In this document: one piece after another, positions 1-64,000 of the stretch
How the letters are laid out: the number at the start of each line of letters is the position of its first letter
Numbering within the stretch: the stretch's first letter is position 1
NCBI RefSeq assembly: GCF_009834565.1
Contig: NZ_CP019428.1
Location: forward strand, 5,456,001 to 5,520,000
DNA from: Pseudomonas sp. R76
GTDB taxonomy: Bacteria > Pseudomonadota > Gammaproteobacteria > Pseudomonadales > Pseudomonadaceae
Reading direction: 5' to 3'
DNA length: 64,000 nt
The notes under the pieces: generated by a model
Told to the model about the DNA's origin: nothing
The model's database searches: none
Seen by the model: the letters and a program-made list of their open reading frames with translations, nothing else
Program-made: the position numbers and the translations under genes

Positions 1-1597
1 CACCTACGTCGGCGACAGCAAAGGCGCCTTCACCATCCGCCCCGACACCAAGATGCCGGACGGCTTCGACCCGCGCGTTCGCCCCTGGTACAAGGGCGCC
101 CAAAGCAGCAACGGGTCAACCCTGACCGAACCCTACATTGACGCCGCTACCGGCCAGTTGATTATTTCCGTGGCCACCCCGAGCACCACCAAGGCCGGCC
201 AGAGCGTCGGCGTGGTGGGCGGCGACCTGAGCCTGCAAACCCTGGTGGATAACATCGGCGCGTTGAATTTCGGCGGCATGGGCTATGCGTTCCTGGTCAG
301 TGCTGACGGCAAAGTGCTGGTGCACCCGGACAAAAACCTGGTGATGAAGACCCTGGCTGACATGTACCCGAAAAACACGCCGAAGATCAGCGCGGACTTC
401 AGCGAAGTCCAGGCCAACGGCAAGGACAACATCGTGACCTTCACACCGATCAAGGGCTTGCCTTCGGTGAACTGGTACCTGGGTATTTCAGTAGATAAAG
501 ACAAATCCTTCGCCATGCTCAGCGAATTCCGCACCTCGGCGGTGATCGCCACGCTCATTGCCGTGGTGATCATCATTGCGCTGCTGGGCATGTTGATCCG
601 CGTGCTGCTGCAACCCTTGCACGTGATGACCCGCGCCATGCAAGACATCGCCGATGGCGAGGGCGACTTGACCCGCCGCCTGACCATCCAGAACAACGAC
701 GAGTTCGGCAGCTTGGGGAATGCCTTCAATCGCTTCGTGGAGCGAATTCATACGTCGATTCGGGAAGTGTCCTCGGCCACCGAGCAGGTCAACGAAGTCG
801 CCTTGCGCGTGGTCAGCGCGTCCAATTCGTCGATGGTCAATTCCGACGAGCAGGCCAACCGTACTAACAGCGTCGCCGCCGCCATCAACGAGTTGGGTGC
901 CGCTGCCCAGGAAATCGCACGCAATGCCGCACAAGCCTCCAACCAGGCCAGCGATGCGCGGCACCTGGCCGAGGACGGCCAACAGGTGGTGGATCGCAAT
1001 ATCAAGGCGATGACTCAACTGTCGGCGATGATCAGTGCTTCCAGCACCAATATAGAAGCGCTTAACAGCAAGACCGTGAACATCGGGCAAATTCTGGAAG
1101 TGATCACCAGCATCTCGCAACAAACCAACCTGCTGGCACTTAACGCCGCAATCGAAGCGGCGCGTGCCGGGGAAGCCGGGCGCGGGTTTGCGGTGGTGGC
1201 CGATGAGGTGCGCAACCTGGCCCATCGCACACAAGAATCGGCGCAACAAGTGCAGACGATGATCGAAGAACTGCAAGTCGGCGCCCGGGAGTCGGTCAGC
1301 ACCATGAGTGAAAGCCAGCGTCACAGCCAGGACAGCGTGGAAATCGCCAACCTGGCCGGCGAGCGCTTGAACAGCGTGACCCAGCGCATTGGCGAGATCG
1401 ACGGCATGAACCAGTCGGTCGCCACGGCCACCGAGGAACAAACCTCGGTGGTGGAGTCGATCAATATGGACATTACCGAAATCAACACCCTCAACCAGGA
1501 AGGCGTGGAAAACCTGCACTCGACCCTGCGCGCCTGCACCGACCTGGAACAGCAGGCGGCACGCTTGAAGCAACTGGTGGGCAGTTTCCGCATCTGA
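1..1597 (+). CDS. Methyl-accepting chemotaxis protein, dCACHE amino-acid type (5' truncated)
   Basis: Transmembrane chemoreceptor that signals to CheA/CheW. The reading frame is open to the window edge, so the N-terminus and first membrane helix lie upstream. What remains is most of a periplasmic dCACHE domain with R-x-W-Y (RPWYK, about 25 codons from the edge) and a later GGDLSL Asp. These match the ligand motif of amino-acid-binding dCACHE receptors such as PctA/PctB. A membrane helix (about 165-190 counted from the Met at position 53), a HAMP segment ([10 protein letters not shown]) and a signalling hairpin with the conserved tip [20 protein letters not shown] follow. The protein ends GSFRI without a CheR-tethering pentapeptide. 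Amino-acid sensing is an inference from the motif. Confidence 0.93.
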
Positions 1598-1603
1598 CCT
1601 GCG

Positions 1604-1631
1604 TGCCCGCCGGCTGATACGACGGCGGGCA
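1604..1631 (+). terminator. Hairpin after the chemoreceptor gene
   Basis: A perfect 9-bp stem (TGCCCGCCG / CGGCGGGCA) starts 7 bases after the chemoreceptor stop. There is no strong T run, so it may stabilise the mRNA end or terminate weakly. It also lies just past the 3' end of the opposing small gene at 1634-1804. Confidence 0.55.
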
Positions 1632-1633
1632 GA

Positions 1634-1804
1634 CTAGTCTTGCGAGGGCTCGGGTTTACCGTGCTCACGCTCCCACAGCTCGGCGGCACCGGGAAACTCG
1701 GTGCCGTCCTCAGCGTCCAGGTCATCCGGGTCAAATCGGCTCAAACACCCCTCCCCCAGCGTCGCCGGGGCTTTGGAGGTGGCTTTGTCGAGTGGATCGC
1801 TCAT
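1634..1804 (-). CDS. Small conserved acidic hypothetical protein, 56 aa
   Basis: A complete short reading frame starting MSDPLDKATSKAP and ending GKPEPSQD. It has an acidic centre (FDPDDLDAEDGTEF) and a C-terminal AAELWEREHG helix. It resembles short uncharacterised proteins common in Pseudomonas; I recognise the type but know no function. It has no signal peptide or membrane segment, so it should be cytoplasmic. It faces the chemoreceptor and lies between that gene and purU. The purU terminator sits 29 bases upstream of its start, so it needs its own promoter or read-through. Confidence 0.7.
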   Translation of the reverse strand: MSDPLDKATSKAPATLGEGCLSRFDPDDLDAEDGTEFPGAAELWEREHGKPEPSQD

Positions 1805-1832
1805 CGATCAATCCTCAATGGCAGGCAAAGAA

Positions 1833-1867
1833 AAAGGGCCTGGGACGATTTAACGCCCAGGCCCTTT
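1833..1867 (-). terminator. Rho-independent terminator of purU
   Basis: A 12-bp perfect stem (AAAGGGCCTGGG / CCCAGGCCCTTT). On the minus strand it is followed by a T-rich tract, and it lies just downstream of the purU stop. Confidence 0.88.
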
Positions 1868-1894
1868 ATTCTTCAATCGTTGAAAACGCGGTTA

Positions 1895-2743
1895 TCAGAA
1901 CACCACGGTTTTGTTGCCATGCACCAGCACGCGGTCTTCCAGGTGATAACGCAGCCCACGGGCCAGCACCATCTTCTCGACGTCACGGCCGAAACGCACC
2001 ATGTCTTCGATGCTGTCGCTGTGGCTGACACGCACCACGTCCTGCTCAATGATCGGACCGGCGTCCAGTTCTTCGGTAACGTAGTGGCAAGTGGCGCCAA
2101 TCAACTTCACGCCACGCAGCGAGGCTTGGTGGTAAGGCTTGGCCCCCACAAACGACGGCAGGAAGCTGTGGTGAATGTTGATCACCTTGCCGGCGTATTC
2201 GCGGCACAGTTCCGGCGGCAGAATCTGCATGTAGCGCGCCAGCACCACAACATCCGCCTCATGCTGCTTGACCAGGCGGGAGACTTCGGCAAATGCCGGC
2301 TCCTTGTCCTGCGGATTGACCGGCACGTGGTAGTACGGAATGCCGTGCCATTCGACCATGCTGCGCAGGTCGTCATGGTTGGAAATCACGCAGGCGATCT
2401 CGCAGTCCAGCTCATCGCTGTGCCAGCGGTGCAGCAGGTCGGCCAAACAGTGAGACTCACGGCTGGCCATCAGCACGACGCGCTTTTTCTGCTCGGTGTC
2501 GGTGATGTGCCAGGTCATCGAAAATTCTTCGGCGATCGGCGCAAACGCCTCACGGAAGGCTTCAAGACCAAAGGGCAGCGTGTCGGCACGAATTTCGTGA
2601 CGCATGAAAAACCAACCGCCGAGATCATCCGAGTGATGGCTCGCCTCGGTGATCCAGCCGTTGTGGGAGGCCAGAAAGTTACTGACTTTGGCAACGATGC
2701 CAACCCGGTCCGGGCAAGCAATCACCAGCCGAAAAGTGCGCAT
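1895..2743 (-). CDS. purU: Formyltetrahydrofolate deformylase
   Basis: Hydrolyses 10-formyltetrahydrofolate to formate and tetrahydrofolate, supplying formate for PurT and balancing the one-carbon pool. The 282-residue protein has an N-terminal ACT domain (MRTFRLVIACPDRVGIVAKVS) and a C-terminal formyltransferase-fold domain. Catalytic-type residues are visible: Asn and His in INIHHSFLPSF (about 190) and Asp in EELDAGPIIEQD (about 226). The start was set at MRTFRL, which has GGAG at a suitable distance; an in-frame codon 12 residues upstream adds only a non-conserved stretch. Monocistronic, with its own terminator. Confidence 0.96.
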   Translation of the reverse strand: MRTFRLVIACPDRVGIVAKVSNFLASHNGWITEASHHSDDLGGWFFMRHEIRADTLPFGLEAFREAFAPIAEEFSMTWHITDTEQKKRVVLMASRESHCLADLLHRWHSDELDCEIACVISNHDDLRSMVEWHGIPYYHVPVNPQDKEPAFAEVSRLVKQHEADVVVLARYMQILPPELCREYAGKVINIHHSFLPSFVGAKPYHQASLRGVKLIGATCHYVTEELDAGPIIEQDVVRVSHSDSIEDMVRFGRDVEKMVLARGLRYHLEDRVLVHGNKTVVF

Positions 2744-3093
2744 TAGGGGGGAACTCCAGAACTTCGCAAAGGCCGCCATTCTAGCGATTACGCAGAAAAA
2801 CTGCAGTATTCCTTGCGCCTTATTCTGCCCGCGCGCCCTGGCTACAGCCCTTAATAGCGTAAGGTTTTACTGCCGCTATATGTCTGTACAACGTCGAGCA
2901 CGGGCAGTTATCCGAAAATAACCGAGATTATCTTTACGCCTTGCACCTACTAATTAACTCGATTGCGTAGCCTTGCTACAAACATTCAACGTAATTCACA
3001 TAAATACGTCCTTAAATGTTTACTTGAGGTAATTGCCTGACTATTATTAGCCCACTTCCCCTGTCAATCAGCGCTCTACATAAGGTAGTCCAC
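2744..3093. promoter_or_regulatory. AT-rich intergenic region between purU and mvaT
   Basis: About 350 bases separate the divergent genes purU and mvaT. The mvaT-proximal half (about 2930-3060) is clearly AT-richer than its surroundings. I find no reading frame with coding character and no RNA gene. H-NS/MvaT family proteins bind AT-rich DNA, so autoregulation of mvaT here is plausible but is an inference. Confidence 0.6.
3019..3047 (+). promoter_or_regulatory. Putative sigma-70 promoter of mvaT
   Basis: TTTACT and TATTAT are separated by exactly 17 bases, which would give a leader of about 40 nt before the mvaT start. An AAGGT ribosome-binding site sits about 10 bases before the ATG at 3094. 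Confidence 0.55.
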
Positions 3094-3468
3094 ATGTCTC
3101 TGATCAACGAATACCGTGCCACCGAAGAAGCTATCAAAGAGCTGCAAGCCCGTTTGAAGAACCTGTCCCAAGACGACAAGCTGCAAACCGAGCTGGAATT
3201 CGAAGGTAAACTGCGCACCCTGATGGGTGAATACTCCAAATCCCTGCGTGACATCATCGCGCTGCTGGATCCAGAGTCGAAAGTTAAAGCACCGCGTGGC
3301 GCTGTAAAAACTACCGGCACCAAGCGTGCTCGCAAGGTCAAGCAATACAAGAACCCGCACAATGGCGAAGTGATTGAAACCAAAGGTGGCAACCACAAAA
3401 CCCTGAAAGAGTGGAAAGCCAAGTGGGGCGGCGACGTCGTTGAAGGCTGGGCTACCCTGCTGGGCTAA
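3094..3468 (+). CDS. mvaT: MvaT, H-NS-family transcriptional silencer
   Basis: Nucleoid-associated xenogeneic silencer that polymerises along AT-rich DNA and represses horizontally acquired genes, phase-variable fimbriae and virulence loci. The 124-residue length is normal for MvaT. An N-terminal coiled-coil oligomerisation region (about 1-60, beginning MSLINEYRATEEAIKELQ) is followed by a basic linker (TKRARKVKQYKNP) and a DNA-binding domain with the AT-pincer-type segment KGGNHKTLKEWKAKWG (about 98-113). It is monocistronic with a strong terminator. Codon use is that of a highly expressed gene. Assignment to MvaT rather than its paralogue MvaU rests on near-complete N-terminal identity as I remember it. 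Confidence 0.96.
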   Translation: MSLINEYRATEEAIKELQARLKNLSQDDKLQTELEFEGKLRTLMGEYSKSLRDIIALLDPESKVKAPRGAVKTTGTKRARKVKQYKNPHNGEVIETKGGNHKTLKEWKAKWGGDVVEGWATLLG

Positions 3469-3503
3469 GCCTGGTCGGGCACTTGCCTGATATGCAGCAC
3501 ATT

Positions 3504-3531
3504 AAAAACGCCAGCTTGCTGGCGTTTTTTT
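3504..3531 (+). terminator. Rho-independent terminator of mvaT
   Basis: Stem ACGCCAGC / GCTGGCGT with a two-base loop, flanked by A5 and T7 runs, lying 36 bases after the mvaT stop. The flanking A tract means it could also serve sbcB on the opposite strand. Confidence 0.93.
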
Positions 3532-3558
3532 ATTTCCGATAATTCTGCAATTGCCTGA

Positions 3559-4986
3559 CTACAGCGCCAGGCGAGCCGCTAATGAATCGGCATACTCCTG
3601 CCATTGATCAAGCACCTGGCACTGAAACGATGTAGCACTAAGGGCCAACTCCTCACGCGCCTGTTTAAATGCCAAAAGGGTATTGGGTGCGCCCCACTCC
3701 GGATTCGACAAACGTTGCTGGCAAAAAAGTTTCCAGCGCTGTTGCTCCTCGCTGTTCAAGGTGTCAGGAAAGTTGCGTGCGCGGTAGCGAAATAACAGTT
3801 CAGGCAATCGATGATCATCAAAAGGCCACTGCTGATGCGCTAGATGTGCCGGTTCAGCCGACCGGACTTGTTCGCATAAACGACGGTCGCGGTCACCTAT
3901 AAAACCGTCATAGAGCTGCTGCTCAGGATCTGCATTCGGCGCAAAATCTTCCTCAGCGTAAATGGCCGCCAACTTATCGCGCCAAACTTCCTGTGCGTCA
4001 GTTAGTCGCAGCGCCCGTGCCTGGCACGCCGCCATATCCAACTGCAGGCGCTCGGCATCCTGTGCCCGCAGCACATTCAAAGGGGCAACCACCGGGCAGC
4101 GGTTGATATGCACCAACTTGAGCGGAACCGGCAGTTCCCCCTCCGCCAGATCGTCGCGCCGCGTGTAGAGACGTGCGCGCAAGGTAGCGGCGTCCAGATC
4201 CAGCAACCCCTGCGGGTCGAGCCCCAGGTCACAGACAATCAGCACATTCCGGTTGCGCGGGTGCCAAGCCAGAGGCAGCACCACGCCCAGGTAATGACGC
4301 TCGGCGGAAAAACGCCCGGAAATATGCACCATGGGTTGCAGCAGGCGTATTTGATCCATCACCCGCTGCTTACTGCGCAACTGAAACAGCCAGTCGTATA
4401 GCTTCGGCTGTTTCTCCCGGACCAAACGGGCCAGTGCAATCGTGGCTCGCACGTCCGACAAGGCATTGTGAGCCTGGCCATGATCAATTCCATTGGCCTC
4501 GGTCAAGCGCTCAAGTTTAAGGGTGACGCGCCCGTCCTGCTCCGGCCAGACGATACCTTCGGGGCGCAGCGCATAGGCTGTGCGCACGACATCGATCAAA
4601 TCCCAGCGACTGTTGCCGCCCTGCCATTCACGGGCGTAGGGGTCAAAAAAGTTGCGGTACAGGCTGTAGCGCGTCATTTCATCGTCAAAACGCAGGGTGT
4701 TGTAGCCGGCGCCACAGGTGCCTGGCGCGGCCAGCTCGGCGTGCACGCGGGTCATGAAGTCGGCTTCGGCCAACCCCTTTTCCGCCAGAACACTTGGGGT
4801 GATACCGGTGATCGCGCAAGCGGCCGGGTGAGGCAGGATGTCGTCGCTGGGCTGACAATAAAGATTGATCGGCGGGCCGACCTCGTTGAGTTCGAGATCG
4901 GTACGAATACCGGCGACCTGCAGCGGGCGATCGCTGCGCGGGTTAATGCCGGTGGTTTCATAGTCGTACCAGAAAATGGAGGTCAC
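3559..4986 (-). CDS. sbcB: Exodeoxyribonuclease I
   Basis: Processive 3'-5' single-strand DNA exonuclease used in recombination and mismatch repair. The 475-residue protein has the DEDDh exonuclease fold at the N-terminus: D8 and E10 in DYETTG, a third acidic residue in RFDDEMTRY (about 103), and the His/Asp pair in HNALSDVRATIALARL (about 178-183). The SH3-like and C-terminal helical domains of the ExoI family follow. The start is GTG at 4984-4986, preceded by AGGAA. Divergent from the RDD operon. Confidence 0.95.
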   Translation of the reverse strand: MTSIFWYDYETTGINPRSDRPLQVAGIRTDLELNEVGPPINLYCQPSDDILPHPAACAITGITPSVLAEKGLAEADFMTRVHAELAAPGTCGAGYNTLRFDDEMTRYSLYRNFFDPYAREWQGGNSRWDLIDVVRTAYALRPEGIVWPEQDGRVTLKLERLTEANGIDHGQAHNALSDVRATIALARLVREKQPKLYDWLFQLRSKQRVMDQIRLLQPMVHISGRFSAERHYLGVVLPLAWHPRNRNVLIVCDLGLDPQGLLDLDAATLRARLYTRRDDLAEGELPVPLKLVHINRCPVVAPLNVLRAQDAERLQLDMAACQARALRLTDAQEVWRDKLAAIYAEEDFAPNADPEQQLYDGFIGDRDRRLCEQVRSAEPAHLAHQQWPFDDHRLPELLFRYRARNFPDTLNSEEQQRWKLFCQQRLSNPEWGAPNTLLAFKQAREELALSATSFQCQVLDQWQEYADSLAARLAL

Positions 4987-5153
4987 GGGCTGTTCCTGTA
5001 CTGAAGACCGTCAAAGTCTAGGCGCTGCGAGGCGTCCGGGGCCAGCGATACATGACCTGTACAAACATCCAGTAAAAACTGGAAAGGTTGCTTCCAGCGT
5101 CGACACTGCTAGCATCCGTGTCTCTGAACCGCCTCGCACTGCCAAGGATCGCA

Positions 5154-5846
5154 ATGCCATCACCCCCGTTGGATACCCGCTATCAGATCGAGACCCCAGA
5201 GGGTATTGATCTGCCCTTGCGCCCGGCAGGTCTTCTGCCACGCGTCCTGGCCTTTGCTTTCGACCTGGGCGTGCGTGGGCTGATCATGGGTATCCTGCTC
5301 GTGCCGTTGGCCCTGCTGGGCAATATCGGCATCGGCCTGGGCTCATTGCTGTTGTTCCTGGTCAGTTGGTGGTACATGGTCCTGTTCGAGGTGCTCAATC
5401 AGGGCTGCTCCCCTGGCAAACAAGTCATGGGCCTGCGGGTGGTACAGGACGACGGCACACCTGTCGGCTGGTCCGCATCACTGATCCGCAACCTGCTGCG
5501 CTTCGTCGATATGCTGCCCTTCGGTTACTTCCTCGGCGCCATCAGTTGCCTGCAACATCCTCATTTCAAGCGCCTCGGCGACTTGGCCGCCGGCACGCTG
5601 GTGGTCTACCGTGAACAGCCACTGCTGCGCCCTCAGATTCCTCAAGCTGGCGCCCTGCGACTGCCCTTTGCCCTGGACCTGAGCGAGCAACGCGCCATCC
5701 TCGGCTTCGCCGAGCGCCAGGCTGAGCTGTCGAGCGAACGGGTGCATGAACTGGCCTCAATCCTCGCCACGCCCCTGCAAGTGTCGCCGGCGCGGGCCGT
5801 GGAACAGCTCAATGGTGTGGCCCGTGGCTTGTTGGGGCCGACATGA
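5154..5846 (+). CDS. RDD family membrane protein (first gene of MoxR operon)
   Basis: About 230 residues. An N-terminal cytoplasmic segment (MPSPPLDTRYQIETPEGIDL) is followed by the RDD domain: an Arg-containing LLPRVLAFAFDLGVRGLIMG helix, a second hydrophobic stretch (GIGLGSLLLFLVSWWYMVLFEVL), the GCSPGKQVMGLRVV turn and a third membrane helix with FVDMLPF. The C-terminal ~60 residues are soluble. The start was set at 5154 because AAGGA lies 5 bases upstream and the preceding in-frame codons look non-coding. RDD proteins are proposed to be transporters or complex subunits; no specific substrate is known. The stop overlaps the next start by 4 bases. Confidence 0.88.
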   Translation: MPSPPLDTRYQIETPEGIDLPLRPAGLLPRVLAFAFDLGVRGLIMGILLVPLALLGNIGIGLGSLLLFLVSWWYMVLFEVLNQGCSPGKQVMGLRVVQDDGTPVGWSASLIRNLLRFVDMLPFGYFLGAISCLQHPHFKRLGDLAAGTLVVYREQPLLRPQIPQAGALRLPFALDLSEQRAILGFAERQAELSSERVHELASILATPLQVSPARAVEQLNGVARGLLGPT

Positions 5847-6823
5847 AACAGAGCCAGTTCGAAAGCCGTCACCAGGCCCAATGGGAAGCCTTCACCGAGC
5901 AACTCAAGCAGTTGGAGCAGGGTAAAGCCAAGCCGAGTGACGTGGCTGATTTTCCCCGTCACTATCGACGTTTATGCCAGCACCTGGCCCTCGCCCAAGA
6001 GCGCGGCTACAGCAGTTACCTGGTAGATCCGCTGCAGCAACTTGCCCTGCGTGGCCATCAACAGTTGTACCGTCACCGCAGCCAGCTGGGCGCGAATGTA
6101 TTGGCCTTCATTCTGGCCGGCTTCCCGCGGCTGGTGCGTGAACAGTGGCGCTTCGTCCTGATCGCCAGCCTGCTGTTCTTTGGCAGCCTGGCGGGCATAG
6201 CCCTGCTGGTCTACGTGTTTCCCGACCTGATCTACAGCATCGTCAGCCCCCAGCAGGTCGCCGAAATGCAAAGCATGTACGACCCGGACGCCAGCCGCCT
6301 GGGCCGCGGTGCCGAGCGTGCCTCCAGCGAAGACTGGATGATGTTTGGCTACTACGTGATGCACAACATCGGCATTGCCTTCCAGACCTTCGCCGCCGGC
6401 CTGCTGTTTGGCCTGGGCAGCGTGTTCTTTCTGATTTTCAACGGATTGATCATTGGGGCTGTCTCCGGCCACCTGACCGAAATTGGCTATGGCCAGACCT
6501 TCTGGTCATTTGTCATCGGCCACGGTGCATTCGAGCTGAGCGCCATCGCATTGGCCGGCGCGGCGGGCTTGCAACTGGGTTGGGCGCTGATCGCTCCGGG
6601 GCCGCTGGCTCGCAGCGAATCCCTGCGCCTGGCGGCACGCAAAAGCGTGCAGATGCTCTGTGGCGTCATGGTGTTCCTGCTGATCGCGGCCTTTATTGAA
6701 GCCTACTGGTCTTCCACCACATCGATCGCCCCCTGGGTCAAATACCTCGTCGGCGCTGCGCTTTGGCTCATGGTCGTCACTTACCTGACCCTTGCTGGAC
6801 GGACCCGCCATGCGCCTGAGTGA
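5843..6823 (+). CDS. SpoIIM-like (stage II sporulation protein M family) membrane protein
   Basis: 326 residues. A soluble N-terminal helical region (about 1-95) precedes five to six membrane segments: FVLIASLLFFGSLAGIALLVYVF, the MHNIGIAFQTFAAGLLFGLGSVFFLIFNGLIIGA block typical of the family, FVIGHGAFELSAIALAGAAGLQLG, and two at the C-terminus. The family is named after a Bacillus engulfment protein, but this organism does not sporulate. In Proteobacteria these genes accompany RDD, DUF4129 and MoxR genes, as here. It starts in an ATGA overlap with the RDD gene. Function unknown, probably a membrane subunit of the operon's complex. Confidence 0.88.
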   Translation: MKQSQFESRHQAQWEAFTEQLKQLEQGKAKPSDVADFPRHYRRLCQHLALAQERGYSSYLVDPLQQLALRGHQQLYRHRSQLGANVLAFILAGFPRLVREQWRFVLIASLLFFGSLAGIALLVYVFPDLIYSIVSPQQVAEMQSMYDPDASRLGRGAERASSEDWMMFGYYVMHNIGIAFQTFAAGLLFGLGSVFFLIFNGLIIGAVSGHLTEIGYGQTFWSFVIGHGAFELSAIALAGAAGLQLGWALIAPGPLARSESLRLAARKSVQMLCGVMVFLLIAAFIEAYWSSTTSIAPWVKYLVGAALWLMVVTYLTLAGRTRHAPE

Positions 6824-8339
6824 CGCCAGCGTGGTGATTCGCCCACGTACCGCCTGGGAAGCCATGGACCTTGGCGTATTAATGGCCCGGGAACATCGCC
6901 TGCTGTTGATGAGCAGCTGGGCGCTGGTGAGCCTGCCGGTGTTTGCCTTGCTCACCGTCTTGCTTTGGGAACACCCGTCCATGGCAATGTTCGTGTTCTG
7001 GTGGCTCAAGCCGGCTTTCGATCGCTTGCCGCTGTACATCCTGTCCAAGGCCCTGTTTGGAGAAACGCCGCGTCTCAAAGACGCCGTACGCCATTGGCCA
7101 CGACTGCTGAAAAACCAGTTGCTGGTCAGCCTGACCTGGCGACGACTCAGCCTGAGTCGCAGTTTCGTGTTGCCGGTCAGCCAACTCGAAGGCCTCGGTG
7201 GCCAGGCACGCCAGCAACGTCTGGGGGTACTGCTGCAACGCAACGCCGGTGCCGCGCGCTGGCTGACCATCATCGGCGTACACCTGGAAATCGGCCTGTG
7301 GTTTGGCTGCATGGCGATGTTTTATCTGTTTATACCGGATCAGGTTGAGCTGGATTGGGACTGGCAACGCCTGGCGCTTGGCACGGGATCGAACTGGCTG
7401 TGGCTGGAACACCTGACCAATGCCTTCTACGCCCTGATACTGGTGTTCTGGGAGCCGATCTATGTTGCCTGCGGTTTCAGCCTGTACCTCAATCGTCGCA
7501 CCGTGCTGGAAGCCTGGGACCTGGAGCTGGTATTCCGTCGACTGCGCCAACGCCTGAGCAGTGTCGCGCCGCTGCTACTGCTGGTTGTCGGGCTGTTGCT
7601 GCTACCGTCGAGCCCGCCGGCCATGGCTGGCGACTCAAACGCACGCACGCCACTCAGTACTCAGGCCGCCGCCCAATCGATCAAGACTGTGCTGGAGCAG
7701 CCCCCGTTCAAAAACCCGGAAACCGTCACGCGTTATCGTTTTGGGGATGACAAGCCTGCGACTAAAAACAAAGCGCACGGTGACGGCAAATTACCAGCCT
7801 GGCTTGAGTCGCTGCTGGACAGCCTCAACAGCAACACCTTCAAACATGTCGGCCAGGGCTTGGAAGTTATCCTTTGGAGCCTGGTGATCGGTCTCTTGGC
7901 CCTGCTGGTCTGGCGCTACCGTGACTGGCTGCGCGCCTTTGTCGGCTGGCGCCCGCAGCCCAGCCCTAAACACACCAAGCCAGCCCCGGCGCAGTTGTTC
8001 GGCCTTGAACTGGGTGTCGAGACGTTGCCGGAAGACATCGCCAGTACCGCCGAGCAACTGTGGCTCACTCAGCCACGGGAAGCACTTGGCCTTCTATATC
8101 GAGGCCTGCTCAGTCGATTGCTGCATGACTACAGCCTGCCACTGAAAAGCGCCGATACCGAAGGCCAGGTGCTGGAGCGCATTCACCAGCTGCATCAACC
8201 GCAGCTGCTGGCGTTCAGTGCAGAATTGACCCGTCACTGGCAGAACCTCGCCTACGGTCACCACCTGCCTCCAGCCTCAGTCCAGCAGAAACTCTGCACC
8301 GATTGGCGCGCGTTGTTCAGTTCGGGGGCCGCCCAATGA
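6810..8339 (+). CDS. DUF4129 domain-containing membrane protein
   Basis: 509 residues, starting MRLSDASVVIRPRTAWEAMDLG. About five membrane helices lie in the first 275 residues, the last being LLLLVVGLLLLPSSPPAMA. A probable periplasmic region (about 275-350) follows, then one more helix (EVILWSLVIGLLALLVWRY), then the cytoplasmic DUF4129 domain (STAEQLWLTQPREALGLLYRGLLSRLL, about 415-505). The internal PPAMAG stretch looks like a signal-peptidase-type site but is probably just the end of a helix. Overlaps the SpoIIM-like gene by 14 bases and the next gene by 4. DUF4129 domains are often fused to or encoded with transglutaminase-like proteins in MoxR clusters; none is present here. Confidence 0.87.
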   Translation: MRLSDASVVIRPRTAWEAMDLGVLMAREHRLLLMSSWALVSLPVFALLTVLLWEHPSMAMFVFWWLKPAFDRLPLYILSKALFGETPRLKDAVRHWPRLLKNQLLVSLTWRRLSLSRSFVLPVSQLEGLGGQARQQRLGVLLQRNAGAARWLTIIGVHLEIGLWFGCMAMFYLFIPDQVELDWDWQRLALGTGSNWLWLEHLTNAFYALILVFWEPIYVACGFSLYLNRRTVLEAWDLELVFRRLRQRLSSVAPLLLLVVGLLLLPSSPPAMAGDSNARTPLSTQAAAQSIKTVLEQPPFKNPETVTRYRFGDDKPATKNKAHGDGKLPAWLESLLDSLNSNTFKHVGQGLEVILWSLVIGLLALLVWRYRDWLRAFVGWRPQPSPKHTKPAPAQLFGLELGVETLPEDIASTAEQLWLTQPREALGLLYRGLLSRLLHDYSLPLKSADTEGQVLERIHQLHQPQLLAFSAELTRHWQNLAYGHHLPPASVQQKLCTDWRALFSSGAAQ

Positions 8340-9496
8340 ACCGCCCATTAGTCTGGATCGGTGTACTGCTGGCCTGCCTGCTGGGAGCCGGAGCCCTTTA
8401 TGCCTGGCACAAGGCAATCCCTTTTGACGAAGTGGTGGATCGCGGCCCTTCGCCCCAGGCCCGGCAGAACCCCTATCTGGCCGCCGAGCATTTTCTACGC
8501 GAGCAAGGTTTGGCCGTTGAGCATGCCAATAACCTTGAACGACTCACCCAACTCCCGGCCACAGGCAATAGCCTGCTGATCCTGGGCGAACGCAGCAACA
8601 TGACCCCGCGCCAAGTGGATCAACTGTTGGGCTGGACCAAGTCGGGAGGGCACTTGCTGGTGGTTGCCGAAGCGTTATGGGATGAAGAAACAGGCAAGAG
8701 CGGCGACCTGCTGCTTGACCGTTTGAACATCCACCAACTGATGAGTGACGTCCCTGACGAGCCGGCCTCCCCGCGCAAAAAGAAAGCGGCTCCGGATCTG
8801 ACCAAGCTCTACGTCGACAATGAAACGGCCCCGGCCTATTTCAGCTTCGATACCGCCTTCAACCTTACCGACCCCAAACACGTTGCACAGTTTTCCGCGA
8901 ATAGCGCCAAGGCCAGCCACCTGATGCAACTCGACTTCGGCAACGGCACCGTGACGGTTGTGACCGACAGCGACCTGTGGAAAACCCCGGCCATCGGCAA
9001 ACACGACAACGCCTGGCTGCTGTGGTATCTCAACCAAGGCACTGACGTGACCTTGCTGTTCAACAGTGACGTAGACAATTTACTGACCCTGTTGCTGCGC
9101 TATTTCCCCCAGGCCCTGGTGGCATTTGTTGCGCTGATTACCCTGGCGCTGTGGCAGGCCGGTATGCGCCAAGGCCCTATCCAGGCGCCGGCGCCCAAGG
9201 CTCGCCGGCAGTTGCAGGAACACTTGAAGGCCAGCGCCGACTTCCTGCTGCGCCGCAGTGGCCAGGGCCCACTCCTGCAAGCCTTGCAGCGTGACGTCCA
9301 ACGCGCTGCAAGACGGCGTCACCCTGGCTTTGAACACCTCGAAACCGCTGAACAGTGGCAGGTGCTCGAACGCCTGACGCGCCAACCCTCCCACGTCATC
9401 AGTCAGGCCCTCGGCCCACTCCCGGCAAAACGGCTCAGCAGCGCCGATTTCTGCCGTCAGGTGGCGTGCCTGCAAACTCTCAGGAATGCCCTATGA
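8336..9496 (+). CDS. DUF4350 domain-containing membrane-anchored protein
   Basis: 386 residues. An N-terminal membrane helix (LVWIGVLLACLLGAGALYAW) is followed by a periplasmic-type DUF4350 domain (about 25-260). The start of that domain, NPYLAAEHFLREQGLAVEHANNLERL, and the GGHLLVVAEALWDEE strand resemble a glutamine-amidotransferase-like (GldG/IFT52) fold. A second helix (FPQALVAFVALITLALWQAG, about 262-281) and a soluble helical tail follow. Start set at the ATGA overlap with the DUF4129 gene. The function is not established. Its position fits a substrate- or ligand-binding subunit of the envelope complex (inference). Confidence 0.85.
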   Translation: MNRPLVWIGVLLACLLGAGALYAWHKAIPFDEVVDRGPSPQARQNPYLAAEHFLREQGLAVEHANNLERLTQLPATGNSLLILGERSNMTPRQVDQLLGWTKSGGHLLVVAEALWDEETGKSGDLLLDRLNIHQLMSDVPDEPASPRKKKAAPDLTKLYVDNETAPAYFSFDTAFNLTDPKHVAQFSANSAKASHLMQLDFGNGTVTVVTDSDLWKTPAIGKHDNAWLLWYLNQGTDVTLLFNSDVDNLLTLLLRYFPQALVAFVALITLALWQAGMRQGPIQAPAPKARRQLQEHLKASADFLLRRSGQGPLLQALQRDVQRAARRRHPGFEHLETAEQWQVLERLTRQPSHVISQALGPLPAKRLSSADFCRQVACLQTLRNAL

Positions 9497-10488
9497 GCGA
9501 TTTTCCAGCAGCCACGGCTCCGACCAGCGAAACCCTTCAACACGCCAGTGGGCAGGCGCAAGCCCTGCGCGTTGAACTGCGTAAGGCAGTGATCGGCCAG
9601 GACCAGGTGATTGACGACGTACTCACCGCACTGATCGCCGGCGGCCACGTGCTGCTCGAAGGCGTACCGGGCCTGGGCAAGACGCTGCTGGTACGCGCCT
9701 TGGCCCGGTGTTTCGGGGGCGATTTCGCGCGTATCCAGTTCACGCCGGACCTGATGCCCAGCGATGTCACCGGCCATGCCGTCTACGACCTGCATACCGA
9801 ACAGTTCAAACTGCGCAAGGGGCCGCTGTTCACGCATTTGTTGCTGGCCGACGAAATCAACCGCGCCCCGGCCAAGACTCAGGCCGCCCTGCTCGAAGCC
9901 ATGCAGGAACGCCAGGTCACCCTCGAGGGCGAGGCGCTGCCTATCGGCCAGCCGTTCATGGTGCTGGCGACGCAAAACCCCATCGAGCAGGAAGGCACTT
10001 ACCCTCTGCCCGAGGCCGAGCTGGACCGGTTCATGCTCAAAGTACGCATGGACTACCCCGATGCACAGCAGGAGCTGGAGATGGTGCGCGAGGTGACCCG
10101 CTCATCCAGGGCGGACATGCTCGATGTGCAACCGCTGCGCACCGTGCTGCAAGCCGAGGACGTACTGCGACTGCAGCAGATTGCCAGTGAACTGCCGTTG
10201 GATGAACAGGTACTCGACTACGCCGTGCGCCTGGCGCGGGCCACACGCACCTGGCCTGGGCTGGCTATCGGCGCCGGCCCTCGGGCGTCCATCGCACTGG
10301 TTCGCGGTGCTCGCGCCAGAGCCTTGTTGCGCGGGGGTGAATTTGTCACCCCGGACGACATCAAGGGCTGTGCGCTGGCGGTATTGCGTCACCGGGTGCG
10401 CATTGCACCGGAGTTGGACATCGACGGCCTTGAGGTCGACCAGGTGCTCCAGCAGTTGCTGGACCAGATTGCGGCGCCGCGGCAGTGA
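9493..10488 (+). CDS. MoxR-family AAA+ ATPase
   Basis: 331 residues. Walker A GVPGLGKT (about 62), Walker B LLLADEINRAPAKTQAALLEAMQE (about 120), sensor 1 region ATQNPIEQEGTYPLPEAELDRFMLKV, and the C-terminal AAA lid with GPRASIALVRGARARALL as sensor 2. MoxR ATPases act as chaperones for assembling or activating partner complexes and usually pair with a DUF58/VWA-type protein, which follows here after 7 bases. It starts in an ATGA overlap with the DUF4350 gene. An upstream Met in the same frame was rejected because that segment overlaps the preceding gene by 140 bases. Confidence 0.95.
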   Translation: MSDFPAATAPTSETLQHASGQAQALRVELRKAVIGQDQVIDDVLTALIAGGHVLLEGVPGLGKTLLVRALARCFGGDFARIQFTPDLMPSDVTGHAVYDLHTEQFKLRKGPLFTHLLLADEINRAPAKTQAALLEAMQERQVTLEGEALPIGQPFMVLATQNPIEQEGTYPLPEAELDRFMLKVRMDYPDAQQELEMVREVTRSSRADMLDVQPLRTVLQAEDVLRLQQIASELPLDEQVLDYAVRLARATRTWPGLAIGAGPRASIALVRGARARALLRGGEFVTPDDIKGCALAVLRHRVRIAPELDIDGLEVDQVLQQLLDQIAAPRQ

Positions 10489-10495
10489 CGTGCCC

Positions 10496-11827
10496 ATGAA
10501 GCCGACCCGACTGCTGCTGGCCTGGCTGGGTGCGCTACTGGGCCTGAACACCTTGCTCGGCGTTGCCGCAGCATTGCAGTTCAAGGTGCCCGACACCTTG
10601 CATTCGGTCGCCTGGGGCCTGCTGCTGGCGCTGTTGCTGCTGACCCTGCTGGATGCTGCACGCTTGCGTCGGCGCCCTTCTGTGCAAGTGCAACGGCAAA
10701 TGCCCGGCAGCATGGCGCTCGGGCGCTGGGGTGACGTTCGCCTGACGCTCACCCACAACTACCCGCAGCCACTGACGGTGCAGGTGTTCGATCACGTCCC
10801 GGACGGCCTGAGCATGGAAAACCTGCCTCAGTCCATCGAACTGCGCCCCGGTGAACGCAGTGAGCTGGGTTATCGGCTACGCCCTCTGCGGCGTGGGCAC
10901 TTCCGTTTCAGCCGTTGTGAAATTCACCTGCCCAGCCCCTTCGGGCTCTGGTCAGCACGACGTTTTATTGAAGTTAACGATACAACCCGCGTCTACCCGG
11001 ACTTCGCCCGGCTGTACGGCGCGCAGCTGCTGGGTGTGGATAACTGGCTGAGCCAACTTGGTGTGCAACAACGTCAGCGCCGGGGGTTAGGGCTGGAATT
11101 CCATCAACTGCGTGAATTTCGCGAAGGCGACAGCCTGCGCCAGATAGATTGGAAGGCCACCGCCCGCCAACGCACGCCCATCGCCCGGGAATACCAGGAT
11201 GAGCGCGACCAGCAAATTGTGTTCATGCTTGATTGCGGCCGACGCATGCGCAGCCAGGATGACGAGTTATCGCACTTCGACCACGCGCTTAACGCATGCC
11301 TGCTGCTCAGCTATGTCGCACTGCGCCAGGGCGATGCCGTGGGTCTGTGCACCTTTGCCGGTGACCAGCCACGCTACCTGGCGCCGGTCAAGGGCAGCGG
11401 CCAGTTGAACCTGCTGCTGAATGCGGTGTACGACCTGGATACCACCCGGCGCAGCGCGGACTACCAGGCCGCCGCCAGCCAACTGCTGGCTCGGCAGAAA
11501 CGCCGGGCGCTGGTGATCGTGGTCACGAACCTGCGCGATGAGGACGATGAAGCACTGCTGACAGCGGTGAAGCGCATCAGCCGACAGCATCGTGTATTGG
11601 TGGCCAGCCTGCGCGAGGAGGTGCTTGATCAACTGCGCCAGGCCCCCGTGCAGACCTTGCCCGAGGCACTGGCTTATAGCGGCACGGTGGACTACCTCAA
11701 CACGCGTAACGAACTCCACGACCGGCTGAGCGCGCATGGGTTGTCCGTAGTGGACACCTCACCTTCGGCGCTGGGTGCCGCCCTGGTGACGCGTTATCTG
11801 GGTTGGAAAAAAGCCGGCGTATTTTGA
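10496..11827 (+). CDS. DUF58 domain-containing protein
   Basis: 443 residues. Two N-terminal membrane helices (about 4-27 and 38-58) are followed by an immunoglobulin-like/arrestin-like strand region. The DUF58 core has the signature GLEFHQLREFREGDSLRQID and WKATARQRTPIAREYQDERDQ (about 200-245). A VWA-like strand FMLDCGRRM follows, in which the usual DxSxS MIDAS is reduced to D-C-G-R-R, so metal binding may be lost. Family members are the usual partner of MoxR ATPases. Last gene of the six-gene operon. Confidence 0.9.
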   Translation: MKPTRLLLAWLGALLGLNTLLGVAAALQFKVPDTLHSVAWGLLLALLLLTLLDAARLRRRPSVQVQRQMPGSMALGRWGDVRLTLTHNYPQPLTVQVFDHVPDGLSMENLPQSIELRPGERSELGYRLRPLRRGHFRFSRCEIHLPSPFGLWSARRFIEVNDTTRVYPDFARLYGAQLLGVDNWLSQLGVQQRQRRGLGLEFHQLREFREGDSLRQIDWKATARQRTPIAREYQDERDQQIVFMLDCGRRMRSQDDELSHFDHALNACLLLSYVALRQGDAVGLCTFAGDQPRYLAPVKGSGQLNLLLNAVYDLDTTRRSADYQAAASQLLARQKRRALVIVVTNLRDEDDEALLTAVKRISRQHRVLVASLREEVLDQLRQAPVQTLPEALAYSGTVDYLNTRNELHDRLSAHGLSVVDTSPSALGAALVTRYLGWKKAGVF

Positions 11828-11844
11828 GCGCGAGTGTACGACCA

Positions 11845-11866
11845 GGTTCGGGCAACAAACCGAACC
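11845..11866 (+). terminator. Hairpin at the end of the MoxR operon
   Basis: GGTTCGG / CCGAACC stem with an 8-base loop, 18 bases after the DUF58 stop. There is no T tract, so intrinsic termination is uncertain. Confidence 0.4.
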
Positions 11867-11886
11867 CGGCCGACAACACACAGTGC

Positions 11887-12246
11887 CTAGGCGGATGCCT
11901 GCAAGGGATCAAAACTGAAGTAATTCAACAAGGCGGTGATCAGTTGCCCGTACTCTTCGCACGCATCAATCACACTGAACCCGGAGTCATAATACTGAGG
12001 ATTGATGTCCTCATGGCTCCACAGGCAGGTCGCGGTAAGGTCAATGGCCTGGAGTTCGCCGTCCGGCCCAGGGACTTTCAGGCGCAACTCGAAGTCCACA
12101 TCGACCATCATGGGCAATTGGCTGATCAACATCAGCCCGTTTTCGGAAACATTGCCCAGAAAACCGATAGGCTTGTCGGTAAGACGATTGAACACCTGCA
12201 GGAAGCAATGTAACTGGTGCCGCTCGATCCGTCGGTGGGTAACCAT
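11887..12246 (-). CDS. PilZ-domain c-di-GMP-binding protein
   Basis: 119 residues, a stand-alone PilZ domain. Both c-di-GMP signature elements are intact: the RxxxR motif in HRRIERHQ at the N-terminus and (D/N)xSxxG as NVSENG (about 28-33). It should therefore bind the second messenger. The start was placed at MVTHRRIERHQ because other PilZ proteins of this type begin just before the Arg motif; the frame extends 30 codons further upstream without family-like sequence. It converges on the MoxR operon. The downstream effector, such as pili, alginate or flagella, cannot be told from context. Confidence 0.88.
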   Translation of the reverse strand: MVTHRRIERHQLHCFLQVFNRLTDKPIGFLGNVSENGLMLISQLPMMVDVDFELRLKVPGPDGELQAIDLTATCLWSHEDINPQYYDSGFSVIDACEEYGQLITALLNYFSFDPLQASA

Positions 12247-12469
12247 GTGAGATCGCCATCCAATGGCCATGTTTTGGCCGTGCCAGTGATTCGGAACGAG
12301 CCGATGGCTCGCTCTCCCTGGATCTCGGTGTGACAACGTACAGCGTTATGGTCACTAAACAGCTGCCGAATCCGGGCCTCGCATTCGTTTGAGTAGAAAC
12401 TTGTACAAACGAACACTCAAAGAATAGTCCAAGACTGGCGTCGGGCCAGCTACAGCATGACAAATATAA

Positions 12470-12844
12470 TTACAAAGACGCTGGCCGTGGCTGCGCAACG
12501 CTGGCGCCGGGGTAATGCCCCAATTGCTGCAGGGTGTCGAGCCTGGCGCGAGCGCGGAAAGCGTACTCACTCGTCGGGTACTGACTGATGATGAATTGGT
12601 AGGTTTGTACGGCGTCCACGAACAACTTCTGCCGTTCCAGGCATTGTCCGCGCAACATCGAGACCTCCGGTTGTACGTAACGACGGGTACGGCTCTCACG
12701 GTCGACCTGGGACAATTCCAGGGTGACGCGCTCGCAATCACCCACCCCATAGGCGCGGTAAGCATTGTTCAAATGGTGGTCCATCGACCAGCGGGTACAG
12801 CCGACAACACTGACGGCCAGGGCAGCAACGAGCAAAATTCGCAT
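12470..12844 (-). CDS. Small TPR-like lipoprotein
   Basis: 124 residues with a clear lipoprotein signal (MRILLVAALAVSVVGC, Cys16; residue +2 is Thr, favouring the outer membrane). The mature part has a helical repeat pattern (HLNNAYRAYGVGDCERVTLELSQVD; LERQKLFVDAVQTYQFIISQYPTSEYAFRARARLDTL) resembling tetratricopeptide or YfiO-type repeats. AGGAGA lies just before the ATG. It is divergent from pyk and conserved at this location in Pseudomonas as far as I recall. Specific function unknown. Confidence 0.82.
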   Translation of the reverse strand: MRILLVAALAVSVVGCTRWSMDHHLNNAYRAYGVGDCERVTLELSQVDRESRTRRYVQPEVSMLRGQCLERQKLFVDAVQTYQFIISQYPTSEYAFRARARLDTLQQLGHYPGASVAQPRPASL

Positions 12845-13019
12845 GGGGGTTCTCCTGTCTTGAGCAGTGTATCGACCCCTCGTCGAAAATCTTCAAGGAT
12901 GTTCGTCGATTCAACCGCTGCAAAAACAAGCCAATCGTCGATAAGTAGTGCAAACGAACAATGACTACAACGAAAGAGCATAGTAGCCTTCTCCAGCGCT
13001 TGAACTCAGGAGTCTGTGC

Positions 13020-14471
13020 ATGTCCGTCCGTCGCACCAAAATCGTCGCCACCCTTGGCCCGGCCAGCAACTCGCCGGAAGTCCTCGAACAGCTGATTCTG
13101 GCTGGTTTGGACGTTGCCCGTCTGAACTTCTCCCACGGCACCCCGGACGAGCACAAGGCTCGCGCCAAGCTGGTGCGTGACCTGGCCGCCAAGCACGGCC
13201 GTTTCGTGGCACTGCTGGGTGACCTGCAAGGCCCGAAAATCCGTATCGCCAAATTCGCCAACAAGCGGATCGAACTGAAGATCGGTGACAAGTTCACCTT
13301 CTCCACCAGCCACCCGCTGACCGACGGCAACCAGGAAGTCGTGGGTATTGACTACCCGGACCTGGTGAAAGACTGCGGCGTCGGTGACGAACTTCTGCTG
13401 GACGACGGCCGCGTGGTAATGCGCGTCGACACTGCGACCCCGACCGAGCTGCACTGCACCGTGATCATCGGCGGCCCGCTGTCCGACCACAAAGGCATCA
13501 ACCGCCGCGGTGGTGGCCTGACGGCGCCGGCCCTGACTGAAAAAGACAAGGCCGACATCATTCTCGCCGCCGAAATGGAAGTGGACTACCTCGCCGTGTC
13601 CTTCCCGCGCGACGCTGCCGACATGGAATACGCGCGTAAACTGCGCGACGAAGCTGGCGGCACCGCCTGGCTGGTAGCCAAGATCGAACGCGCCGAAGCC
13701 GTGGCCGATGACGAAACCCTCGACGGCCTGATCAAGGCTTCCGACGCTGTGATGGTTGCCCGTGGCGACCTGGGCGTGGAAATCGGTGACGCCGAGCTGA
13801 TCGGCATCCAGAAGAAAATCATCCTGCACGCACGCCGCCACAACAAAGCGGTGATCGTGGCAACCCAGATGATGGAGTCGATGATCCAGAACCCAATGCC
13901 GACCCGTGCTGAAGTGTCTGACGTGGCTAACGCCGTGCTCGACTACACCGACGCCGTGATGCTCTCGGCTGAAAGTGCTGCCGGCCCGTACCCATTGGAA
14001 GCGGTGCAAGCCATGGCGCGTATCTGCCTCGGCGCTGAAAAGCACCCGACCAGCAAGACCTCCAGCCACCGCATTGGCAAAGAGTTCGAAAGCTGCGACC
14101 AGAGCATCGCCCTGGCTGCGATGTACACCGCGAACCACTTCCCGGGCGTTAAAGCGATCATCGCCTTGACCGAAAGTGGCTACACGCCGTTGATCATGTC
14201 GCGTATCCGTTCCTCGGTGCCGATCTACGCGTTCTCCCCACACCGCGAAACCCAGGCCCGCGCCGCCATGTTCCGTGGCGTGTACACCGTACCGTTCGAC
14301 CCGGCTTCGTTGCCGCCCCATGAAGTCAGCCAAGCTGCCATCGACGAGCTGATCAAGCGCGGCGTGGTGGAGAAAGGCGACTGGGTCATCCTGACCAAGG
14401 GTGACAGCTACCACACCATCGGCGGCACCAACGGCATGAAGATCCTGCACGTTGGCGACCCAATGGTCTGA
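13020..14471 (+). CDS. pykA: Pyruvate kinase
   Basis: Converts phosphoenolpyruvate and ADP to pyruvate and ATP, the last step of the lower glycolytic/Entner-Doudoroff route. 483 residues, normal length. The N-terminal RRTKIVATLGPAS, the catalytic-Lys segment WLVAKIERAEAV (about 217-228) and MVARGDLGVEIG (about 245-256) are intact, and the mobile B domain lies between about 70 and 170. The length and sequence fit the PykA-type isozyme that is dominant in fluorescent pseudomonads. Single gene with a strong terminator. Confidence 0.96.
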   Translation: MSVRRTKIVATLGPASNSPEVLEQLILAGLDVARLNFSHGTPDEHKARAKLVRDLAAKHGRFVALLGDLQGPKIRIAKFANKRIELKIGDKFTFSTSHPLTDGNQEVVGIDYPDLVKDCGVGDELLLDDGRVVMRVDTATPTELHCTVIIGGPLSDHKGINRRGGGLTAPALTEKDKADIILAAEMEVDYLAVSFPRDAADMEYARKLRDEAGGTAWLVAKIERAEAVADDETLDGLIKASDAVMVARGDLGVEIGDAELIGIQKKIILHARRHNKAVIVATQMMESMIQNPMPTRAEVSDVANAVLDYTDAVMLSAESAAGPYPLEAVQAMARICLGAEKHPTSKTSSHRIGKEFESCDQSIALAAMYTANHFPGVKAIIALTESGYTPLIMSRIRSSVPIYAFSPHRETQARAAMFRGVYTVPFDPASLPPHEVSQAAIDELIKRGVVEKGDWVILTKGDSYHTIGGTNGMKILHVGDPMV

Positions 14472-14488
14472 GTGACAGGCTGAAAAAC

Positions 14489-14521
14489 AAAAGCCCCGCC
14501 ATGTGAATGGCGGGGCTTTTT
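14489..14521 (+). terminator. Rho-independent terminator of pykA
   Basis: AAAAGCCCCGCC / GGCGGGGCTTTT stem (12 bp plus AT closing pairs) with a T run, 18 bases past the stop. Confidence 0.93.
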
Positions 14522-14559
14522 GCATTTCAAGGCCGAGGATGTATGAGTTTGGGGGCCTC

Positions 14560-14624
14560 ATCGCAGGCAAGCCAGCTCCCACAGGGGATTGCGGTCGACT
14601 GTGGGAGCCGGGCTTGCCCGCGAT
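14560..14624. repeat. REP pair (inward-facing GTGGGAG cores)
   Basis: Two inverted copies of the Pseudomonas REP unit (ATCGCAGGCAAGCCAGCTCCCAC and GTGGGAGCCGGGCTTGCCCGCGAT forms) separated by about 18 bases. They lie between the convergent 3' ends of pykA and the enoyl-CoA hydratase gene. The two halves are of slightly different subtype (CAGGCAAG versus CGGGCTTGCCCG). Confidence 0.85.
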
Positions 14625-14631
14625 GGCGTCA

Positions 14632-15381
14632 TCAGCGCCGGGTGATAAACCCCGACAACGCCGCAATCGCCTCCGGCGACTTCAACCGCTGGGTAAACAA
14701 CGCCCCCTCTTCCTCAATCACCTGCCGCAACTGGTCGCGATCAACACTTTTCATCAGTTGCTTGCTCACCTGCACCGCCCCCGGCGCCAGCGTTTCAAAG
14801 CGTTCAGCCACTTCCCGCGCCTTGGCCAATGCCGCCTCACCACTGGCCAACGCCTCGGTGGCAATGCCCCACGCCGCCGCTTGCTCACCGGTAAACCCTT
14901 CGCCCAGCAGCAATAACTCAGCCGCTTTGGCATGCCCCAGCAGCCGCGGCAGGATCAAGCTGGAGCCAAACTCGGGGCACAGCCCCAAGTTGACAAACGG
15001 CATGCGCAAACGCGCGTCACGGCTGATATACACCAGGTCGCAATGCAGCAGCAGGGTCGTGCCAATGCCCACCGCCGCACCGGCGACGGCGGCGATCACC
15101 GGCTTGCGGCAGTTGAGCAGGCTTTTCATAAAGTGAAACGGTGGGCTGTCGAGGTCGCTGGGCGGCTGTTCGAGAAAGTCGCCGATGTCATTACCGGCGG
15201 TAAAACACTCACTGCTGCCTTGAATCAGCACGGCGCGGACAGTGGCATCCGCATCGGCCTGCTCCAACGCTTCGGCCAATTGGGTGTACATGGTGCGGGT
15301 CAGGGCGTTTTTCTTGTCGGGCCGATTGAGCTGCAGAATCAGCAGCCCGCGTTCGCGTTGTTGAAGAATGGCGTCGGTCAT
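14632..15381 (-). CDS. Enoyl-CoA hydratase/isomerase family protein
   Basis: 249-residue crotonase-fold protein acting on acyl-CoA thioesters. The oxyanion-hole region AAVAGAAVGIGTTLLLHCDLVY (about 100) and the NLGLCPEFGSSLILPRLLG segment (about 129-148) are visible. The PEFGSS arrangement, with a single acidic residue, looks more like peroxisomal delta3,delta2-enoyl-CoA isomerase (ECI2-type) than the two-Glu hydratases. Isomerase or hydratase activity is therefore open. It is co-directional with the ferredoxin reductase gene 30 bases upstream, suggesting a two-gene operon. Confidence 0.88.
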   Translation of the reverse strand: MTDAILQQRERGLLILQLNRPDKKNALTRTMYTQLAEALEQADADATVRAVLIQGSSECFTAGNDIGDFLEQPPSDLDSPPFHFMKSLLNCRKPVIAAVAGAAVGIGTTLLLHCDLVYISRDARLRMPFVNLGLCPEFGSSLILPRLLGHAKAAELLLLGEGFTGEQAAAWGIATEALASGEAALAKAREVAERFETLAPGAVQVSKQLMKSVDRDQLRQVIEEEGALFTQRLKSPEAIAALSGFITRR

Positions 15382-15411
15382 GGCGGATCTCGCGGCTGTC
15401 GAATTCAGCGC

Positions 15412-16344
15412 TCAACCACGGGGCAGGAACACATCGGCCAGCAGTTGATTACGCGGCAGTCCCGCCAGGAACAAGCGCTTGGAAAACACCTCGACGCTGG
15501 CAGGGTGCCCGCAGAGTAAGGCCAGAGTTTGCCGCGAAACAAGCCGCAGTTGCGCCAATGCCTGGGTCAACTCCGCCGCCGTCCACAGCTCCACGCTCAA
15601 GTTGAGATGCTGCGCAGTCAGCTGCGCCAGGGGCTCGGCCAAATAGTGCGCGTGCGCATCATGGGCCAGGTGAATCACACGAATGGCGCCTTGATGATCC
15701 TGACGCAGGGCCTCACGCAGCACGCCCCACAAAGGCCCAAGGCCAGTGCCCGAGGCCAGCAGCCAGAGTGGCCGCGATTGCCAGTCGGGGTCGTATTGCA
15801 GCGCGCCGCCTCTCAATTCGCCCAATCGCAGGCTGTCTCCTGCCTGCAACTGGCGGGCAATATCGCTGAACTCACCGGGCAGACGGCAATCGAGGTGGAA
15901 CTCCAGGAACGGATCTTCCTGGGGCAAGCTGGCCAACGAATAGGGGCGCGCCACCTGCCCCGCCCACAGCACCAGATGCTGCCCGGCCCGATAGCGCAGG
16001 CCACGCTCCGGTTGCAGCCGCAAGCGCAGCACGTTCGCCGCCAGCCAATCGGCGCCGACCACTTTGGCGGCCAAACCGTCACGCAGCGGGTCAAACGTCT
16101 CGACCTGCAGATCCCCGCTGACCTGGCACTGGCAGGCCAGACGCCAACCGTCCTGGCGCTGCGCCGGGGTCAGGGCGTCGGGTTGCTTGTCCTCGACCTC
16201 ACCCTGACAACGCACCAGGCACGCATGGCAACTGCCCGCCCGGCAACTGTAAGGCACGGCCACACCCGCCAGATTCAGGGCGTCCAGCAGGTTGCTGCCG
16301 GTGGCTACCGACCAATGGCGTTCGCCGACGTGCAGTTCAGGCAT
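15412..16344 (-). CDS. 2Fe-2S ferredoxin-type NAD(P)H oxidoreductase
   Basis: 310 residues. An N-terminal plant-type ferredoxin domain has the cluster motif C-x4-C-x2-C (SCRAGSCHACLVRC, first Cys about 34), with the fourth Cys in LACQC (about 71-73). A ferredoxin-NADP+ reductase module follows: flavin-binding RPYSLAS (about 134) and nucleotide-binding ASGTGLGPLWGVL plus CGHP near the C-terminus. This is the domain order of oxygenase reductase components (CDP-6-deoxyglucose reductase/BenC-like). No oxygenase is encoded nearby, so its electron acceptor is unknown. Confidence 0.9.
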   Translation of the reverse strand: MPELHVGERHWSVATGSNLLDALNLAGVAVPYSCRAGSCHACLVRCQGEVEDKQPDALTPAQRQDGWRLACQCQVSGDLQVETFDPLRDGLAAKVVGADWLAANVLRLRLQPERGLRYRAGQHLVLWAGQVARPYSLASLPQEDPFLEFHLDCRLPGEFSDIARQLQAGDSLRLGELRGGALQYDPDWQSRPLWLLASGTGLGPLWGVLREALRQDHQGAIRVIHLAHDAHAHYLAEPLAQLTAQHLNLSVELWTAAELTQALAQLRLVSRQTLALLCGHPASVEVFSKRLFLAGLPRNQLLADVFLPRG

Positions 16345-16574
16345 ATAAGGTCTCTATCAGAAGGGTCGCGTACAGGGAATCATGCCCCACAGAGTTTGAC
16401 CATAGTCGGGTGTATCGGCCACCGCGCCGGGTTATACTGCCGCGCCTTTTTAGCGTCGCGTCAACAATACTTGCTCTTCTTCGCGACGCGCCTTGGAAAG
16501 GTGGATTCAGCCGACCGATGCAACACTGAAGCCACCTTTATTGAATGTTCCCGTCTTATAGAGGAGCGCGACTC

Positions 16575-18098
16575 ATGACCGTGATCAAGCAAGACGACCT
16601 GATTCAGAGCGTTGCCGACGCCCTGCAATTCATTTCCTACTACCACCCCGTTGACTTCATCCAGGCGATGCACGAAGCGTACCTGCGCGAAGAATCGCCA
16701 GCAGCGCGTGACTCCATTGCGCAGATCCTGATCAACTCGCGCATGTGCGCCACCGGCCATCGCCCGATCTGCCAGGACACCGGTATCGTTACCGTGTTTG
16801 TGCGCGTGGGCATGGACGTACGTTGGGACGGCGCCACCATGGGCCTGGACGACATGATCAACGAAGGCGTGCGTCGCGCCTACAACCTGCCGGAAAACGT
16901 CCTGCGCGCATCGATCCTCGCCGACCCGGCAGGCGCGCGCAAAAACACCAAGGACAACACCCCGGCCGTGATCCACTACTCCATCGTCCCGGGTAACACC
17001 GTGGAAGTGGACGTGGCGGCAAAGGGCGGCGGTTCCGAGAACAAGTCGAAAATGGCCATGCTCAACCCGTCCGACTCGATCGTCGACTGGGTGCTCAAGA
17101 CCGTTCCGACCATGGGCGCCGGCTGGTGCCCACCGGGCATGCTCGGCATCGGCATCGGCGGCACCGCCGAGAAGGCCGCAGTCATGGCCAAGGAAGTGTT
17201 GATGGAATCCATCGACATCCACGAGCTGAAAAAGCGCGGCCCGCAGAACCGTATCGAAGAGATGCGCCTGGAGCTGTTCGAGAAGGTCAACCAACTGGGC
17301 ATCGGCGCTCAGGGCCTGGGTGGCCTGACCACCGTGCTCGACGTGAAAATCATGGACTACCCGACCCACGCAGCCTCGCTGCCGGTGTGCATGATCCCCA
17401 ACTGCGCGGCCACCCGTCACGCGCACTTCGTGCTCGACGGTTCCGGCCCGGCGTCGCTGGAAGCGCCACCGCTGGACGCCTACCCGGAAATCGTCTGGGA
17501 AGCCGGCCCATCGGCCCGTCGCGTCAGCCTCGACACCCTCACCCCGGAAGAAGTGCAGAGCTGGAAGCCGGGCGAAACCGTGTTGCTCAACGGCAAGATG
17601 CTCACCGGCCGCGACGCTGCGCACAAGCGCATGGTCGAGATGCTGAACAAGGGTGAAACCCTGCCGGTGGACCTCAAGGGTCGCTTCATCTACTACGTCG
17701 GCCCGGTTGATCCGGTGCGCGAAGAAGTGGTTGGCCCAGCCGGCCCGACTACCGCGACGCGGATGGACAAGTTCACCCGTCAGATCCTCGAGCAAACCGG
17801 CCTGCTGGGCATGATCGGCAAATCCGAGCGCGGCCCGACCGCGATCGAAGCGATCAAGGACCACAAGGCTGTGTACCTGATGGCCGTCGGCGGCGCAGCT
17901 TACCTGGTGGCGCAAGCCATCAAGAAGTCGCGCGTTGTCGCCTTCGCCGAGCTGGGTATGGAAGCGATCTACGAGTTCGACGTGAAAGACATGCCGGTCA
18001 CCGTTGCTGTCGACAGCAAGGGCGAATCCGTGCACATCACCGGTCCTGCCATCTGGCAGAAAAAGATCAGTGAAAGCCTGGCGGTAGAAGTGCAGTAA
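16575..18098 (+). CDS. fumA: Class I (iron-sulfur) fumarate hydratase
   Basis: Interconverts fumarate and malate in the TCA cycle using an oxygen-sensitive 4Fe-4S cluster. 507 residues from the ATG with GAGGAG 9 bases upstream. Cluster ligands predicted by spacing to E. coli FumA are C66 (ICQDTG), C185 (WCPPGM) and C272 or C277 (CMIPNC). The large alpha domain and C-terminal beta domain are fused in one chain, as in FumA/FumB. Single gene with its own terminator. Confidence 0.94.
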   Translation: MTVIKQDDLIQSVADALQFISYYHPVDFIQAMHEAYLREESPAARDSIAQILINSRMCATGHRPICQDTGIVTVFVRVGMDVRWDGATMGLDDMINEGVRRAYNLPENVLRASILADPAGARKNTKDNTPAVIHYSIVPGNTVEVDVAAKGGGSENKSKMAMLNPSDSIVDWVLKTVPTMGAGWCPPGMLGIGIGGTAEKAAVMAKEVLMESIDIHELKKRGPQNRIEEMRLELFEKVNQLGIGAQGLGGLTTVLDVKIMDYPTHAASLPVCMIPNCAATRHAHFVLDGSGPASLEAPPLDAYPEIVWEAGPSARRVSLDTLTPEEVQSWKPGETVLLNGKMLTGRDAAHKRMVEMLNKGETLPVDLKGRFIYYVGPVDPVREEVVGPAGPTTATRMDKFTRQILEQTGLLGMIGKSERGPTAIEAIKDHKAVYLMAVGGAAYLVAQAIKKSRVVAFAELGMEAIYEFDVKDMPVTVAVDSKGESVHITGPAIWQKKISESLAVEVQ

Positions 18099-18114
18099 GC
18101 ACCTCACTGCAAGG

Positions 18115-18154
18115 AAAAGGCGACTGCGGCCCCACGGCCCAGTCGCCTTTTTTA
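18115..18154 (+). terminator. Rho-independent terminator of fumA
   Basis: AAAAGGCGACTG / CAGTCGCCTTTT stem (12 bp) with an internal GGCC...GGCC region in the loop and a T6 run. Confidence 0.93.
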
Positions 18155-18170
18155 TGGCGAACTCGCTCAT

Positions 18171-18255
18171 GTGGGAGCTGGCTTGCCTGCGATGCAGACA
18201 CCTCAGTAAGTCAGGCACACCGGATTGGTGCCATCGCAGGCGAGCCAGCTCCCAC
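18171..18255. repeat. REP pair (outward-facing, CAGGCAAG subtype)
   Basis: GTGGGAGCTGGCTTGCCTGC at the left and its near-complement (one base differs) at the right, about 40 bases apart, in the fumA-mifS intergenic region. It is read through by an open frame in phase with mifS, which is why the mifS start must lie downstream. Confidence 0.88.
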
Positions 18256-18330
18256 CCAAACCCGCTCGCCACAAGTTCCAGGCGGCTCATGCTATGGTGC
18301 TCGCCCCTTCCCGTGCCTGTTCATCACCGT

Positions 18331-20097
18331 ATGATCGCGATCCCACGCCCGTTGCGCCTGACCTTCTACTCCCTGCTGATCATCGCTGGTGCGGTGCTGG
18401 CCGCGGCCTTGGCCACTCGCCATGCCGAACGCCAAGCCCTGGTCGATGACGCCGCTCGCGCCAATCAACAGCTCACGCTCTATGGCAACTCCCTGCACAC
18501 GCTGATCGAACGCTACCGCGCCCTGCCCGCCGTGTTGGCGCTGGACTCGGAGATGATCAGCGCGTTGAAAAACCCGGTGGATGCCACGACTCAGAACGTG
18601 CTTAACCGCAAGTTGGAGCGCATCAACGGCGCCGCGCAGTCTTCCACGCTCGAACTGATGGACCGCACCGGCCTGGCCGTGGCCGCCAGCAACTGGAACC
18701 TGCCGAGCAGTTATGTGGGACACAACTATGCGTTTCGCCCTTATTTCAGCCAGACCTTGAGCCAGGGCACCGGGCGTTTTTATGCCGTCGGCGTAACCAC
18801 CGGGATTCCAGGTTACTTCCTCTCCAGCGCAGTGGTCGACGAGCACGACCAGTTCCTCGGCGCCATGGTCGTGAAGCTGGAATTCCCTGAACTCGAACGC
18901 GAATGGGCCCAGGGCAATGACCTGCTGCTGGTCAGCGACGCGCGCGGCATTGTGTTTATTGCCAACCAGCCGGGTTGGCGTTACCGCAACCTGCGACCGC
19001 TGTCGGCCAGTGACCTCGCCGAGCTCAAGGCCACCCGCCAGTACGACAAAAAACAACTGCAGCCGTTGGAAACCAGCACCCTGCAGCGCTTCGGCGAAAA
19101 CAGCCACCTGATGCGCGTCAATGGTCCCGACGGCAATGCCAATTACATCTGGGAATCGCTGCCGCTGAAGGCCGAAGGCTGGACGCTGCACCTGCTGCGC
19201 AAACCCCAATTTGCCTTTGAAGACCAACGCAACGCCGGCCTCGCCGCCGCCGGGTCGTGGTTGGCCCTGGTGTTTCTGGTGCTGTTCCTGACCCAGCGCT
19301 GGCGCCTGGCCCGCTTGCGCCAACGCAGCCGTGAAGAGCTGGAGCAGTTGGTCGAGGAACGCACCCAGGCGCTGCGCACGGCTCAGGATGGTCTGGTGCA
19401 ATCGGCCAAGTTGGCTGCATTGGGCCAGATGTCCGCCGCCCTCGCCCACGAAATCAATCAACCGCTGACCGCGCAACGCATGCAGTTGGCGACCTTGCGC
19501 CTGCTGCTGGACCATGGCCGCGTGGACGATGCCTATCAGGCGCTGACGCCGCTGGACGATATGCTCACACGCATGGCCGCACTCACCGGCCACCTCAAGA
19601 CCTTCGCGCGCAAAAGCCCGAGCGGCCTGCGTGAAAAGCTGGATTTGGCCACGGTGGTCGACCAATCCCTGCACTTGCTCGATGCACGCCTGCGCGACGA
19701 AGCCATCGGCGTGGTGCTGGACCTGACGCGCCCCGCCTGGGTACGCGGCGACGCGATCCGCCTGGAACAGGTGCTGATCAACCTGCTGCGCAACGCCCTC
19801 GACGCAATGGCCGACAAGCCGCGCAAACGCCTGGAAATCCGCCTGCACGCCGACCAACAACTGTGGCGGCTGACCGTCAGCGACAGCGGCGGCGGGATTG
19901 CCGAAGAACACTTGAACAGTGTGTTCGACCCGTTCTTTACCACCAAGCCCGTGGGCGACGGCCTCGGCCTTGGGCTGGCGGTGTCCTACGCTATCGTGCA
20001 TGAATTGGGCGGGCGCCTGCTCGCCGGCAACCGTGGCGACGGCGCCATATTCACCCTGACCTTGCCCATTGCGCTGGAGACGCCCGACCTATGTTGA
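18331..20097 (+). CDS. mifS: DctB/MifS-type C4-dicarboxylate or 2-oxoglutarate sensor histidine kinase
   Basis: 588 residues. N-terminal helix ([20 protein letters not shown]), a periplasmic dCACHE sensor domain (about 35-285) with the DctB-like [30 protein letters not shown] stretch, a second helix ([16 protein letters not shown]), a coiled coil, the H-box [14 protein letters not shown] (His about 373), and HATPase motifs [16 protein letters not shown] and DGLGLGLA. The start was chosen at [10 protein letters not shown] because the frame upstream is a translated REP repeat. It overlaps the next gene by 7 bases. The adjacent 2-oxoglutarate permease makes the P. aeruginosa MifS system the best comparison; succinate-type DctB is the alternative. 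Confidence 0.88.
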
Positions 20098-21416
20098 ATG
20101 CAGTGATTGTGGTCGATGACGAAGCCAGTATTCGCACGGCCGTCGAACAATGGTTGAGCCTGTCGGGGTTTGCCGTGCAGTTGTTCAGCCGCGCCGAGGA
20201 ATGTTTGGCGCAACTGCCCAAGGATTTCCCCGGCGTGATCTTGAGCGACGTGCGCATGCCCGGCCTCAGTGGCCTGGAGTTGTTGGCCGAAGTACGGCGC
20301 CGCGATGCCGACCTGCCGGTGATATTGCTCACCGGCCACGGCGATGTGCCGATGGCGGTGGAAGCCATGCGCGACGGGGCCTACGATTTTCTGGAAAAAC
20401 CCTTCAGCCCCGACGCCCTGCTCAATAGCCTGCGGCGCGCCCTGGACAAACGCGGGCTGATCCTGGAGAACCGGCGCCTGCATCAACAGGCCGACCATCG
20501 AGCGCAGCTGGAGTCGAGCCTGCTGGGCGTGTCCCGCGGCTTGCAGAATTTGCGCCGCCAGGTGCTGGACCTGGCGAGCTTGCCGGTCAATGTGTTGATC
20601 CGTGGCGAGACGGGCAGCGGCAAGGAATTGGTCGCGCGCTGCCTGCATGATTTCGGCCCGCGCGCGAAAAAGCCGTTTGTAGCGCTCAACTGCGCCGCCA
20701 TCCCCGAGCAGCTGTTTGAAGCCGAATTGTTCGGCCACGAAAGTGGCGCGTTCACCGGCGCCCAGGGCAAGCGCATCGGCAAGTTGGAATACGCCCACGG
20801 CGGCACGTTGTTCCTGGATGAAATCGAAAGCATGCCGCTGGCCCAGCAGGTGAAGCTGCTGCGCGTGTTGCAGGAGCAGAAGCTGGAGCGACTGGGTTCC
20901 AACCAAAGTATTCACGTGGATTTACGCATTATCGCCGCGACCAAGCCGGACTTGCTGGAAGAGGCACGCGCCGGGCGTTTTCGCGAAGACCTGGCCTACC
21001 GCCTGAACGTCGCGCAATTGCGCCTGCCACCGCTGCGCGAGCGCCGCGAAGATATTCCGCTGCTGTTTGACCACTTTGCCCACAGCGCTGCCGAGCGCCT
21101 GGGCCGCAGCGCCGAACCCTTGAGCGGTGCGCAACTGGGACGGTTGCTCAGCCATGATTGGCCAGGGAATGTGCGCGAACTGGCCAACGTCGCCGAACGC
21201 CAAGTGCTGGGCCTGGGTGAGCCGGAACCGGAAGGTATCGAGGCCGGGCAATCGTTGGCGGCGCAGCAGGAGGCATTTGAAGCGCATTGCCTGAAAGCGG
21301 CGCTGGTTCGGCACAAGGGTGATATCAAGGCGGTGCTGGCGGAGTTGCAACTGCCGCGTCGCACCTTTAATGAAAAGATGCAGCGGCATGGGTTGGTGCG
21401 GGATACCTTCCTGTAG
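20091..21416 (+). CDS. mifR: Sigma-54-dependent response regulator, MifR/DctD type
   Basis: 441 residues. Receiver domain with the acidic pocket VVDDE, phospho-Asp in ILSDVRMPG (about 52) and the Lys in FLEKPF. AAA+ sigma-54 interaction domain with Walker A GETGSGKE, the loop GAFTGA (intact, so it can contact sigma-54) and Walker B GGTLFLDEIE. A C-terminal Fis-type helix-turn-helix (KAVLAELQLPRRTFNEKMQRHGL) follows. Translationally coupled to the sensor kinase. The likely target is the permease gene just downstream, which carries a sigma-54 promoter and paired upstream repeats. Confidence 0.93.
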   Translation: MLNAVIVVDDEASIRTAVEQWLSLSGFAVQLFSRAEECLAQLPKDFPGVILSDVRMPGLSGLELLAEVRRRDADLPVILLTGHGDVPMAVEAMRDGAYDFLEKPFSPDALLNSLRRALDKRGLILENRRLHQQADHRAQLESSLLGVSRGLQNLRRQVLDLASLPVNVLIRGETGSGKELVARCLHDFGPRAKKPFVALNCAAIPEQLFEAELFGHESGAFTGAQGKRIGKLEYAHGGTLFLDEIESMPLAQQVKLLRVLQEQKLERLGSNQSIHVDLRIIAATKPDLLEEARAGRFREDLAYRLNVAQLRLPPLRERREDIPLLFDHFAHSAAERLGRSAEPLSGAQLGRLLSHDWPGNVRELANVAERQVLGLGEPEPEGIEAGQSLAAQQEAFEAHCLKAALVRHKGDIKAVLAELQLPRRTFNEKMQRHGLVRDTFL

Positions 21417-21446
21417 GCCGACTTTTGTATTGCCTGGCAGGACGCC

Positions 21447-21529
21447 TTCGCGAGCAAGCCCGCTCCCACATTCGACCGCATCTCTCCAGTTGAAATGGGA
21501 TCGAATGTGGGAGCGGGCTTGCTCGCGAA
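21447..21529. repeat. REP pair (inward-facing, GCGAGCAAG subtype)
   Basis: TTCGCGAGCAAGCCCGCTCC... and the inverted copy GTGGGAGCGGGCTTGCTCGC..., separated by about 37 bases that contain a further inverted ATTCGA/TCGAAT. It sits between mifR and the kgtP control region. Confidence 0.88.
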
Positions 21530-21545
21530 AGGGGCAGTCGCCATA

Positions 21546-21593
21546 AGCGGATTTCCGCTCACCCCCCTCAAACCATCAGCAACTTTCCGCTCA
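21546..21593 (+). promoter_or_regulatory. Twin upstream repeats, candidate MifR-type binding sites
   Basis: AGCGGATTTCCGCTCA (21546-21561) and AGCAACTTTCCGCTCA (21578-21593) share 13 of 16 positions and are spaced exactly 32 bases, three helical turns. The first contains the perfect inverted repeat AGCGGA-TT-TCCGCT. They lie about 45-90 bases upstream of the sigma-54 promoter, the expected location for an NtrC-family enhancer. Assignment to MifR is inferred from adjacency. Confidence 0.6.
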
Positions 21594-21634
21594 AAAACAT
21601 TCTGAAACCCTTCTAAACCGGGCCCTCATCTACT

Positions 21635-21650
21635 TGGCACAGCTTCTGCT
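21635..21650 (+). promoter_or_regulatory. Sigma-54 (RpoN) promoter of kgtP
   Basis: TGGCAC-N5-CTGCT, with the invariant GG and GC dinucleotides at the correct spacing; one mismatch to TGGCAC-N5-TTGCT. It is 61 bases upstream of the permease start and next to a gene for a sigma-54 activator. Confidence 0.8.
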
Positions 21651-21684
21651 ATAGCCGAACCAGGCAGCGTTCGCGCCGCTCCAC

Positions 21685-21692
21685 AAAAACAA
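21685..21692 (+). promoter_or_regulatory. Crc/Hfq catabolite-repression motif in the kgtP leader
   Basis: AAAAACAA fits the AANAANAA motif recognised by Hfq with Crc. It lies 20 bases before the ATG and immediately before the ribosome-binding site, the usual position for translational repression of transport genes in Pseudomonas. The motif is short, so chance occurrence is possible. Confidence 0.5.
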
Positions 21693-21711
21693 TTAGATGA
21701 AGGATCCTTCA

Positions 21712-23031
21712 ATGGATAACTCCAACACCTTGCCTTTGGGGTCGGCGGCTGTGCCGGCCAAAGAACGCACAACGTCCAGCCGGATCAAATCGATCTTCAG
21801 CGGCTCCGTCGGCAACATGGTCGAGTGGTATGACTGGTACGTCTACGCCGCCTTCTCGCTGTACTTCGCCAAAGCCTTCTTCCCCGCCGGCTCCTCCACC
21901 GCCCAGTTGATGAACACCGCCGCGATCTTCGCCGTGGGCTTCATCATGCGCCCGATCGGTGGCTGGCTGATGGGCCTCTACGCCGACTACAAGGGCCGCA
22001 AGGCCGCGCTGATGGCCTCAGTCTTGCTGATGTGCTTCGGCTCGCTGCTGATCGCGCTGACCCCGGGTTACGACACCATCGGCATCGGCGCGCCGATCCT
22101 GCTGGTGTTCGCGCGTTTGCTGCAAGGCCTGTCGGTGGGTGGCGAGTACGGCACCTCGGCGACCTACCTGAGTGAGATGGCGACCAAGGAACGTCGCGGT
22201 TTCTTCTCCAGCTTCCAATATGTGACCCTGATCTCCGGCCAGCTCATCGCCCTGGCGGTGTTGATCGTGCTGCAGCAAGTGCTGACCACCGAGCAGTTGT
22301 ACGCCTGGGGCTGGCGCATCCCGTTCGCCATCGGCGCCTTGTGCGCAGTGGTCGCGCTGTTCCTGCGTCGCGGCATGGAAGAAACCGAGTCGTTCACCAA
22401 AAAGGAAAAAGCCAAGGAAAGCGCCATGCGCACCTTGATGCGCCACCCCAAGGAAGTGTTGACCGTGGTCGGCCTGACCATGGGCGGCACCCTGGCGTTC
22501 TACACCTACACCACCTACATGCAGAAATACCTGGTGAACACCGTCGGCATGAGCATCTCCGACTCCACCACCATCTCGGCCGCCACGCTGTTTCTGTTCA
22601 TGTGCCTGCAACCCTTGGTCGGCGGGCTGTCCGATAAAGTCGGCCGGCGCCCAATCCTGATCGCCTTCGGCATCCTTGGCACGCTGTTCACCGTGCCGAT
22701 CCTCACCACCCTGCACACCATCCAAAGCTGGTGGGGCGCGTTCTTCCTGATCATGGCGGCGCTGATCATCGTCAGCGGCTACACCTCGATCAACGCAGTA
22801 GTGAAAGCTGAACTGTTCCCGACCGAAATTCGCGCCCTCGGCGTGGGCCTGCCGTATGCGCTGACCGTGTCGATCTTCGGCGGCACTGCTGAATACATCG
22901 CGCTGTGGTTCAAGAGCATCGGTATGGAAACCGGTTACTACTGGTATGTGACGGCGTGCATTGCCGTGTCGCTGGTGGTCTACGTGACCATGAAGGACAC
23001 CCGCAAGCACTCTCGTATCACCACAGACTAA
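21712..23031 (+). CDS. kgtP: 2-oxoglutarate (alpha-ketoglutarate) MFS permease
   Basis: 439-residue, 12-helix major facilitator, metabolite:H+ symporter family. It follows E. coli KgtP closely: VGNMVEWYDWYVYAAFSLYFAKAFFP (helix 1), the loop RPIGGWLMGLYADYKGRK, GLSVGGEYGTSATYLSEMA, FYTYTTYMQKYLVNTVGM, LSDKVGRRP, and KAELFPTEIRALGVGLPYA near the C-terminus. The start was taken at the second ATG because AAGGA lies 7 bases before it; an ATG five codons upstream overlaps that ribosome-binding site. Probably induced by the MifSR-type pair via sigma-54. Confidence 0.9.
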   Translation: MDNSNTLPLGSAAVPAKERTTSSRIKSIFSGSVGNMVEWYDWYVYAAFSLYFAKAFFPAGSSTAQLMNTAAIFAVGFIMRPIGGWLMGLYADYKGRKAALMASVLLMCFGSLLIALTPGYDTIGIGAPILLVFARLLQGLSVGGEYGTSATYLSEMATKERRGFFSSFQYVTLISGQLIALAVLIVLQQVLTTEQLYAWGWRIPFAIGALCAVVALFLRRGMEETESFTKKEKAKESAMRTLMRHPKEVLTVVGLTMGGTLAFYTYTTYMQKYLVNTVGMSISDSTTISAATLFLFMCLQPLVGGLSDKVGRRPILIAFGILGTLFTVPILTTLHTIQSWWGAFFLIMAALIIVSGYTSINAVVKAELFPTEIRALGVGLPYALTVSIFGGTAEYIALWFKSIGMETGYYWYVTACIAVSLVVYVTMKDTRKHSRITTD

Positions 23032-23052
23032 AGGTTTAACGCGGTAAAAAAT

Positions 23053-23139
23053 GTGGGAGCGGGCTTGCTCGCGAAAGCGCAGTGTCAGTCAATACATCAG
23101 TGACTGATAGACCGCATTCGCGAGCAAGCCCGCTCCCAC
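23053..23139. repeat. REP pair (outward-facing, GCGAGCAAG subtype)
   Basis: GTGGGAGCGGGCTTGCTCGC... and its complement 40 bases on, between the convergent ends of kgtP and the COG4705-type gene. Confidence 0.88.
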
Positions 23140-23169
23140 ATTTAGTTCTTTAGCGCTTCCAAAAAAGCG

Positions 23170-23925
23170 TCATGTCAGCTCTACGGACTGCGGACGACCA
23201 TACCGGCGCTGCGCATACGACGCCCCCGCAATCATCACCACCAGCACCGCCGCCAACACCGCCGATGAGCCGATGGTGCCGAAATCCAGCCCGCCCTTTT
23301 CGTAGGGTTTGGTGAGGAAGTCGCCCAGGGTCGCGCCAAACGGCCGGGTCAGTACAAATGCCACCCAGAACAACAGCACCGACGACAGTTGGGTGAAGTA
23401 TTTGAGTGCTACCACTGCCACAATGGCCGCGCCGATCAGCAACGCGCCCCCGGCAAAGCCGAGCCCCGAGTCGTCCGCCAGGAAGTCGCCCAGCGCGGTG
23501 CCCAAGGTGTTGGAGAACAGAATCGCCATCCAGTAAAACAGCTCACCGCGAAACGTCTGGACCTTGTTCACGTTCAGCGAGTCGCCGCTCAAACGCCACA
23601 GCGCAAAGATGATCATCAGGATCACGATCAGGATCATCGACCCTGCGGCATATCCCAGGCCGAGCGTACGGTCCATGAAGTCAGACATAGTGGTGCCGGC
23701 CGTGCTGGTGGACAGGATCACCAGCCAGTAGAGCACCGGGTTGTAGGTTTTCGACCAGAGTTGCGTCACCAGGGTGACGAAAAACACGCTGATCAGGATC
23801 ATCGAGCTGATGGCGTAACCGACGTTCAAGGTCATCGACAGCAAATCCCCGGCCGTTTCGCCCAGGGTGGTTGCGCAGATTTTCATGACCCAGAACGCCA
23901 GGGTGATCTGAGGAAGTTTGTTCAT
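23170..23925 (-). CDS. Four-repeat integral membrane protein (COG4705 type)
   Basis: 251 residues, almost all membrane. Four internal repeats are visible, each with an aromatic-W, a Thr/Ser-rich turn ending G-[TDE]-x-x-x-D-[FL], and a following helix: AFWVMKICATTLGETAGDLL, YWLVILSTSTAGTTMSDFM, YWMAILFSNTLGTALGDFL and FWVAFVLTRPFGATLGDFL. About eight helices in two-helix units result. An acidic residue recurs at the same place in each unit, suggesting a pore or ion-binding site. The start was put at MNKLPQ, where helices begin; the in-frame upstream extension is not membrane-like. No function is established. Confidence 0.85.
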   Translation of the reverse strand: MNKLPQITLAFWVMKICATTLGETAGDLLSMTLNVGYAISSMILISVFFVTLVTQLWSKTYNPVLYWLVILSTSTAGTTMSDFMDRTLGLGYAAGSMILIVILMIIFALWRLSGDSLNVNKVQTFRGELFYWMAILFSNTLGTALGDFLADDSGLGFAGGALLIGAAIVAVVALKYFTQLSSVLLFWVAFVLTRPFGATLGDFLTKPYEKGGLDFGTIGSSAVLAAVLVVMIAGASYAQRRYGRPQSVELT

Positions 23926-24118
23926 GGTGCAGAAGGCTCCGAAGCTCAGTCTTTCATTGGGCCGACTTATAGGGGTGTCGACCTGGGGCGCAGACTGAAC
24001 GCAGGGCCGTGAAAAATAGGTGGGCAATCAATGAAAATTCCATACGGCCAATGGAAATTCGCCGTTATGGCTTGCACTATGGCTACCTCCCAGAACCCCG
24101 CAGCAGGAACCCCGGCCC

Positions 24119-24739
24119 ATGTCTGACGATATCCACTTCTACGAACCCGCCAACGGCCACGGCCTGCCCCACGATCCGTTCAATGCCATCGTCGGCCCAC
24201 GGCCGATTGGCTGGATTTCTTCCCATGACCGCGAAGGCCAGCTGAACCTGGCGCCTTACAGCTTCTTCAATGCGTTCAACTACATTCCGCCAATCATTGG
24301 GTTTTCCAGTGTCGGGCGCAAAGACAGCCTGAACAACATCGAACAGACCGGCGAGTTTGTATGGAACCTGGCCACTCGCCCGTTGGCCGAGCAGATGAAC
24401 CAGAGCTGCGCGGCGGTCTCGCCGCAGGTGAATGAGTTCGAGTTGTCGGGCCTGACGCCGGTCGCCTCGAAAATCGTCGGTGTGCCGCGCGTGGGCGAAA
24501 GCCCGGTGTCGTTCGAATGCAAGGTGACGCAGATCATTCAGCTACAGCGTGCGGACAAAGAGTTGGTGCCAAGCTGGCTGGTGTTAGGCGAGGTGGTCGC
24601 GGTGCACATTGCCAAATGGCTGCTCAAGGATGGGATCTACGACACCGCCGCTGCCGAGCCGATCTTGCGCGGTGGTGGGCCGGCGGATTACTTCCAGCTG
24701 GGGCCGGAGGCGTTGTTCAAGATGTATCGCCCTCGCTGA
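24119..24739 (+). CDS. Flavin reductase family (FMN-binding split-barrel) protein
   Basis: 206 residues with the flavin reductase-like split barrel: VGPRPIGWISSHDREGQLNLAPYSFFNAFNYIPPIIGFSSV (FMN and phosphate contacts), then FVWNLATRPLAEQMN and SFECKVTQIIQL. Such proteins supply reduced flavin to oxygenases or act as stand-alone NAD(P)H:flavin oxidoreductases. No monooxygenase partner is adjacent. Monocistronic, followed by a REP pair. Confidence 0.88.
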   Translation: MSDDIHFYEPANGHGLPHDPFNAIVGPRPIGWISSHDREGQLNLAPYSFFNAFNYIPPIIGFSSVGRKDSLNNIEQTGEFVWNLATRPLAEQMNQSCAAVSPQVNEFELSGLTPVASKIVGVPRVGESPVSFECKVTQIIQLQRADKELVPSWLVLGEVVAVHIAKWLLKDGIYDTAAAEPILRGGGPADYFQLGPEALFKMYRPR

Positions 24740-24773
24740 TTGAAATACCTGCGAACAAACACCACAGACCCAT

Positions 24774-24862
24774 GTGGGAGTCGGGCGTGCCCGCGATGAG
24801 GGCCTGACAGCCGACTTATTGGCTGGCTGACACTCCGCTATCGCGGGCAAGCCCGCTCCCAC
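24774..24862. repeat. REP pair (outward-facing, CGGGCAAG subtype)
   Basis: GTGGGAGTCGGGCGTGCCCGCGAT at left (two deviations from consensus) and ATCGCGGGCAAGCCCGCTCCCAC at right, between two convergent genes. The left copy is partly decayed. Confidence 0.85.
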
Positions 24863-24881
24863 ATTGGATCGGTGGTGGTGT

Positions 24882-25130
24882 TTAGTTAGCGGCAGGCGAC
24901 CAAGTCAGTTGACCTTCTTCGTCCACATCGACCAACCGCTGCAATTGCGCGGCAGCCGCATCGTCGGCGTCGTCGGCGGTCTTGAACGTCTGTCCTTCAA
25001 GGATCTTGTGAAACTTGGGTGCGCCCATGCCATCCAGTGCCTTGACGGCGATGGCAGCGCTGTAGCCACCTTCTTCTTCACGCACCAAGGCGGAAACGGC
25101 TTCGTGATGGGCAAACTCTTTACGTGCCAT
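24882..25130 (-). CDS. Small conserved hypothetical protein, 82 aa
   Basis: Begins MARKEFAHHEAVSALVREEEGGYSAAIAVKALDG, with AGGA 7 bases upstream of the ATG. It has an acidic, soluble composition and repeated DD/EE pairs (TADDADDAAAAQLQRLVDVDEEG). The pattern of a short beta-hairpin and an alpha/beta segment suggests a compact domain, but I do not recognise a named family. It is followed by the REP pair and lies head-to-tail with the monooxygenase-like gene at 25172. Confidence 0.7.
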   Translation of the reverse strand: MARKEFAHHEAVSALVREEEGGYSAAIAVKALDGMGAPKFHKILEGQTFKTADDADDAAAAQLQRLVDVDEEGQLTWSPAAN

Positions 25131-25171
25131 GTTGCAGGTCCTGGCCAATGGAAAGTCGGCCATTCTAACCG

Positions 25172-25513
25172 TTAACCGGCCAGTTGCAGGTACTCGCCGT
25201 AGGCATGCGCGGCGGATGCATCGGTGAAGGTCTGGAAGTCCATGCTGCGCACGACCATGTCGTTCAACAGCTCGCTAAAGATCATCAGCGCCGGAGAGTT
25301 GAAGTAGGCGCTCATCGCCTGCTCGCTGCTCCAGAAGCCCGAGACCAGCCATACATCGGGATCGACCTGGGAATGCTGCAACGAGAATTGCAGGCAACCC
25401 TGCGCCTGACGGCCGGGTTCGATCAAACTGCTCAAGCGTGCACCGAGTTCGGTGCTGCACCCGGTACGGGCACGGATAAAGGCCATATGGCTCGCGGGAA
25501 TGGGGGTGGACAT
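25172..25513 (-). CDS. Antibiotic biosynthesis monooxygenase-like (ABM) protein
   Basis: 113 residues with the ferredoxin-like ABM fold: HMAFIRARTGCSTELGARLSSLIEPGRQAQGCLQFSLQHSQVDPDVWLVSGFWSSEQAMSAY contains the paired strands and the conserved x-E-x-W-x-S-x-x-A-like segment. Family members are small oxygenases or quinol monooxygenases that use no cofactor. Start MSTPIPASH with GGGAG upstream. Divergent from the AraC-type regulator, which may control it (inference from the shared intergenic region). Confidence 0.78.
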   Translation of the reverse strand: MSTPIPASHMAFIRARTGCSTELGARLSSLIEPGRQAQGCLQFSLQHSQVDPDVWLVSGFWSSEQAMSAYFNSPALMIFSELLNDMVVRSMDFQTFTDASAAHAYGEYLQLAG

Positions 25514-25841
25514 GTTCGACTCTCCCGTTGAGAAGTGATGCTCGGCAAGCACTGTGAGGGCGTGTTGCCACAGGATCAAAGATAACGGCGCGGGTGTGGG
25601 CGCGGTTAGTCAATTCCTGCAGGCTTATTGCACAATCCTGCGAGAAGCGTAGATAAGACGTTTGGCCCCCAGGGTTTATTCCAGGCCCATGCTCAGTATT
25701 TCAGGCACATGACAGCCCAGGTACTTGCCTGATTCGCGACCTCTCGCAGGATCAGGCAAGGATTGTGCAGAATCGACGTAACACCTTTTCAAAAGCCGCC
25801 GCTAAGCTGGGCCCATCAAACAAGCGTGTAGAGGACACCCC
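25514..25841. promoter_or_regulatory. Divergent control region between ABM-like gene and AraC-type regulator
   Basis: About 330 bases without coding character. It holds TGCACAATCCTGCGAGA at 25629-25645 and, 100 bases on, its split complement: TCTCGCAGGA (25742-25751) and AGGATTGTGCA (25759-25769). An 8-bp inverted repeat TGCCTGAT...ATCAGGCA is also present just before the second group. The arrangement resembles a looping AraC-type operator set. Confidence 0.55.
25748..25769 (+). promoter_or_regulatory. Tandem 11-bp operator-like direct repeat upstream of the AraC-type gene
   Basis: AGGATCAGGCA directly followed by AGGATTGTGCA, two half-sites in one helical turn each, as expected for two AraC-family helix-turn-helix motifs. 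A third copy in inverse orientation is at 25629-25639. It lies 73 bases before the regulator's start. Confidence 0.5.
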
Positions 25842-26771
25842 ATGTCGTCGCCGGACCCCAAGCCCATTCCCCTCGATGCCGAGATGGAAAAACAGCGCGC
25901 CGAACTCGCCGGTATCGTGCATCGGCATACCTGGGAAGACGGTTCCTACGGCACGGCGATCACCTCGCTGTTTCTCAACCGCCACAACACGCCGCGCGAC
26001 TTTATGCCGGTGCTGGTGGAGCCGGCGTTGTGCATCCTCGCCAGCGGCAGCAAGGAAGTGCGCCTGGCCGACGAGATATTTGCCTACGACCCACTCAACT
26101 ATCTGGTGTTCTCGGTTGCGATGCCGGTGGCCGGGCGGATCATCGACGCCACGCCGGAAGACCCGAACCTGTCAGTGCGCATCAACATCGACCCGGCGCA
26201 GCTGACCGCACTGATCGCCGAGGCCGGCCCGATGGGCGTGCCCTCCCGCCCGACATCGCGCGGCATGTATGTCGACCGCATCGACACCCAACTGCTGGAT
26301 GCCGTGCTGCGCCTGGCGCGCCTGCTGGACAGCCCCAAAGACATCGCGATGCTGGCGCCGTTGATCAACCGCGAGATTCTGTATCGCCTGCTGCGTGGGC
26401 CGCAGGGTTATCGGCTGTATGAAATCGCCGTGGCCAACAGTCAGAGCCATCGCGTGAGCCAGGCGATCAAGTGGTTGAACGGCAACTATGAACAGCCGCT
26501 GCGTATTGATGACCTGGCCAAGGAAGTGAACCTCAGCGTCTCGACCTTGCACCACCGTTTCAAGGCGATCACCGCGATGAGCCCGCTGCAATACCAGAAG
26601 CAACTGCGCTTGCAGGAAGCGCGGCGGTTGATGATTGCCGAAGGGCTGGAAGCCTCGGCGGCGGGGTATCGGGTGGGGTATGAAAGCCCGTCGCAGTTCA
26701 GCCGGGAGTACAGCCGGTTGTTTGGAGCGCCGCCCTTAAGAGACTTGGCCAGATTGCGCCAAAGCATCTGA
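25842..26771 (+). CDS. AraC-family transcriptional regulator
   Basis: 309 residues. The N-terminal half matches the AraC_N-type ligand domain of the YqhC-like group (VEPALCILASGSKEVRLADEIFAYDPLNYLVFSVAMPVAGRI). The C-terminal half has two helix-turn-helix motifs: IDDLAKEVNLSVSTLHHRFKAI (about 222-243) and AGYRVGYESPSQFSREYSRLFG (about 278-299). Regulators of this group often sense aldehydes or related electrophiles and control a neighbouring oxidoreductase; the substrate here is unknown. It is preceded by the operator-like repeats. Confidence 0.92.
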   Translation: MSSPDPKPIPLDAEMEKQRAELAGIVHRHTWEDGSYGTAITSLFLNRHNTPRDFMPVLVEPALCILASGSKEVRLADEIFAYDPLNYLVFSVAMPVAGRIIDATPEDPNLSVRINIDPAQLTALIAEAGPMGVPSRPTSRGMYVDRIDTQLLDAVLRLARLLDSPKDIAMLAPLINREILYRLLRGPQGYRLYEIAVANSQSHRVSQAIKWLNGNYEQPLRIDDLAKEVNLSVSTLHHRFKAITAMSPLQYQKQLRLQEARRLMIAEGLEASAAGYRVGYESPSQFSREYSRLFGAPPLRDLARLRQSI

Positions 26772-26789
26772 CTCACCGCAAGTATCATT

Positions 26790-26876
26790 GTGGGAGCTGG
26801 CTTGCCTGCGATAGCGGTGGGTCAGGCAGCGAATGTTCGACTGATACACCGCCATCGCAGGCAAGCCAGCTCCCAC
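26790..26876. repeat. REP pair (outward-facing, CAGGCAAG subtype)
   Basis: GTGGGAGCTGGCTTGCCTGC and its perfect complement 40 bases on, between the convergent ends of the AraC-type gene and gtrS. Confidence 0.9.
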
Positions 26877-26895
26877 ATTTGATCCTCGGTGTGCG

Positions 26896-28365
26896 TTAGT
26901 CCAGGGTTCGCGGAAGCTGCAAAGTCACGCGCAAACCACCCTCACGCAAATTCTGCAAACTCACCTCGCCGCCATGGCTGTGAGCGATGTTGCGCGCAAT
27001 GCCCAAGCCCAAGCCATAACCCTGTTGCTGGCCGGCCAACCGAAAGTGCGGTTCAAACACTTGCTCCAGGCGCTGTTCCGGAACGCCCGGCCCTTCATCA
27101 TCAACGTGCAAGATGAACAACACACCATCATCTTCGATATGCAAATGCGCGTTCTGCCCATACTTCAAGGCGTTGTCGATCAGGTTGCCGATGCAGCGCT
27201 TGAGCGCCAGCGGCTTGCCCGCGTACGGCGCCAGGGCTCGCCCGTCCTGGGTGATGCGGCCGTTGCCGTTGGGCGCCAGGTAAGGCTCCACCAGGCAATC
27301 GAGCACGTGATTGAGGTCGACCGGCTCGATGTTTTCGTGAATGTCAGTGTCTTTTACGCACTGCAGCGCGCCTTTGACCAACAACTCCAACTCGTCCAGG
27401 TCGCGGCCGAATTTGGTTTGCAGGTTTTCGTCTTCGAGCAGTTCCACGCGCAGGCGCAGGCGCGTGATCGGCGTGCGCAAATCGTGGGAAATGGCACTGA
27501 ACAATTGGCTGCGTTCGGTCAGGTAACGGCTGATGCGTTCGCGCATGGCGTTGAACGCACGGCCCACTTCCACCACTTCACTGCCGCCGCCTTCGGCCAC
27601 CGGCTCCACGTCCGCGCCCAGCGACATGTCCCGCGCCGCCCGTGCCAGGCGCTTGAGTGGCCGGCTCTGCCAGTGCACCAACAGGCCGATAAACAGCAGC
27701 AGGAAGCCACTGGTCAGCACGATAAACCACACCTGCTGCGACGGCAGGCCTTGTTCTTCAAGGCTGGTGTAGGGCTCGGGCAGCAGCGAGGCGATGTACA
27801 GCCATTCGCCGGGCGCCAGCTGAATCTGCGTGACCAGCACCGGCGGGTTTACCGGCTCCAGGGTCAACGCGTAATGCGCCCAGGAACGCGGCAGTTCATC
27901 GAGCTTCAAGCCGGCGTTGAAAATACGCAGGTCTTCGGCACTGACGAACTCCACCGAGATATGCACGTCGCCGCCCAGGGTCTGGCGCAACACTTCATCC
28001 ACGGCTTGCAGCACCGCCTGCTTGCGCGGGGTCTGCGGCAATATCTGCATGTCCAGGGGGCGGTCGTTGAGGGTCACCACAAACCGCGTGCCGCCCATGC
28101 TGCGCAGCTGGTCCAGCACCAGCGGGCGGTAGGCCACCGGCAGCGAACGGAAATAACTCACGCTGGCCGTCATCGAGTGCGCAAGGCTGCGGGCGCTGGT
28201 GACCAGGCCTTCGAGCTGGGTGGCACGCAATTGCGAAACCCAGATCACGCTGGAGAGTGTTTGGGCGAACAGCACCGCGAGCAAGGTCAACAGCAGCATG
28301 CGCCCCAGCAGTGAACGCGGCACCGGGAAGCGGCGGCGGCGTTCGGTTACATGCTCAGTGGGCAT
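26896..28365 (-). CDS. gtrS: GtrS, sensor histidine kinase for glucose/2-ketogluconate metabolism
   Basis: 489 residues. An N-terminal helix (LLGRMLLLTLLAVLFAQTL), a periplasmic domain of about 140 residues, a second helix (VWFIVLTSGFLLLFIGLLVHW), a HAMP domain, the H-box FSAISHDLRTPITRLRLR, the N-box NLIDNALKYGQN and the G-boxes DDEGPGVP and GYGLGLGIA. In P. aeruginosa GtrS responds to 2-ketogluconate and 6-phosphogluconate and works with GltR. The start was set at the ATG at 28363-28365, since the in-frame codon further upstream is TTG. It overlaps gltR by 11 bases and ends the edd-glk-gltR-gtrS operon. Confidence 0.92.
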   Translation of the reverse strand: MPTEHVTERRRRFPVPRSLLGRMLLLTLLAVLFAQTLSSVIWVSQLRATQLEGLVTSARSLAHSMTASVSYFRSLPVAYRPLVLDQLRSMGGTRFVVTLNDRPLDMQILPQTPRKQAVLQAVDEVLRQTLGGDVHISVEFVSAEDLRIFNAGLKLDELPRSWAHYALTLEPVNPPVLVTQIQLAPGEWLYIASLLPEPYTSLEEQGLPSQQVWFIVLTSGFLLLFIGLLVHWQSRPLKRLARAARDMSLGADVEPVAEGGGSEVVEVGRAFNAMRERISRYLTERSQLFSAISHDLRTPITRLRLRVELLEDENLQTKFGRDLDELELLVKGALQCVKDTDIHENIEPVDLNHVLDCLVEPYLAPNGNGRITQDGRALAPYAGKPLALKRCIGNLIDNALKYGQNAHLHIEDDGVLFILHVDDEGPGVPEQRLEQVFEPHFRLAGQQQGYGLGLGIARNIAHSHGGEVSLQNLREGGLRVTLQLPRTLD

Positions 28366-29089
28366 TGCCGGCAACCACGCTGGCTGCCAGTTGATAACCG
28401 CTGCCGCGCACGGTGCGGATCAGCCGTGGGGGTTTTTCGGTGTCGCGCAGGCGTTGGCGCAGGCGGCTGACGGCCATGTCGACGATACGGTCCAGCGGCA
28501 TCAGGTCGCGGCCACGGGTGGCGTTGCCGATGGTGTCGCGGTCGAGAATCTGTTGGGGGTGGTCGAGAAACAATTTGAGCAAGGCGAAGTCGGCGCCGGA
28601 GAGGATCACCTCTTCGCCGTCGATGTGAAACAGGCGGTGACTGATCATGTCCAGGCGCCATTCATCGAACACCCACACATCGCCACCGCTGCTGCGCTCC
28701 TGGCCAAACTGGGCACGGCGCAACAAGGCCTTGATCCGCGCTTGCAGCTCGCGGGGGCTGAACGGCTTGCCGATGTAGTCGTCGGCGCCCAGCTCCAGGC
28801 CGATCACGCGGTCGGTTTCGTCGGAGCTGGCAGTGAGCATGATGATCGGCACCTGCGCCTGGCGCGGGTGCTGGCGAATCCAGCGGCAGAGGCTGAAACC
28901 GTCTTCGTCGGGCAACATCACATCAAGAATGACCAAGTCACACGGCGCCTCGTTCATCGCCTGGCGGAACCCCGCACCATCCGACACGCCACGCACCTGG
29001 AAGCCGGCGCGACTGAGGTAGGTTTGCAGCAATTCGCGGATTTCCTGGTCGTCGTCGACGAGGAGAATCGATTTACTGATTACGCTCAC
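28355..29089 (-). CDS. gltR: GltR, OmpR-family response regulator
   Basis: 244 residues. Receiver with LLVDDDQEIREL and phospho-Asp in VILDVMLPDEDG (about 56), the Thr/Lys switch residues (MLTASS, IGKPFSP), and a winged-helix DNA-binding domain ending IRTVRGSGYQL. Controls glucose transport and catabolic genes in Pseudomonas. GTG start with AGGAGGA ideally placed. Follows glk after a 138-base gap that holds a REP pair, unlike the tighter junctions in the rest of the operon. Confidence 0.93.
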   Translation of the reverse strand: MSVISKSILLVDDDQEIRELLQTYLSRAGFQVRGVSDGAGFRQAMNEAPCDLVILDVMLPDEDGFSLCRWIRQHPRQAQVPIIMLTASSDETDRVIGLELGADDYIGKPFSPRELQARIKALLRRAQFGQERSSGGDVWVFDEWRLDMISHRLFHIDGEEVILSGADFALLKLFLDHPQQILDRDTIGNATRGRDLMPLDRIVDMAVSRLRQRLRDTEKPPRLIRTVRGSGYQLAASVVAGNAH

Positions 29090-29146
29090 GGGGTCCTCCT
29101 TGTTGTTATGGCCAAGCTTAAGTCATTTTTTGCCCTTCAGGCCTCT

Positions 29147-29213
29147 ATCGCGGGCAAGCCCGCTCCCACATTTGGAATGCATTTCAAAGTGTGGGAGCTG
29201 GCTTGCCTGCGAT
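29147..29213. repeat. REP pair (inward-facing, mixed subtypes) inside the edd operon
   Basis: ATCGCGGGCAAGCCCGCTCC... and GTGGGAGCTGGCTTGCCTGC..., 21 bases apart, in the glk-gltR gap. The two arms belong to different subtypes (CGGGCAAG versus CAGGCAAG). Lying between co-transcribed genes, it may form an mRNA hairpin that alters the ratio of upstream to downstream message. Confidence 0.85.
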
Positions 29214-29227
29214 GAGGCCATCAGCCC

Positions 29228-30184
29228 CTACGCAAAAGCCTGTTCAAGCGCCACACCCGCCCCGGTCAACCCGGAATACGGCGCCGTCACCAACCACACC
29301 GGAATGCCTTTGAAGTAGTCGCTCATGCAGCCTTTGTCGCTAAAACTCTTGGCAAAATCGCTGTTGATAAAGAAGTCGGCAAACCGTGGAATCACCCCAC
29401 CCACGATATACACCCCACCGCGCCCACCGGTGGTCAGTACGTTGTTACCCGCCACACGGCCCAGCCAGATACTGAACTGGTTCAAGACTTCCATTGCCAC
29501 CGGGTCGCCGGCCAACCCCGCCGCCGTAATGGCTTCGGGCGTGTCCAGCACCGGGGTGTGCCCGTCGACCGCGCAAATCGCGCGGTACACACGGGGCAGG
29601 CCGCCACCGCTTAACGCGGTTTCGGCACTGACGTGGCCGATTTCAGTGTAGATGTGCTGCCACAGCTGGGTTTCACGCGGGCTGCTCAGCGGCAGGTCGA
29701 CATGCCCGCCCTCGCCCGGCAGCGCCGCGTAACGGCCTTCGCCCAGGTCCAGCAAGGTGCCGACGCCCAGGCCGGTGCCCGGGCCGATCACCACGGCTGG
29801 GCGCCACGGCTCCGGGGTGCCTTCGCAGACCACGCGGAATTCGTCGGGTTTGAGGCGCGTCATGCCCAGGGCCATGGCGGTGAAGTCGTTGACCAGCAGC
29901 AGTTCATCCACTTGCAGGGTTTTGCAGAATGCACTTTTGCTCAGGCGCCAGTGATTGTTGGTGAATTTAAATTCATCGCCACTCACCGGCCCGGCGACCG
30001 ACAGGCACACCGCGCCGATGTCGCCGATGTGCAGGCCTTCTTCCTTGAGGTAGACCTTGATGGCCTCCTCAGGGCTGGTGTGATCCGCCGTGGCGTGCAC
30101 GCGAATCGAGTGCAGCGCCTGATCCCGCCACAACGCAAAACGGGCGTTTGTACCGCCAATATCACCGACCAGCGCAAGCTTCAC
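29228..30184 (-). CDS. glk: Glucokinase
   Basis: ATP-dependent phosphorylation of glucose to glucose-6-phosphate, feeding the Entner-Doudoroff pathway. 318 residues; phosphate-binding [12 protein letters not shown] (8-19), catalytic Asp in [12 protein letters not shown] (about 98), adenosine-site [12 protein letters not shown] and [12 protein letters not shown] start overlapping the edd TGA stop (GTGA), so it is translationally coupled. Confidence 0.95.
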
Positions 30185-32007
30185 TTAAGCGTCTCCAAGG
30201 CAGAGGTAAAGGCGCTGGCGCCCTGCTCTGCGGAGCTTGCGGCCAAGCGCATAAATGCAAACAGCTCGCGACCGGCCCCCACGTTATTGCCCAACAGGCC
30301 CGTGGCAGGCGTGCGCGCTGCAAATTCTTCGGCGTCCACCTTAAGCTCCAAGGTGCCTTTGACGCCATCGACGCGAATGATATCGCCATCTTTGACCCGC
30401 GCCAGCGGCCCGCCGCTTTGAGCTTCGGGGTTGACGTGGATCGCGGCGGGAATCTTACCCGACGCGCCGGACATACGCCCGTCTGTCACCAACGCCACTT
30501 TAAAGCCACGGTCCTGCAACACACCGAGGAACGGCGTCATTTTGTGCAGTTCAGGCATGCCATTGGAGCGCGGGCCCTGGAAGCGCATCACGGCGACAAA
30601 GTCTTTTTCCAGCTGGCCTGCCTTGAACGCGTCCGCCAGGTCCTGTTGATCCTGGAATACTACGGCCGGTGCTTCGACAATCTGGTGTTCCAGGGCCACG
30701 GCCGAGACTTTCATCACGCCACGGCCGAGGTTGCCTTCCATCACACGCAAACCACCTTCCGGCGAGAACGCGCGGGCCACCGGGCGCAGGATGGTTTCGT
30801 CGAGGCTTTCGATCGGGCCTTCGCGCCACACCAGTTCACCGTCGACCAGGAAGGGTTCCTGGGTGTAGCGGCTCAGGCCGTGACCGGCCACGGTGTTGAC
30901 GTCGTTGTGGAGCAGCCCGGCTTCGAGCAGTTCGCGGATCAGGAACGACATGCCGCCCGCGGCCTGGAAGTGGTTGATGTCGGCTTTGCCGTTCGGGTAC
31001 ACGTGGGACAGGGTCGGCACCACCTCGGAGAGGTCGGCCATGTCCTGCCAGGTCAGGATGATGCCCGCCGACATGGCGATGGCCGGCATGTGCAGGGTGT
31101 GGTTGGTGGAACCGCCGGTGGCGTTGAGCGCGACGATGGAGTTGACGATGGATTTTTCGTCAACGATCTCGCCGATCGGCGTGAAGTTGGTATTGGCCTT
31201 GGTCAGGCGTGTGACCTGGTGCGCGGCCTCGCGGGTCAGCGCGTCACGCAGCGGCGTGTACGGGTTGACGAACGAGGCGCCCGGCAAGTGCAGGCCCATC
31301 ACTTCCATCAACAGCTGGTTGGTGTTGGCGGTGCCGTAGAAGGTGCAGGTGCCGGGGCTGTGGTAGGACTTCATCTCCGATTCCAGCAGCTCTTCGCGAG
31401 TGGCCTTGCCTTCGGCGTAGCGCTGGCGCACGTCAGCCTTCTGCTTGTTGGAAATGCCCGAGGGCATCGGGCCGCCCGGTACGAAGATCATCGGCAGGTG
31501 GCCGTAGCGCAGCGCGCCCATCATCAGGCCAGGGACGATCTTGTCGCAGATGCCCAACATCAGCGCCGCGTCGAACATGTTGTGGGACAGCGCTACCGCC
31601 GTGGACATCGCGATGACTTCACGGCTGAGCAGGCTCAGCTCCATGCCGGGCTCGCCTTGGGTCACGCCGTCGCACATGGCGGGCGTACCGCCGGCGAACT
31701 GGCCGACCGAGCCGACTTCACGCAGGGCTTTTTTGATCTGTTCAGGAAAATGTTCGTACGGCTGGTGCGCCGAGAGCATGTCGTTATATGACGAAACAAT
31801 TGCCACGTTGGCGGCATTCATCATGCGCAGGCTATTTTTATCTTCAGTGCCACAACCGGCTACGCCGTGGGCGAAGTTGGCGCATTGCAGCTTACCGCGC
31901 ATCGGGCCGTCGCTGGCGGCGCCGCGAATGAGCGCAAGGTAAGCCTCGCGGGTTGCACGACTGCGGGCGATAAGCCGTTCGGTGACCTCAATAACGCGGG
32001 GATGCAT
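30181..32007 (-). CDS. edd: 6-phosphogluconate dehydratase
   Basis: Dehydrates 6-phosphogluconate to 2-keto-3-deoxy-6-phosphogluconate, the committing step of the Entner-Doudoroff pathway. 608 residues, standard for the IlvD/Edd family. Fe-S cluster and Mg-binding regions [37 protein letters not shown] and [17 protein letters not shown] are present, with [16 protein letters not shown] near the C-terminus. First gene of the edd-glk-gltR-gtrS operon, divergent from gapA and preceded by two HexR-type operators. Confidence 0.96.
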
Positions 32008-32127
32008 GTGTAGAACTCCAGGCTAACGGATGTGGCGACCTGAGTGTCTATGCTGATCAAACGCCCGCAGCGCATGGGATGGCAGGGTGTCGTTTGGATC
32101 ATCGGACCAGTTGATTCAGGTCACTCG

Positions 32128-32142
32128 TTGTAGATTGAACAA
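32128..32142. promoter_or_regulatory. HexR operator, edd-proximal
   Basis: TTGTAGATTGAACAA fits the TTGT-N7-ACAA palindrome bound by HexR, the 2-keto-3-deoxy-6-phosphogluconate-responsive repressor of Pseudomonas sugar genes. It lies 120 bases upstream of the edd start in the shared edd/gapA control region. Confidence 0.8.
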
Positions 32143-32189
32143 AATATTGCCACTAAAAAGGCTTGTTTTCTATTTTTATGCGAATAATC

Positions 32190-32204
32190 TTGTAATTCTT
32201 ACAA
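32190..32204. promoter_or_regulatory. HexR operator, gapA-proximal
   Basis: TTGTAATTCTTACAA, a second exact TTGT-N7-ACAA site, 24 bases upstream of the gapA start and 62 bases centre-to-centre from the first site (about six helical turns). Confidence 0.8.
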
Positions 32205-32228
32205 CAAATCGACGACAGGCACTTTCCA

Positions 32229-33230
32229 ATGACTCTTCGTATCGCAATCAATGGTTTTGGCCGTATCGGCCGTAATGTCCTGCGCGCACTGTATACCCAA
32301 GGCTACCGCCAGGATTTGCAGATCGTCGCCATCAATGATCTGGGCGACAGTTCGATCAATGCCCACCTGCTCAAATACGACACCGTACACGGTACTTTCG
32401 AAGCAGAGGTTGCCCACGATCAGGAAAGCCTGACCGTCAATGGTGACCGGATCGCCGTAAGCGCCATCCGCAACCCGGCCGACCTGCCGTGGGCTGCGCA
32501 CAAGATCGACGTGGTATTCGAATGCACCGGTCTGTTCACCGACCGTGACAAGGCTGCCGCGCATATTACCGCCGGCGCGCGCAAGGTGATCATCTCGGCC
32601 CCGGCCAAGGGCGCCGACGCCACCGTGGTCTATGGCGTAAACCATGACATTTTGCGTCAATCCCACCAGATCATCTCCAACGCCTCTTGCACCACTAACT
32701 GCCTGGCGCCGGTCGCCCAGGTGCTGCACCGCGAGCTGGGTATCGAAAACGGCCTGATGACCACCATTCACGCCTACACCAACGACCAGAACCTGACCGA
32801 CGTCTACCACACCGACCCGTACCGCGCGCGCTCGGCCACCCAGAACATGATCCCAAGCAAGACCGGCGCCGCTGAAGCGGTCGGCCTGGTGCTGCCGGAA
32901 CTGGCGGGCAAGCTGACCGGCATGGCGGTGCGCGTGCCGGTGATCAACGTGTCGCTGGTCGACCTCACCGTGACACTGAAGAAAGAAGCCACGGCCGAGC
33001 AAGTCAACGCCCTGCTCAAAGAAGCCAGCCAGCACTCGAAAATCCTCGGCTACAACACCCTGCCGCTGGTTTCCAGTGACTTCAACCATAACCCGCTGTC
33101 GTCGATCTTCGATGCCAACCACACCAAAGTCAGTGGCAAATTGCTGAAAGTGCTGGCCTGGTACGACAACGAGTGGGGCTTCTCCAACCGTATGCTGGAT
33201 AACTGCCTGGCGCTCTGCAACGCCGAATAA
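32229..33230 (+). CDS. gapA: Glyceraldehyde-3-phosphate dehydrogenase (type I)
   Basis: NAD-dependent oxidation of glyceraldehyde-3-phosphate made by the Entner-Doudoroff pathway. 333 residues; Rossmann start [18 protein letters not shown], catalytic Cys154 in [12 protein letters not shown], the His of [12 protein letters not shown] about 27 residues later, and [12 protein letters not shown] at the C-terminus. The position divergent from edd is the conserved Pseudomonas arrangement, with HexR sites between the genes. Confidence 0.95.
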
Positions 33231-33250
33231 ACAGGCAACGCAGCGAGATC

Positions 33251-33356
33251 GTTCCCACGCTCTGCGTGGGAATGCCGCTTCGGACGCTCCGCGTCCCGCT
33301 GTTAAGTGGCGACGCGGAGCGTCACAGGAATGCATTCCCACGCTGAGCGTGGGAAC
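33251..33356. repeat. Composite inverted repeat of the GTTCCCACGC/GCGTGGGAAC family
   Basis: Outer arms GTTCCCACGCTCTGCGTGGG... (33251 on) and ...CCCACGCTGAGCGTGGGAAC (to 33356) each form a hairpin and are inverted to each other. Inside them is a second inverted pair, GACGCTCCGCGTC and GACGCGGAGCGTC. This nested four-hairpin element is distinct from the REP pairs and sits between gapA and the Fur-controlled sigma gene. Confidence 0.8.
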
Positions 33357-33408
33357 GAGCAGCAGGGATCTTCGCACCCTCTCAAAGTGCCACTTGCCAT
33401 TTGAGTTG

Positions 33409-33425
33409 ATGATAAGCATTATCAT
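33409..33425 (+). promoter_or_regulatory. Fur box upstream of the ECF sigma factor gene
   Basis: ATGATAA-gca-TTATCAT, a perfect 7-bp inverted repeat closely matching the GATAATGATAATCATTATC Fur consensus, 26 bases before the GTG start. Repression by Fe-Fur would make the heme system iron-regulated. Confidence 0.8.
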
Positions 33426-33451
33426 TAACTGCATATCAGTCTGGTATCACT

Positions 33452-33970
33452 GTGAGCCAATCTCGCTTCAACCAAGTCTTTCTCACCCAACGGGTGATTC
33501 TGCTACGCACCTTGCAGCGGATGGTGAATAACCACAGCACCGCCGAGGACCTGTTGCAGGAAACCTACCTGCGCGTCACCCGGGCCCTCAGCGAGCGGCC
33601 GATTGATCACCTCGAACCCTTCGTCTACCAGACAGCGCGCAACCTGGCGCTCGACCACCTGCGTTCGCGCCGGATTCAAGCCCGCACGCTGCAGGAAGAT
33701 GTCCCGCTGGACGTACTGCAAAGCGTCGCCGCCCCCATCAGTACGCCCGAAGACGCGACACAGGCCGAGCAATTGCTCGAACACCTGAGCGTCAGCCTCG
33801 GTCAGTTGAGCGCCCGACAGCAGCAGATCTTCATCCTCAGCCGCCTGCATGGCTGCAGCTATCAGGAGATTGCCGACCAGTTGCAAGTGTCCTTGAGCAC
33901 CGTGCAAAAGGAACTGAAATTGATCATGGCCATCTGTGTAGGTGTGGCCGAGCGGCTGGATCAGCCTTAA
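33452..33970 (+). CDS. hxuI: FecI-like ECF sigma factor of a heme-responsive system
   Basis: 172 residues with sigma region 2 (LLRTLQRMVNNHSTAEDLLQETYLRVTRALS ... FVYQTARNLALDHLRSRR) and region 4 (LSARQQQIFILSRLHGCSYQEIADQLQVSLSTVQKEL). Directs RNA polymerase to the receptor gene when signalled from the cell surface. GTG start. Followed by a FecR-like gene and a signalling-domain receptor, the canonical trio. Naming after P. aeruginosa hxuI (PA1300) rests on gene order and the heme oxygenase downstream. Confidence 0.88.
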   Translation: MSQSRFNQVFLTQRVILLRTLQRMVNNHSTAEDLLQETYLRVTRALSERPIDHLEPFVYQTARNLALDHLRSRRIQARTLQEDVPLDVLQSVAAPISTPEDATQAEQLLEHLSVSLGQLSARQQQIFILSRLHGCSYQEIADQLQVSLSTVQKELKLIMAICVGVAERLDQP

Positions 33971-34042
33971 GATTCACCCGACAGATGTGTCGATCCAGGC
34001 TGCAGGAAACGAATAAAACGTGGCGAAGACCCGAGGAACACC

Positions 34043-35011
34043 GTGACGGACCCGAATAAACTGCGCGCCCATGAGCTGGCTCATGAGGTGTTGCAAGACA
34101 CGGCCATGGACCAAGCCCTCGATTGGCTGATCGCCTTGCAGTGCCCGCAACCCGGGCAGCAGGCGGAGTTCGACGCCTGGCTGGCCGCTGACCCGACGCA
34201 TGCCCACGCTTTCAACAAAGCCCAGGCCGCCTGGGGTGGCGCGCCCGTGCACAGTGCCGCCGTGGCCCTGGCTGCGCCGCGCAAGCCGAGCGCCTGGCGC
34301 CGGGTCAAGCCGCATTGGAAACCATTGGCCACCGCCGCCGTGCTGCTGATCGGCCTGTTCAGCTTCAGCAACCTGCCCGTACGCCTGCAAGCCGACCACC
34401 TCACCGTGGTCGGCGAACGCCAGCGCCTGCAATTGGACGATGGCGCCAAAGTGCTGCTGAACACCAACTCGGCGTTTTCCAGCAGCATCAAGGACCACCA
34501 GCGCGTCGCCCGCCTGTATCAGGGCGAGGCGTTTTTCGAGATAGCCCCCAACCGTGGCCTGCCGCTGGAGATCGACGCCGGCCCGGTGCGTGCCAGCGTG
34601 CGTGACACCGACTTCGCCGTGCGTTACCTCAACGGTGAAGCGCAAGTGCAGGTGCAGCGTGGTGATGTCGACCTGAGCAACACTTTCGACGATGCCCGCG
34701 TGCGCCTGCGCGCTGGCGAGAGTATCCGCATCGGCCCCAAGGGCTTCGGCCAACCCGCCAAGCTGGATGTGAGCAAGGATCTGGCCTGGGTCCAGGGCCG
34801 CCTGGTGTTTGAAAATTGCCCGATGAGCGAAGTGCTGGCCGAGCTGCGCCGTTATTACCCCGGCTGGATCGTCAACACCAACGACAAGCTGGCCAGCGTG
34901 GCCGTCACCGGCAACTACCGCCTCGACCAGCCGCTGGACGTGGTGCGCTCACTGGCACACATCACCTCGGCCAAGCTCTCGGAATACCCGGCGCTGGTCA
35001 TCCTGAACTAA
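34043..35011 (+). CDS. hxuR: FecR-like anti-sigma factor
   Basis: 322 residues. An N-terminal DUF4880 sigma-binding domain (ALDWLIALQCPQPGQQAEFDAWLAADPTHAHAF), one membrane helix (about 94-111, PLATAAVLLIGLFSFSNL) and a periplasmic FecR domain (DDGAKVLLNTNSAFSS ... RLYQGEAFFEI ... RAGESIRIG) with a C-terminal STN-like LVFENCPMSEVLAELRRYYPGW segment. It relays receptor occupancy to the sigma factor. GTG start with GAGGA 5 bases upstream, 72 bases after the sigma gene. Confidence 0.9.
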   Translation: MTDPNKLRAHELAHEVLQDTAMDQALDWLIALQCPQPGQQAEFDAWLAADPTHAHAFNKAQAAWGGAPVHSAAVALAAPRKPSAWRRVKPHWKPLATAAVLLIGLFSFSNLPVRLQADHLTVVGERQRLQLDDGAKVLLNTNSAFSSSIKDHQRVARLYQGEAFFEIAPNRGLPLEIDAGPVRASVRDTDFAVRYLNGEAQVQVQRGDVDLSNTFDDARVRLRAGESIRIGPKGFGQPAKLDVSKDLAWVQGRLVFENCPMSEVLAELRRYYPGWIVNTNDKLASVAVTGNYRLDQPLDVVRSLAHITSAKLSEYPALVILN

Positions 35012-35029
35012 ATGAGAATTATTTTTACT
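35011..35029 (+). promoter_or_regulatory. Possible second Fur-box-like site before the receptor gene
   Basis: AATGAGAATTATTTTTACT, rich in the NATWAT hexamers recognised by Fur, 99 bases upstream of the receptor start. The match is weaker than the site at 33409. The same interval must also contain the ECF-sigma-dependent promoter. Confidence 0.4.
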
Positions 35030-35127
35030 CGATGTTAACCGGCGGTACGTCTCGTTATAGCCAATGCAACTGATTCCTATTTGATTCGGTTCGCAACTAT
35101 AAGATTCGTACCTCCGGAGCGCTCTCG

Positions 35128-37692
35128 ATGTCCTCTCGTTTCAACCGCCGGTCTTCTTCGCCCGTCCTGTCCTTGCTGACCGCCGCCATCCTGCTGGCCA
35201 GCGCGCCGGCCATGGCCGCCACGGCCGCCGAGCCGGTCGCCCGCAGCCACGGCAACTACAACTTCAGCATCGAGCAGCAGCCACTGGTCTCGGCACTCAA
35301 CGCCTTTACCCGCGTGACCGGCTGGCAAGTCGGCCTGCCGGCAGAGCTGGGCCAGGGTGTGTCATCCCCTGGCGTGCGCGGCCCGCTGTCGCCGGAAAAA
35401 GCCCTGGACCGGCTGTTGGTGGGGACCAACCTGAGCTACCGCAAACTGGGCAATAACAACATCGTGCTGGAAAAACGCGCCGCAGGCAGCGTGCTCAACC
35501 TGCAACAGGTGACCATCAGCGCCACGCGCAACGAGCAGGCCGTCGACAGCGTGCCGAGCACCGTCACCGTGCATGATCGCCAGGAACTGGACCGCCAGAA
35601 CGTCAACACCATCCGTGAACTGGTGCGCTACGAGCCCAACGTATCAGTCGGCGGCGCCGGCACGCGCGCCAGCAACGCGGGCTACAACATTCGCGGCATC
35701 GACGGCGACCGCATCCTCACGCAGGTGGACGGCGTCGAAGTGCCGGATAACTTCTTCAACGGCCCCTACGCCAAGACGCGCCGCAACTACGTCGACCCGG
35801 AAATCGTCAAGCGCGTGGAAATCCTGCGTGGCCCGGCCTCGGCCTTGTACGGCAGCAGCGCGATTGGCGGCGCGGTGAGTTACTTCACCCTCGACCCGGA
35901 CGACATCATCAAGCCCGGCCAGGATGTCGGCGCCCGCCTGAAAACCGGCTACAGCTCTGCTGACGACAGCTGGCTGACCTCCGGCACCGTCGCCGGACGC
36001 GTGCAGGACTTCGACGGTTTGCTGCACCTGAGCCAGCGCAATGGCCACGAAATGGAGTCCTACGACGGCAACAACGCCACCGGCCTGGCCCGCACCGGCG
36101 CCAACCCGGAAGACGCGCGCACCACCAATATCCTCGCCAAGCTGGGCTGGAATTATGGCGATGACAACCGCCTGGGCCTGACCTACGAGAAGTTCAAGGA
36201 TGATCGCGACGTCGACTTGAAAAACGCCGTGGGCGGGCCGTTCGTTGGTGGTCGAGGCTTCAACTTCTATCGCGGCCGTTCGGGTAACGACACCATCACC
36301 CGTGAGCGCTTCGGAATCGAAAACCGCTTCGCGCTCGATTCGCCGATTGCCGATCAGATCAAAACCAGCCTCAATTACCAGATCGCCAAGACCGACCAGA
36401 CGACTGCCGAGATCTACCAACCGTCGCGTCGCGTATTGCGCACTCGCGAAACCCTGTACGAAGAAAAGCAGTGGGTCTTCGACGCCCAATTGGACAAAGC
36501 CTTCAGCCTCGGTGAAACCGATCACCAAGTGACCTACGGCACCACACTCAAGCAGCAGAAAGTCACCGGCTCCCGGGAAGGTGCCGCGACGTGCCTGGCG
36601 GTCGGCGGGGGTTGCACGGCTATCGGCGCGCCCAGCCCTTCTGCCAGCGACAGCGTGAAAAAATCCAGCGATTTCCCGGACCCGACCATCAACACCTACT
36701 CGCTGTTCGCCCAGGACCAGATCACCTGGAACAAATGGACCTTCCTGCCCGCCGTGCGCTACGACTACACCCAACTCAAGCCCAAGCTGACCCAGGAGTT
36801 CCTCAACACCGTAAACCCGACCGGCGCCTACCCGGTCAGCGACAAGGAAAAAACCTGGCACCGTGTGACGCCCAAGTTCGGCCTGACCTATGCCCTGACC
36901 GACCAATACACCTGGTTCGGTCAATACGCCGAGGGCTTCCGCACCCCGTCGGCCAAGGCGCTGTATGGTCGCTTTGAAAACCTCAACCTGGGCTACACCG
37001 TCGAGCCGAACCCGAACCTCAAGCCGGAAACCAGCAAGGGCATCGAAACCGGGATTCGCGGCAATTTCGACGAAGGTTCCTTCGACATCGCGGTGTTCTA
37101 CAACAAGTACCGTGACTTTATCGACGAAGACGCCTCGGTCGCCGGCGGCGATATCCAAACCTTCGAAGCCAACAACATCAAGCACGCCACCATCAAGGGG
37201 ATTGAAGCCAAGGGCCGCCTGAACCTCGACGCCTTCGGCGCACCGCAAGGCCTCTACACCCAGGGTTCGGTCGGCTACACCTACGGCCGCAACGACGACA
37301 ACGGCGAGCCACTCAACAGAGTCAACCCGCTTAAAGGCGTGTTCGGCCTGGGCTACGAGCAAGAGCAATACGGCGCACTGGTCAGCTGGACGCTGGTGAA
37401 GAAACAGAAACGCGTCGACAGCACCACCTTCCACGCACCGGATGGCAGCACCAGCGCCCCGTTCAAAACCCCAGGCTTCGGCATCGTCGACCTGACCGGC
37501 TACTACAAGGTCACCAACGACGTGACCATCAACGGCGGCCTCTACAACCTCACCGACAAGAAGTACTGGAACTGGGATGACGTGCGCAGCTACGACGGCG
37601 TCGGCGAAGCGGGTGTGACCGCGCCGGCCAACCTCGACCGCCTGACCCAGCCGGGCCGCAACTTTGCGATCAACCTGATCTGGGACATCTGA
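35128..37692 (+). CDS. hxuA: TonB-dependent heme/hemoglobin-type receptor with signalling domain
   Basis: 854 residues. Signal peptide (about 1-30, ending APAMA), a secretin/TonB short N-terminal signalling domain (about 43-110), a TonB-box-like stretch before ISATR (about 127-135), a plug (IRELVRYEPNVSVGG ... RGIDGDRILTQVDGV ... VEILRGPASALYGSSAIGGAVSYFT) and a C-terminal beta barrel ending NLIWDI. The length and domain order match P. aeruginosa HxuA. The FRxP and NPNL boxes of heme receptors are present, but the segment between them lacks the usual His. Position after sigma and anti-sigma genes and before heme oxygenase supports heme uptake. Confidence 0.87.
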   Translation: MSSRFNRRSSSPVLSLLTAAILLASAPAMAATAAEPVARSHGNYNFSIEQQPLVSALNAFTRVTGWQVGLPAELGQGVSSPGVRGPLSPEKALDRLLVGTNLSYRKLGNNNIVLEKRAAGSVLNLQQVTISATRNEQAVDSVPSTVTVHDRQELDRQNVNTIRELVRYEPNVSVGGAGTRASNAGYNIRGIDGDRILTQVDGVEVPDNFFNGPYAKTRRNYVDPEIVKRVEILRGPASALYGSSAIGGAVSYFTLDPDDIIKPGQDVGARLKTGYSSADDSWLTSGTVAGRVQDFDGLLHLSQRNGHEMESYDGNNATGLARTGANPEDARTTNILAKLGWNYGDDNRLGLTYEKFKDDRDVDLKNAVGGPFVGGRGFNFYRGRSGNDTITRERFGIENRFALDSPIADQIKTSLNYQIAKTDQTTAEIYQPSRRVLRTRETLYEEKQWVFDAQLDKAFSLGETDHQVTYGTTLKQQKVTGSREGAATCLAVGGGCTAIGAPSPSASDSVKKSSDFPDPTINTYSLFAQDQITWNKWTFLPAVRYDYTQLKPKLTQEFLNTVNPTGAYPVSDKEKTWHRVTPKFGLTYALTDQYTWFGQYAEGFRTPSAKALYGRFENLNLGYTVEPNPNLKPETSKGIETGIRGNFDEGSFDIAVFYNKYRDFIDEDASVAGGDIQTFEANNIKHATIKGIEAKGRLNLDAFGAPQGLYTQGSVGYTYGRNDDNGEPLNRVNPLKGVFGLGYEQEQYGALVSWTLVKKQKRVDSTTFHAPDGSTSAPFKTPGFGIVDLTGYYKVTNDVTINGGLYNLTDKKYWNWDDVRSYDGVGEAGVTAPANLDRLTQPGRNFAINLIWDI

Positions 37693-37717
37693 TCGCGCTT
37701 GCCCCAAATGCCGCCCT

Positions 37718-37759
37718 CCTCACCTCGCCGGAATTTCAGCGGCGAGGTGAGGATTTTTT
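37718..37759 (+). terminator. Rho-independent terminator after the receptor gene
   Basis: A 13-bp perfect stem (CCTCACCTCGCCG / CGGCGAGGTGAGG) followed by ATTTTTTA, 25 bases after the stop. It separates the receptor transcript from heme oxygenase, which therefore probably has its own promoter. Confidence 0.92.
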
Positions 37760-37843
37760 ACTGTGCCGCGTCTTCTTGTTCGTCTAGTTGATAACAGCTC
37801 TCTTTAGGGCACCCAGGCGCTACTCTTCTCAAGGACTTTTTCG

Positions 37844-38452
37844 ATGACCGCTTCTCCTACCGCAGAACGCCCAAGCCTGCGCTCCCAGCGCCTGAACCAA
37901 ATCACCAACGCGCCCCACACCAAGCTCGATGCGCTGGTCAAAGCCCACGCCCCGTTCGAAACCCAAGCCAACTTCGCCCGCTTCGTGGTCGCGCAATACC
38001 TGTTCCAGTCGGAACTGGTGGCGCTGTACAACGACCCTGAGTTGATCAAGATCGTCCCGGACCTGGCCGAGCGCTGCCGCGCCGAAGCCGCCAAGCTGGA
38101 CCTGGGCGACCTGGACACCGAAGTGCCTGCACCGGTTGCTGGCGCCGTGAAGAACCCGAGCAAGGCCGAAGCCCTGGGTTGGCTGTTCGTGTCTGAAGGC
38201 TCCAAGCTGGGCGCTGCCTTCCTGATCAAGCGCGCCGTGGGCCTGGGCCTGAGCGAAACCTTCGGCGCCCGCCACCTCGGCGAGCCGGCCGGTGGCCGTG
38301 CTGAAGGCTGGAAAAGCTTTACCCGCACCCTCGACGGCCTTGAGTTCAGCGCCGAAGAAGAAGCGGCGGTAGAAAAAGGTGCAATCGACGCGTTTGTGCG
38401 CTTCACCGTGCTGCTGGAACAGGCGTACGCTAGCGCGCCTGAATTGGCGTAA
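37844..38452 (+). CDS. hemO: Heme oxygenase, PigA/HemO type
   Basis: Cleaves cytosolic heme to biliverdin, CO and iron. 202 residues, close to P. aeruginosa PigA: LRSQRLNQITNAPHTKLDALV places the proximal ligand at His25, FARFVVAQYLFQSELVALY follows, and the distal-helix EALGWLFVSEGSKLGAAFLIKRA (about 108-130) and FGARHLGEPAGGRAEGWKSF are intact. AAGGA lies 7 bases before the ATG. Located directly after the heme receptor but beyond its terminator. Confidence 0.94.
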   Translation: MTASPTAERPSLRSQRLNQITNAPHTKLDALVKAHAPFETQANFARFVVAQYLFQSELVALYNDPELIKIVPDLAERCRAEAAKLDLGDLDTEVPAPVAGAVKNPSKAEALGWLFVSEGSKLGAAFLIKRAVGLGLSETFGARHLGEPAGGRAEGWKSFTRTLDGLEFSAEEEAAVEKGAIDAFVRFTVLLEQAYASAPELA

Positions 38453-38477
38453 ATGTTCCGATAAACACTGGCTCAAT

Positions 38478-38564
38478 GTGGGAGCTGGCTTGCCTGCGAT
38501 GGCGGACTGCCTGTCTACACATAGGTGCCTGGCCCACCGCTATCGCAGGCAAGCCAGCTCCCAC
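38478..38564. repeat. REP pair (outward-facing, CAGGCAAG subtype)
   Basis: GTGGGAGCTGGCTTGCCTGC and its complement about 40 bases on, between hemO and the DUF454 gene. Confidence 0.9.
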
Positions 38565-38622
38565 AGTTGAGCGCATTTCAGTTCGGATAATGTGTAAACC
38601 CTCCCAGCAGATAAGCGTCAGC

Positions 38623-39024
38623 ATGCCCGGCAAAACCCAATCCACCTCAAAAATCGCCCAGCTCCTCTTCGGCCTGCTGGCCTACGTCAGCCTGGGCATT
38701 GGGTTGGTGGCGATTGTGATACCGGGTTTGCCCACCACTGAATTCATCCTGCTCGCCGCCTGGGCCGCGACCAAAAGCTCGCCGCGCCTGAGTGCCTGGC
38801 TGGAAAACCACCGCCTGTTCGGCCCGATCCTGTTCAATTGGCGCAACGGCAAGATCATCGCGCGCCGTGCCAAAGTCAGCGCCACCCTGAGCATGCTGCT
38901 GTGCGCCGGCTTGATGCTGGTGATGCTCGATCACGGCTGGCCGATCTACCTGGCGATTGCCGGAATGAGCCTGGGCAACCTGTGGATCTGGTCACGCCCG
39001 GAACGGCTCGCAACGCCCGTATAA
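38623..39024 (+). CDS. DUF454 (YbaN-like) inner-membrane protein
   Basis: 133 residues. The family signature LGIGLVAIVIPGLPTTEFILLAAWAATKSSPRLSAWLENHRLFGPILFNWRNGKII is clear, flanked by membrane helices; two more follow (ATLSMLLCAGLMLVML and GWPIYLAIAGMSLGNLWIW). Function unknown. YbaN-like genes are often found near heme or iron uptake genes, which fits this position. The start codon is uncertain (38590 is an alternative) because no clear ribosome-binding site is seen. Confidence 0.85.
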   Translation: MPGKTQSTSKIAQLLFGLLAYVSLGIGLVAIVIPGLPTTEFILLAAWAATKSSPRLSAWLENHRLFGPILFNWRNGKIIARRAKVSATLSMLLCAGLMLVMLDHGWPIYLAIAGMSLGNLWIWSRPERLATPV

Positions 39025-39164
39025 CGCGGCGTGTAGTCTTTTACCTACCGCTCATCGCCTGCCCCTCATGAAACATCTAGTTACGCCGATGTTCCGGACA
39101 TAAGCGCCGAATGGACTTGGCTCGCCCTGCTTGCAGGTCAACAAGTCCAATCGCGAGTGAACCT

Positions 39165-41303
39165 ATGTTCGACACCCTCTCTATCCGCTTGAAAATCGTG
39201 CTGCTGTCGGGCCTCTGCCTGGTTGGGGTGATCGCGCTGATCGTCGGCGTCAACCTCTACGAGGCCGACCAGAACAACCGCATGGTCAGCGAATCCAGCT
39301 CGCGCATGCTCACCACCAGTGTGCAGAACCTGTTGCAGGCCAAGGCCGGCGAACAGGCCGTACAGCTGCAGAAAACCTTTGGCGAAAGCCTGGTGGCGAT
39401 CACAGCATTGGCCGACCAGATCAAAGGCCTGCGCACCACAGCTGCCAAACGCGGGCTGGAAGCCGGCGCACTGCGTGAAGAACTCAACCAGAGCCTCAAG
39501 ACCGCGTTCGAGCGCAACAGCAAGGTGCTGGGCATCTGGCTGTCGTTCGAACCCAATGGCCTGGATGGCAAGGACAGCGAGTTTGTCGACGACAAAGCCC
39601 GCGTCTCCAACGAAAAAGGGCGCTTCTCCAGCTACTGGAGCCGCGCCGCCGGTGAAGGCCTGAACACGGTGATGGTCGAGGAAGACCTGACCAAGACCAC
39701 GCTGAACCTCAGCGGTACGCCCTACAACATTTGGTACACCTGCCCACGGGACACGCGCAACGTTTGCCTGCTGGACCCGTATTCCGATGAAGTGGCCGGC
39801 AAGCAGGTGCTGATGACCACGATCTCGCTGCCGTTGATCGTCGACGGCAAGGTCATCGGCGTGGTCGGTATCGACCTGGCCCTGAATACCTTGCAAGCGG
39901 TGACGGACGCGGCACAAAAAGAACTGTTCGACGGTGCGGCGCATCTGGAGATTCTGTCCAGCACCGGGCTGATCGCGGCCTACAGCGGTGAGCCCGCGCG
40001 CGTCGGTAAAAACCTGATCGACACCCTGGGCGCCGAGGGCAAGGAGATCGTGCAACTGTTGGCCAACGACACGCGCACAATCCGCGAGCAAGATGACACG
40101 ATCCGCGCCGTGTACCCGGTCAAGCCAATTGCCGACGCCAAGTCCTGGGGCATCGTGATCAAACTGCCGAAAACCGTGATGCTGGCCGACACCTTGAAAC
40201 TGCAAGGCGTACTCGACAAAGCCCAGGCGGCCGGCATGCTCAAGGCGTTGCTGGTCGGCGCCACGGCCGCCTTGCTGGGCTTATTGCTGATCTGGCTGAC
40301 CGCCACCGGCGTGACCCGCCCGATCAATACCGTGGCGGCGATGCTGAAGAATATCGCCAGCGGCGAAGGCGACCTCACCCAGCGCCTGACCTACTCGAAG
40401 AAAGACGAACTGGGCGAGCTGGCCAACTGGTTCAACCGTTTCCTCGACAAGCTGCAACCGACCATCGCGCAGATCAAGCAAAGCATCACCGAGGCGCGTG
40501 GCACGGCGGATCAGTCTTCGGCCATCGCACGCCAGACCAGTGAAGGCATGCAGGTGCAGTTCCGCGAAATCGACCAGGTCGCCACCGCGTCCAACGAAAT
40601 GAGCGCCACCGCCCACGACGTCGCCAACAGCGCCTCCAATGCCGCCAGCGCGGCGCGCGGTGCGGACCAGTCGGCGCGTGACGGCATGGCGATCATTGAA
40701 CAGAGCACCCGCGACATCACCACCCTCGCCGAAGAAGTCAGCAAAGCCGTAGGCGAAGTTGAAGCCCTGGCGGTGAACAGCGAGCAGATTGGCTCGGTGC
40801 TGGAAGTGATCCGCAGCATTGCCGAGCAGACCAACCTGTTGGCGCTCAACGCCGCCATCGAAGCAGCGCGCGCCGGGGAAAGCGGGCGTGGTTTTGCGGT
40901 GGTGGCCGACGAAGTGCGCAACCTGGCCAAACGCACCCAGGATTCGGTGGAAGAAATTCGCCTGGTGATCGAGCGCATCCAAAGCGGCACCCGCGGGGTG
41001 GTGGCGACCATGCATTCCAGCCAACACCAGGCCCAGAGCAACGCCGGGCAGATCCATCAAGCCGTGCAAGCGCTGGGCAAGATCAGCGATGCAGTGACGG
41101 TGATCAGCGACATGAACCTGCAAATCGCCAGCGCCGCCGAGCAGCAAAGCGCCGTGGCTGAAGAGGTCAATCGCAATGTGTCGGCGATCCGCACCGTGAC
41201 CGAAACCCTCACCGGCCAGGCCACCGAGTCGGCGGCCATCAGCAGCCAGTTGAATGCCCTGGCCAGCCAGCAGATGAAGCTGATGGATCAGTTCAAGGTG
41301 TAA
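39165..41303 (+). CDS. Methyl-accepting chemotaxis protein with dCACHE ligand domain
   Basis: 712 residues, starting [11 protein letters not shown]. Helix 1 (about 10-32), a periplasmic dCACHE domain of about 320 residues ([21 protein letters not shown] ... [13 protein letters not shown] ... [25 protein letters not shown]), helix 2 ([22 protein letters not shown]), HAMP ([13 protein letters not shown]) and a signalling domain with the tip [20 protein letters not shown]. No C-terminal pentapeptide. The ligand motif differs from the amino-acid receptor at the start of the window, so a different attractant is likely, but I cannot name it. Confidence 0.93.
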
Positions 41304-41332
41304 CACCACGCCTGAAACCCATAGAGGTCAGT

Positions 41333-41420
41333 GTGGGAGCCGGGCTTGCCCGCGATGGCGGTGGGTCAGTCCATACCTTTATGGCTGACACACCGCCATC
41401 GCGGGCAAGCCAGCTCCCAC
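41333..41420. repeat. REP pair (outward-facing, mixed CGGGC/CAGCT subtypes)
   Basis: GTGGGAGCCGGGCTTGCCCGCGAT at left and ATCGCGGGCAAGCCAGCTCCCAC at right, with an inner GGCGGTG/CACCGCC pair. Between the convergent chemoreceptor and nitroreductase genes. Confidence 0.88.
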
Positions 41421-41441
41421 ATAGAGCAGATGGGTGGTGGC

Positions 41442-42005
41442 TTAGCGGCCAGGCCACGCCTGAACAAACGCCGCCACATCCTCTTTCTGCGCAACACGCG
41501 GCGGGTTCTGCGGCGTACCCAGGTAAAGGAAGCCAATCACTTCCTCATCCGCCGTCAGCCCCAGGCCTTTCGCCACGTGGGCCGAGTAAGACAACTCCCC
41601 CGTACGCCACACCGCGCCAATCCCCTGTGCATACGCCGCCAACAGAATACCGTGGGCCGCACACGCGGCCGCCAGCAGTTGCTCGGATTTCGGCACCTTG
41701 AAATGTTCTTGCAGGCGGGCAATCACCACCACCACCAACGGTGCGCGCAGCGGGCCGTTCTGGGCTTTGTCGATGGCGGCTTGCGGGGCGTCGGCGTCCT
41801 GCAGGCGCGCCGCTTCGGCCAACAGCGTGCCCATGTGTTCGCGGGCGGCGCCTTCCACGGTGAGGAAACGCCAAGGGCGCAACTGGCCGTGGTCCGGCGC
41901 GCGCATGGCGGCGGCGAACAGCACGTCGCGCTGCTCCTGGGTCGGTGCCGGTTCCAGCAAACGCGGCACGGAAACACGGTTGAGCAAAGCGTCGAGAGCC
42001 TGCAT
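41442..42005 (-). CDS. Nitroreductase family protein, YdjA-like
   Basis: 187 residues of the small FMN-dependent nitroreductase fold: AAMRAPDHGQLRPWRFLTVEG (FMN phosphate contacts) near residue 35, VPKSEQLLAAACAAHGILLAAYAQGIGAVWRTGE in the middle, and EEVIGFLYLGTP near the end. The start at 42003-42005 has a strong GGAGG; the frame is open further upstream but runs antisense through the cytochrome gene. Divergent from the diheme cytochrome operon. Substrate unknown. Confidence 0.9.
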   Translation of the reverse strand: MQALDALLNRVSVPRLLEPAPTQEQRDVLFAAAMRAPDHGQLRPWRFLTVEGAAREHMGTLLAEAARLQDADAPQAAIDKAQNGPLRAPLVVVVIARLQEHFKVPKSEQLLAAACAAHGILLAAYAQGIGAVWRTGELSYSAHVAKGLGLTADEEVIGFLYLGTPQNPPRVAQKEDVAAFVQAWPGR

Positions 42006-42144
42006 TGGCCACCTCCAGAGAAAAATGTGCGGCCATTCTAGCGGGAATGACTCGGATTCGACCAAACGATAATTGCTCTTATTCAAACCGCCCTGCCCTG
42101 TTAGACTTTGCGACCTAATTTTCGGCCTCCGTTCAGGAATTTCG

Positions 42145-43572
42145 ATGTTCCGTTCGCTATTTCGCCTGTGCGCAGCATTGATGGCCTTGAGCCTGACGGC
42201 CTGCGATGACGCCCCACGCTTCACCAAGGCAGAGCCCGGTGAAGCGCGAGCCGGCGGCGCGACGACGGTGAACAAGCGTGACCAGAACGCGTTTTCCCTG
42301 CCCTCGGCCAACCTGGCGCCGACCCGCCGCCTGGACTTCAGTGTCGGCAACAGCTTCTTTCGCAGCCCGTGGGTGATCGCGCCGTCCACCACCACCGCGC
42401 GCGACGGCCTTGGCCCACTGTTCAACACCAACGCCTGCCAGAACTGCCATATCAAGGATGGCCGTGGCCATCCGCCGTTGCCGGACGCGCCGAATGCAGT
42501 GTCGATGCTGGTGCGACTGTCGATTCCAAATGCTGAGCCCTACGCCAAGCTCATCGAACAGCTCGGCGTAGTGCCCGAGCCGGTCTACGGCGGGCAATTG
42601 CAAGACATGGCGGTGCCGGGCGTGGCGCCGGAAGGCAAGGTGCGGGTCGACTACACGCCGGTCAACGTGACGTTCAAGGACGGCACGGTGGTCGAGTTGC
42701 GCAAGCCGGACCTGCAAATCACCCAGCTCGGCTATGGCCCGATGCATCCGGATACACTCTTCTCGGCGCGCATCGCCCCGCCAATGATTGGCCTGGGCTT
42801 GCTCGAAGCCATCAGCGACGCCGATGTGCTGCGCAACACCGACCCGAAAACCGCCGACAAAGAAGCCCTCGTCGGCCGCGCCAATTGGGTCTGGGATGAC
42901 GCCCAGCACAAAACCGTGCTCGGCCGCTTCGGCTGGAAAGCCGGGCAACCCAACCTCAATCAACAAAATGTTCACGCGTTTTCTGGTGATATGGGCCTCA
43001 CCACGTCCCTGAGACCCTTTGATGACTGCACCGACGCCCAAGTCGCCTGCAAACAGGCGCCTAACGGTAACGGCCCCGATGGCGAGCCGGAAGTCAGCGA
43101 TAACATCTTGCGCCTGGTGCTGTTCTACACCCGCAACCTGGCCGTGCCGGTGCGCCGTGGCGTCGACACGCCGCAGGTGCTGGCCGGTAAAAACCTGTTC
43201 TACCAGGCCGGTTGCCAGGGCTGTCACAAACCGACGTTCACCACGGCCGCCAACGCTGCCGAACCCGAACTGGCCAACCAAGTGATTCGCCCTTACAGCG
43301 ACCTGCTGTTGCACGACATGGGCGAAGGCCTTGCCGACCACCGCAGCGAATTCAAGGCCGGTGGCCGCGACTGGCGCACGCCGCCGTTGTGGGGCATTGG
43401 TCTGACGCAGACCGTCAGTGGCCACACCCAGTTTTTGCATGATGGCCGCGCCCGCAACCTGCTCGAAGCCGTGCTCTGGCATGGCGGTGAAGCACAGGCG
43501 GCGCAGCAGCATGTGTTGTCCTTTAATGCCGAGCAGCGTGCCGCGTTGCTGGCGTTCCTGAATTCTCTATAA
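42145..43572 (+). CDS. Diheme oxidoreductase-type (DUF1111) c-type cytochrome lipoprotein
   Basis: 475 residues. Lipobox with Cys19 followed by Asp, suggesting inner-membrane retention on the periplasmic side. Two heme motifs, C98-Q-N-C-H102 and C357-Q-G-C-H361, typical of the MauG/CcpA-like diheme family. Conserved DLLLHDMGEGLADHR and LWGIGLT near the second heme. The downstream imelysin and DUF1513 genes make this the cytochrome component of a periplasmic metal (iron)-related system seen across Pseudomonas. Confidence 0.9.
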   Translation: MFRSLFRLCAALMALSLTACDDAPRFTKAEPGEARAGGATTVNKRDQNAFSLPSANLAPTRRLDFSVGNSFFRSPWVIAPSTTTARDGLGPLFNTNACQNCHIKDGRGHPPLPDAPNAVSMLVRLSIPNAEPYAKLIEQLGVVPEPVYGGQLQDMAVPGVAPEGKVRVDYTPVNVTFKDGTVVELRKPDLQITQLGYGPMHPDTLFSARIAPPMIGLGLLEAISDADVLRNTDPKTADKEALVGRANWVWDDAQHKTVLGRFGWKAGQPNLNQQNVHAFSGDMGLTTSLRPFDDCTDAQVACKQAPNGNGPDGEPEVSDNILRLVLFYTRNLAVPVRRGVDTPQVLAGKNLFYQAGCQGCHKPTFTTAANAAEPELANQVIRPYSDLLLHDMGEGLADHRSEFKAGGRDWRTPPLWGIGLTQTVSGHTQFLHDGRARNLLEAVLWHGGEAQAAQQHVLSFNAEQRAALLAFLNSL

Positions 43573-43603
43573 GATTTGCCCCAATTACCGAAGGGAGCTC
43601 GAC

Positions 43604-44668
43604 ATGTTTCGTCCCAAGTTGTTGTTCACCAGCCTGGCCGCCTTAGCCCTCGGCGCCTGCTCGCCGCAGGACCCGCAAGCGGTGACCTCGGCGGCCATCG
43701 CCAAGCAAGTGATTCTGCCGACCTACAGCCGCTGGGTTGAAGCCGACCGCCAATTGGCCGTCAGCGCGCTGGCCTACTGCCAGGGCAAGGAAAGCCTGGA
43801 CACCGCGCGCGCCGACTTCCTCCACGCGCAAAAAGCCTGGGCCGAACTGCAACCGCTGCTGATCGGCCCACTGGCCGAGGGCAACCGCTCGTGGCAAGTG
43901 CAGTTCTGGCCGGACAAGAAAAACCTGGTCGGCCGACAAGTCGAGCAGCTGGTCACCGCCCAGCCGCAGATCGACGGCGCCGCATTGGCCAAATCCAGCG
44001 TGGTGGTACAGGGCCTGTCGGCCTACGAATACATCCTCTACGACGCCAAGACCGACGTCGCCGACGAAGCGCAGAAGGCCCGCTACTGCCCGCTGCTGGT
44101 GGCCATCGGCGAACGCCAGAAAGCCCTGGCTGAAGAGATCCTGGCGAGCTGGAACAGCACCGACGGCATGCTCGCGCAAATGACCAAGTTTCCGAACCAG
44201 CGTTACGCCGATTCCCACGAAGCCATCGCCGATCTGCTGCGCGTGCAAGTGACCGCGCTGGATACGCTGAAGAAAAAACTCGGCACGCCGATGGGCCGCC
44301 AGACCAAGGGCATCCCGCAGCCGTTCCAGGCCGATGCGTGGCGCAGCCAGTCTTCCCTGCAAAGCCTGCAAGCCAGCCTGGCCGCCGCCCAGACCGTATG
44401 GGCCGGCGTCGACAACAAAGGCCTGCGTGGCTTGTTGCCGTCGGACCAAAAACCATTGGCCGACAAGATCGACGCTGCCTATGCCGCTTCACTGAAACTG
44501 TTCGCCAGCAACCAGCGCACGCTGAATGAACTGCTGGCCGACGACGCTGGCCGTCAGCAGCTCAACGACATTTACGACAGCCTCAACGTAGTCCACCGCC
44601 TGCACGAAGGCGAGTTGGCCAAGGCGCTGGGCATTCAACTGGGCTTTAACGCCAACGACGGTGACTGA
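43604..44668 (+). CDS. Imelysin-family lipoprotein with degenerate GxHxxE motif
   Basis: 354 residues. Lipobox LGAC with Cys19, then the all-helical imelysin/EfeO M75 domain (QVILPTYSRWVEADRQL ... DFLHAQKAWAELQPLLIGPL). The signature GxHxxE is G137-L-S-A-Y-E142 here, so the His is replaced by Ser, and metal or protease function through that residue is unlikely. Starts 32 bases after the cytochrome gene and ends in an ATGATG-type junction with the DUF1513 gene (last base of its stop codon region at 44668). Probably a periplasmic iron-handling or adaptor subunit. Confidence 0.88.
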   Translation: MFRPKLLFTSLAALALGACSPQDPQAVTSAAIAKQVILPTYSRWVEADRQLAVSALAYCQGKESLDTARADFLHAQKAWAELQPLLIGPLAEGNRSWQVQFWPDKKNLVGRQVEQLVTAQPQIDGAALAKSSVVVQGLSAYEYILYDAKTDVADEAQKARYCPLLVAIGERQKALAEEILASWNSTDGMLAQMTKFPNQRYADSHEAIADLLRVQVTALDTLKKKLGTPMGRQTKGIPQPFQADAWRSQSSLQSLQASLAAAQTVWAGVDNKGLRGLLPSDQKPLADKIDAAYAASLKLFASNQRTLNELLADDAGRQQLNDIYDSLNVVHRLHEGELAKALGIQLGFNANDGD

Positions 44669-45771
44669 TGATGCTCAGGCGACAGGCTTTGGCGGTGGGT
44701 AGCGTGCTGCTCAGTGCAATCACGCTGGGTGGCTGGACGCTGTTCAAGCAAAAGGGCTCAAAGAGCCCGTTGCTGCTGTCGGCGCGCGATGATGTGGATG
44801 GCAAACACTATGCCGTGGGTTATCACCTGGACGGCAAGCAAGTGTTTGCCACCCAGGTTGGCCAGCGGTGCCACGACATCATCAACCACCCGACGCTGCC
44901 GATTGCGCTGTTCGTCGCCCGGCGTCCGGGCACTGAAAGTTACCTGATCAACCTGCGTGACGGCGCGCTGCTGCAGACCATTACCTCGAATGCCAATCGC
45001 CACTTCTATGGCCATGCGGTGATTCACAAGAGCGGTGACTGGTTGTACGCGACCGAGAACGACACGACCGACCCGGGCCGTGGGTTGCTGGGTGTCTATA
45101 AGTTCGAGGGTGAGCGGCTGGTGCACACTGGGGAAATTTCCACCCACGGTATCGGCCCGCACCAGGTGTCATGGATGCCTGACGGTGAGACCTTGGTGGT
45201 CGCCAACGGCGGCATTCGCACCGAGGCTGAAAGCCGGGTGGAGATGAACCTCAACGCCATGGAGCCGAGCCTGGTGCTGATGCACCGCGACGGCAGCCTG
45301 ATCAGCAAGGAAACCCTGGGCCAGCAAATGAACAGCGTGCGCCATATGGGGATTGCCGGCGACGGCACCATCCTCACGGGGCAGCAGTTTATGGGCGCGT
45401 CTCAGGAGCGCTCCGAGTTGCTGGCAATCAAGCGGCCAGGGCAGCCGTTTGTGGCGTTTCCGGTGGCCGATGAGCAGTTGCAGGCCATGGGGCATTACAC
45501 CGCCAGCGTTGCGGTACACAGTGAGTTACGGCTGGTGGCGTTGACTGCGCCACGGGGCAATCGCTTTTTTATCTGGGACATGGACAGCGGCGAGCTGCGC
45601 CTGGATGGGCCGTTGCCCGACTGCGCCGGGGTTGGCGCGGTAGCGGACGGTTTTGTGGTGACGTCAGGCCAGGGGCGCTGCCGCTTTTATGACTGCCGCC
45701 AGCAGCCGTTGGTGGCTAAACCGTTGGAGTTGCCGTCGGGGTTTTGGGATAACCACTTGCACTTGGTTTGA
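44668..45771 (+). CDS. DUF1513 beta-propeller-like periplasmic protein
   Basis: 367 residues. N-terminal MMLRRQALAVGSVLLSAITLGGW resembles a twin-arginine signal (RRQALAV), suggesting folded export. The remainder is a repeat-strand protein with PGTESYLINLRDGAL, HFYGHAVIHKSGDWLYATEND, HGIGPHQVSWMPDGETLVVANGGI, MGHYTASVAVHSELRLVALTAPRGNRFFIWD and GFWDNHLHLV segments, consistent with a seven-bladed propeller. The His residues (HAV, GPHQ, DNHLH) recur at blade starts. Translationally coupled to the imelysin gene. Function unknown; encoded together with the cytochrome and imelysin. Confidence 0.88.
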   Translation: MMLRRQALAVGSVLLSAITLGGWTLFKQKGSKSPLLLSARDDVDGKHYAVGYHLDGKQVFATQVGQRCHDIINHPTLPIALFVARRPGTESYLINLRDGALLQTITSNANRHFYGHAVIHKSGDWLYATENDTTDPGRGLLGVYKFEGERLVHTGEISTHGIGPHQVSWMPDGETLVVANGGIRTEAESRVEMNLNAMEPSLVLMHRDGSLISKETLGQQMNSVRHMGIAGDGTILTGQQFMGASQERSELLAIKRPGQPFVAFPVADEQLQAMGHYTASVAVHSELRLVALTAPRGNRFFIWDMDSGELRLDGPLPDCAGVGAVADGFVVTSGQGRCRFYDCRQQPLVAKPLELPSGFWDNHLHLV

Positions 45772-45786
45772 CATCAGCACGCTCGT

Positions 45787-45806
45787 TCTCCCGCGCGGGA
45801 ACGAGC
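45787..45806 (+). terminator. Hairpin after the DUF1513 gene
   Basis: A GTTCTCCCGCGCGGGAAC-type inverted repeat inside CTCGTTC...GAACGAG, 15-35 bases after the stop and without a T tract. It may be a remnant of the GTTCCCAC repeat family rather than a true terminator. Confidence 0.35.
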
Positions 45807-45865
45807 CTTCCTGCGGTTGTAGATGCTTTCAGCGAACACCGCTGGCGAAGAGCGGTTCATGTTCA

Positions 45866-45885
45866 GCGTTATTCCGGAATAACGC
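45866..45885. repeat. Perfect 20-bp palindrome upstream of the orphan secreted gene
   Basis: GCGTTATTCCGGAATAACGC reads identically on both strands. It lies in the 249-base gap before the gene at 46021, about 135 bases from its start. It could be a repressor or activator site or a cruciform; no T run follows, so it does not look like a terminator. Confidence 0.6.
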
Positions 45886-46020
45886 GTATTCCCATATCGA
45901 ATTAAAAACTGTCATTTCTCACAGTACACCGCTATTTATTTCCTCGTTATGGTGTCGGAGCAGTCACTATTGGCTACTGTTCGCAGTAGTTCAGATTGGA
46001 TACTTAAAAGGAATTACAGT

Positions 46021-46461
46021 ATGAAACAACTAATCCTCGCGGCCTGTTTACTGATGTCAACTCAGGTATTTGCCGCAACTCCCGAATATTTCCCTTCACC
46101 CAATGACGACGTGAGAACTGGTGGTTCTACATCGATAGGCGTTATGCCGAAGGTGCCAGATAATGGCCCATTGGTGTATCGGTTAGATAATTCAACTATG
46201 GGGTTTACAGAAAAACTAACTTTACCCAAAAAGTCGAATGATTATGGCAGCGCTGTAATGGTATTAAACAAATCGGATAAATCTACCTTTATTAACACGG
46301 ACAATAGTTCTCTTTCGAAGCCTCTGGAAATCGAACCGAATCACGGAGTCTATGTGTACTTTGACAAAGTTAAAGGCATCTGGAACCCGGATGTGCCTTA
46401 TGTCATCACTGCTGGCCCCCCATCCGGCCAAGTCAACGTTGCCCCATCCCAGATGCCTTGA
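46021..46461 (+). CDS. AT-rich orphan secreted protein, 146 aa
   Basis: A clear signal peptide (MKQLILAACLLMSTQVFAA, cleavage about residue 19-20) precedes a roughly 127-residue mature protein with no Cys, rich in Asn, Ser, Pro and Lys (SKPLEIEPNHGVYVYFDKVKG; NPDVPYVITAGPPSGQVNV). AAGGA lies 9 bases before the ATG. Base and codon use are conspicuously AT-rich (TTA, ATA, AAA, AAT frequent), unlike all neighbours, which points to horizontal acquisition. I recognise no family; the mature part looks all-beta. Confidence 0.75.
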   Translation: MKQLILAACLLMSTQVFAATPEYFPSPNDDVRTGGSTSIGVMPKVPDNGPLVYRLDNSTMGFTEKLTLPKKSNDYGSAVMVLNKSDKSTFINTDNSSLSKPLEIEPNHGVYVYFDKVKGIWNPDVPYVITAGPPSGQVNVAPSQMP

Positions 46462-46530
46462 ACGCCGCGCCCGATGCTGAACATTGGGCGTTTCGGCTCG
46501 ACGTTACTTGTAAACGTTCAGGTCAAGTAC

Positions 46531-46561
46531 AAAAAAAGGGCCTCGCATCGCAAGGCCCTTT
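46531..46561 (-). terminator. Rho-independent terminator of the colRS-distal operon
   Basis: AAAGGGCCT / AGGCCCTTT stem with a 9-base loop. On the minus strand it is followed by T7. It serves the small gene at 46581-46808 and also lies 70 bases after the orphan gene on the plus strand. Confidence 0.85.
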
Positions 46562-46580
46562 CTCGGGGGTTTGAATCGTT

Positions 46581-46808
46581 TCAACTCTGCGGCCTCATGC
46601 CCTGAGACATCCCGAACATGAACAGCAATAACTCATGGTCAGGCTTGACCGCCACACTCGTCTTGGCGACGCGCGGCAACAGGCACTGCCCGCTACCTTG
46701 CACCGCACTGAGCACTTGTGTGCGAGGTTGTTCCCACGCAGCCAATGCGAGGGCTGCAATGCCCAACGCACCGACCAGGAACAAACCTCGTGCTATTTCT
46801 AGCTTCAT
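46581..46808 (-). CDS. Small conserved membrane-anchored protein, 75 aa
   Basis: One N-terminal membrane helix or uncleaved signal (MKLEIARGLFLVGALGIAALALAAW) followed by a short periplasmic-facing tail (TQVLSAVQGSGQCLLPRVAKTSVAVKPDHELLLFMFGMSQGMRPQS) with one Cys. Overlaps the end of the inaA-like gene by 4 bases, so it is the last gene of the methyltransferase-inaA transcription unit. It appears conserved in Pseudomonas next to inaA; function unknown. Confidence 0.8.
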   Translation of the reverse strand: MKLEIARGLFLVGALGIAALALAAWEQPRTQVLSAVQGSGQCLLPRVAKTSVAVKPDHELLLFMFGMSQGMRPQS

Positions 46809-47524
46809 CTGGTTAAACCCTTGATAGCGCTGCCAAACGCCGTCTCGTAAAAGTAGCTGAGTTTTTTCCAGTCTGTATCACTCCACGACGAATGGCGCCG
46901 CAGTTGCTGCATGTCATGGGAGGCGGCCCGATAAGCGGTCAAACGCTGGCGGCATTTCTCAAAATCCAGCAACGCCACTTCCACATTGGCCGAGTCGCCC
47001 TCACCCGTCACCCGTAAAAAGATGTGCTTGATGTACAGGCAACCATGTTGCCAGCGGCCCTTGTGCATACGCGCCAGGGTGCCCGCCACTTCCTTGAGCA
47101 CACGCTCATGCACCAACTCGCCATACTGCTCGCGGCCACCGGCGGCGTACCAGTTTTCGATCTCGTCGAAACCGTCGAGCGACGCGGTTACCAGTAGCGC
47201 TTTCCACTGGTGCTCGGGGTCGCGGCGCGCCTCGCAGAACACCAGTTCAGGCACTCGTACATCCAATGAACGCAAGCCCTTGAGGGCATCACGTTCACGC
47301 AACACAGTCGGGCGCCCGAATGGGTGGAGCAAACTGCGGTAGATATGCCCGGTCTGGCGCTTGCTGTAGAGCAAACGACCATTGGGGCTGATCACGCGTT
47401 GCACACCACTTTCACCACCGCGTCGACGATTGGGTTCCTCGACCCATTCGCCCTTCAGGCGCCAAAAATAATCAAACCGTTCTTCGGGAGCTACATGACT
47501 GCCTACTACGCACTCAACTGCCAT
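46805..47524 (-). CDS. inaA: InaA-family lipopolysaccharide kinase-like protein
   Basis: 239 residues with a Kdo/Rio-type small kinase fold: the Lys-containing ALLVTASLDGFDEIENWY strand, catalytic-loop-like MHKGRWQHGCLYIKHIFLRV (the HxD Asp is replaced; HGCLYIKH instead), and metal-binding ALLDFEKCRQRL (Asp intact). Proposed to phosphorylate LPS-core sugar, as in WapP/WapQ-like kinases. Start MAVECVV at 47524, 5 bases after the methyltransferase stop. The colRS-methyltransferase-inaA order matches the operon described in P. fluorescens root-colonisation work. Confidence 0.87.
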   Translation of the reverse strand: MAVECVVGSHVAPEERFDYFWRLKGEWVEEPNRRRGGESGVQRVISPNGRLLYSKRQTGHIYRSLLHPFGRPTVLRERDALKGLRSLDVRVPELVFCEARRDPEHQWKALLVTASLDGFDEIENWYAAGGREQYGELVHERVLKEVAGTLARMHKGRWQHGCLYIKHIFLRVTGEGDSANVEVALLDFEKCRQRLTAYRAASHDMQQLRRHSSWSDTDWKKLSYFYETAFGSAIKGLTR

Positions 47525-47528
47525 CCTG

Positions 47529-48212
47529 TTACCTCTTACGCAATACATACACACGCCACATGGCGTAGAGCGGTATGAAGTCCAGGGATTCCTGAACACG
47601 GAAACCGGCCTGCTCGAACTCTGCCTCAACAGTAGCAGCCGGTAACACGAACCGGTTTTGGTAACCTTCCTGCTCACCTTTACTACGACGTTTCACTTCG
47701 GCGCGCTTGCGTTTCCAGGCCTTGAAATTGCCGTCCACACACAGCGAAATAATCACGCTGTCGCGGGTAACCCGCTGAAATTCCCGCAGTATCGTCATAC
47801 GGTGCGCCGGGTCACCAATGTGGTGCATCAAGCGCATGCAGAAGATGCTGTCGACCGAATTGTCAGGCAAATCGATATCAAAGGCAGATGTCTGCAAAGG
47901 TCGTACCCGTTTCACCACGTCCGCCGGCTGAGCGACAGTCGCGACCTTCAACATCGACGCCGAATTGTCGGCCCCGATAATCACTCGGTTGGGTTTCTCC
48001 GCCAGCAACGGCCAAAAACGCCCGGCCCCGCAGGGCAGGTCCAACACTAGGCCAGGTTCGCCAGCCATGGCCAGCGCACCCCGCGCCAATTGCTCGTCGC
48101 GTTTGTGGGACAACCGGCGAGCCAGATTGTCCTGATGCTTGAGCAAATAATTTTGCGCGTGCTGATCGTCGTACTTTTCGGAAAAATCGAGCTTGATCGG
48201 GGTAGACATCAA
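47529..48212 (-). CDS. Class I SAM-dependent methyltransferase of the colRS operon (orf222-like)
   Basis: 227 residues. SAM-binding motif I VLDLPCGAGRFWPLL (about 56-70), motif II GADNSASML and the HHIGDPAHRMTILREFQRV region of UbiE-like methyltransferases. A basic stretch (KAWKRKRAEVKRRSKGEQEG) interrupts the C-terminal half and could contact membranes or an acidic substrate. The start may be the first or second of two adjacent Met codons. Lies between colS and inaA; in P. fluorescens the equivalent orf222 affects outer-membrane/LPS properties. A ColR-box-like element is 66 bases upstream. Confidence 0.88.
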   Translation of the reverse strand: MMSTPIKLDFSEKYDDQHAQNYLLKHQDNLARRLSHKRDEQLARGALAMAGEPGLVLDLPCGAGRFWPLLAEKPNRVIIGADNSASMLKVATVAQPADVVKRVRPLQTSAFDIDLPDNSVDSIFCMRLMHHIGDPAHRMTILREFQRVTRDSVIISLCVDGNFKAWKRKRAEVKRRSKGEQEGYQNRFVLPAATVEAEFEQAGFRVQESLDFIPLYAMWRVYVLRKR

Positions 48213-48277
48213 CGGATCTCCAGTAGCTGATGCCTACAACCTTAAGCACCGCCCTGTGATCAACTGGTCAACCCGTT

Positions 48278-48290
48278 GTGAAAAACTTGT
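48278..48290 (-). promoter_or_regulatory. ColR-box-like element upstream of the methyltransferase gene
   Basis: On the minus strand ACAAGTTTTTCAC, containing the TTTTT(C/G)AC core reported for ColR binding in P. putida. The identical 13-mer occurs on the plus strand at 50472-50484, also 66-68 bases before a start codon. Confidence 0.6.
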
Positions 48291-48397
48291 CCTGTCCAAT
48301 CTCATACATTTCAAGACTTTACAGACACAAGCAATATCATGGGGCCATCTTCGCCGAATTACGGCGATGTCTGGCAGGATAACGGCAGGGACATGCG

Positions 48398-49678
48398 TCA
48401 GGGCTTGACCTGACTCAACTGGACGTGAAAACGGCAGCCGTGGGGGTCCATCGGGTTGAGGCTGACCGTCCAGCCCTGGTTCTCGCAGATGCGCTGCACC
48501 AGCGATAAACCCAGGCCAAGGCCTTCGCCACGCTTCTCGCTGCCACGCACAAACGGCTCGAACATCGCCTCACGCTTGTCTTCGGGAATCCCTACGCCGG
48601 TGTCTTCCACCACAAAACCGCTGGGTTCAAGGGTCAGGCGGATGAAGCCGTGTTCGGTGTAATGCAGGGCATTGCGCAACAGGTTGCCCATGACCGCATG
48701 CAGAAAGGTGGTGTTGTAGCGCGCATCCGAAGGATTGCCGGGCTGGTAAATCAATTCCAGCCCCTTGCGCTCGATTTGCTCGCGCCAGATGCCGAGCAAA
48801 TCGTCAGCGACCTGCGCCAGCGTCACCTGCGGTGACATCGCCGCTTCATCATGTTCGGCGCGCGCCAGCATCAGGAAGGTCTGCACCAGTTCACGCATTT
48901 CTTCGCAGGCACGGGCGATGCGTTCCACTTGATTACGCCCGCGTTGGTCGATGGCCGGGTTTTCCAGCAGCAGCTCGCAGGAGCTGGCCAGCACCATCAA
49001 TGGCGTGCGCAATTCATGGCTGACATCACTGGTAAACAGCTGTTCGCGCGACAACGCCTGGCGCAAGCGGCCCAAGGTGGCATCGAAGGCCACGGCCAGT
49101 TCGCCGACTTCATCGGCCGCGTAATCCGGCGCCAGCGGCGGCGCCAGGCCCAGCAGTTGGTCGCGATGTCGCACCTGGCGGGCCAGCCGCACCACCGGCG
49201 CCATCACTTTGCGCGCCAACACCCAACCGAGAAACACCGCCAGCGCCAGGCTGAGCACGAAGCCCACCAGCACCACGGCGAACAGAACACGCTCGCGCTC
49301 TTCAAAATCGCTTTGGTCTTGCAGCAGCACATAGCGCCGGCCATCCACCACTTCGACCATGGCGTGATACGACAGCGACTCGCGGAACACCTCATGAAAG
49401 CCCGGTTCCAGATGGCGTAAATCCTTGGGCAGCTCGAAATCCCCGCGCCCACCGCTGAAATAGAACAGCTGGTCGGGCTCGGGCCGGTGGCTCCAGTCCT
49501 CGACGCTGTCCATCAGCAACAAGCGTTGCAAGTCGCCGCCCAGGCCTGCCGAGATGAGTTTTTCTTCCACCAGGTGCACGGTCGCGACGATGCCCATGGC
49601 GAACGCCCCCGCCACCAATGCACTCATCAACGCAAACGCGATGATGATCCGTTGGGCAAGGCTTTGCTTAAACTCCAT
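48398..49678 (-). CDS. colS: ColS, sensor histidine kinase
   Basis: 426 residues from MEFKQSLAQRI. Helix 1 (IIIAFALMSALVAGAFAMGIV), a short periplasmic loop of about 95 residues rich in acidic residues and containing EExE-type spacing (FEERERV) as in the metal-binding ExxE of P. putida ColS, helix 2 (VLVGFVLSLALAVFLGWVLA), HAMP, H-box TSDVSHELRTPLMVL, N-box NLLRNALHYTEHG, DTGVGIP and GEGLGLGLSLV. Responds to excess Fe3+, Zn2+ and related stress in P. putida. Overlaps colR by 11 bases. Confidence 0.9.
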   Translation of the reverse strand: MEFKQSLAQRIIIAFALMSALVAGAFAMGIVATVHLVEEKLISAGLGGDLQRLLLMDSVEDWSHRPEPDQLFYFSGGRGDFELPKDLRHLEPGFHEVFRESLSYHAMVEVVDGRRYVLLQDQSDFEERERVLFAVVLVGFVLSLALAVFLGWVLARKVMAPVVRLARQVRHRDQLLGLAPPLAPDYAADEVGELAVAFDATLGRLRQALSREQLFTSDVSHELRTPLMVLASSCELLLENPAIDQRGRNQVERIARACEEMRELVQTFLMLARAEHDEAAMSPQVTLAQVADDLLGIWREQIERKGLELIYQPGNPSDARYNTTFLHAVMGNLLRNALHYTEHGFIRLTLEPSGFVVEDTGVGIPEDKREAMFEPFVRGSEKRGEGLGLGLSLVQRICENQGWTVSLNPMDPHGCRFHVQLSQVKP

Positions 49679-50351
49679 CACGACCCTCGGCCAGGCGATA
49701 ACCCACACCGTGCACCGTTTGCAGCAGCGGCTTGGCGAACGGTTTATCGATCACTTGGCGCAATTGGTGAACATGGCTGCGCAGGCTGTCGCTGTCCGGG
49801 CAGTCATCGCCCCACAGGGCTTCTTCGAGAATTTCACGGCGCAAAACATGCGGGCTCTTTTGCATCAACACCGCGAGCAATTTCAGGCCCACGGGGTTGA
49901 GTTTGAGCAGGCGCCCTTCGCGGGTCACTTCCAGGGTGTCGAGGTCATAGTTCAAGTCGCCAACCTGCAGGGCACGGCGGCCGCCACCTTGGGCGCGGCG
50001 CAATACGGCTTCGATGCGGGCGGCCAATTCCGACAAGGCAAACGGCTTGAGCAGGTAATCATCGGCGCCGGACTTGAAGCCCTGCAGCCGGTCGTCCAAC
50101 TGGTCACGGGCGGTGAGCATGATCACCGGCGTGTCACGGCGCGCGTCTTCACGCAGGCGTTTGCACAAGGTGTAGCCATCGATGCCCGGCAGCATGATGT
50201 CGAGCACGATCAAGTCGTAATGCTCGGTGGCAGCCAGGTGCAGGCCTGACAAACCGTCCTGCGCACAGTCCACGGTGTAGCCCTTCAGCCCCAGGTAATC
50301 GGCCAGGTTGGCCAGAATATCGCGGTTGTCTTCAACCAATAAAATTCGCAT
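49668..50351 (-). CDS. colR: ColR, OmpR-family response regulator
   Basis: 227 residues, same length as ColR of P. putida. Receiver ILLVEDNRDILANLADYL with phospho-Asp in LIVLDIMLPGIDG (51), MLTARD and LLKPF, then a winged helix (VLRREILEEALWGDDCPDSDSLRSHVHQLRQVID ... TVHGVGYRL). Regulates membrane and LPS-modifying genes for metal tolerance and root colonisation. First gene of colR-colS; divergent from the LTA-synthase-like gene, whose promoter region carries the ColR-box-like element. Confidence 0.92.
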   Translation of the reverse strand: MRILLVEDNRDILANLADYLGLKGYTVDCAQDGLSGLHLAATEHYDLIVLDIMLPGIDGYTLCKRLREDARRDTPVIMLTARDQLDDRLQGFKSGADDYLLKPFALSELAARIEAVLRRAQGGGRRALQVGDLNYDLDTLEVTREGRLLKLNPVGLKLLAVLMQKSPHVLRREILEEALWGDDCPDSDSLRSHVHQLRQVIDKPFAKPLLQTVHGVGYRLAEGRDGV

Positions 50352-50471
50352 GGGCAGTGTCTCCGTACGCGGTAACGGCCTTGTTGGCTCGCGCAGCTTA
50401 AGGCCAAGTGCGGCTCAGGGATAGACCTTGAGGGCCTGTCGATAAAGGTTTTCAACCAATTGCACGAACCA

Positions 50472-50484
50472 ACAAGTTTTTCAC
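50472..50484 (+). promoter_or_regulatory. ColR-box-like element upstream of the LTA-synthase-like gene
   Basis: ACAAGTTTTTCAC, extended CCAACAAGTTTTTCAC. It fits the published ColR motif (Y-Y-N-A-S-N-N-Y-TTTTT-S-AC, as I recall it) with a single mismatch. It is 68 bases upstream of the ATG at 50553 and identical to the minus-strand element at 48278-48290. Confidence 0.65.
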
Positions 50485-50552
50485 TATAGCTTCACAAACT
50501 GACTACAGTGTCAGGCTGAAGATCACCGCCCATTGATATAAGGAATGTAGAC

Positions 50553-52502
50553 ATGGGGTTTCTCAAAACGGCGCCTATGCGCTTTTTGCTGCTCGTCACC
50601 GGCGCCTGGCTGGTTGTTTTCTTGCTGACGCGCAGCGTGCTGCTGCTTACCCATCTGGATGAAGTCGGCGGCAACCTGCTGCCGGTGTTTGGCGTGGGCC
50701 TGTTATACGACCTCGGCTTCCTGACCTATGCCGCCTTGCCGCTGGGCTTGTACCTGCTGCTCTGCCCGCCTGCGCTGTGGCGCCGCCGTGGCCACCGCTG
50801 GTTTCTGCAGGCAGTGCTCACCGTCAGCCTGTTCGCCATGCTGTTTACGTCGGTCGCCGAGTGGCTGTTCTGGGATGAGTTCGGCGTGCGCTTCAACTTT
50901 ATCGCCGTCGATTACCTGGTGTACTCCGACGAGGTGTTGAACAACCTGCTGGAGTCTTACCCGATCGGCAAGCTGCTCAGCCTGCTGGCAATGCTCGCGG
51001 TTGTGTTGAGTGTGGTTCTGCGCAAGCCGTTCAATGCCGCCATGAACGCACCCTTGCCGCCGCTGCGAGGTCGCCTGCTTAACGCCCTGGGCCTGTTGAT
51101 TGTCGCCGGCCTCAGCCTGCAACTGATCAGCCAGGACAGCCCGCGCGCCCAAGGTGGCAACGCCTACAAGAACGAGCTGGCGAGCAACGGCCCGTATCAA
51201 TTCTTTGCGGCCTTTCGTAACAACGAGCTGGATTACCCACAGTTCTACCAAAGCCTGCCCACTGAGGTGGTCGCCAAGCAGTTGCGTGCCGAACTCAGCG
51301 AACCCAATGCGCGCTTTATTGGCAAAGACCCTTTGGACATCCGCCGCGCAATCAACAACCCCGGCACGTTGCGCAAACCCAATATCGTGCTGGTGACCAT
51401 CGAAAGTTTCAGCGCCAAATACATGGGCAGCAATGGCGACGGGCGTAACCTCACGCCGAACCTGGATGCCCTGCGCAAACAAAGCCTGTACTTCAATAAT
51501 TTCTATGCCACCGGCACCCGCACCGACCGTGGCCTGGAAGCGATTACCCTGGCGATTCCACCCACGCCAGGGCGTTCAATCGTCAAGCGCATCGGCCGTG
51601 AAAGCGGCTTCGCCAGCCTCGGCCAGCAACTCAGCGCCATCGGCTACGACAGCGTGTTTGTTTACGGCGGGCGCGGTTACTTCGACAACATGAACGCGTT
51701 TTTCAGCGGCAACGGTTATCGCGTCGTTGACCAGAGCAGCGTTCCGGAAACCGACATCTCGTTCAAAAACGCCTGGGGCATGGCTGACGAAGACCTCTAC
51801 CGGCAAACCCTGAAACTGGCCGACGCCGATTACGCCAAGCAGCAGCCCTTTTTGCTGCAACTGATGACCACCTCCAACCATCGCCCCTACACCTACCCGG
51901 ACGGGCGCATCGATATCAAATCCGGCAATGGCCGTGACGGTGCGGTGAAATACACCGACCACGCGATCGGCGAGTTCCTTGAGGCGGCACGCCAGAAGCC
52001 GTGGTTCGATAACACGATTTTCGTGTTCGTCGCCGACCACACCGCAGGCAGCGCGGGCAAGGAAGACTTGCCCATCACCAACTACCAGATCCCGCTGTTT
52101 ATCTATGCACCCAAGCTGATCGACGCCCGGGAAACCGCGCAACTGGCCAGCCAGATCGACCTGGCGCCGACCTTGCTGGGCCTGATCAACCTGAGCTACG
52201 AGTCGACGTTTTTCGGCCGCAACCTGTTGCAGGACAACCCGCTGCCGCCGCGCGTGGTGGTCGGCAACTACCAGCACCTGGGGTTGTTTGACGGCAAGGA
52301 CCTGGCAATCCTCAGCCCCCGCCTGGGCCTGCGTCGCCATGACCAAGCCTTGGCCGAGAGCCAGGAGTTGCGCGTGGGCAGTGATGACCCATTGATCCTG
52401 CGCGCAATCACCTACTACCAGGCCGCCAGCTATGGCTTCAAACAGCAATTGCTGAGCTGGAAAGCGCCGAAGGATGAGGCTGCGGCCATCAGCATCCGCT
52501 GA
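50553..52502 (+). CDS. LTA-synthase-like membrane sulfatase/phosphotransferase
   Basis: 649 residues. Five membrane helices in the first 190 residues, then a periplasmic alkaline-phosphatase-superfamily domain. Metal ligands and nucleophile are visible: Glu in VLVTIESFSAKYMGS (about 286), the nucleophile Thr324 in GTRTDRGLEA, and FVFVADHTAGSAG near 490. Family members transfer phosphoglycerol or phosphoethanolamine to membrane glycans or lipids (LtaS, OpgB, EptA-like). Next to colRS, a role in envelope or lipid A modification under ColR control is a reasonable inference. Probably co-transcribed with the following two-component genes. Confidence 0.88.
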   Translation: MGFLKTAPMRFLLLVTGAWLVVFLLTRSVLLLTHLDEVGGNLLPVFGVGLLYDLGFLTYAALPLGLYLLLCPPALWRRRGHRWFLQAVLTVSLFAMLFTSVAEWLFWDEFGVRFNFIAVDYLVYSDEVLNNLLESYPIGKLLSLLAMLAVVLSVVLRKPFNAAMNAPLPPLRGRLLNALGLLIVAGLSLQLISQDSPRAQGGNAYKNELASNGPYQFFAAFRNNELDYPQFYQSLPTEVVAKQLRAELSEPNARFIGKDPLDIRRAINNPGTLRKPNIVLVTIESFSAKYMGSNGDGRNLTPNLDALRKQSLYFNNFYATGTRTDRGLEAITLAIPPTPGRSIVKRIGRESGFASLGQQLSAIGYDSVFVYGGRGYFDNMNAFFSGNGYRVVDQSSVPETDISFKNAWGMADEDLYRQTLKLADADYAKQQPFLLQLMTTSNHRPYTYPDGRIDIKSGNGRDGAVKYTDHAIGEFLEAARQKPWFDNTIFVFVADHTAGSAGKEDLPITNYQIPLFIYAPKLIDARETAQLASQIDLAPTLLGLINLSYESTFFGRNLLQDNPLPPRVVVGNYQHLGLFDGKDLAILSPRLGLRRHDQALAESQELRVGSDDPLILRAITYYQAASYGFKQQLLSWKAPKDEAAAISIR

Positions 52503-52580
52503 CAGCCCCACTCAAGCCCTTGCCTGCCACAGGGCAAGGGCGTAACACTTGCGCCCATTCCCTGGCGACGACGCCCGATC

Positions 52581-53279
52581 ATGTCCGAGACCCTGCTGCT
52601 GATTGAAGATGACCGCCCACTGGCCGCGCTGACTGCCGAGTTTCTGCGCGCCGAAGGTTTCACCGTGGCCATTGAGCACCGGGGCGACCGCGCCGCCCAG
52701 CGCATTCGCGACGAGCAGCCGGCGCTGTTGATCCTGGACGTGATGCTGCCGGGTATCGACGGCTTCACCCTGTGCCGACAGATTCGCGACCAATACCCTG
52801 GGCTGATCCTGATGATGACCGCGCTGGACGAAAACGCCGAACAGCTCACCGGGTTCAACGTCGGGGCAGACGATTACGTGGTCAAGCCTGTCGATCCACA
52901 GTTGTTGCTGGCCAGGATTCGCTCGTTGCTGCGCCGCCACCCGCAAGCCCCTCGCGCGTATTACCAGTGGGGCGCGTTTCGCTTGGACCTCAACAGCCAT
53001 TTCGCCTGGCTGAATGACGCGCCCTTGCAGTTCTCGGTTGCGGAGTTCGAATTGCTGGCGATTTTTGCCCGCCATTGCGGCGTCTTGCTGACGCGGGAAA
53101 AACTCCTGCAAAGCCTGCGCGGCCTGGAATACGACGGGCTCAACCGCTCCATCGATATGCGCGTATCGCGCTTGCGCAAAAAGCTGATGAGCCTGGAATG
53201 CCCGGTGACCATCCAGACCATTACGGCCCAAGGCTATCTGTTCGTCGAAATCCCGCAGGAAGCCGCGCGTGTTCTCTAA
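52581..53279 (+). CDS. OmpR-family response regulator (RstA-like)
   Basis: 232 residues. Receiver LLLIEDDRPLAALTAEFL with phospho-Asp in LLILDVMLPGIDG (about 53), MMTALD and VVKPVDP, followed by a winged helix (VAEFELLAIFARHCGVLLTREKLLQSLRGLEYDGLNRSIDMRVSRLRKKL). Resembles RstA. Follows the LTA-synthase-like gene after 78 bases and overlaps the sensor kinase by 11 bases. Confidence 0.88.
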   Translation: MSETLLLIEDDRPLAALTAEFLRAEGFTVAIEHRGDRAAQRIRDEQPALLILDVMLPGIDGFTLCRQIRDQYPGLILMMTALDENAEQLTGFNVGADDYVVKPVDPQLLLARIRSLLRRHPQAPRAYYQWGAFRLDLNSHFAWLNDAPLQFSVAEFELLAIFARHCGVLLTREKLLQSLRGLEYDGLNRSIDMRVSRLRKKLMSLECPVTIQTITAQGYLFVEIPQEAARVL

Positions 53280-54567
53280 ACTGCGGCCCTGGATGGTGGC
53301 GACGGCCGGCGCGGGCTGGACCGGCTTGACGCTTTATATGCTCTGGCTGTGCACCAACGCCTCAGTATTTGTGGGTGACGACAGCTTCTTGCGCCTGATG
53401 GCCGGGCCGGGCTACCTGGTGGCCGAACAGCTCAAAGGCGTGCCCGCCGACCAGCGCGAAGCGCGGATGGATACCCTGCGTGCGCACTTTCAGTACCCGG
53501 TGAACCTGATCGCGCTGGACGATGTGGAGCTGCCGCCGGAAGCCATGGTCATGCTGGAACATGGGCAACCGGCGCTGAACAGCGACGAAGACATCAGCTA
53601 CTTCCCGCTCGACGACGAAACCGTGATCCGATTCGGCCCCATGTGGGGCAGCGCCGAGGTCAAGGACCTGCTGAAATTCCCGGTGTTCTGGATCACCGCC
53701 TGCGTCGCAGGCTTGCCGGTGCTGCTACTGCTCGGGATTGGTTTACGCCTGCACCGGCAGCGCCACACCGACCTGCACACACTCAATACCTGCCTGGCGA
53801 CACTGGCGCGCAGCCCGAACGTGATGTTGCCCGCCATGGGCAAGGAATGGACACCGTTGCTGCTGACGCTGCAACAGCATGCACGGGACATCAGCGCCAT
53901 GAGTGAACGCCACCGCGAAGTCTCCCAGGCGGTGTCCCACGAACTGCGCACGCCCCTGGCGCGCATGCGCTTTGCCTTATCGCTGCTGGGTAAAAGCGAA
54001 GACCCGAGCACCCGAACGCGCCTTCAAGAACGTTTGCTCATCGATGTCGAAGAGCTCGAAGCCTTGGTTCGCGCCAGTTTGGCGTTTGCTCGCCTTGCGG
54101 GCGCGCCGACCGACTTGCAGCACGAACCGATCAACCTGCGTGACTGGTTGCATCAAGAGTTCGCCTTGCTCGACGGGCACCATCGGCGGTTGAGCCTGGA
54201 AACCGAGCCGGCCGGGCTGGAACTGGTCGGCGACCGCGCCTTGTTGCACCTGATCGTACGTAACCTGTTGAGCAACGCCATCACCTATGCCCGCGAGCAA
54301 GTGTGTGTCAGCGCGGCGTATCAGGGGCAACATCACTTGGTGCTGCACGTGGATGACGATGGGCCCGGCATCCTCGCGGAAAACCGCGAAAAGGTCTTCG
54401 AGCCCTTTGTGCGGCTTGCCATGGGCGGCGACGCACCCGGCGGCTTCGGCCTCGGCCTGGCGCTGGCCAAACGTGCGACCCAGTGGCACCACGGTGAATT
54501 GACGGTGGCCCGCAGCCCGCTGGGCGGTGCACGCCTGACCCTGGTGTTGCCGCTGCGCCCACTCTAG
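53269..54567 (+). CDS. Sensor histidine kinase (RstB-like)
   Basis: 432 residues, GTG start (reads VFSKLRPW) overlapping the regulator stop. Helix 1 (MVATAGAGWTGLTLYMLWLC), a periplasmic region of about 115 residues with an acidic NSDEDISYFPLDDETVIRFG stretch, helix 2 (FWITACVAGLPVLLLLGIGL), H-box QAVSHELRTPLARMRFAL, N-box NLLSNAITYARE, DDDGPGI and GGFGLGLALA. The input signal is unknown. The acidic loop could bind cations (speculative). Confidence 0.88.
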   Translation: MFSKLRPWMVATAGAGWTGLTLYMLWLCTNASVFVGDDSFLRLMAGPGYLVAEQLKGVPADQREARMDTLRAHFQYPVNLIALDDVELPPEAMVMLEHGQPALNSDEDISYFPLDDETVIRFGPMWGSAEVKDLLKFPVFWITACVAGLPVLLLLGIGLRLHRQRHTDLHTLNTCLATLARSPNVMLPAMGKEWTPLLLTLQQHARDISAMSERHREVSQAVSHELRTPLARMRFALSLLGKSEDPSTRTRLQERLLIDVEELEALVRASLAFARLAGAPTDLQHEPINLRDWLHQEFALLDGHHRRLSLETEPAGLELVGDRALLHLIVRNLLSNAITYAREQVCVSAAYQGQHHLVLHVDDDGPGILAENREKVFEPFVRLAMGGDAPGGFGLGLALAKRATQWHHGELTVARSPLGGARLTLVLPLRPL

Positions 54568-54651
54568 ATAGCGTGTTACAGCCGGTGACAGCGAGACGCT
54601 GCCATTACCCCTACTCTCTGCCGCCTGAATCCCAGGTTGGAGAGCCCGTAC

Positions 54652-55011
54652 ATGCGTCCCCCCAAGAAGCATTTGTTCACGCTGCTGCTGTCGTTGTGCA
54701 TCGTCACCGGCACAGCGTCGGCCTTGCCACTGGCGGTCACACACTCGCCAGCGCAGCGCATAGACCAATACGTCGCCGACTACACACGCAAAGCCGTGTG
54801 CTACCCAAGCGTGACAGGCAGGGTCGTTGTAGCCGAACACCGGAGGCGGCCCAGAGCCACCCGCGCTGAAAAACTCGCGCACCTGCCTGTCACTCACCCA
54901 CTCAACGAAGCTGCTGCACCGCAACCCCTGGCACTTATGCCGCATGCCGAACTGATGCTGGCCCGGGGCATGACCTTCAAAAAGCTGTTGCGGCGCCGCT
55001 CCATCGGTTGA
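54652..55011 (+). CDS. Small secreted hypothetical protein
   Basis: 119 residues. A signal peptide (MRPPKKHLFTLLLSLCIVTGTASALP, cleavage about residue 24) precedes a basic, Arg/His-rich mature part ending FKKLLRRRSIG, with one Cys (KAVCYPS). GGAG lies about 10 bases before the ATG. It starts 85 bases after the sensor kinase gene and is followed by the groE-side terminator. I know no family; the basic tail suggests interaction with anionic envelope components. It could be a target of the adjacent two-component pair. Confidence 0.55.
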   Translation: MRPPKKHLFTLLLSLCIVTGTASALPLAVTHSPAQRIDQYVADYTRKAVCYPSVTGRVVVAEHRRRPRATRAEKLAHLPVTHPLNEAAAPQPLALMPHAELMLARGMTFKKLLRRRSIG

Positions 55012-55032
55012 TGTATTGAATAAAGCCCATAA

Positions 55033-55068
55033 AAAAACCCCGCCTGCATCGCTGCAGGCGGGGTTTTT
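55033..55068. terminator. Bidirectional rho-independent terminator between the small gene and groEL
   Basis: AAAAACCCCGCCTGCA / TGCAGGCGGGGTTTTT stem with a 4-base loop and A/T runs on both sides, 20 bases past the end of groEL on the minus strand. Confidence 0.93.
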
Positions 55069-55089
55069 CAGTAGCCGGGTGAGGCTGGC

Positions 55090-56748
<1,659 letters not shown>

Positions 56749-56785
56749 TTAAATACTTTGTAGTAACGGGAAAATGAGCGGGGAA

Positions 56786-57082
56786 TCAGTCTTCCAGAAC
56801 GGCGAGAATTTCGTTCTCGCTCATTACCAGCAGGTCTTCGCCGTCGACTTTCACAGTGTTGCTGCCGGAGTAAGGGCCGAAAACAACCTTGTCACCCACT
56901 TTCACAGCCAGCGCACGTACTTCACCGTTTTCCAGAGCCTTGCCTGGGCCTGCAGCGATGATCACACCGTGGTTGGCTTTTTCAGCAGCCGAACCTGGCA
57001 GAACGATACCGCCAGCGGTTTTCTTTTCTTCTTCGCTGCGACGGATTACGACGCGGTCGTGCAGAGGACGAAGCTTGCTCAT
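56786..57082 (-). CDS. groES: Co-chaperonin GroES
   Basis: 98-residue lid of Gro[30 protein letters not shown] contains the mobile loop (about 16-32), and the domed beta barrel ends [21 protein letters not shown] is 5 bases before the ATG. Preceded by a leader of about 140 bases from the heat-shock-like promoter. Confidence 0.97.
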
Positions 57083-57222
57083 TGTCGATCTCTCCTAATT
57101 GTGTTTTTCATCGGCCGGTATCGGTACCGGCGGGTTGTATTCCGGTGGTGCCGGTCGCGCCTCGCCAAGCAAGACGCGGAAGTCTGTCTGGTGTCGCCAC
57201 CAGAAACCTTGCGGTGACCGTT

Positions 57223-57250
57223 ACATAAGGGCGCATAAGCTTATTACAAG
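57223..57250 (-). promoter_or_regulatory. Putative sigma-32 heat-shock promoter of groESL
   Basis: On the minus strand, CTTGTAA (one mismatch to CTTGAAA), 13 bases, then CCTTATGT (two mismatches to CCCCATNT), about 140 bases upstream of groES. Confidence 0.5.
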
Positions 57251-57295
57251 GGGTCGCAGCGGAAATTTTTTGTGTCTGCCGGCAACCAAATGCAA

Positions 57296-57317
57296 CACGG
57301 CACCCGAAGGTGCCGTG
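57296..57317 (-). terminator. C(UUCG)G-loop hairpin after fxsA
   Basis: On the minus strand, CACGGCACC-TTCG-GGTGCCGTG, a 9-bp stem closed by an extra-stable UUCG tetraloop, 13 bases past the fxsA stop. Only a short T-rich tract follows. Confidence 0.65.
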
Positions 57318-57329
57318 CTCATAAAGCGG

Positions 57330-57806
57330 TTATTTACTGTCGCGGTGTTCGAACTCGCCTTCGATCACATCACCTTCACGCCCCAGCGGCTGGCGCGGGG
57401 CCGGGCCGCCACGGGGTTGCAGGTCGTCGGCGAACGCACGCTGGCGAATCGCAGCCTCTTCAGCGCGCTGGCGCATCTTGCCGGCCAGCAGCTTGCGGGT
57501 GACCGGCAGCAGCATGACCAGGCCGACCACGTCACTGATGAAACCCGGCAGGATCAACAGGCCGCCGGCCAAAGCCATCATCAGGCCTTCAAGCATGGTC
57601 TGGGCTGGCAGCTCGCCGCGGTTCAAGCTTTCACGGGCACGCAACGCCGTGGCCAGGCCGGCGACGCGCAGCACCAGAACGCCGAGCATCGAGCCGAGAA
57701 TGATCAGCAACAGGGCCGGGAAAAACCCGATCGCACCGCTGACTTGAACGAATACGAACAGCTCCAACACCGGAAATAGCAGAAAGAGCAATAAAAAAGG
57801 GCGCAT
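57330..57806 (-). CDS. fxsA: FxsA family inner-membrane protein
   Basis: 158 residues, starting MRPFLLLFLLFPVLELFVFVQVSGAIGF, with two to three membrane helices (second GFFPALLLIILGSMLGVLVLR, third LEGLMMALAGGLLILPGFISDVVGLVMLLP) and a charged cytoplasmic tail (GREGDVIEGEFEHRDSK). FxsA (YtfF/suppressor of F exclusion of T7) is the founding member. It is next to groES on the same strand, the common proteobacterial arrangement. GAGGA precedes the ATG; the in-frame codons upstream are not membrane-like. Confidence 0.9.
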   Translation of the reverse strand: MRPFLLLFLLFPVLELFVFVQVSGAIGFFPALLLIILGSMLGVLVLRVAGLATALRARESLNRGELPAQTMLEGLMMALAGGLLILPGFISDVVGLVMLLPVTRKLLAGKMRQRAEEAAIRQRAFADDLQPRGGPAPRQPLGREGDVIEGEFEHRDSK

Positions 57807-57872
57807 CAAATGGTTCCTCAACGCAAGAATGCCTTGCCAGTCCACCTTAGATGACGTCGCCATTTCGTGAAT

Positions 57873-58604
57873 TCAAGCGCTGGCAGGCTCTTTTTTCGGC
57901 CAGACCTCGGCGTGAGCCAATGAAACCAGGGCTTCGCGTACTTGTGTCGGAGTGTTGCAAGACGCTGCGAAGGGCAGCCAGTGCAACGACTGACCAATGC
58001 GCAAGTGCATGCCTTCGCTGTCGATGCCGGCCAATTGCGCCGGCTCAAAGGTCGGCAAGCCGGTCAACGCGACGTAATGCGCGATGGCCTTGGTGTGATC
58101 GCTGTTCATGTGCTCGATCATGCTGCGCTCGGCCTTGCCCGCGAACGGATTGGCCAGGGTCAATTGATCGACCCAGTGAATGGCGCCAAACCCGCCGATA
58201 TAACGATGACGCACAGGCTTGAGCACCCAGAAGTCGAAATCATGGGCCTTGTGGTAGTTGGCGGAATCGGGGAAGTAGCGGTAATAACGCTCGGCGGCCG
58301 CGTCAATGGCGTCGGCGTCTTCGAGTTTCTCGGCTTCGGCCAGGTAAGTCAGGCGGCCGACGGCCTGTACATCATCGGCCTCGCGCTCGCCTACCAGCAG
58401 CGAGCACTTGGGGTCTTTCAGCAGGTTATGAGTGTGCTGGGCGATACGGCTGATCAGGATCAGCGGTCGGCCCTGCTCGTCGAGGCAATACGGCACGACC
58501 GAGCCAAAGGGAAACCCGGGCATGGCTTTGGACAATGTGGAGAGAGCCCCACGGTATTCCTTGAGCAACAGCTCTCGGGCGTTCTTGGCAACGTGCGCGC
58601 TCAA
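57873..58604 (-). CDS. HugZ-like FMN/heme split-barrel protein with DUF2470
   Basis: 243 residues. An N-terminal pyridoxamine-phosphate-oxidase-like split barrel (GFPFGSVVPYCLDEQGRPLILISRIAQHTHNLLKDPKCSLLV, about 29-75) and a C-terminal DUF2470 domain (AERSMIEHMNSDHTKAIAHYVAL, about 160-182), the organisation of HugZ/HutZ heme-degrading enzymes. A heme-iron ligand is not identifiable with certainty; the conserved HMNSDH is a candidate site. Ferric-heme breakdown or a related flavin-linked role is likely. Not linked to other heme genes here. Confidence 0.86.
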   Translation of the reverse strand: MSAHVAKNARELLLKEYRGALSTLSKAMPGFPFGSVVPYCLDEQGRPLILISRIAQHTHNLLKDPKCSLLVGEREADDVQAVGRLTYLAEAEKLEDADAIDAAAERYYRYFPDSANYHKAHDFDFWVLKPVRHRYIGGFGAIHWVDQLTLANPFAGKAERSMIEHMNSDHTKAIAHYVALTGLPTFEPAQLAGIDSEGMHLRIGQSLHWLPFAASCNTPTQVREALVSLAHAEVWPKKEPASA

Positions 58605-58716
58605 CGTATGACTCCTCGGGTAATCAGCCGCCCATAGCCTATGGCGTCTATGGGAATGAATCTCAACACAAGGTAATCAATAACCGCGCAGGTTGCCAGA
58701 GCGCTCCGTGCTGCTT

Positions 58717-59724
58717 TTACCAGGCCACGCCAAAGCCTGCGGTATAACGGGTCTTGCTCAAGCTGCCTTTCGAATCGCCATCAATGATGTCGCGTTCGGC
58801 CTTGAGGTTCAGAGACGCCCACTCGGTGACTTTGTAACGCAGGCCCATTTCCGAATCCAGAGAGTACTTGGCCGGCCCGGAGAGCGGCTTGCCCACCTCA
58901 CCGTTAGTGAAGAACTCAACGGTTTTACCCACCAGGTAGCGGTTGTAGTTCCACTTCATGGCCAGGGAATAGAAGTTGGTCTTGAGATCATTGGAATATT
59001 CATAATCGGTGCGGTTAACCAGCGAGCCGAGGGAGAACGCCCCCAATTCGTCGTCCCAGAACTGGTAGCCCGGGCCTGTACCGACGGTGCGCTGGCGGGA
59101 CAAGTCTTCAACCTTGTCGCGCTTGTAGGTCAGGCGGCCTTGCCAGAACCAATGCTCGGTGAGGAAGCGGTCCAAGTCATATTCCAGGGCCCAGTTGTCG
59201 GTGGTGGTGACGTCGTCCTGGAACTCGCGGTTGTATTCGCCCTGGCCGGTATGACGCCACTGGCCGTGACGGGCGGTGGTCTTGAAGTCGACGTCGTAGT
59301 CGTTGGTGTCTTTGTCGGCACGCTTGTAGTCGAGCGCCAGGTCGACGTTGCCCTTCCACACCAGGTCTTCAATCACAGGCTTGGGCTTGATGATTTGCTG
59401 GATGCTCGCCAGCTCCACGGTTTTGGGGGCTTCGCCATTGGCCAAGACCACCTTGCCATCCTCCGCTGCCTTCAAGGACTTGGCCTTCTCGCCGCTGTAG
59501 GCATCCTGTTTGACCAGCAACTCCTGATCGCTTTCCAGGGTTTTCACCTGTTTCCAGTCCACCGGGATTGCCCCTGCGTAGTCGGTCTGAATCAGCAGTT
59601 TGCCACCGTCGAAGACCTTGATCTTGCCCGTCAGGCGGTCACCGTTCTTCAACCAGACGGTGTCGGCAAGCAAGGGCGTGGAGGCGCTGAAAACAGCGAG
59701 GCACAGCAGGGTTCTGGACAACAT
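58717..59724 (-). CDS. DUF481 outer-membrane beta-barrel protein
   Basis: 335 residues. Signal peptide (MLSRTLLCLAVFSASTPLLA), a short N-terminal SH3-like region (DTVWLKNGDRLTGKIKVFDGGKLLIQTDYAGAIPVDW), then alternating amphipathic strands (NVDLALDYKRADKDTNDYDVDFKTTARHG and similar) ending YTAGFGVAW with a C-terminal aromatic residue. This fits the salt-induced outer-membrane family (YdiY-like). Monocistronic, divergent from the alkyltransferase-like gene. Confidence 0.88.
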   Translation of the reverse strand: MLSRTLLCLAVFSASTPLLADTVWLKNGDRLTGKIKVFDGGKLLIQTDYAGAIPVDWKQVKTLESDQELLVKQDAYSGEKAKSLKAAEDGKVVLANGEAPKTVELASIQQIIKPKPVIEDLVWKGNVDLALDYKRADKDTNDYDVDFKTTARHGQWRHTGQGEYNREFQDDVTTTDNWALEYDLDRFLTEHWFWQGRLTYKRDKVEDLSRQRTVGTGPGYQFWDDELGAFSLGSLVNRTDYEYSNDLKTNFYSLAMKWNYNRYLVGKTVEFFTNGEVGKPLSGPAKYSLDSEMGLRYKVTEWASLNLKAERDIIDGDSKGSLSKTRYTAGFGVAW

Positions 59725-59857
59725 AAGCGTATTGGGGGCTCGGAGTTGGCGAAAAAGAGGCGTTATCGTGTTAGATAGCTAGGACTGACTCAAGTATTTA
59801 TATTGAGTTCAATTCTCACCTGCATGATTACAGACGTTTCTTACAAAGACCCTGACG

Positions 59858-60220
59858 ATGCCCACAGAGAATCTACCCGACGATACCCATCAAGGCCCCG
59901 CCGAAATGCGCCGCACCGCGCTGTACCTGACCTTGGCGCAAGTGCCCGAGGGCTGCGTGGTGAGTTACGGCGAACTGGCCCATCTGGCCGGGTTGGGCCG
60001 CGCGGCCCGCTGGGTCGGGCGCACGCTGAGCCAACTGCCGCAGGACACTCGCCTGCCCTGGCACCGAGTGCTGGGTGCCGGTGGTCGGATAAGTCTGCCG
60101 GTGGGCAGTGCCTCAGGCGACGAACAACGTGCGCGTTTACGCAGCGAAGGTGTCAGTATCCTGAACAATCGCGTTGATATTCAGCGTCATGGCTGGCGCC
60201 CGGTAGAGCACAGCGGTTAG
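59858..60220 (+). CDS. Alkyltransferase-like protein (ATL), PWHR active site
   Basis: 120 residues of the O6-alkylguanine-DNA alkyltransferase C-terminal fold: GCVVSYGELAHLAGLGRAARWVGRTLSQLP (helix-turn-helix and Arg finger) and LPWHRVLGAGGRISLP. The catalytic Cys of PCHRV is Trp (PWHRV), so it cannot transfer alkyl groups and belongs to the ATL group, which binds alkylated bases and recruits nucleotide excision repair. Upstream of ampG by 43 bases, same strand. Confidence 0.9.
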   Translation: MPTENLPDDTHQGPAEMRRTALYLTLAQVPEGCVVSYGELAHLAGLGRAARWVGRTLSQLPQDTRLPWHRVLGAGGRISLPVGSASGDEQRARLRSEGVSILNNRVDIQRHGWRPVEHSG

Positions 60221-60263
60221 AGTGCGCGCTTTGTTTCCGCAAATCTGAGGCAGACTCCAGCCC

Positions 60264-61796
60264 ATGCCCCGTAAAACCTGGCGCGCCGCGCTCGCTGCCT
60301 ATGCCAGCCCCTCGACGTTAGTACTGTTGTTGCTCGGCTTCGCCGCCGGCTTGCCTTACATGTTGGTGTTCTCGACGCTTTCAGTGTGGTTGCGCGAGGC
60401 CGGTGTGGCCCGCGAGACCATCGGTTATGCGAGTCTGATCGGTTTGGCCTACGCCTTTAAATGGGTCTGGTCGCCGCTGCTCGACCAATGGCGCCTGCCA
60501 CTGCTGGGTAAACTCGGACGTCGTCGTTCCTGGCTGGTGCTGGCCCAAACGCTGGTGATCCTCGGGTTGATCGGCATGGGTTTTTGCGACCCGCAAAAAC
60601 ACCTTTCCTGGCTGATCGCCATTGCCGTCATCGTTGCCTTCGCTTCGGCTACCCAAGACATTGCGGTGGACGCCTATCGCCTGGAAATCGCCGACGACAG
60701 CCGCCAGGCTGCCCTGGCTGCCAGCTATATGTCCGGCTATCGCATCGCGGCCCTGCTGGCCACGGCCGGCGCACTGTTCTTTGCCGAAGGCTTCGGCTCG
60801 ACCGGGTTCAACTATAAACACTCGGCCTGGACCGGCACCTACGTGCTGTTCGGTGTGCTGATGATCCCCGCCTTGCTCACCACCCTGTTCATGCGCGAAC
60901 CCAACGTGCCACTGCGCACCCAGTTGCAGGCCGGCCGTTACAGCTTCGTGCACCAGCTTGTTTCTGTATTTGTGCTGATCGTGCTGCTGGTGTCGGTCCC
61001 GGCGATGTTCACCCAGCTGTACAACACCGATTTTGCCAGCGTGCTGTTCCATGGCGTAAGCCTGTGGGAGCTGTTGATGGAAGACCGCGCGTTCCTGCGC
61101 GCGATTCTGTACATCATCCTTACCACCCTGTGCCTGTCGGCCATGGGCCGTCGCGGCCTGGCGCCGGTGCTGACGCCGGTCAACGACTTTATCCTGCGCT
61201 ATCGCTGGCAGGCGTTGCTGCTGCTCGGGCTGATTGCCACTTACCGCATGTCCGACACCGTGATGGGCGTGATGGCCAACGTGTTCTACATCGACCAGGG
61301 CTTTACCAAGGACCAGATCGCCGGGGTGAGCAAGATCTTCGGCCTGATCATGACCCTGCTCGGCGCCGGTATGGGCGGCCTGCTGATCGTGCGCTTCGGG
61401 ATCCTGCCGATCCTGTTTATCGGCGGCGTCGCCTCGGCGGCCACCAACCTGCTGTTCGTGATGCTCGCCGACATGGGCCCCGACCTGCAGATGCTGATCT
61501 TCACCATTTCCCTGGATAACTTCAGCTCGGGCCTGGCCACGTCGGCGTTTGTCGCCTACTTGTCGAGCCTGACCAACCTGAAGTTCTCGGCCACCCAATA
61601 TGCACTGCTCAGCTCGATCATGCTGTTGCTGCCGCGCCTGATTGGCGGCTATTCAGGCGTGATGGTGGAGAAGTTCGGTTATCACAACTTCTTCCTGATC
61701 ACCTGCCTGCTGGGCGTGCCGACGTTGTTCCTGATTGCCTTGCATTGGTTTCAGGAAAATCGACGGATTCGGTTGAGCCCGCCCCAGGAAGACTGA
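60264..61796 (+). CDS. ampG: AmpG-type muropeptide permease
   Basis: 510-residue, about 14-helix MFS protein importing anhydromuropeptides from the periplasm for cell-wall recycling, the source of the AmpR inducer. The helix-1 region LVLLLLGFAAGLPYMLVFSTLSVWLREAGV, KWVWSPLLDQW, and ASATQDIAVDAYRLEIADDSRQAALAASYMSGYR are typical of AmpG. Sequence beyond residue 500 is short compared with P. aeruginosa AmpG (594). Follows the ATL gene; a REP pair follows. Confidence 0.92.
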   Translation: MPRKTWRAALAAYASPSTLVLLLLGFAAGLPYMLVFSTLSVWLREAGVARETIGYASLIGLAYAFKWVWSPLLDQWRLPLLGKLGRRRSWLVLAQTLVILGLIGMGFCDPQKHLSWLIAIAVIVAFASATQDIAVDAYRLEIADDSRQAALAASYMSGYRIAALLATAGALFFAEGFGSTGFNYKHSAWTGTYVLFGVLMIPALLTTLFMREPNVPLRTQLQAGRYSFVHQLVSVFVLIVLLVSVPAMFTQLYNTDFASVLFHGVSLWELLMEDRAFLRAILYIILTTLCLSAMGRRGLAPVLTPVNDFILRYRWQALLLLGLIATYRMSDTVMGVMANVFYIDQGFTKDQIAGVSKIFGLIMTLLGAGMGGLLIVRFGILPILFIGGVASAATNLLFVMLADMGPDLQMLIFTISLDNFSSGLATSAFVAYLSSLTNLKFSATQYALLSSIMLLLPRLIGGYSGVMVEKFGYHNFFLITCLLGVPTLFLIALHWFQENRRIRLSPPQED

Positions 61797-61811
61797 CACG
61801 CCTCAATCAAT

Positions 61812-61896
61812 GTGGGAGCTGGCTTGCCTGCGATGCAGACGACGTGGTGTATCTGATACACCACGGTGATCCCATCGCAGGCAAGCCAGCTCCCAC
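61812..61896. repeat. REP pair (outward-facing, CAGGCAAG subtype)
   Basis: GTGGGAGCTGGCTTGCCTGC and its complement about 40 bases on, with a central TGGTGTATC...GATACACCA inverted repeat. Between ampG and proS. Confidence 0.9.
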
Positions 61897-62007
61897 ACAA
61901 GCCCGGTTCCTTCAGAAACACCCCGCGACCTCATGCCTGTACTCCGGCAGCAACCGCCCGTACAATCCAAAGTCATTTCAAGTCCAAGCAACCGACAACG
62001 GCCTACC

Positions 62008-63723
62008 ATGCGTACCAGTCAATATTTGCTCGCCACACAGAAAGAAACGCCTTCCGACGCGGTTGTGATCAGCCACCAGCTGATGCTGCGCGCCGGCATG
62101 ATCCGCAAGCTGGCCTCCGGCCTGTACACCTGGCTGCCCATGGGCTTGAAGGTGATGCGCAAGGTCGAAGCCATCGTTCGCGAAGAAATGAACGCCGCCG
62201 GCTCTCTGGAAGTGTTGATGCCGAGCACCCAACCGGCTGAGTTGTGGCAGGAATCCGGGCGCTGGGAAGAGTACGGCCCTGAATTGCTGCGCTTCAAGGA
62301 CCGTCATGGCCGCGATTTCTGCGCCGGCCCGACCCACGAAGAAGTGATCACCGACCTGATGCGCAACGAGCTGAGCAGCTACAAACAGCTGCCGCTGAAC
62401 CTGTATCAGATCCAGACCAAATTCCGTGACGAAATCCGCCCACGCTTCGGTTTGATGCGCGGCCGCGAATTCATCATGAAGGACGCCTATTCGTTCCACG
62501 CCGACCAAGCCTCCCTGCAGGTCACCTACGACCGCATGCACCAGGCCTACTGCAACGTGTTTACGCGCCTGGGCCTGAAATTCCGCCCGGTTGAAGCGGA
62601 CAACGGTTCCATCGGCGGCGCCGGTTCCCACGAATTCCACGTGCTGGCCGAGTCCGGCGAAGACGATATCGTCTTCAGCAACGGTTCCGACTACGCGGCG
62701 AACATCGAGAAAGCCGAAGCTGTGCCACGCGAGACCTCCCGCCCGGCACCGACTGAAGAGCTGCGCCTGGTGGACACACCAGAGACCAAGACCATCGCGG
62801 CCCTGGTGGAAAAATTCAATCTGCCGATTGAAAAGACCATCAAGACCCTGATCGTGCGCGCCGAGGAAGAAGGCAAGCTGATCGCCCTGGTCATCCGTGG
62901 CGACCATGAGCTCAACGAAATCAAGGCCGCCCAGCAACCTGGCGTGGCCAGCCCGCTGGTCATGGCCACCGATGCCGAACTGCGCGACGCGATTGGCGCC
63001 GGTGCCGGTTCGCTCGGCCCGCTGAACCTGCCGCTGCCAATTATCATCGACCGTTCGGTCGAGCTGATGAGCGACTTCGCTATCGGCGCGAACATCGACG
63101 ACAAGCACTACTTCGGCGTGAACTGGGAACGTGACCTGCCGGTGCCAACCGTGGCCGACCTGCGTAACGTGGTTGCAGGCGACCAAAGCCCGGACGGCAA
63201 GGGCACCCTGGAAATCAAGCGCGGCATCGAGGTCGGGCACATCTTCCAGCTGGGCAACAAGTACAGCAAGGCGATGAAGTGCGAAGTGCTGGGCGAGAAC
63301 GGCAAGCCGATCACCCTGGACATGGGCTGCTACGGCATTGGCGTATCCCGCGTGGTTGCCGCTGCCATCGAGCAGAACAACGACGAGAAAGGCATCATCT
63401 GGAGTGACGCCCTGGCGCCGTTCCAGGTGGCGTTGGTGCCGCTGCGTTATGAAACCGAGCAAGTTCGCGAAGCCACCGACAAACTGTATGCCGAACTGAC
63501 GGCCGCCGGTTTTGAAGTGCTGCTGGATGACCGGGACAAGAAAACCAGCCCGGGCATCAAGTTCGCCGACATGGAACTGATTGGCATCCCGCACCGGATC
63601 GTGGTCAGTGACCGCGGCCTGGCCGATGGCAATCTGGAATACAAAAGCCGGACCGAAGCCGAAGCCCAACCGTTGCCGGTGGCTGACGTGCTGTCTTTCC
63701 TTCAGGCGCGTATTCGTCGCTGA
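62008..63723 (+). CDS. proS: Prolyl-tRNA synthetase
   Basis: 571 residues, class II synthetase with the bacterial-type INS editing insertion. Motif 1 region [23 protein letters not shown], motif 2 [26 protein letters not shown] (about 135-160), the YbaK-like editing insertion (about 225-400, [26 protein letters not shown] onward), motif 3 in [17 protein letters not shown] and the C-terminal anticodon domain. Start MRTSQYLL chosen by family length; the frame upstream is open but poorly conserved. Confidence 0.97.
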
Positions 63724-63743
63724 AAACCAGATCAAGAGAAGTC

Positions 63744-64000
63744 ATGTTCAAGCGAAACACCAGAGCCCTGGGGGGCGCCGCCTTGTGCGGCGCCCTGCTG
63801 GTCAGCGGCTGCGCCAACCAGATGTCGCAACGCAGTGAGCACGAGGAGCGGGTCGAGCGCAAATTGCTCGACCACAGCCTGCAGATCGATGTAGGTGAAC
63901 CCAAAGTGCTCGAACTGCCGCAACGCCGGGTTCGCATTCACGAGCAGAAGACCTTTGAGGTCACCGAATACGAAGTCACCCGCCGTTACGATCGCTACAC
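63744..64000 (+). CDS. Lipoprotein, uncharacterised (3' truncated)
   Basis: The window cuts this gene after 85 codons. Lipobox ALLVSGC with Cys23, then an acidic/basic alternating region (RSEHEERVERKLLDHSLQIDVGEPKVLELPQRRVRIHEQKTFEVTEYEVTRRYDRYT) suggesting an extended strand-rich domain. AAGAGAAG lies just before the ATG, 20 bases after proS. Outer-membrane lipoprotein downstream of proS is a common Pseudomonas arrangement; function unknown. Confidence 0.78.
   Translation, partial: MFKRNTRALGGAALCGALLVSGCANQMSQRSEHEERVERKLLDHSLQIDVGEPKVLELPQRRVRIHEQKTFEVTEYEVTRRYDRY

Follow-up and report, generated by a model that had tools for sequence, protein, structure and literature searches.

A predicted tandem MifR operator of the DctD type at the sigma-54 promoter of kgtP in Pseudomonas sp. 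R76

The window, i.e., the whole 64-kb stretch of DNA analysed here out of a 6.83-Mb genome, contains four plus-strand genes in a row, which resemble a fumarase gene, mifS, mifR, and kgtP. The features of this locus are listed below, dyads being scored over the ten specified positions of GCGGA-NN-TCCGC.

16545-18098, plus strand: fumarase-like gene
18331-20097, plus strand: mifS-like sensor kinase gene (HATPase_c above the cut-off; dCache_1 and HisKA below the Pfam cut-off)
20091-21416, plus strand: mifR-like gene for a sigma-54 activator (Pfam Response_reg, Sigma54_activat, and HTH_8, corresponding to a receiver, an AAA+ module with GAFTGA, and a Fis-type HTH)
21447-21529: REP-like inverted repeat with 38-nt arms, 92% complementary
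21543-21562: site 1, predicted MifR operator, ATAAGCGGA-TT-TCCGCTCAC, a near-perfect dyad (core at 21547-21558, 10/10)
21575-21594: site 2, predicted weaker MifR operator, ATCAGCAAC-TT-TCCGCTCAA (core at 21579-21590, 7/10)
21635-21650, plus strand: sigma-54 promoter element TGGCACAGCTTCTGCT (TGGCAC-N5-CTGC)
21663-21680, plus strand: probable hairpin in the leader, ahead of the A-rich motif (pair count over 93 of 121 leaders)
21685-21692, plus strand: AAAAACAA, likely Crc/Hfq site (predicted), before AAGGA
21700-21704, plus strand: AAGGA, likely ribosome-binding site judged from sequence, 7 nt before the ATG at 21712
21712-23031, plus strand: kgtP-like permease gene (NCBIfam NF007710 above its cut-off)

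The genes mifS, mifR, and kgtP are thus consecutive, as in the gene set of a MifSR-type 2-oxoglutarate permease circuit. The ATG at 18331 presumably serves as the start of mifS, homologues of which were present in all 25 genomes asked, and 139 of the 149 genomes in the genus set gave a match to mifR at E ≤ 1e-170. An intact GAFTGA loop had been ascribed to the adjoining activator in the initial annotation, and the MifR-like protein indeed features ESGAFTGA together with GETGSGKE and D53. For KgtP, P. antarctica is the closest named relative among the matches listed (99%). The kgtP reading frame as listed begins at 21697, five codons upstream of the ATG at 21712; in the intervening stretch (21697-21711), relatives carry stops or have no ATG. 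Since stops inside the KgtP match were flagged in six orthologues, with the stop located between both candidate starts in L029 and L031, comparison among relatives suggests that kgtP probably starts at 21712 rather than at 21697. The inverted repeat at 21447-21529, presumably a REP element, lies outside the operator; a pair of inverted sequences of similar look was noticed by eye at about 18168-18255, before mifS. Scans for sigma-70 promoters and for terminators found none.

Genetically, a circuit of this kind is known from P. aeruginosa. According to excerpts of PMC4482717, 2-oxoglutarate use in this organism needs mifS, mifR, and rpoN, and the transporter rescues the mutants; expression of the transporter needs MifS and MifR, and growth on 2-oxoglutarate needs RpoN unless PA5530 is provided in trans. 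The same excerpts describe a Crc signature at PA5530 and a promoter motif, GATCGGCGGATt/gTCC, which also occurs at mifS and whose role was still sought there. Both 2-oxoglutarate and glutarate elicit a response from MifS (as summarised in PMC7654740), and use of C5-dicarboxylates needs MifR whereas use of C4-dicarboxylates needs DctD (PMC7962211, in the part available). The MifSR-RpoN-PA5530 system and kgtP of R76 are alike in gene set, sigma-54 element, and Crc signature, and the PA5530 motif overlaps the kgtP dyad (PMC4482717). In contrast to the PA5530 circuit as described in these excerpts, kgtP adjoins mifSR here, the motif takes the form of a tandem dyad, and none is found at mifS. The circuit is therefore not new, since the dependence on MifSR and RpoN, the Crc signature, and part of the motif have been printed for P. 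aeruginosa (PMC4482717). The operator type is already known from DctD, and PA5511/MifR is already named in an HT-SELEX atlas among the factors predicted to bind intergenic regions only (PMC8041468, as excerpted). A literature search found, in the texts it covered, no MifR operator specified beyond the motif of PMC4482717. This analysis adds the predicted assignment of the operator to the DctD type and an outer-base difference between paralogues that would otherwise share an operator. A DAP-seq study on P. aeruginosa response regulators is also said to exist.

Twin 16-bp repeats, identical at 13 of 16 positions and 32 bases apart, had been claimed upstream of kgtP; they are present as AGCGGATTTCCGCTCA at 21546-21561 and AGCAACTTTCCGCTCA at 21578-21593 (32 bp from start to start), and a repeat search lengthens both copies to 21 nt with 81% identity and the same spacing of 32. 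The binding sequence proposed on this basis, AGCNNNTTTCCGCTCA, stood up as a repeat, its only two exact matches in the 6.83-Mb genome lying at the kgtP promoter, but not as a site, since it comprises a right half-site plus the edge of the other half. When up to two mismatches are tolerated, 180 places are found in the whole genome versus 148 for the reversed control; because this count barely exceeds the control, it is the exact pair alone that is distinctive. As copy 1 forms a nearly perfect palindrome of 20 bp, the repeated unit is, as far as sequence can tell, the dyad ATRAGCGGA-NN-TCCGCTYAY rather than a direct repeat, its left half being degenerate in copy 2. The DctD-type dyad GCGGA-NN-TCCGC is matched at 10/10 positions by site 1, the sole 10/10 dyad within the 64-kb window, and at 7/10 by site 2, which follows 32 bp after site 1 and has a weak left half.

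A search for KgtP in 149 genomes of the genus gave a match at E ≤ 1e-150 in 122; G119, with a 59% paralogue only, was left out, and the orthologue set comprises 121 members including that of the own genome, the upstream stretch of each member being read. Nine promoters of a 57-58% identical paralogue and 2420 dinucleotide shuffles served as controls, and dyads were scored over the 260 bp that precede the sigma-54 element. Among the 121 kgtP promoters, the top dyad score was 10/10 in 97, 9 in 16, 8 in two, and 7 in six. The search upstream of kgtP homologues had been set beforehand as a test of the repeats, which it bore out: a strong dyad (at least 9/10) occurs in 113 of 121 orthologues versus 48 of 2420 shuffles and none of the nine paralogue promoters (maximum 8), and a tandem pair, defined by a spacing of 32 or 33 bp and a summed score of at least 15, in 112 of 121 (77 at 32, 35 at 33) versus 16 of 2420 shuffles and none of the nine paralogue controls. 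These orthologue counts are not independent, because the genomes are related. Nine promoters fall below the pair threshold (L079, L088, L111, L112, L115, L120, L121, L124, and L125); several of them have one good half per site, and in L124 and L125 the spacing is 31. Among 194 genomes of the order, three with a close KgtP belong to a second genus of the family, probably that of P. aeruginosa, and in each of them a dyad scoring 10/10 lies upstream of a sigma-54 element, at a distance of exactly 100 bp (3/3); the motif GATCGGCGGATt/gTCC excerpted from PMC4482717 matches there at 13 or 14 out of 15 letters.

The consensus of the 112 best kgtP sites, which were picked on the core alone after the nine promoters below the pair threshold had been dropped, reads A84 T96 R A75 GCGGA WW TCCGC T88 Y A95 Y, the numbers being percentages. 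It bears on the reading of the unit as a head-to-tail direct repeat of AGCNNNTTTCCGCTCA, recognised by monomers or by a protein whose site has a direction. While the right half alone is common to both copies in the window, as such a repeat would have it, the 112 best sites are palindromic to the ninth base on each side with the outer bases unused in their choice, and the weak half is the left one in some genomes and the right one in others. The direct repeat is scarcely credible and was rejected, both halves being kept as a palindrome. It is also very improbable that the repeats arose by chance or as a REP-like by-product, with kgtP being expressed mainly by read-through from mifSR. That explanation could draw on the REP-like repeat with its 38-nt arms, which ends 13 bp before site 1, and on the finding of no intrinsic terminator between mifR and kgtP (shuffles give 0.6), yet it sits poorly with tandem pairs in 112 of 121 orthologues as opposed to 16 of 2420 shuffles, with the persistence of these pairs despite changed flanks and promoter distance, and with genomes in which mifR and kgtP lie several kb apart (G112, G037) and the dyad is found with kgtP (L068, L073).

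The sigma-54 element of kgtP has the GG of the -24 and the GC of the -12 region at the correct spacing, and transcription is predicted to start near 21660. The single mismatch originally assigned to it holds with respect to TGGCAC-N5-TTGCW but becomes two with respect to the fuller TGGCACG-N4-TTGCW given in excerpts of PMC4482717. A match of at least 8/10 is found in all 121 orthologues; 8/10 is also reached in two of the nine paralogue controls, both times in REP-like sequence. Of the 112 promoters with a pair, 91 have the start of the proximal site 55-57 bp ahead of the sigma-54 element and 20 have it 113-172 bp ahead, the latter all keeping the 32-bp pair spacing; the remaining value (83) is an artefact of L103, where the script chose an upstream sigma-54-like match. 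The predicted upstream activator sites are thus conserved at variable distance (112/121), and an enhancer should tolerate such a joint shift of the dyad pair. The -12 sequence is mostly CTGC at kgtP and mostly TTGC at dctA, and kgtP promoters are therefore further from the consensus.

In the own genome, the core dyad GCGGANNTCCGC is not enriched (19 places versus 20 for the reversed pattern). The strict palindrome AGCGGANNTCCGCT was counted in 30 chosen genomes, and its places were set against the kgtP coordinates: 26 places were obtained, 19 at kgtP and seven elsewhere, the reversed pattern gave 17, and nine genomes had none. Since 19 of the 26 places are at kgtP and the remainder stays below the reversed control, the strict operator is seen to recur at kgtP alone in these 30 genomes. 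A wider regulon was considered and rejected, both with the strict palindrome (seven places outside kgtP versus 17 for the reversed control in the 30 genomes) and with two right halves at tandem spacing (eight places in the genome, one of them at kgtP, versus 27 reversed). An operator at mifS was likewise rejected: in the last 400 bp upstream of the gene in 25 genomes, the best dyad scores 8/10, a level that shuffles also reach, so that the motif shared with mifS in the excerpts of PMC4482717 was not seen there.

In the leader, an A-rich motif had been placed ahead of the ribosome-binding site; AAAAACAA at 21685-21692 indeed precedes AAGGA at 21700-21704. The motif AANAANAA is present in 115 of 116 parsed leaders (five of 121 were unparsed), L069 being the exception, versus 2.6% of shuffled leaders. 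It lies close to the ribosome-binding site, as in Crc/Hfq target mRNAs, and control of kgtP by Crc/Hfq is likely on the strength of this conservation. A short conserved hairpin ahead of the A-rich motif is also likely. Each of the 94 unique 5' parts forms five or more pairs on folding (mean z -1.2), and C-G to T-A exchanges occur among leaders. In a pair count over 93 of 121 leaders (28 skipped), 319 of 371 cells are paired versus a maximum of 292 in 500 permutations, with at least one string mis-registered and partners slid by two columns pairing in up to 69% of cells versus 86%. With 40 of the 95 unique leaders aligned by MAFFT, RNAalifold returned no pair and no consensus structure. The sequence GAAGGATCCTTC at 21699-21710 is self-complementary over the ribosome-binding site and folds as a small hairpin, which could exert extra translational control.

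The own genome contains a second promoter with dyads of this kind. At L150, two perfect GCGGA-NN-TCCGC dyads (C1:5192170 and 5192211, 41 bp apart) lie upstream of the sigma-54 element TGGCACGGCGTTTGC and the gene for DctA. dctA was found in 133 of 149 genomes and 70 of these promoters were read, 69 of which contain dyads in tandem, 41 or 42 bp apart, the pair scoring 18 or more. Outer bases were tabulated for 112 of 121 kgtP promoters and 69 of 70 dctA promoters (L208 dropped). All 138 dctA sites have G..C as the outermost pair, as opposed to 7 of 224 kgtP sites; the other kgtP sites have A..T (130), G..T (60), A..C (24), or C..T (3), and both sites in the window have A..T rather than the G..C of Pseudomonas dctA. 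Since the core of the dyad is present and the dctA-like outer pair is not, the sites in the window represent the same operator type and not a dctA-like DctD site. By its sequence, the kgtP operator is of the DctD type, with the 12-bp core GCGGA-NN-TCCGC also occurring at dctA; Pseudomonas dctA and kgtP share this core and the tandem sites and differ in the outer pair (G..C versus mainly A..T) and in spacing (about 41 versus 32/33). The Rhizobium DctD site has the same core, is likewise arranged in tandem upstream of a sigma-54 promoter, and carries T..A as outermost pair as opposed to mainly A..T at kgtP; its two sites differ 50- to 100-fold in affinity according to the title of a reference (all in excerpts of PMC11077940).

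The proteins are related as well. The names DctD for L156 and AauR for L155 are assigned by similarity, helices, and neighbours. Recognition helices, located with patterns requiring P[RK][RK]T or PRKT, read PRRT[F/L]NEK[M/L]QRHG in MifR (from 110 of 121 stretches, the 40 commonest variants listed accounting for 89 of the 110), PRKTLHDKLRKHG in DctD (30 loci; 146 of 149 genomes matched), and AKTTLFDKVKKYG in AauR (one genome). MifR and the DctD-like protein are 53% identical and have similar helices (PRRT and PRKT). Because the 12-bp core is identical at dctA, the kgtP dyads might be read in the cell by DctD, alone or together with MifR. Such a role of the paralogue would fit the common core and tandem layout, the likeness of the two proteins, and the seven kgtP sites with G..C outside, and is nevertheless unlikely in view of the outermost pair of the 138 dctA sites, the wider spacing at dctA, and the division of labour in P. 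aeruginosa, where MifR is needed for C5 use and DctD for C4 use (PMC7962211, as excerpted).

The preferred reading, to which a probability of roughly 0.85 is given, is that MifR binds the tandem dyads and activates the sigma-54 promoter of kgtP, with likely Crc/Hfq control in the leader; a MifR-type sigma-54 circuit, probably with Crc/Hfq control, has good support as a prediction from sequence. In such a circuit, MifS would likely sense 2-oxoglutarate, leading to activation of the kgtP promoter by MifR. Dimers of phosphorylated MifR would sit on both dyads, on the same face of the helix, filling the strong site first and the weak site cooperatively, as cited for Rhizobium DctD. The MifR oligomer would then touch the sigma-54 polymerase via GAFTGA. 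While a preferred carbon source is present, Hfq/Crc bound to AAAAACAA beside the ribosome-binding site may block translation. Together, these predictions provide a base-level operator model for a genetically known circuit over much of the genus.

The outermost pair, A..T-like at kgtP and G..C at dctA, would help to separate MifR from DctD, and insulation of the paralogues by this outer-base difference is a candidate prediction from the site tables. More generally, gene regulation poses the question of what prevents cross-talk between close paralogues whose DNA sites are nearly identical; in the present case, a single outer base pair in each half-site is predicted to be the key, a prediction that is directly testable. 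If it holds, replacing the outermost A..T by G..C and altering the spacing as well would place kgtP under DctD instead of MifR control, and its inducer would be a C4-dicarboxylate rather than 2-oxoglutarate. One kind of dyad may link three sister activators, since AauR sites, given as TTCGG-N4-CCGAA, share the CGG-N4-CCG centre with the kgtP dyad and have TT..AA rather than AG..CT outside (PMC7962211, as excerpted). In a tentative generalization, held at slightly less than even odds, the operators of MifR, DctD, and AauR would all be built on one tandem CGG-N4-CCG dyad and be told apart by the outer bases (AG, GG, and TT) and by spacing (32/33, 41, and 31/32, respectively). The pattern TTCGG-N4-CCGAA is not enriched in the genome (eight places versus nine for the control). 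Three of the eight places have a sigma-54-like element downstream, and in two of these three the dyads are in tandem, at spacings of 31 and 32 bp; the genes there are, by eye, periplasmic binding protein-like and asparaginase-like. At L381 (C1:4155471), an AauR-type dyad is followed by a second one (9/10) 31 bp on, by TGGCATACATTCTGC downstream, and by a regulator-like gene; judged by these elements, L381 is possibly a further AauR-type target.
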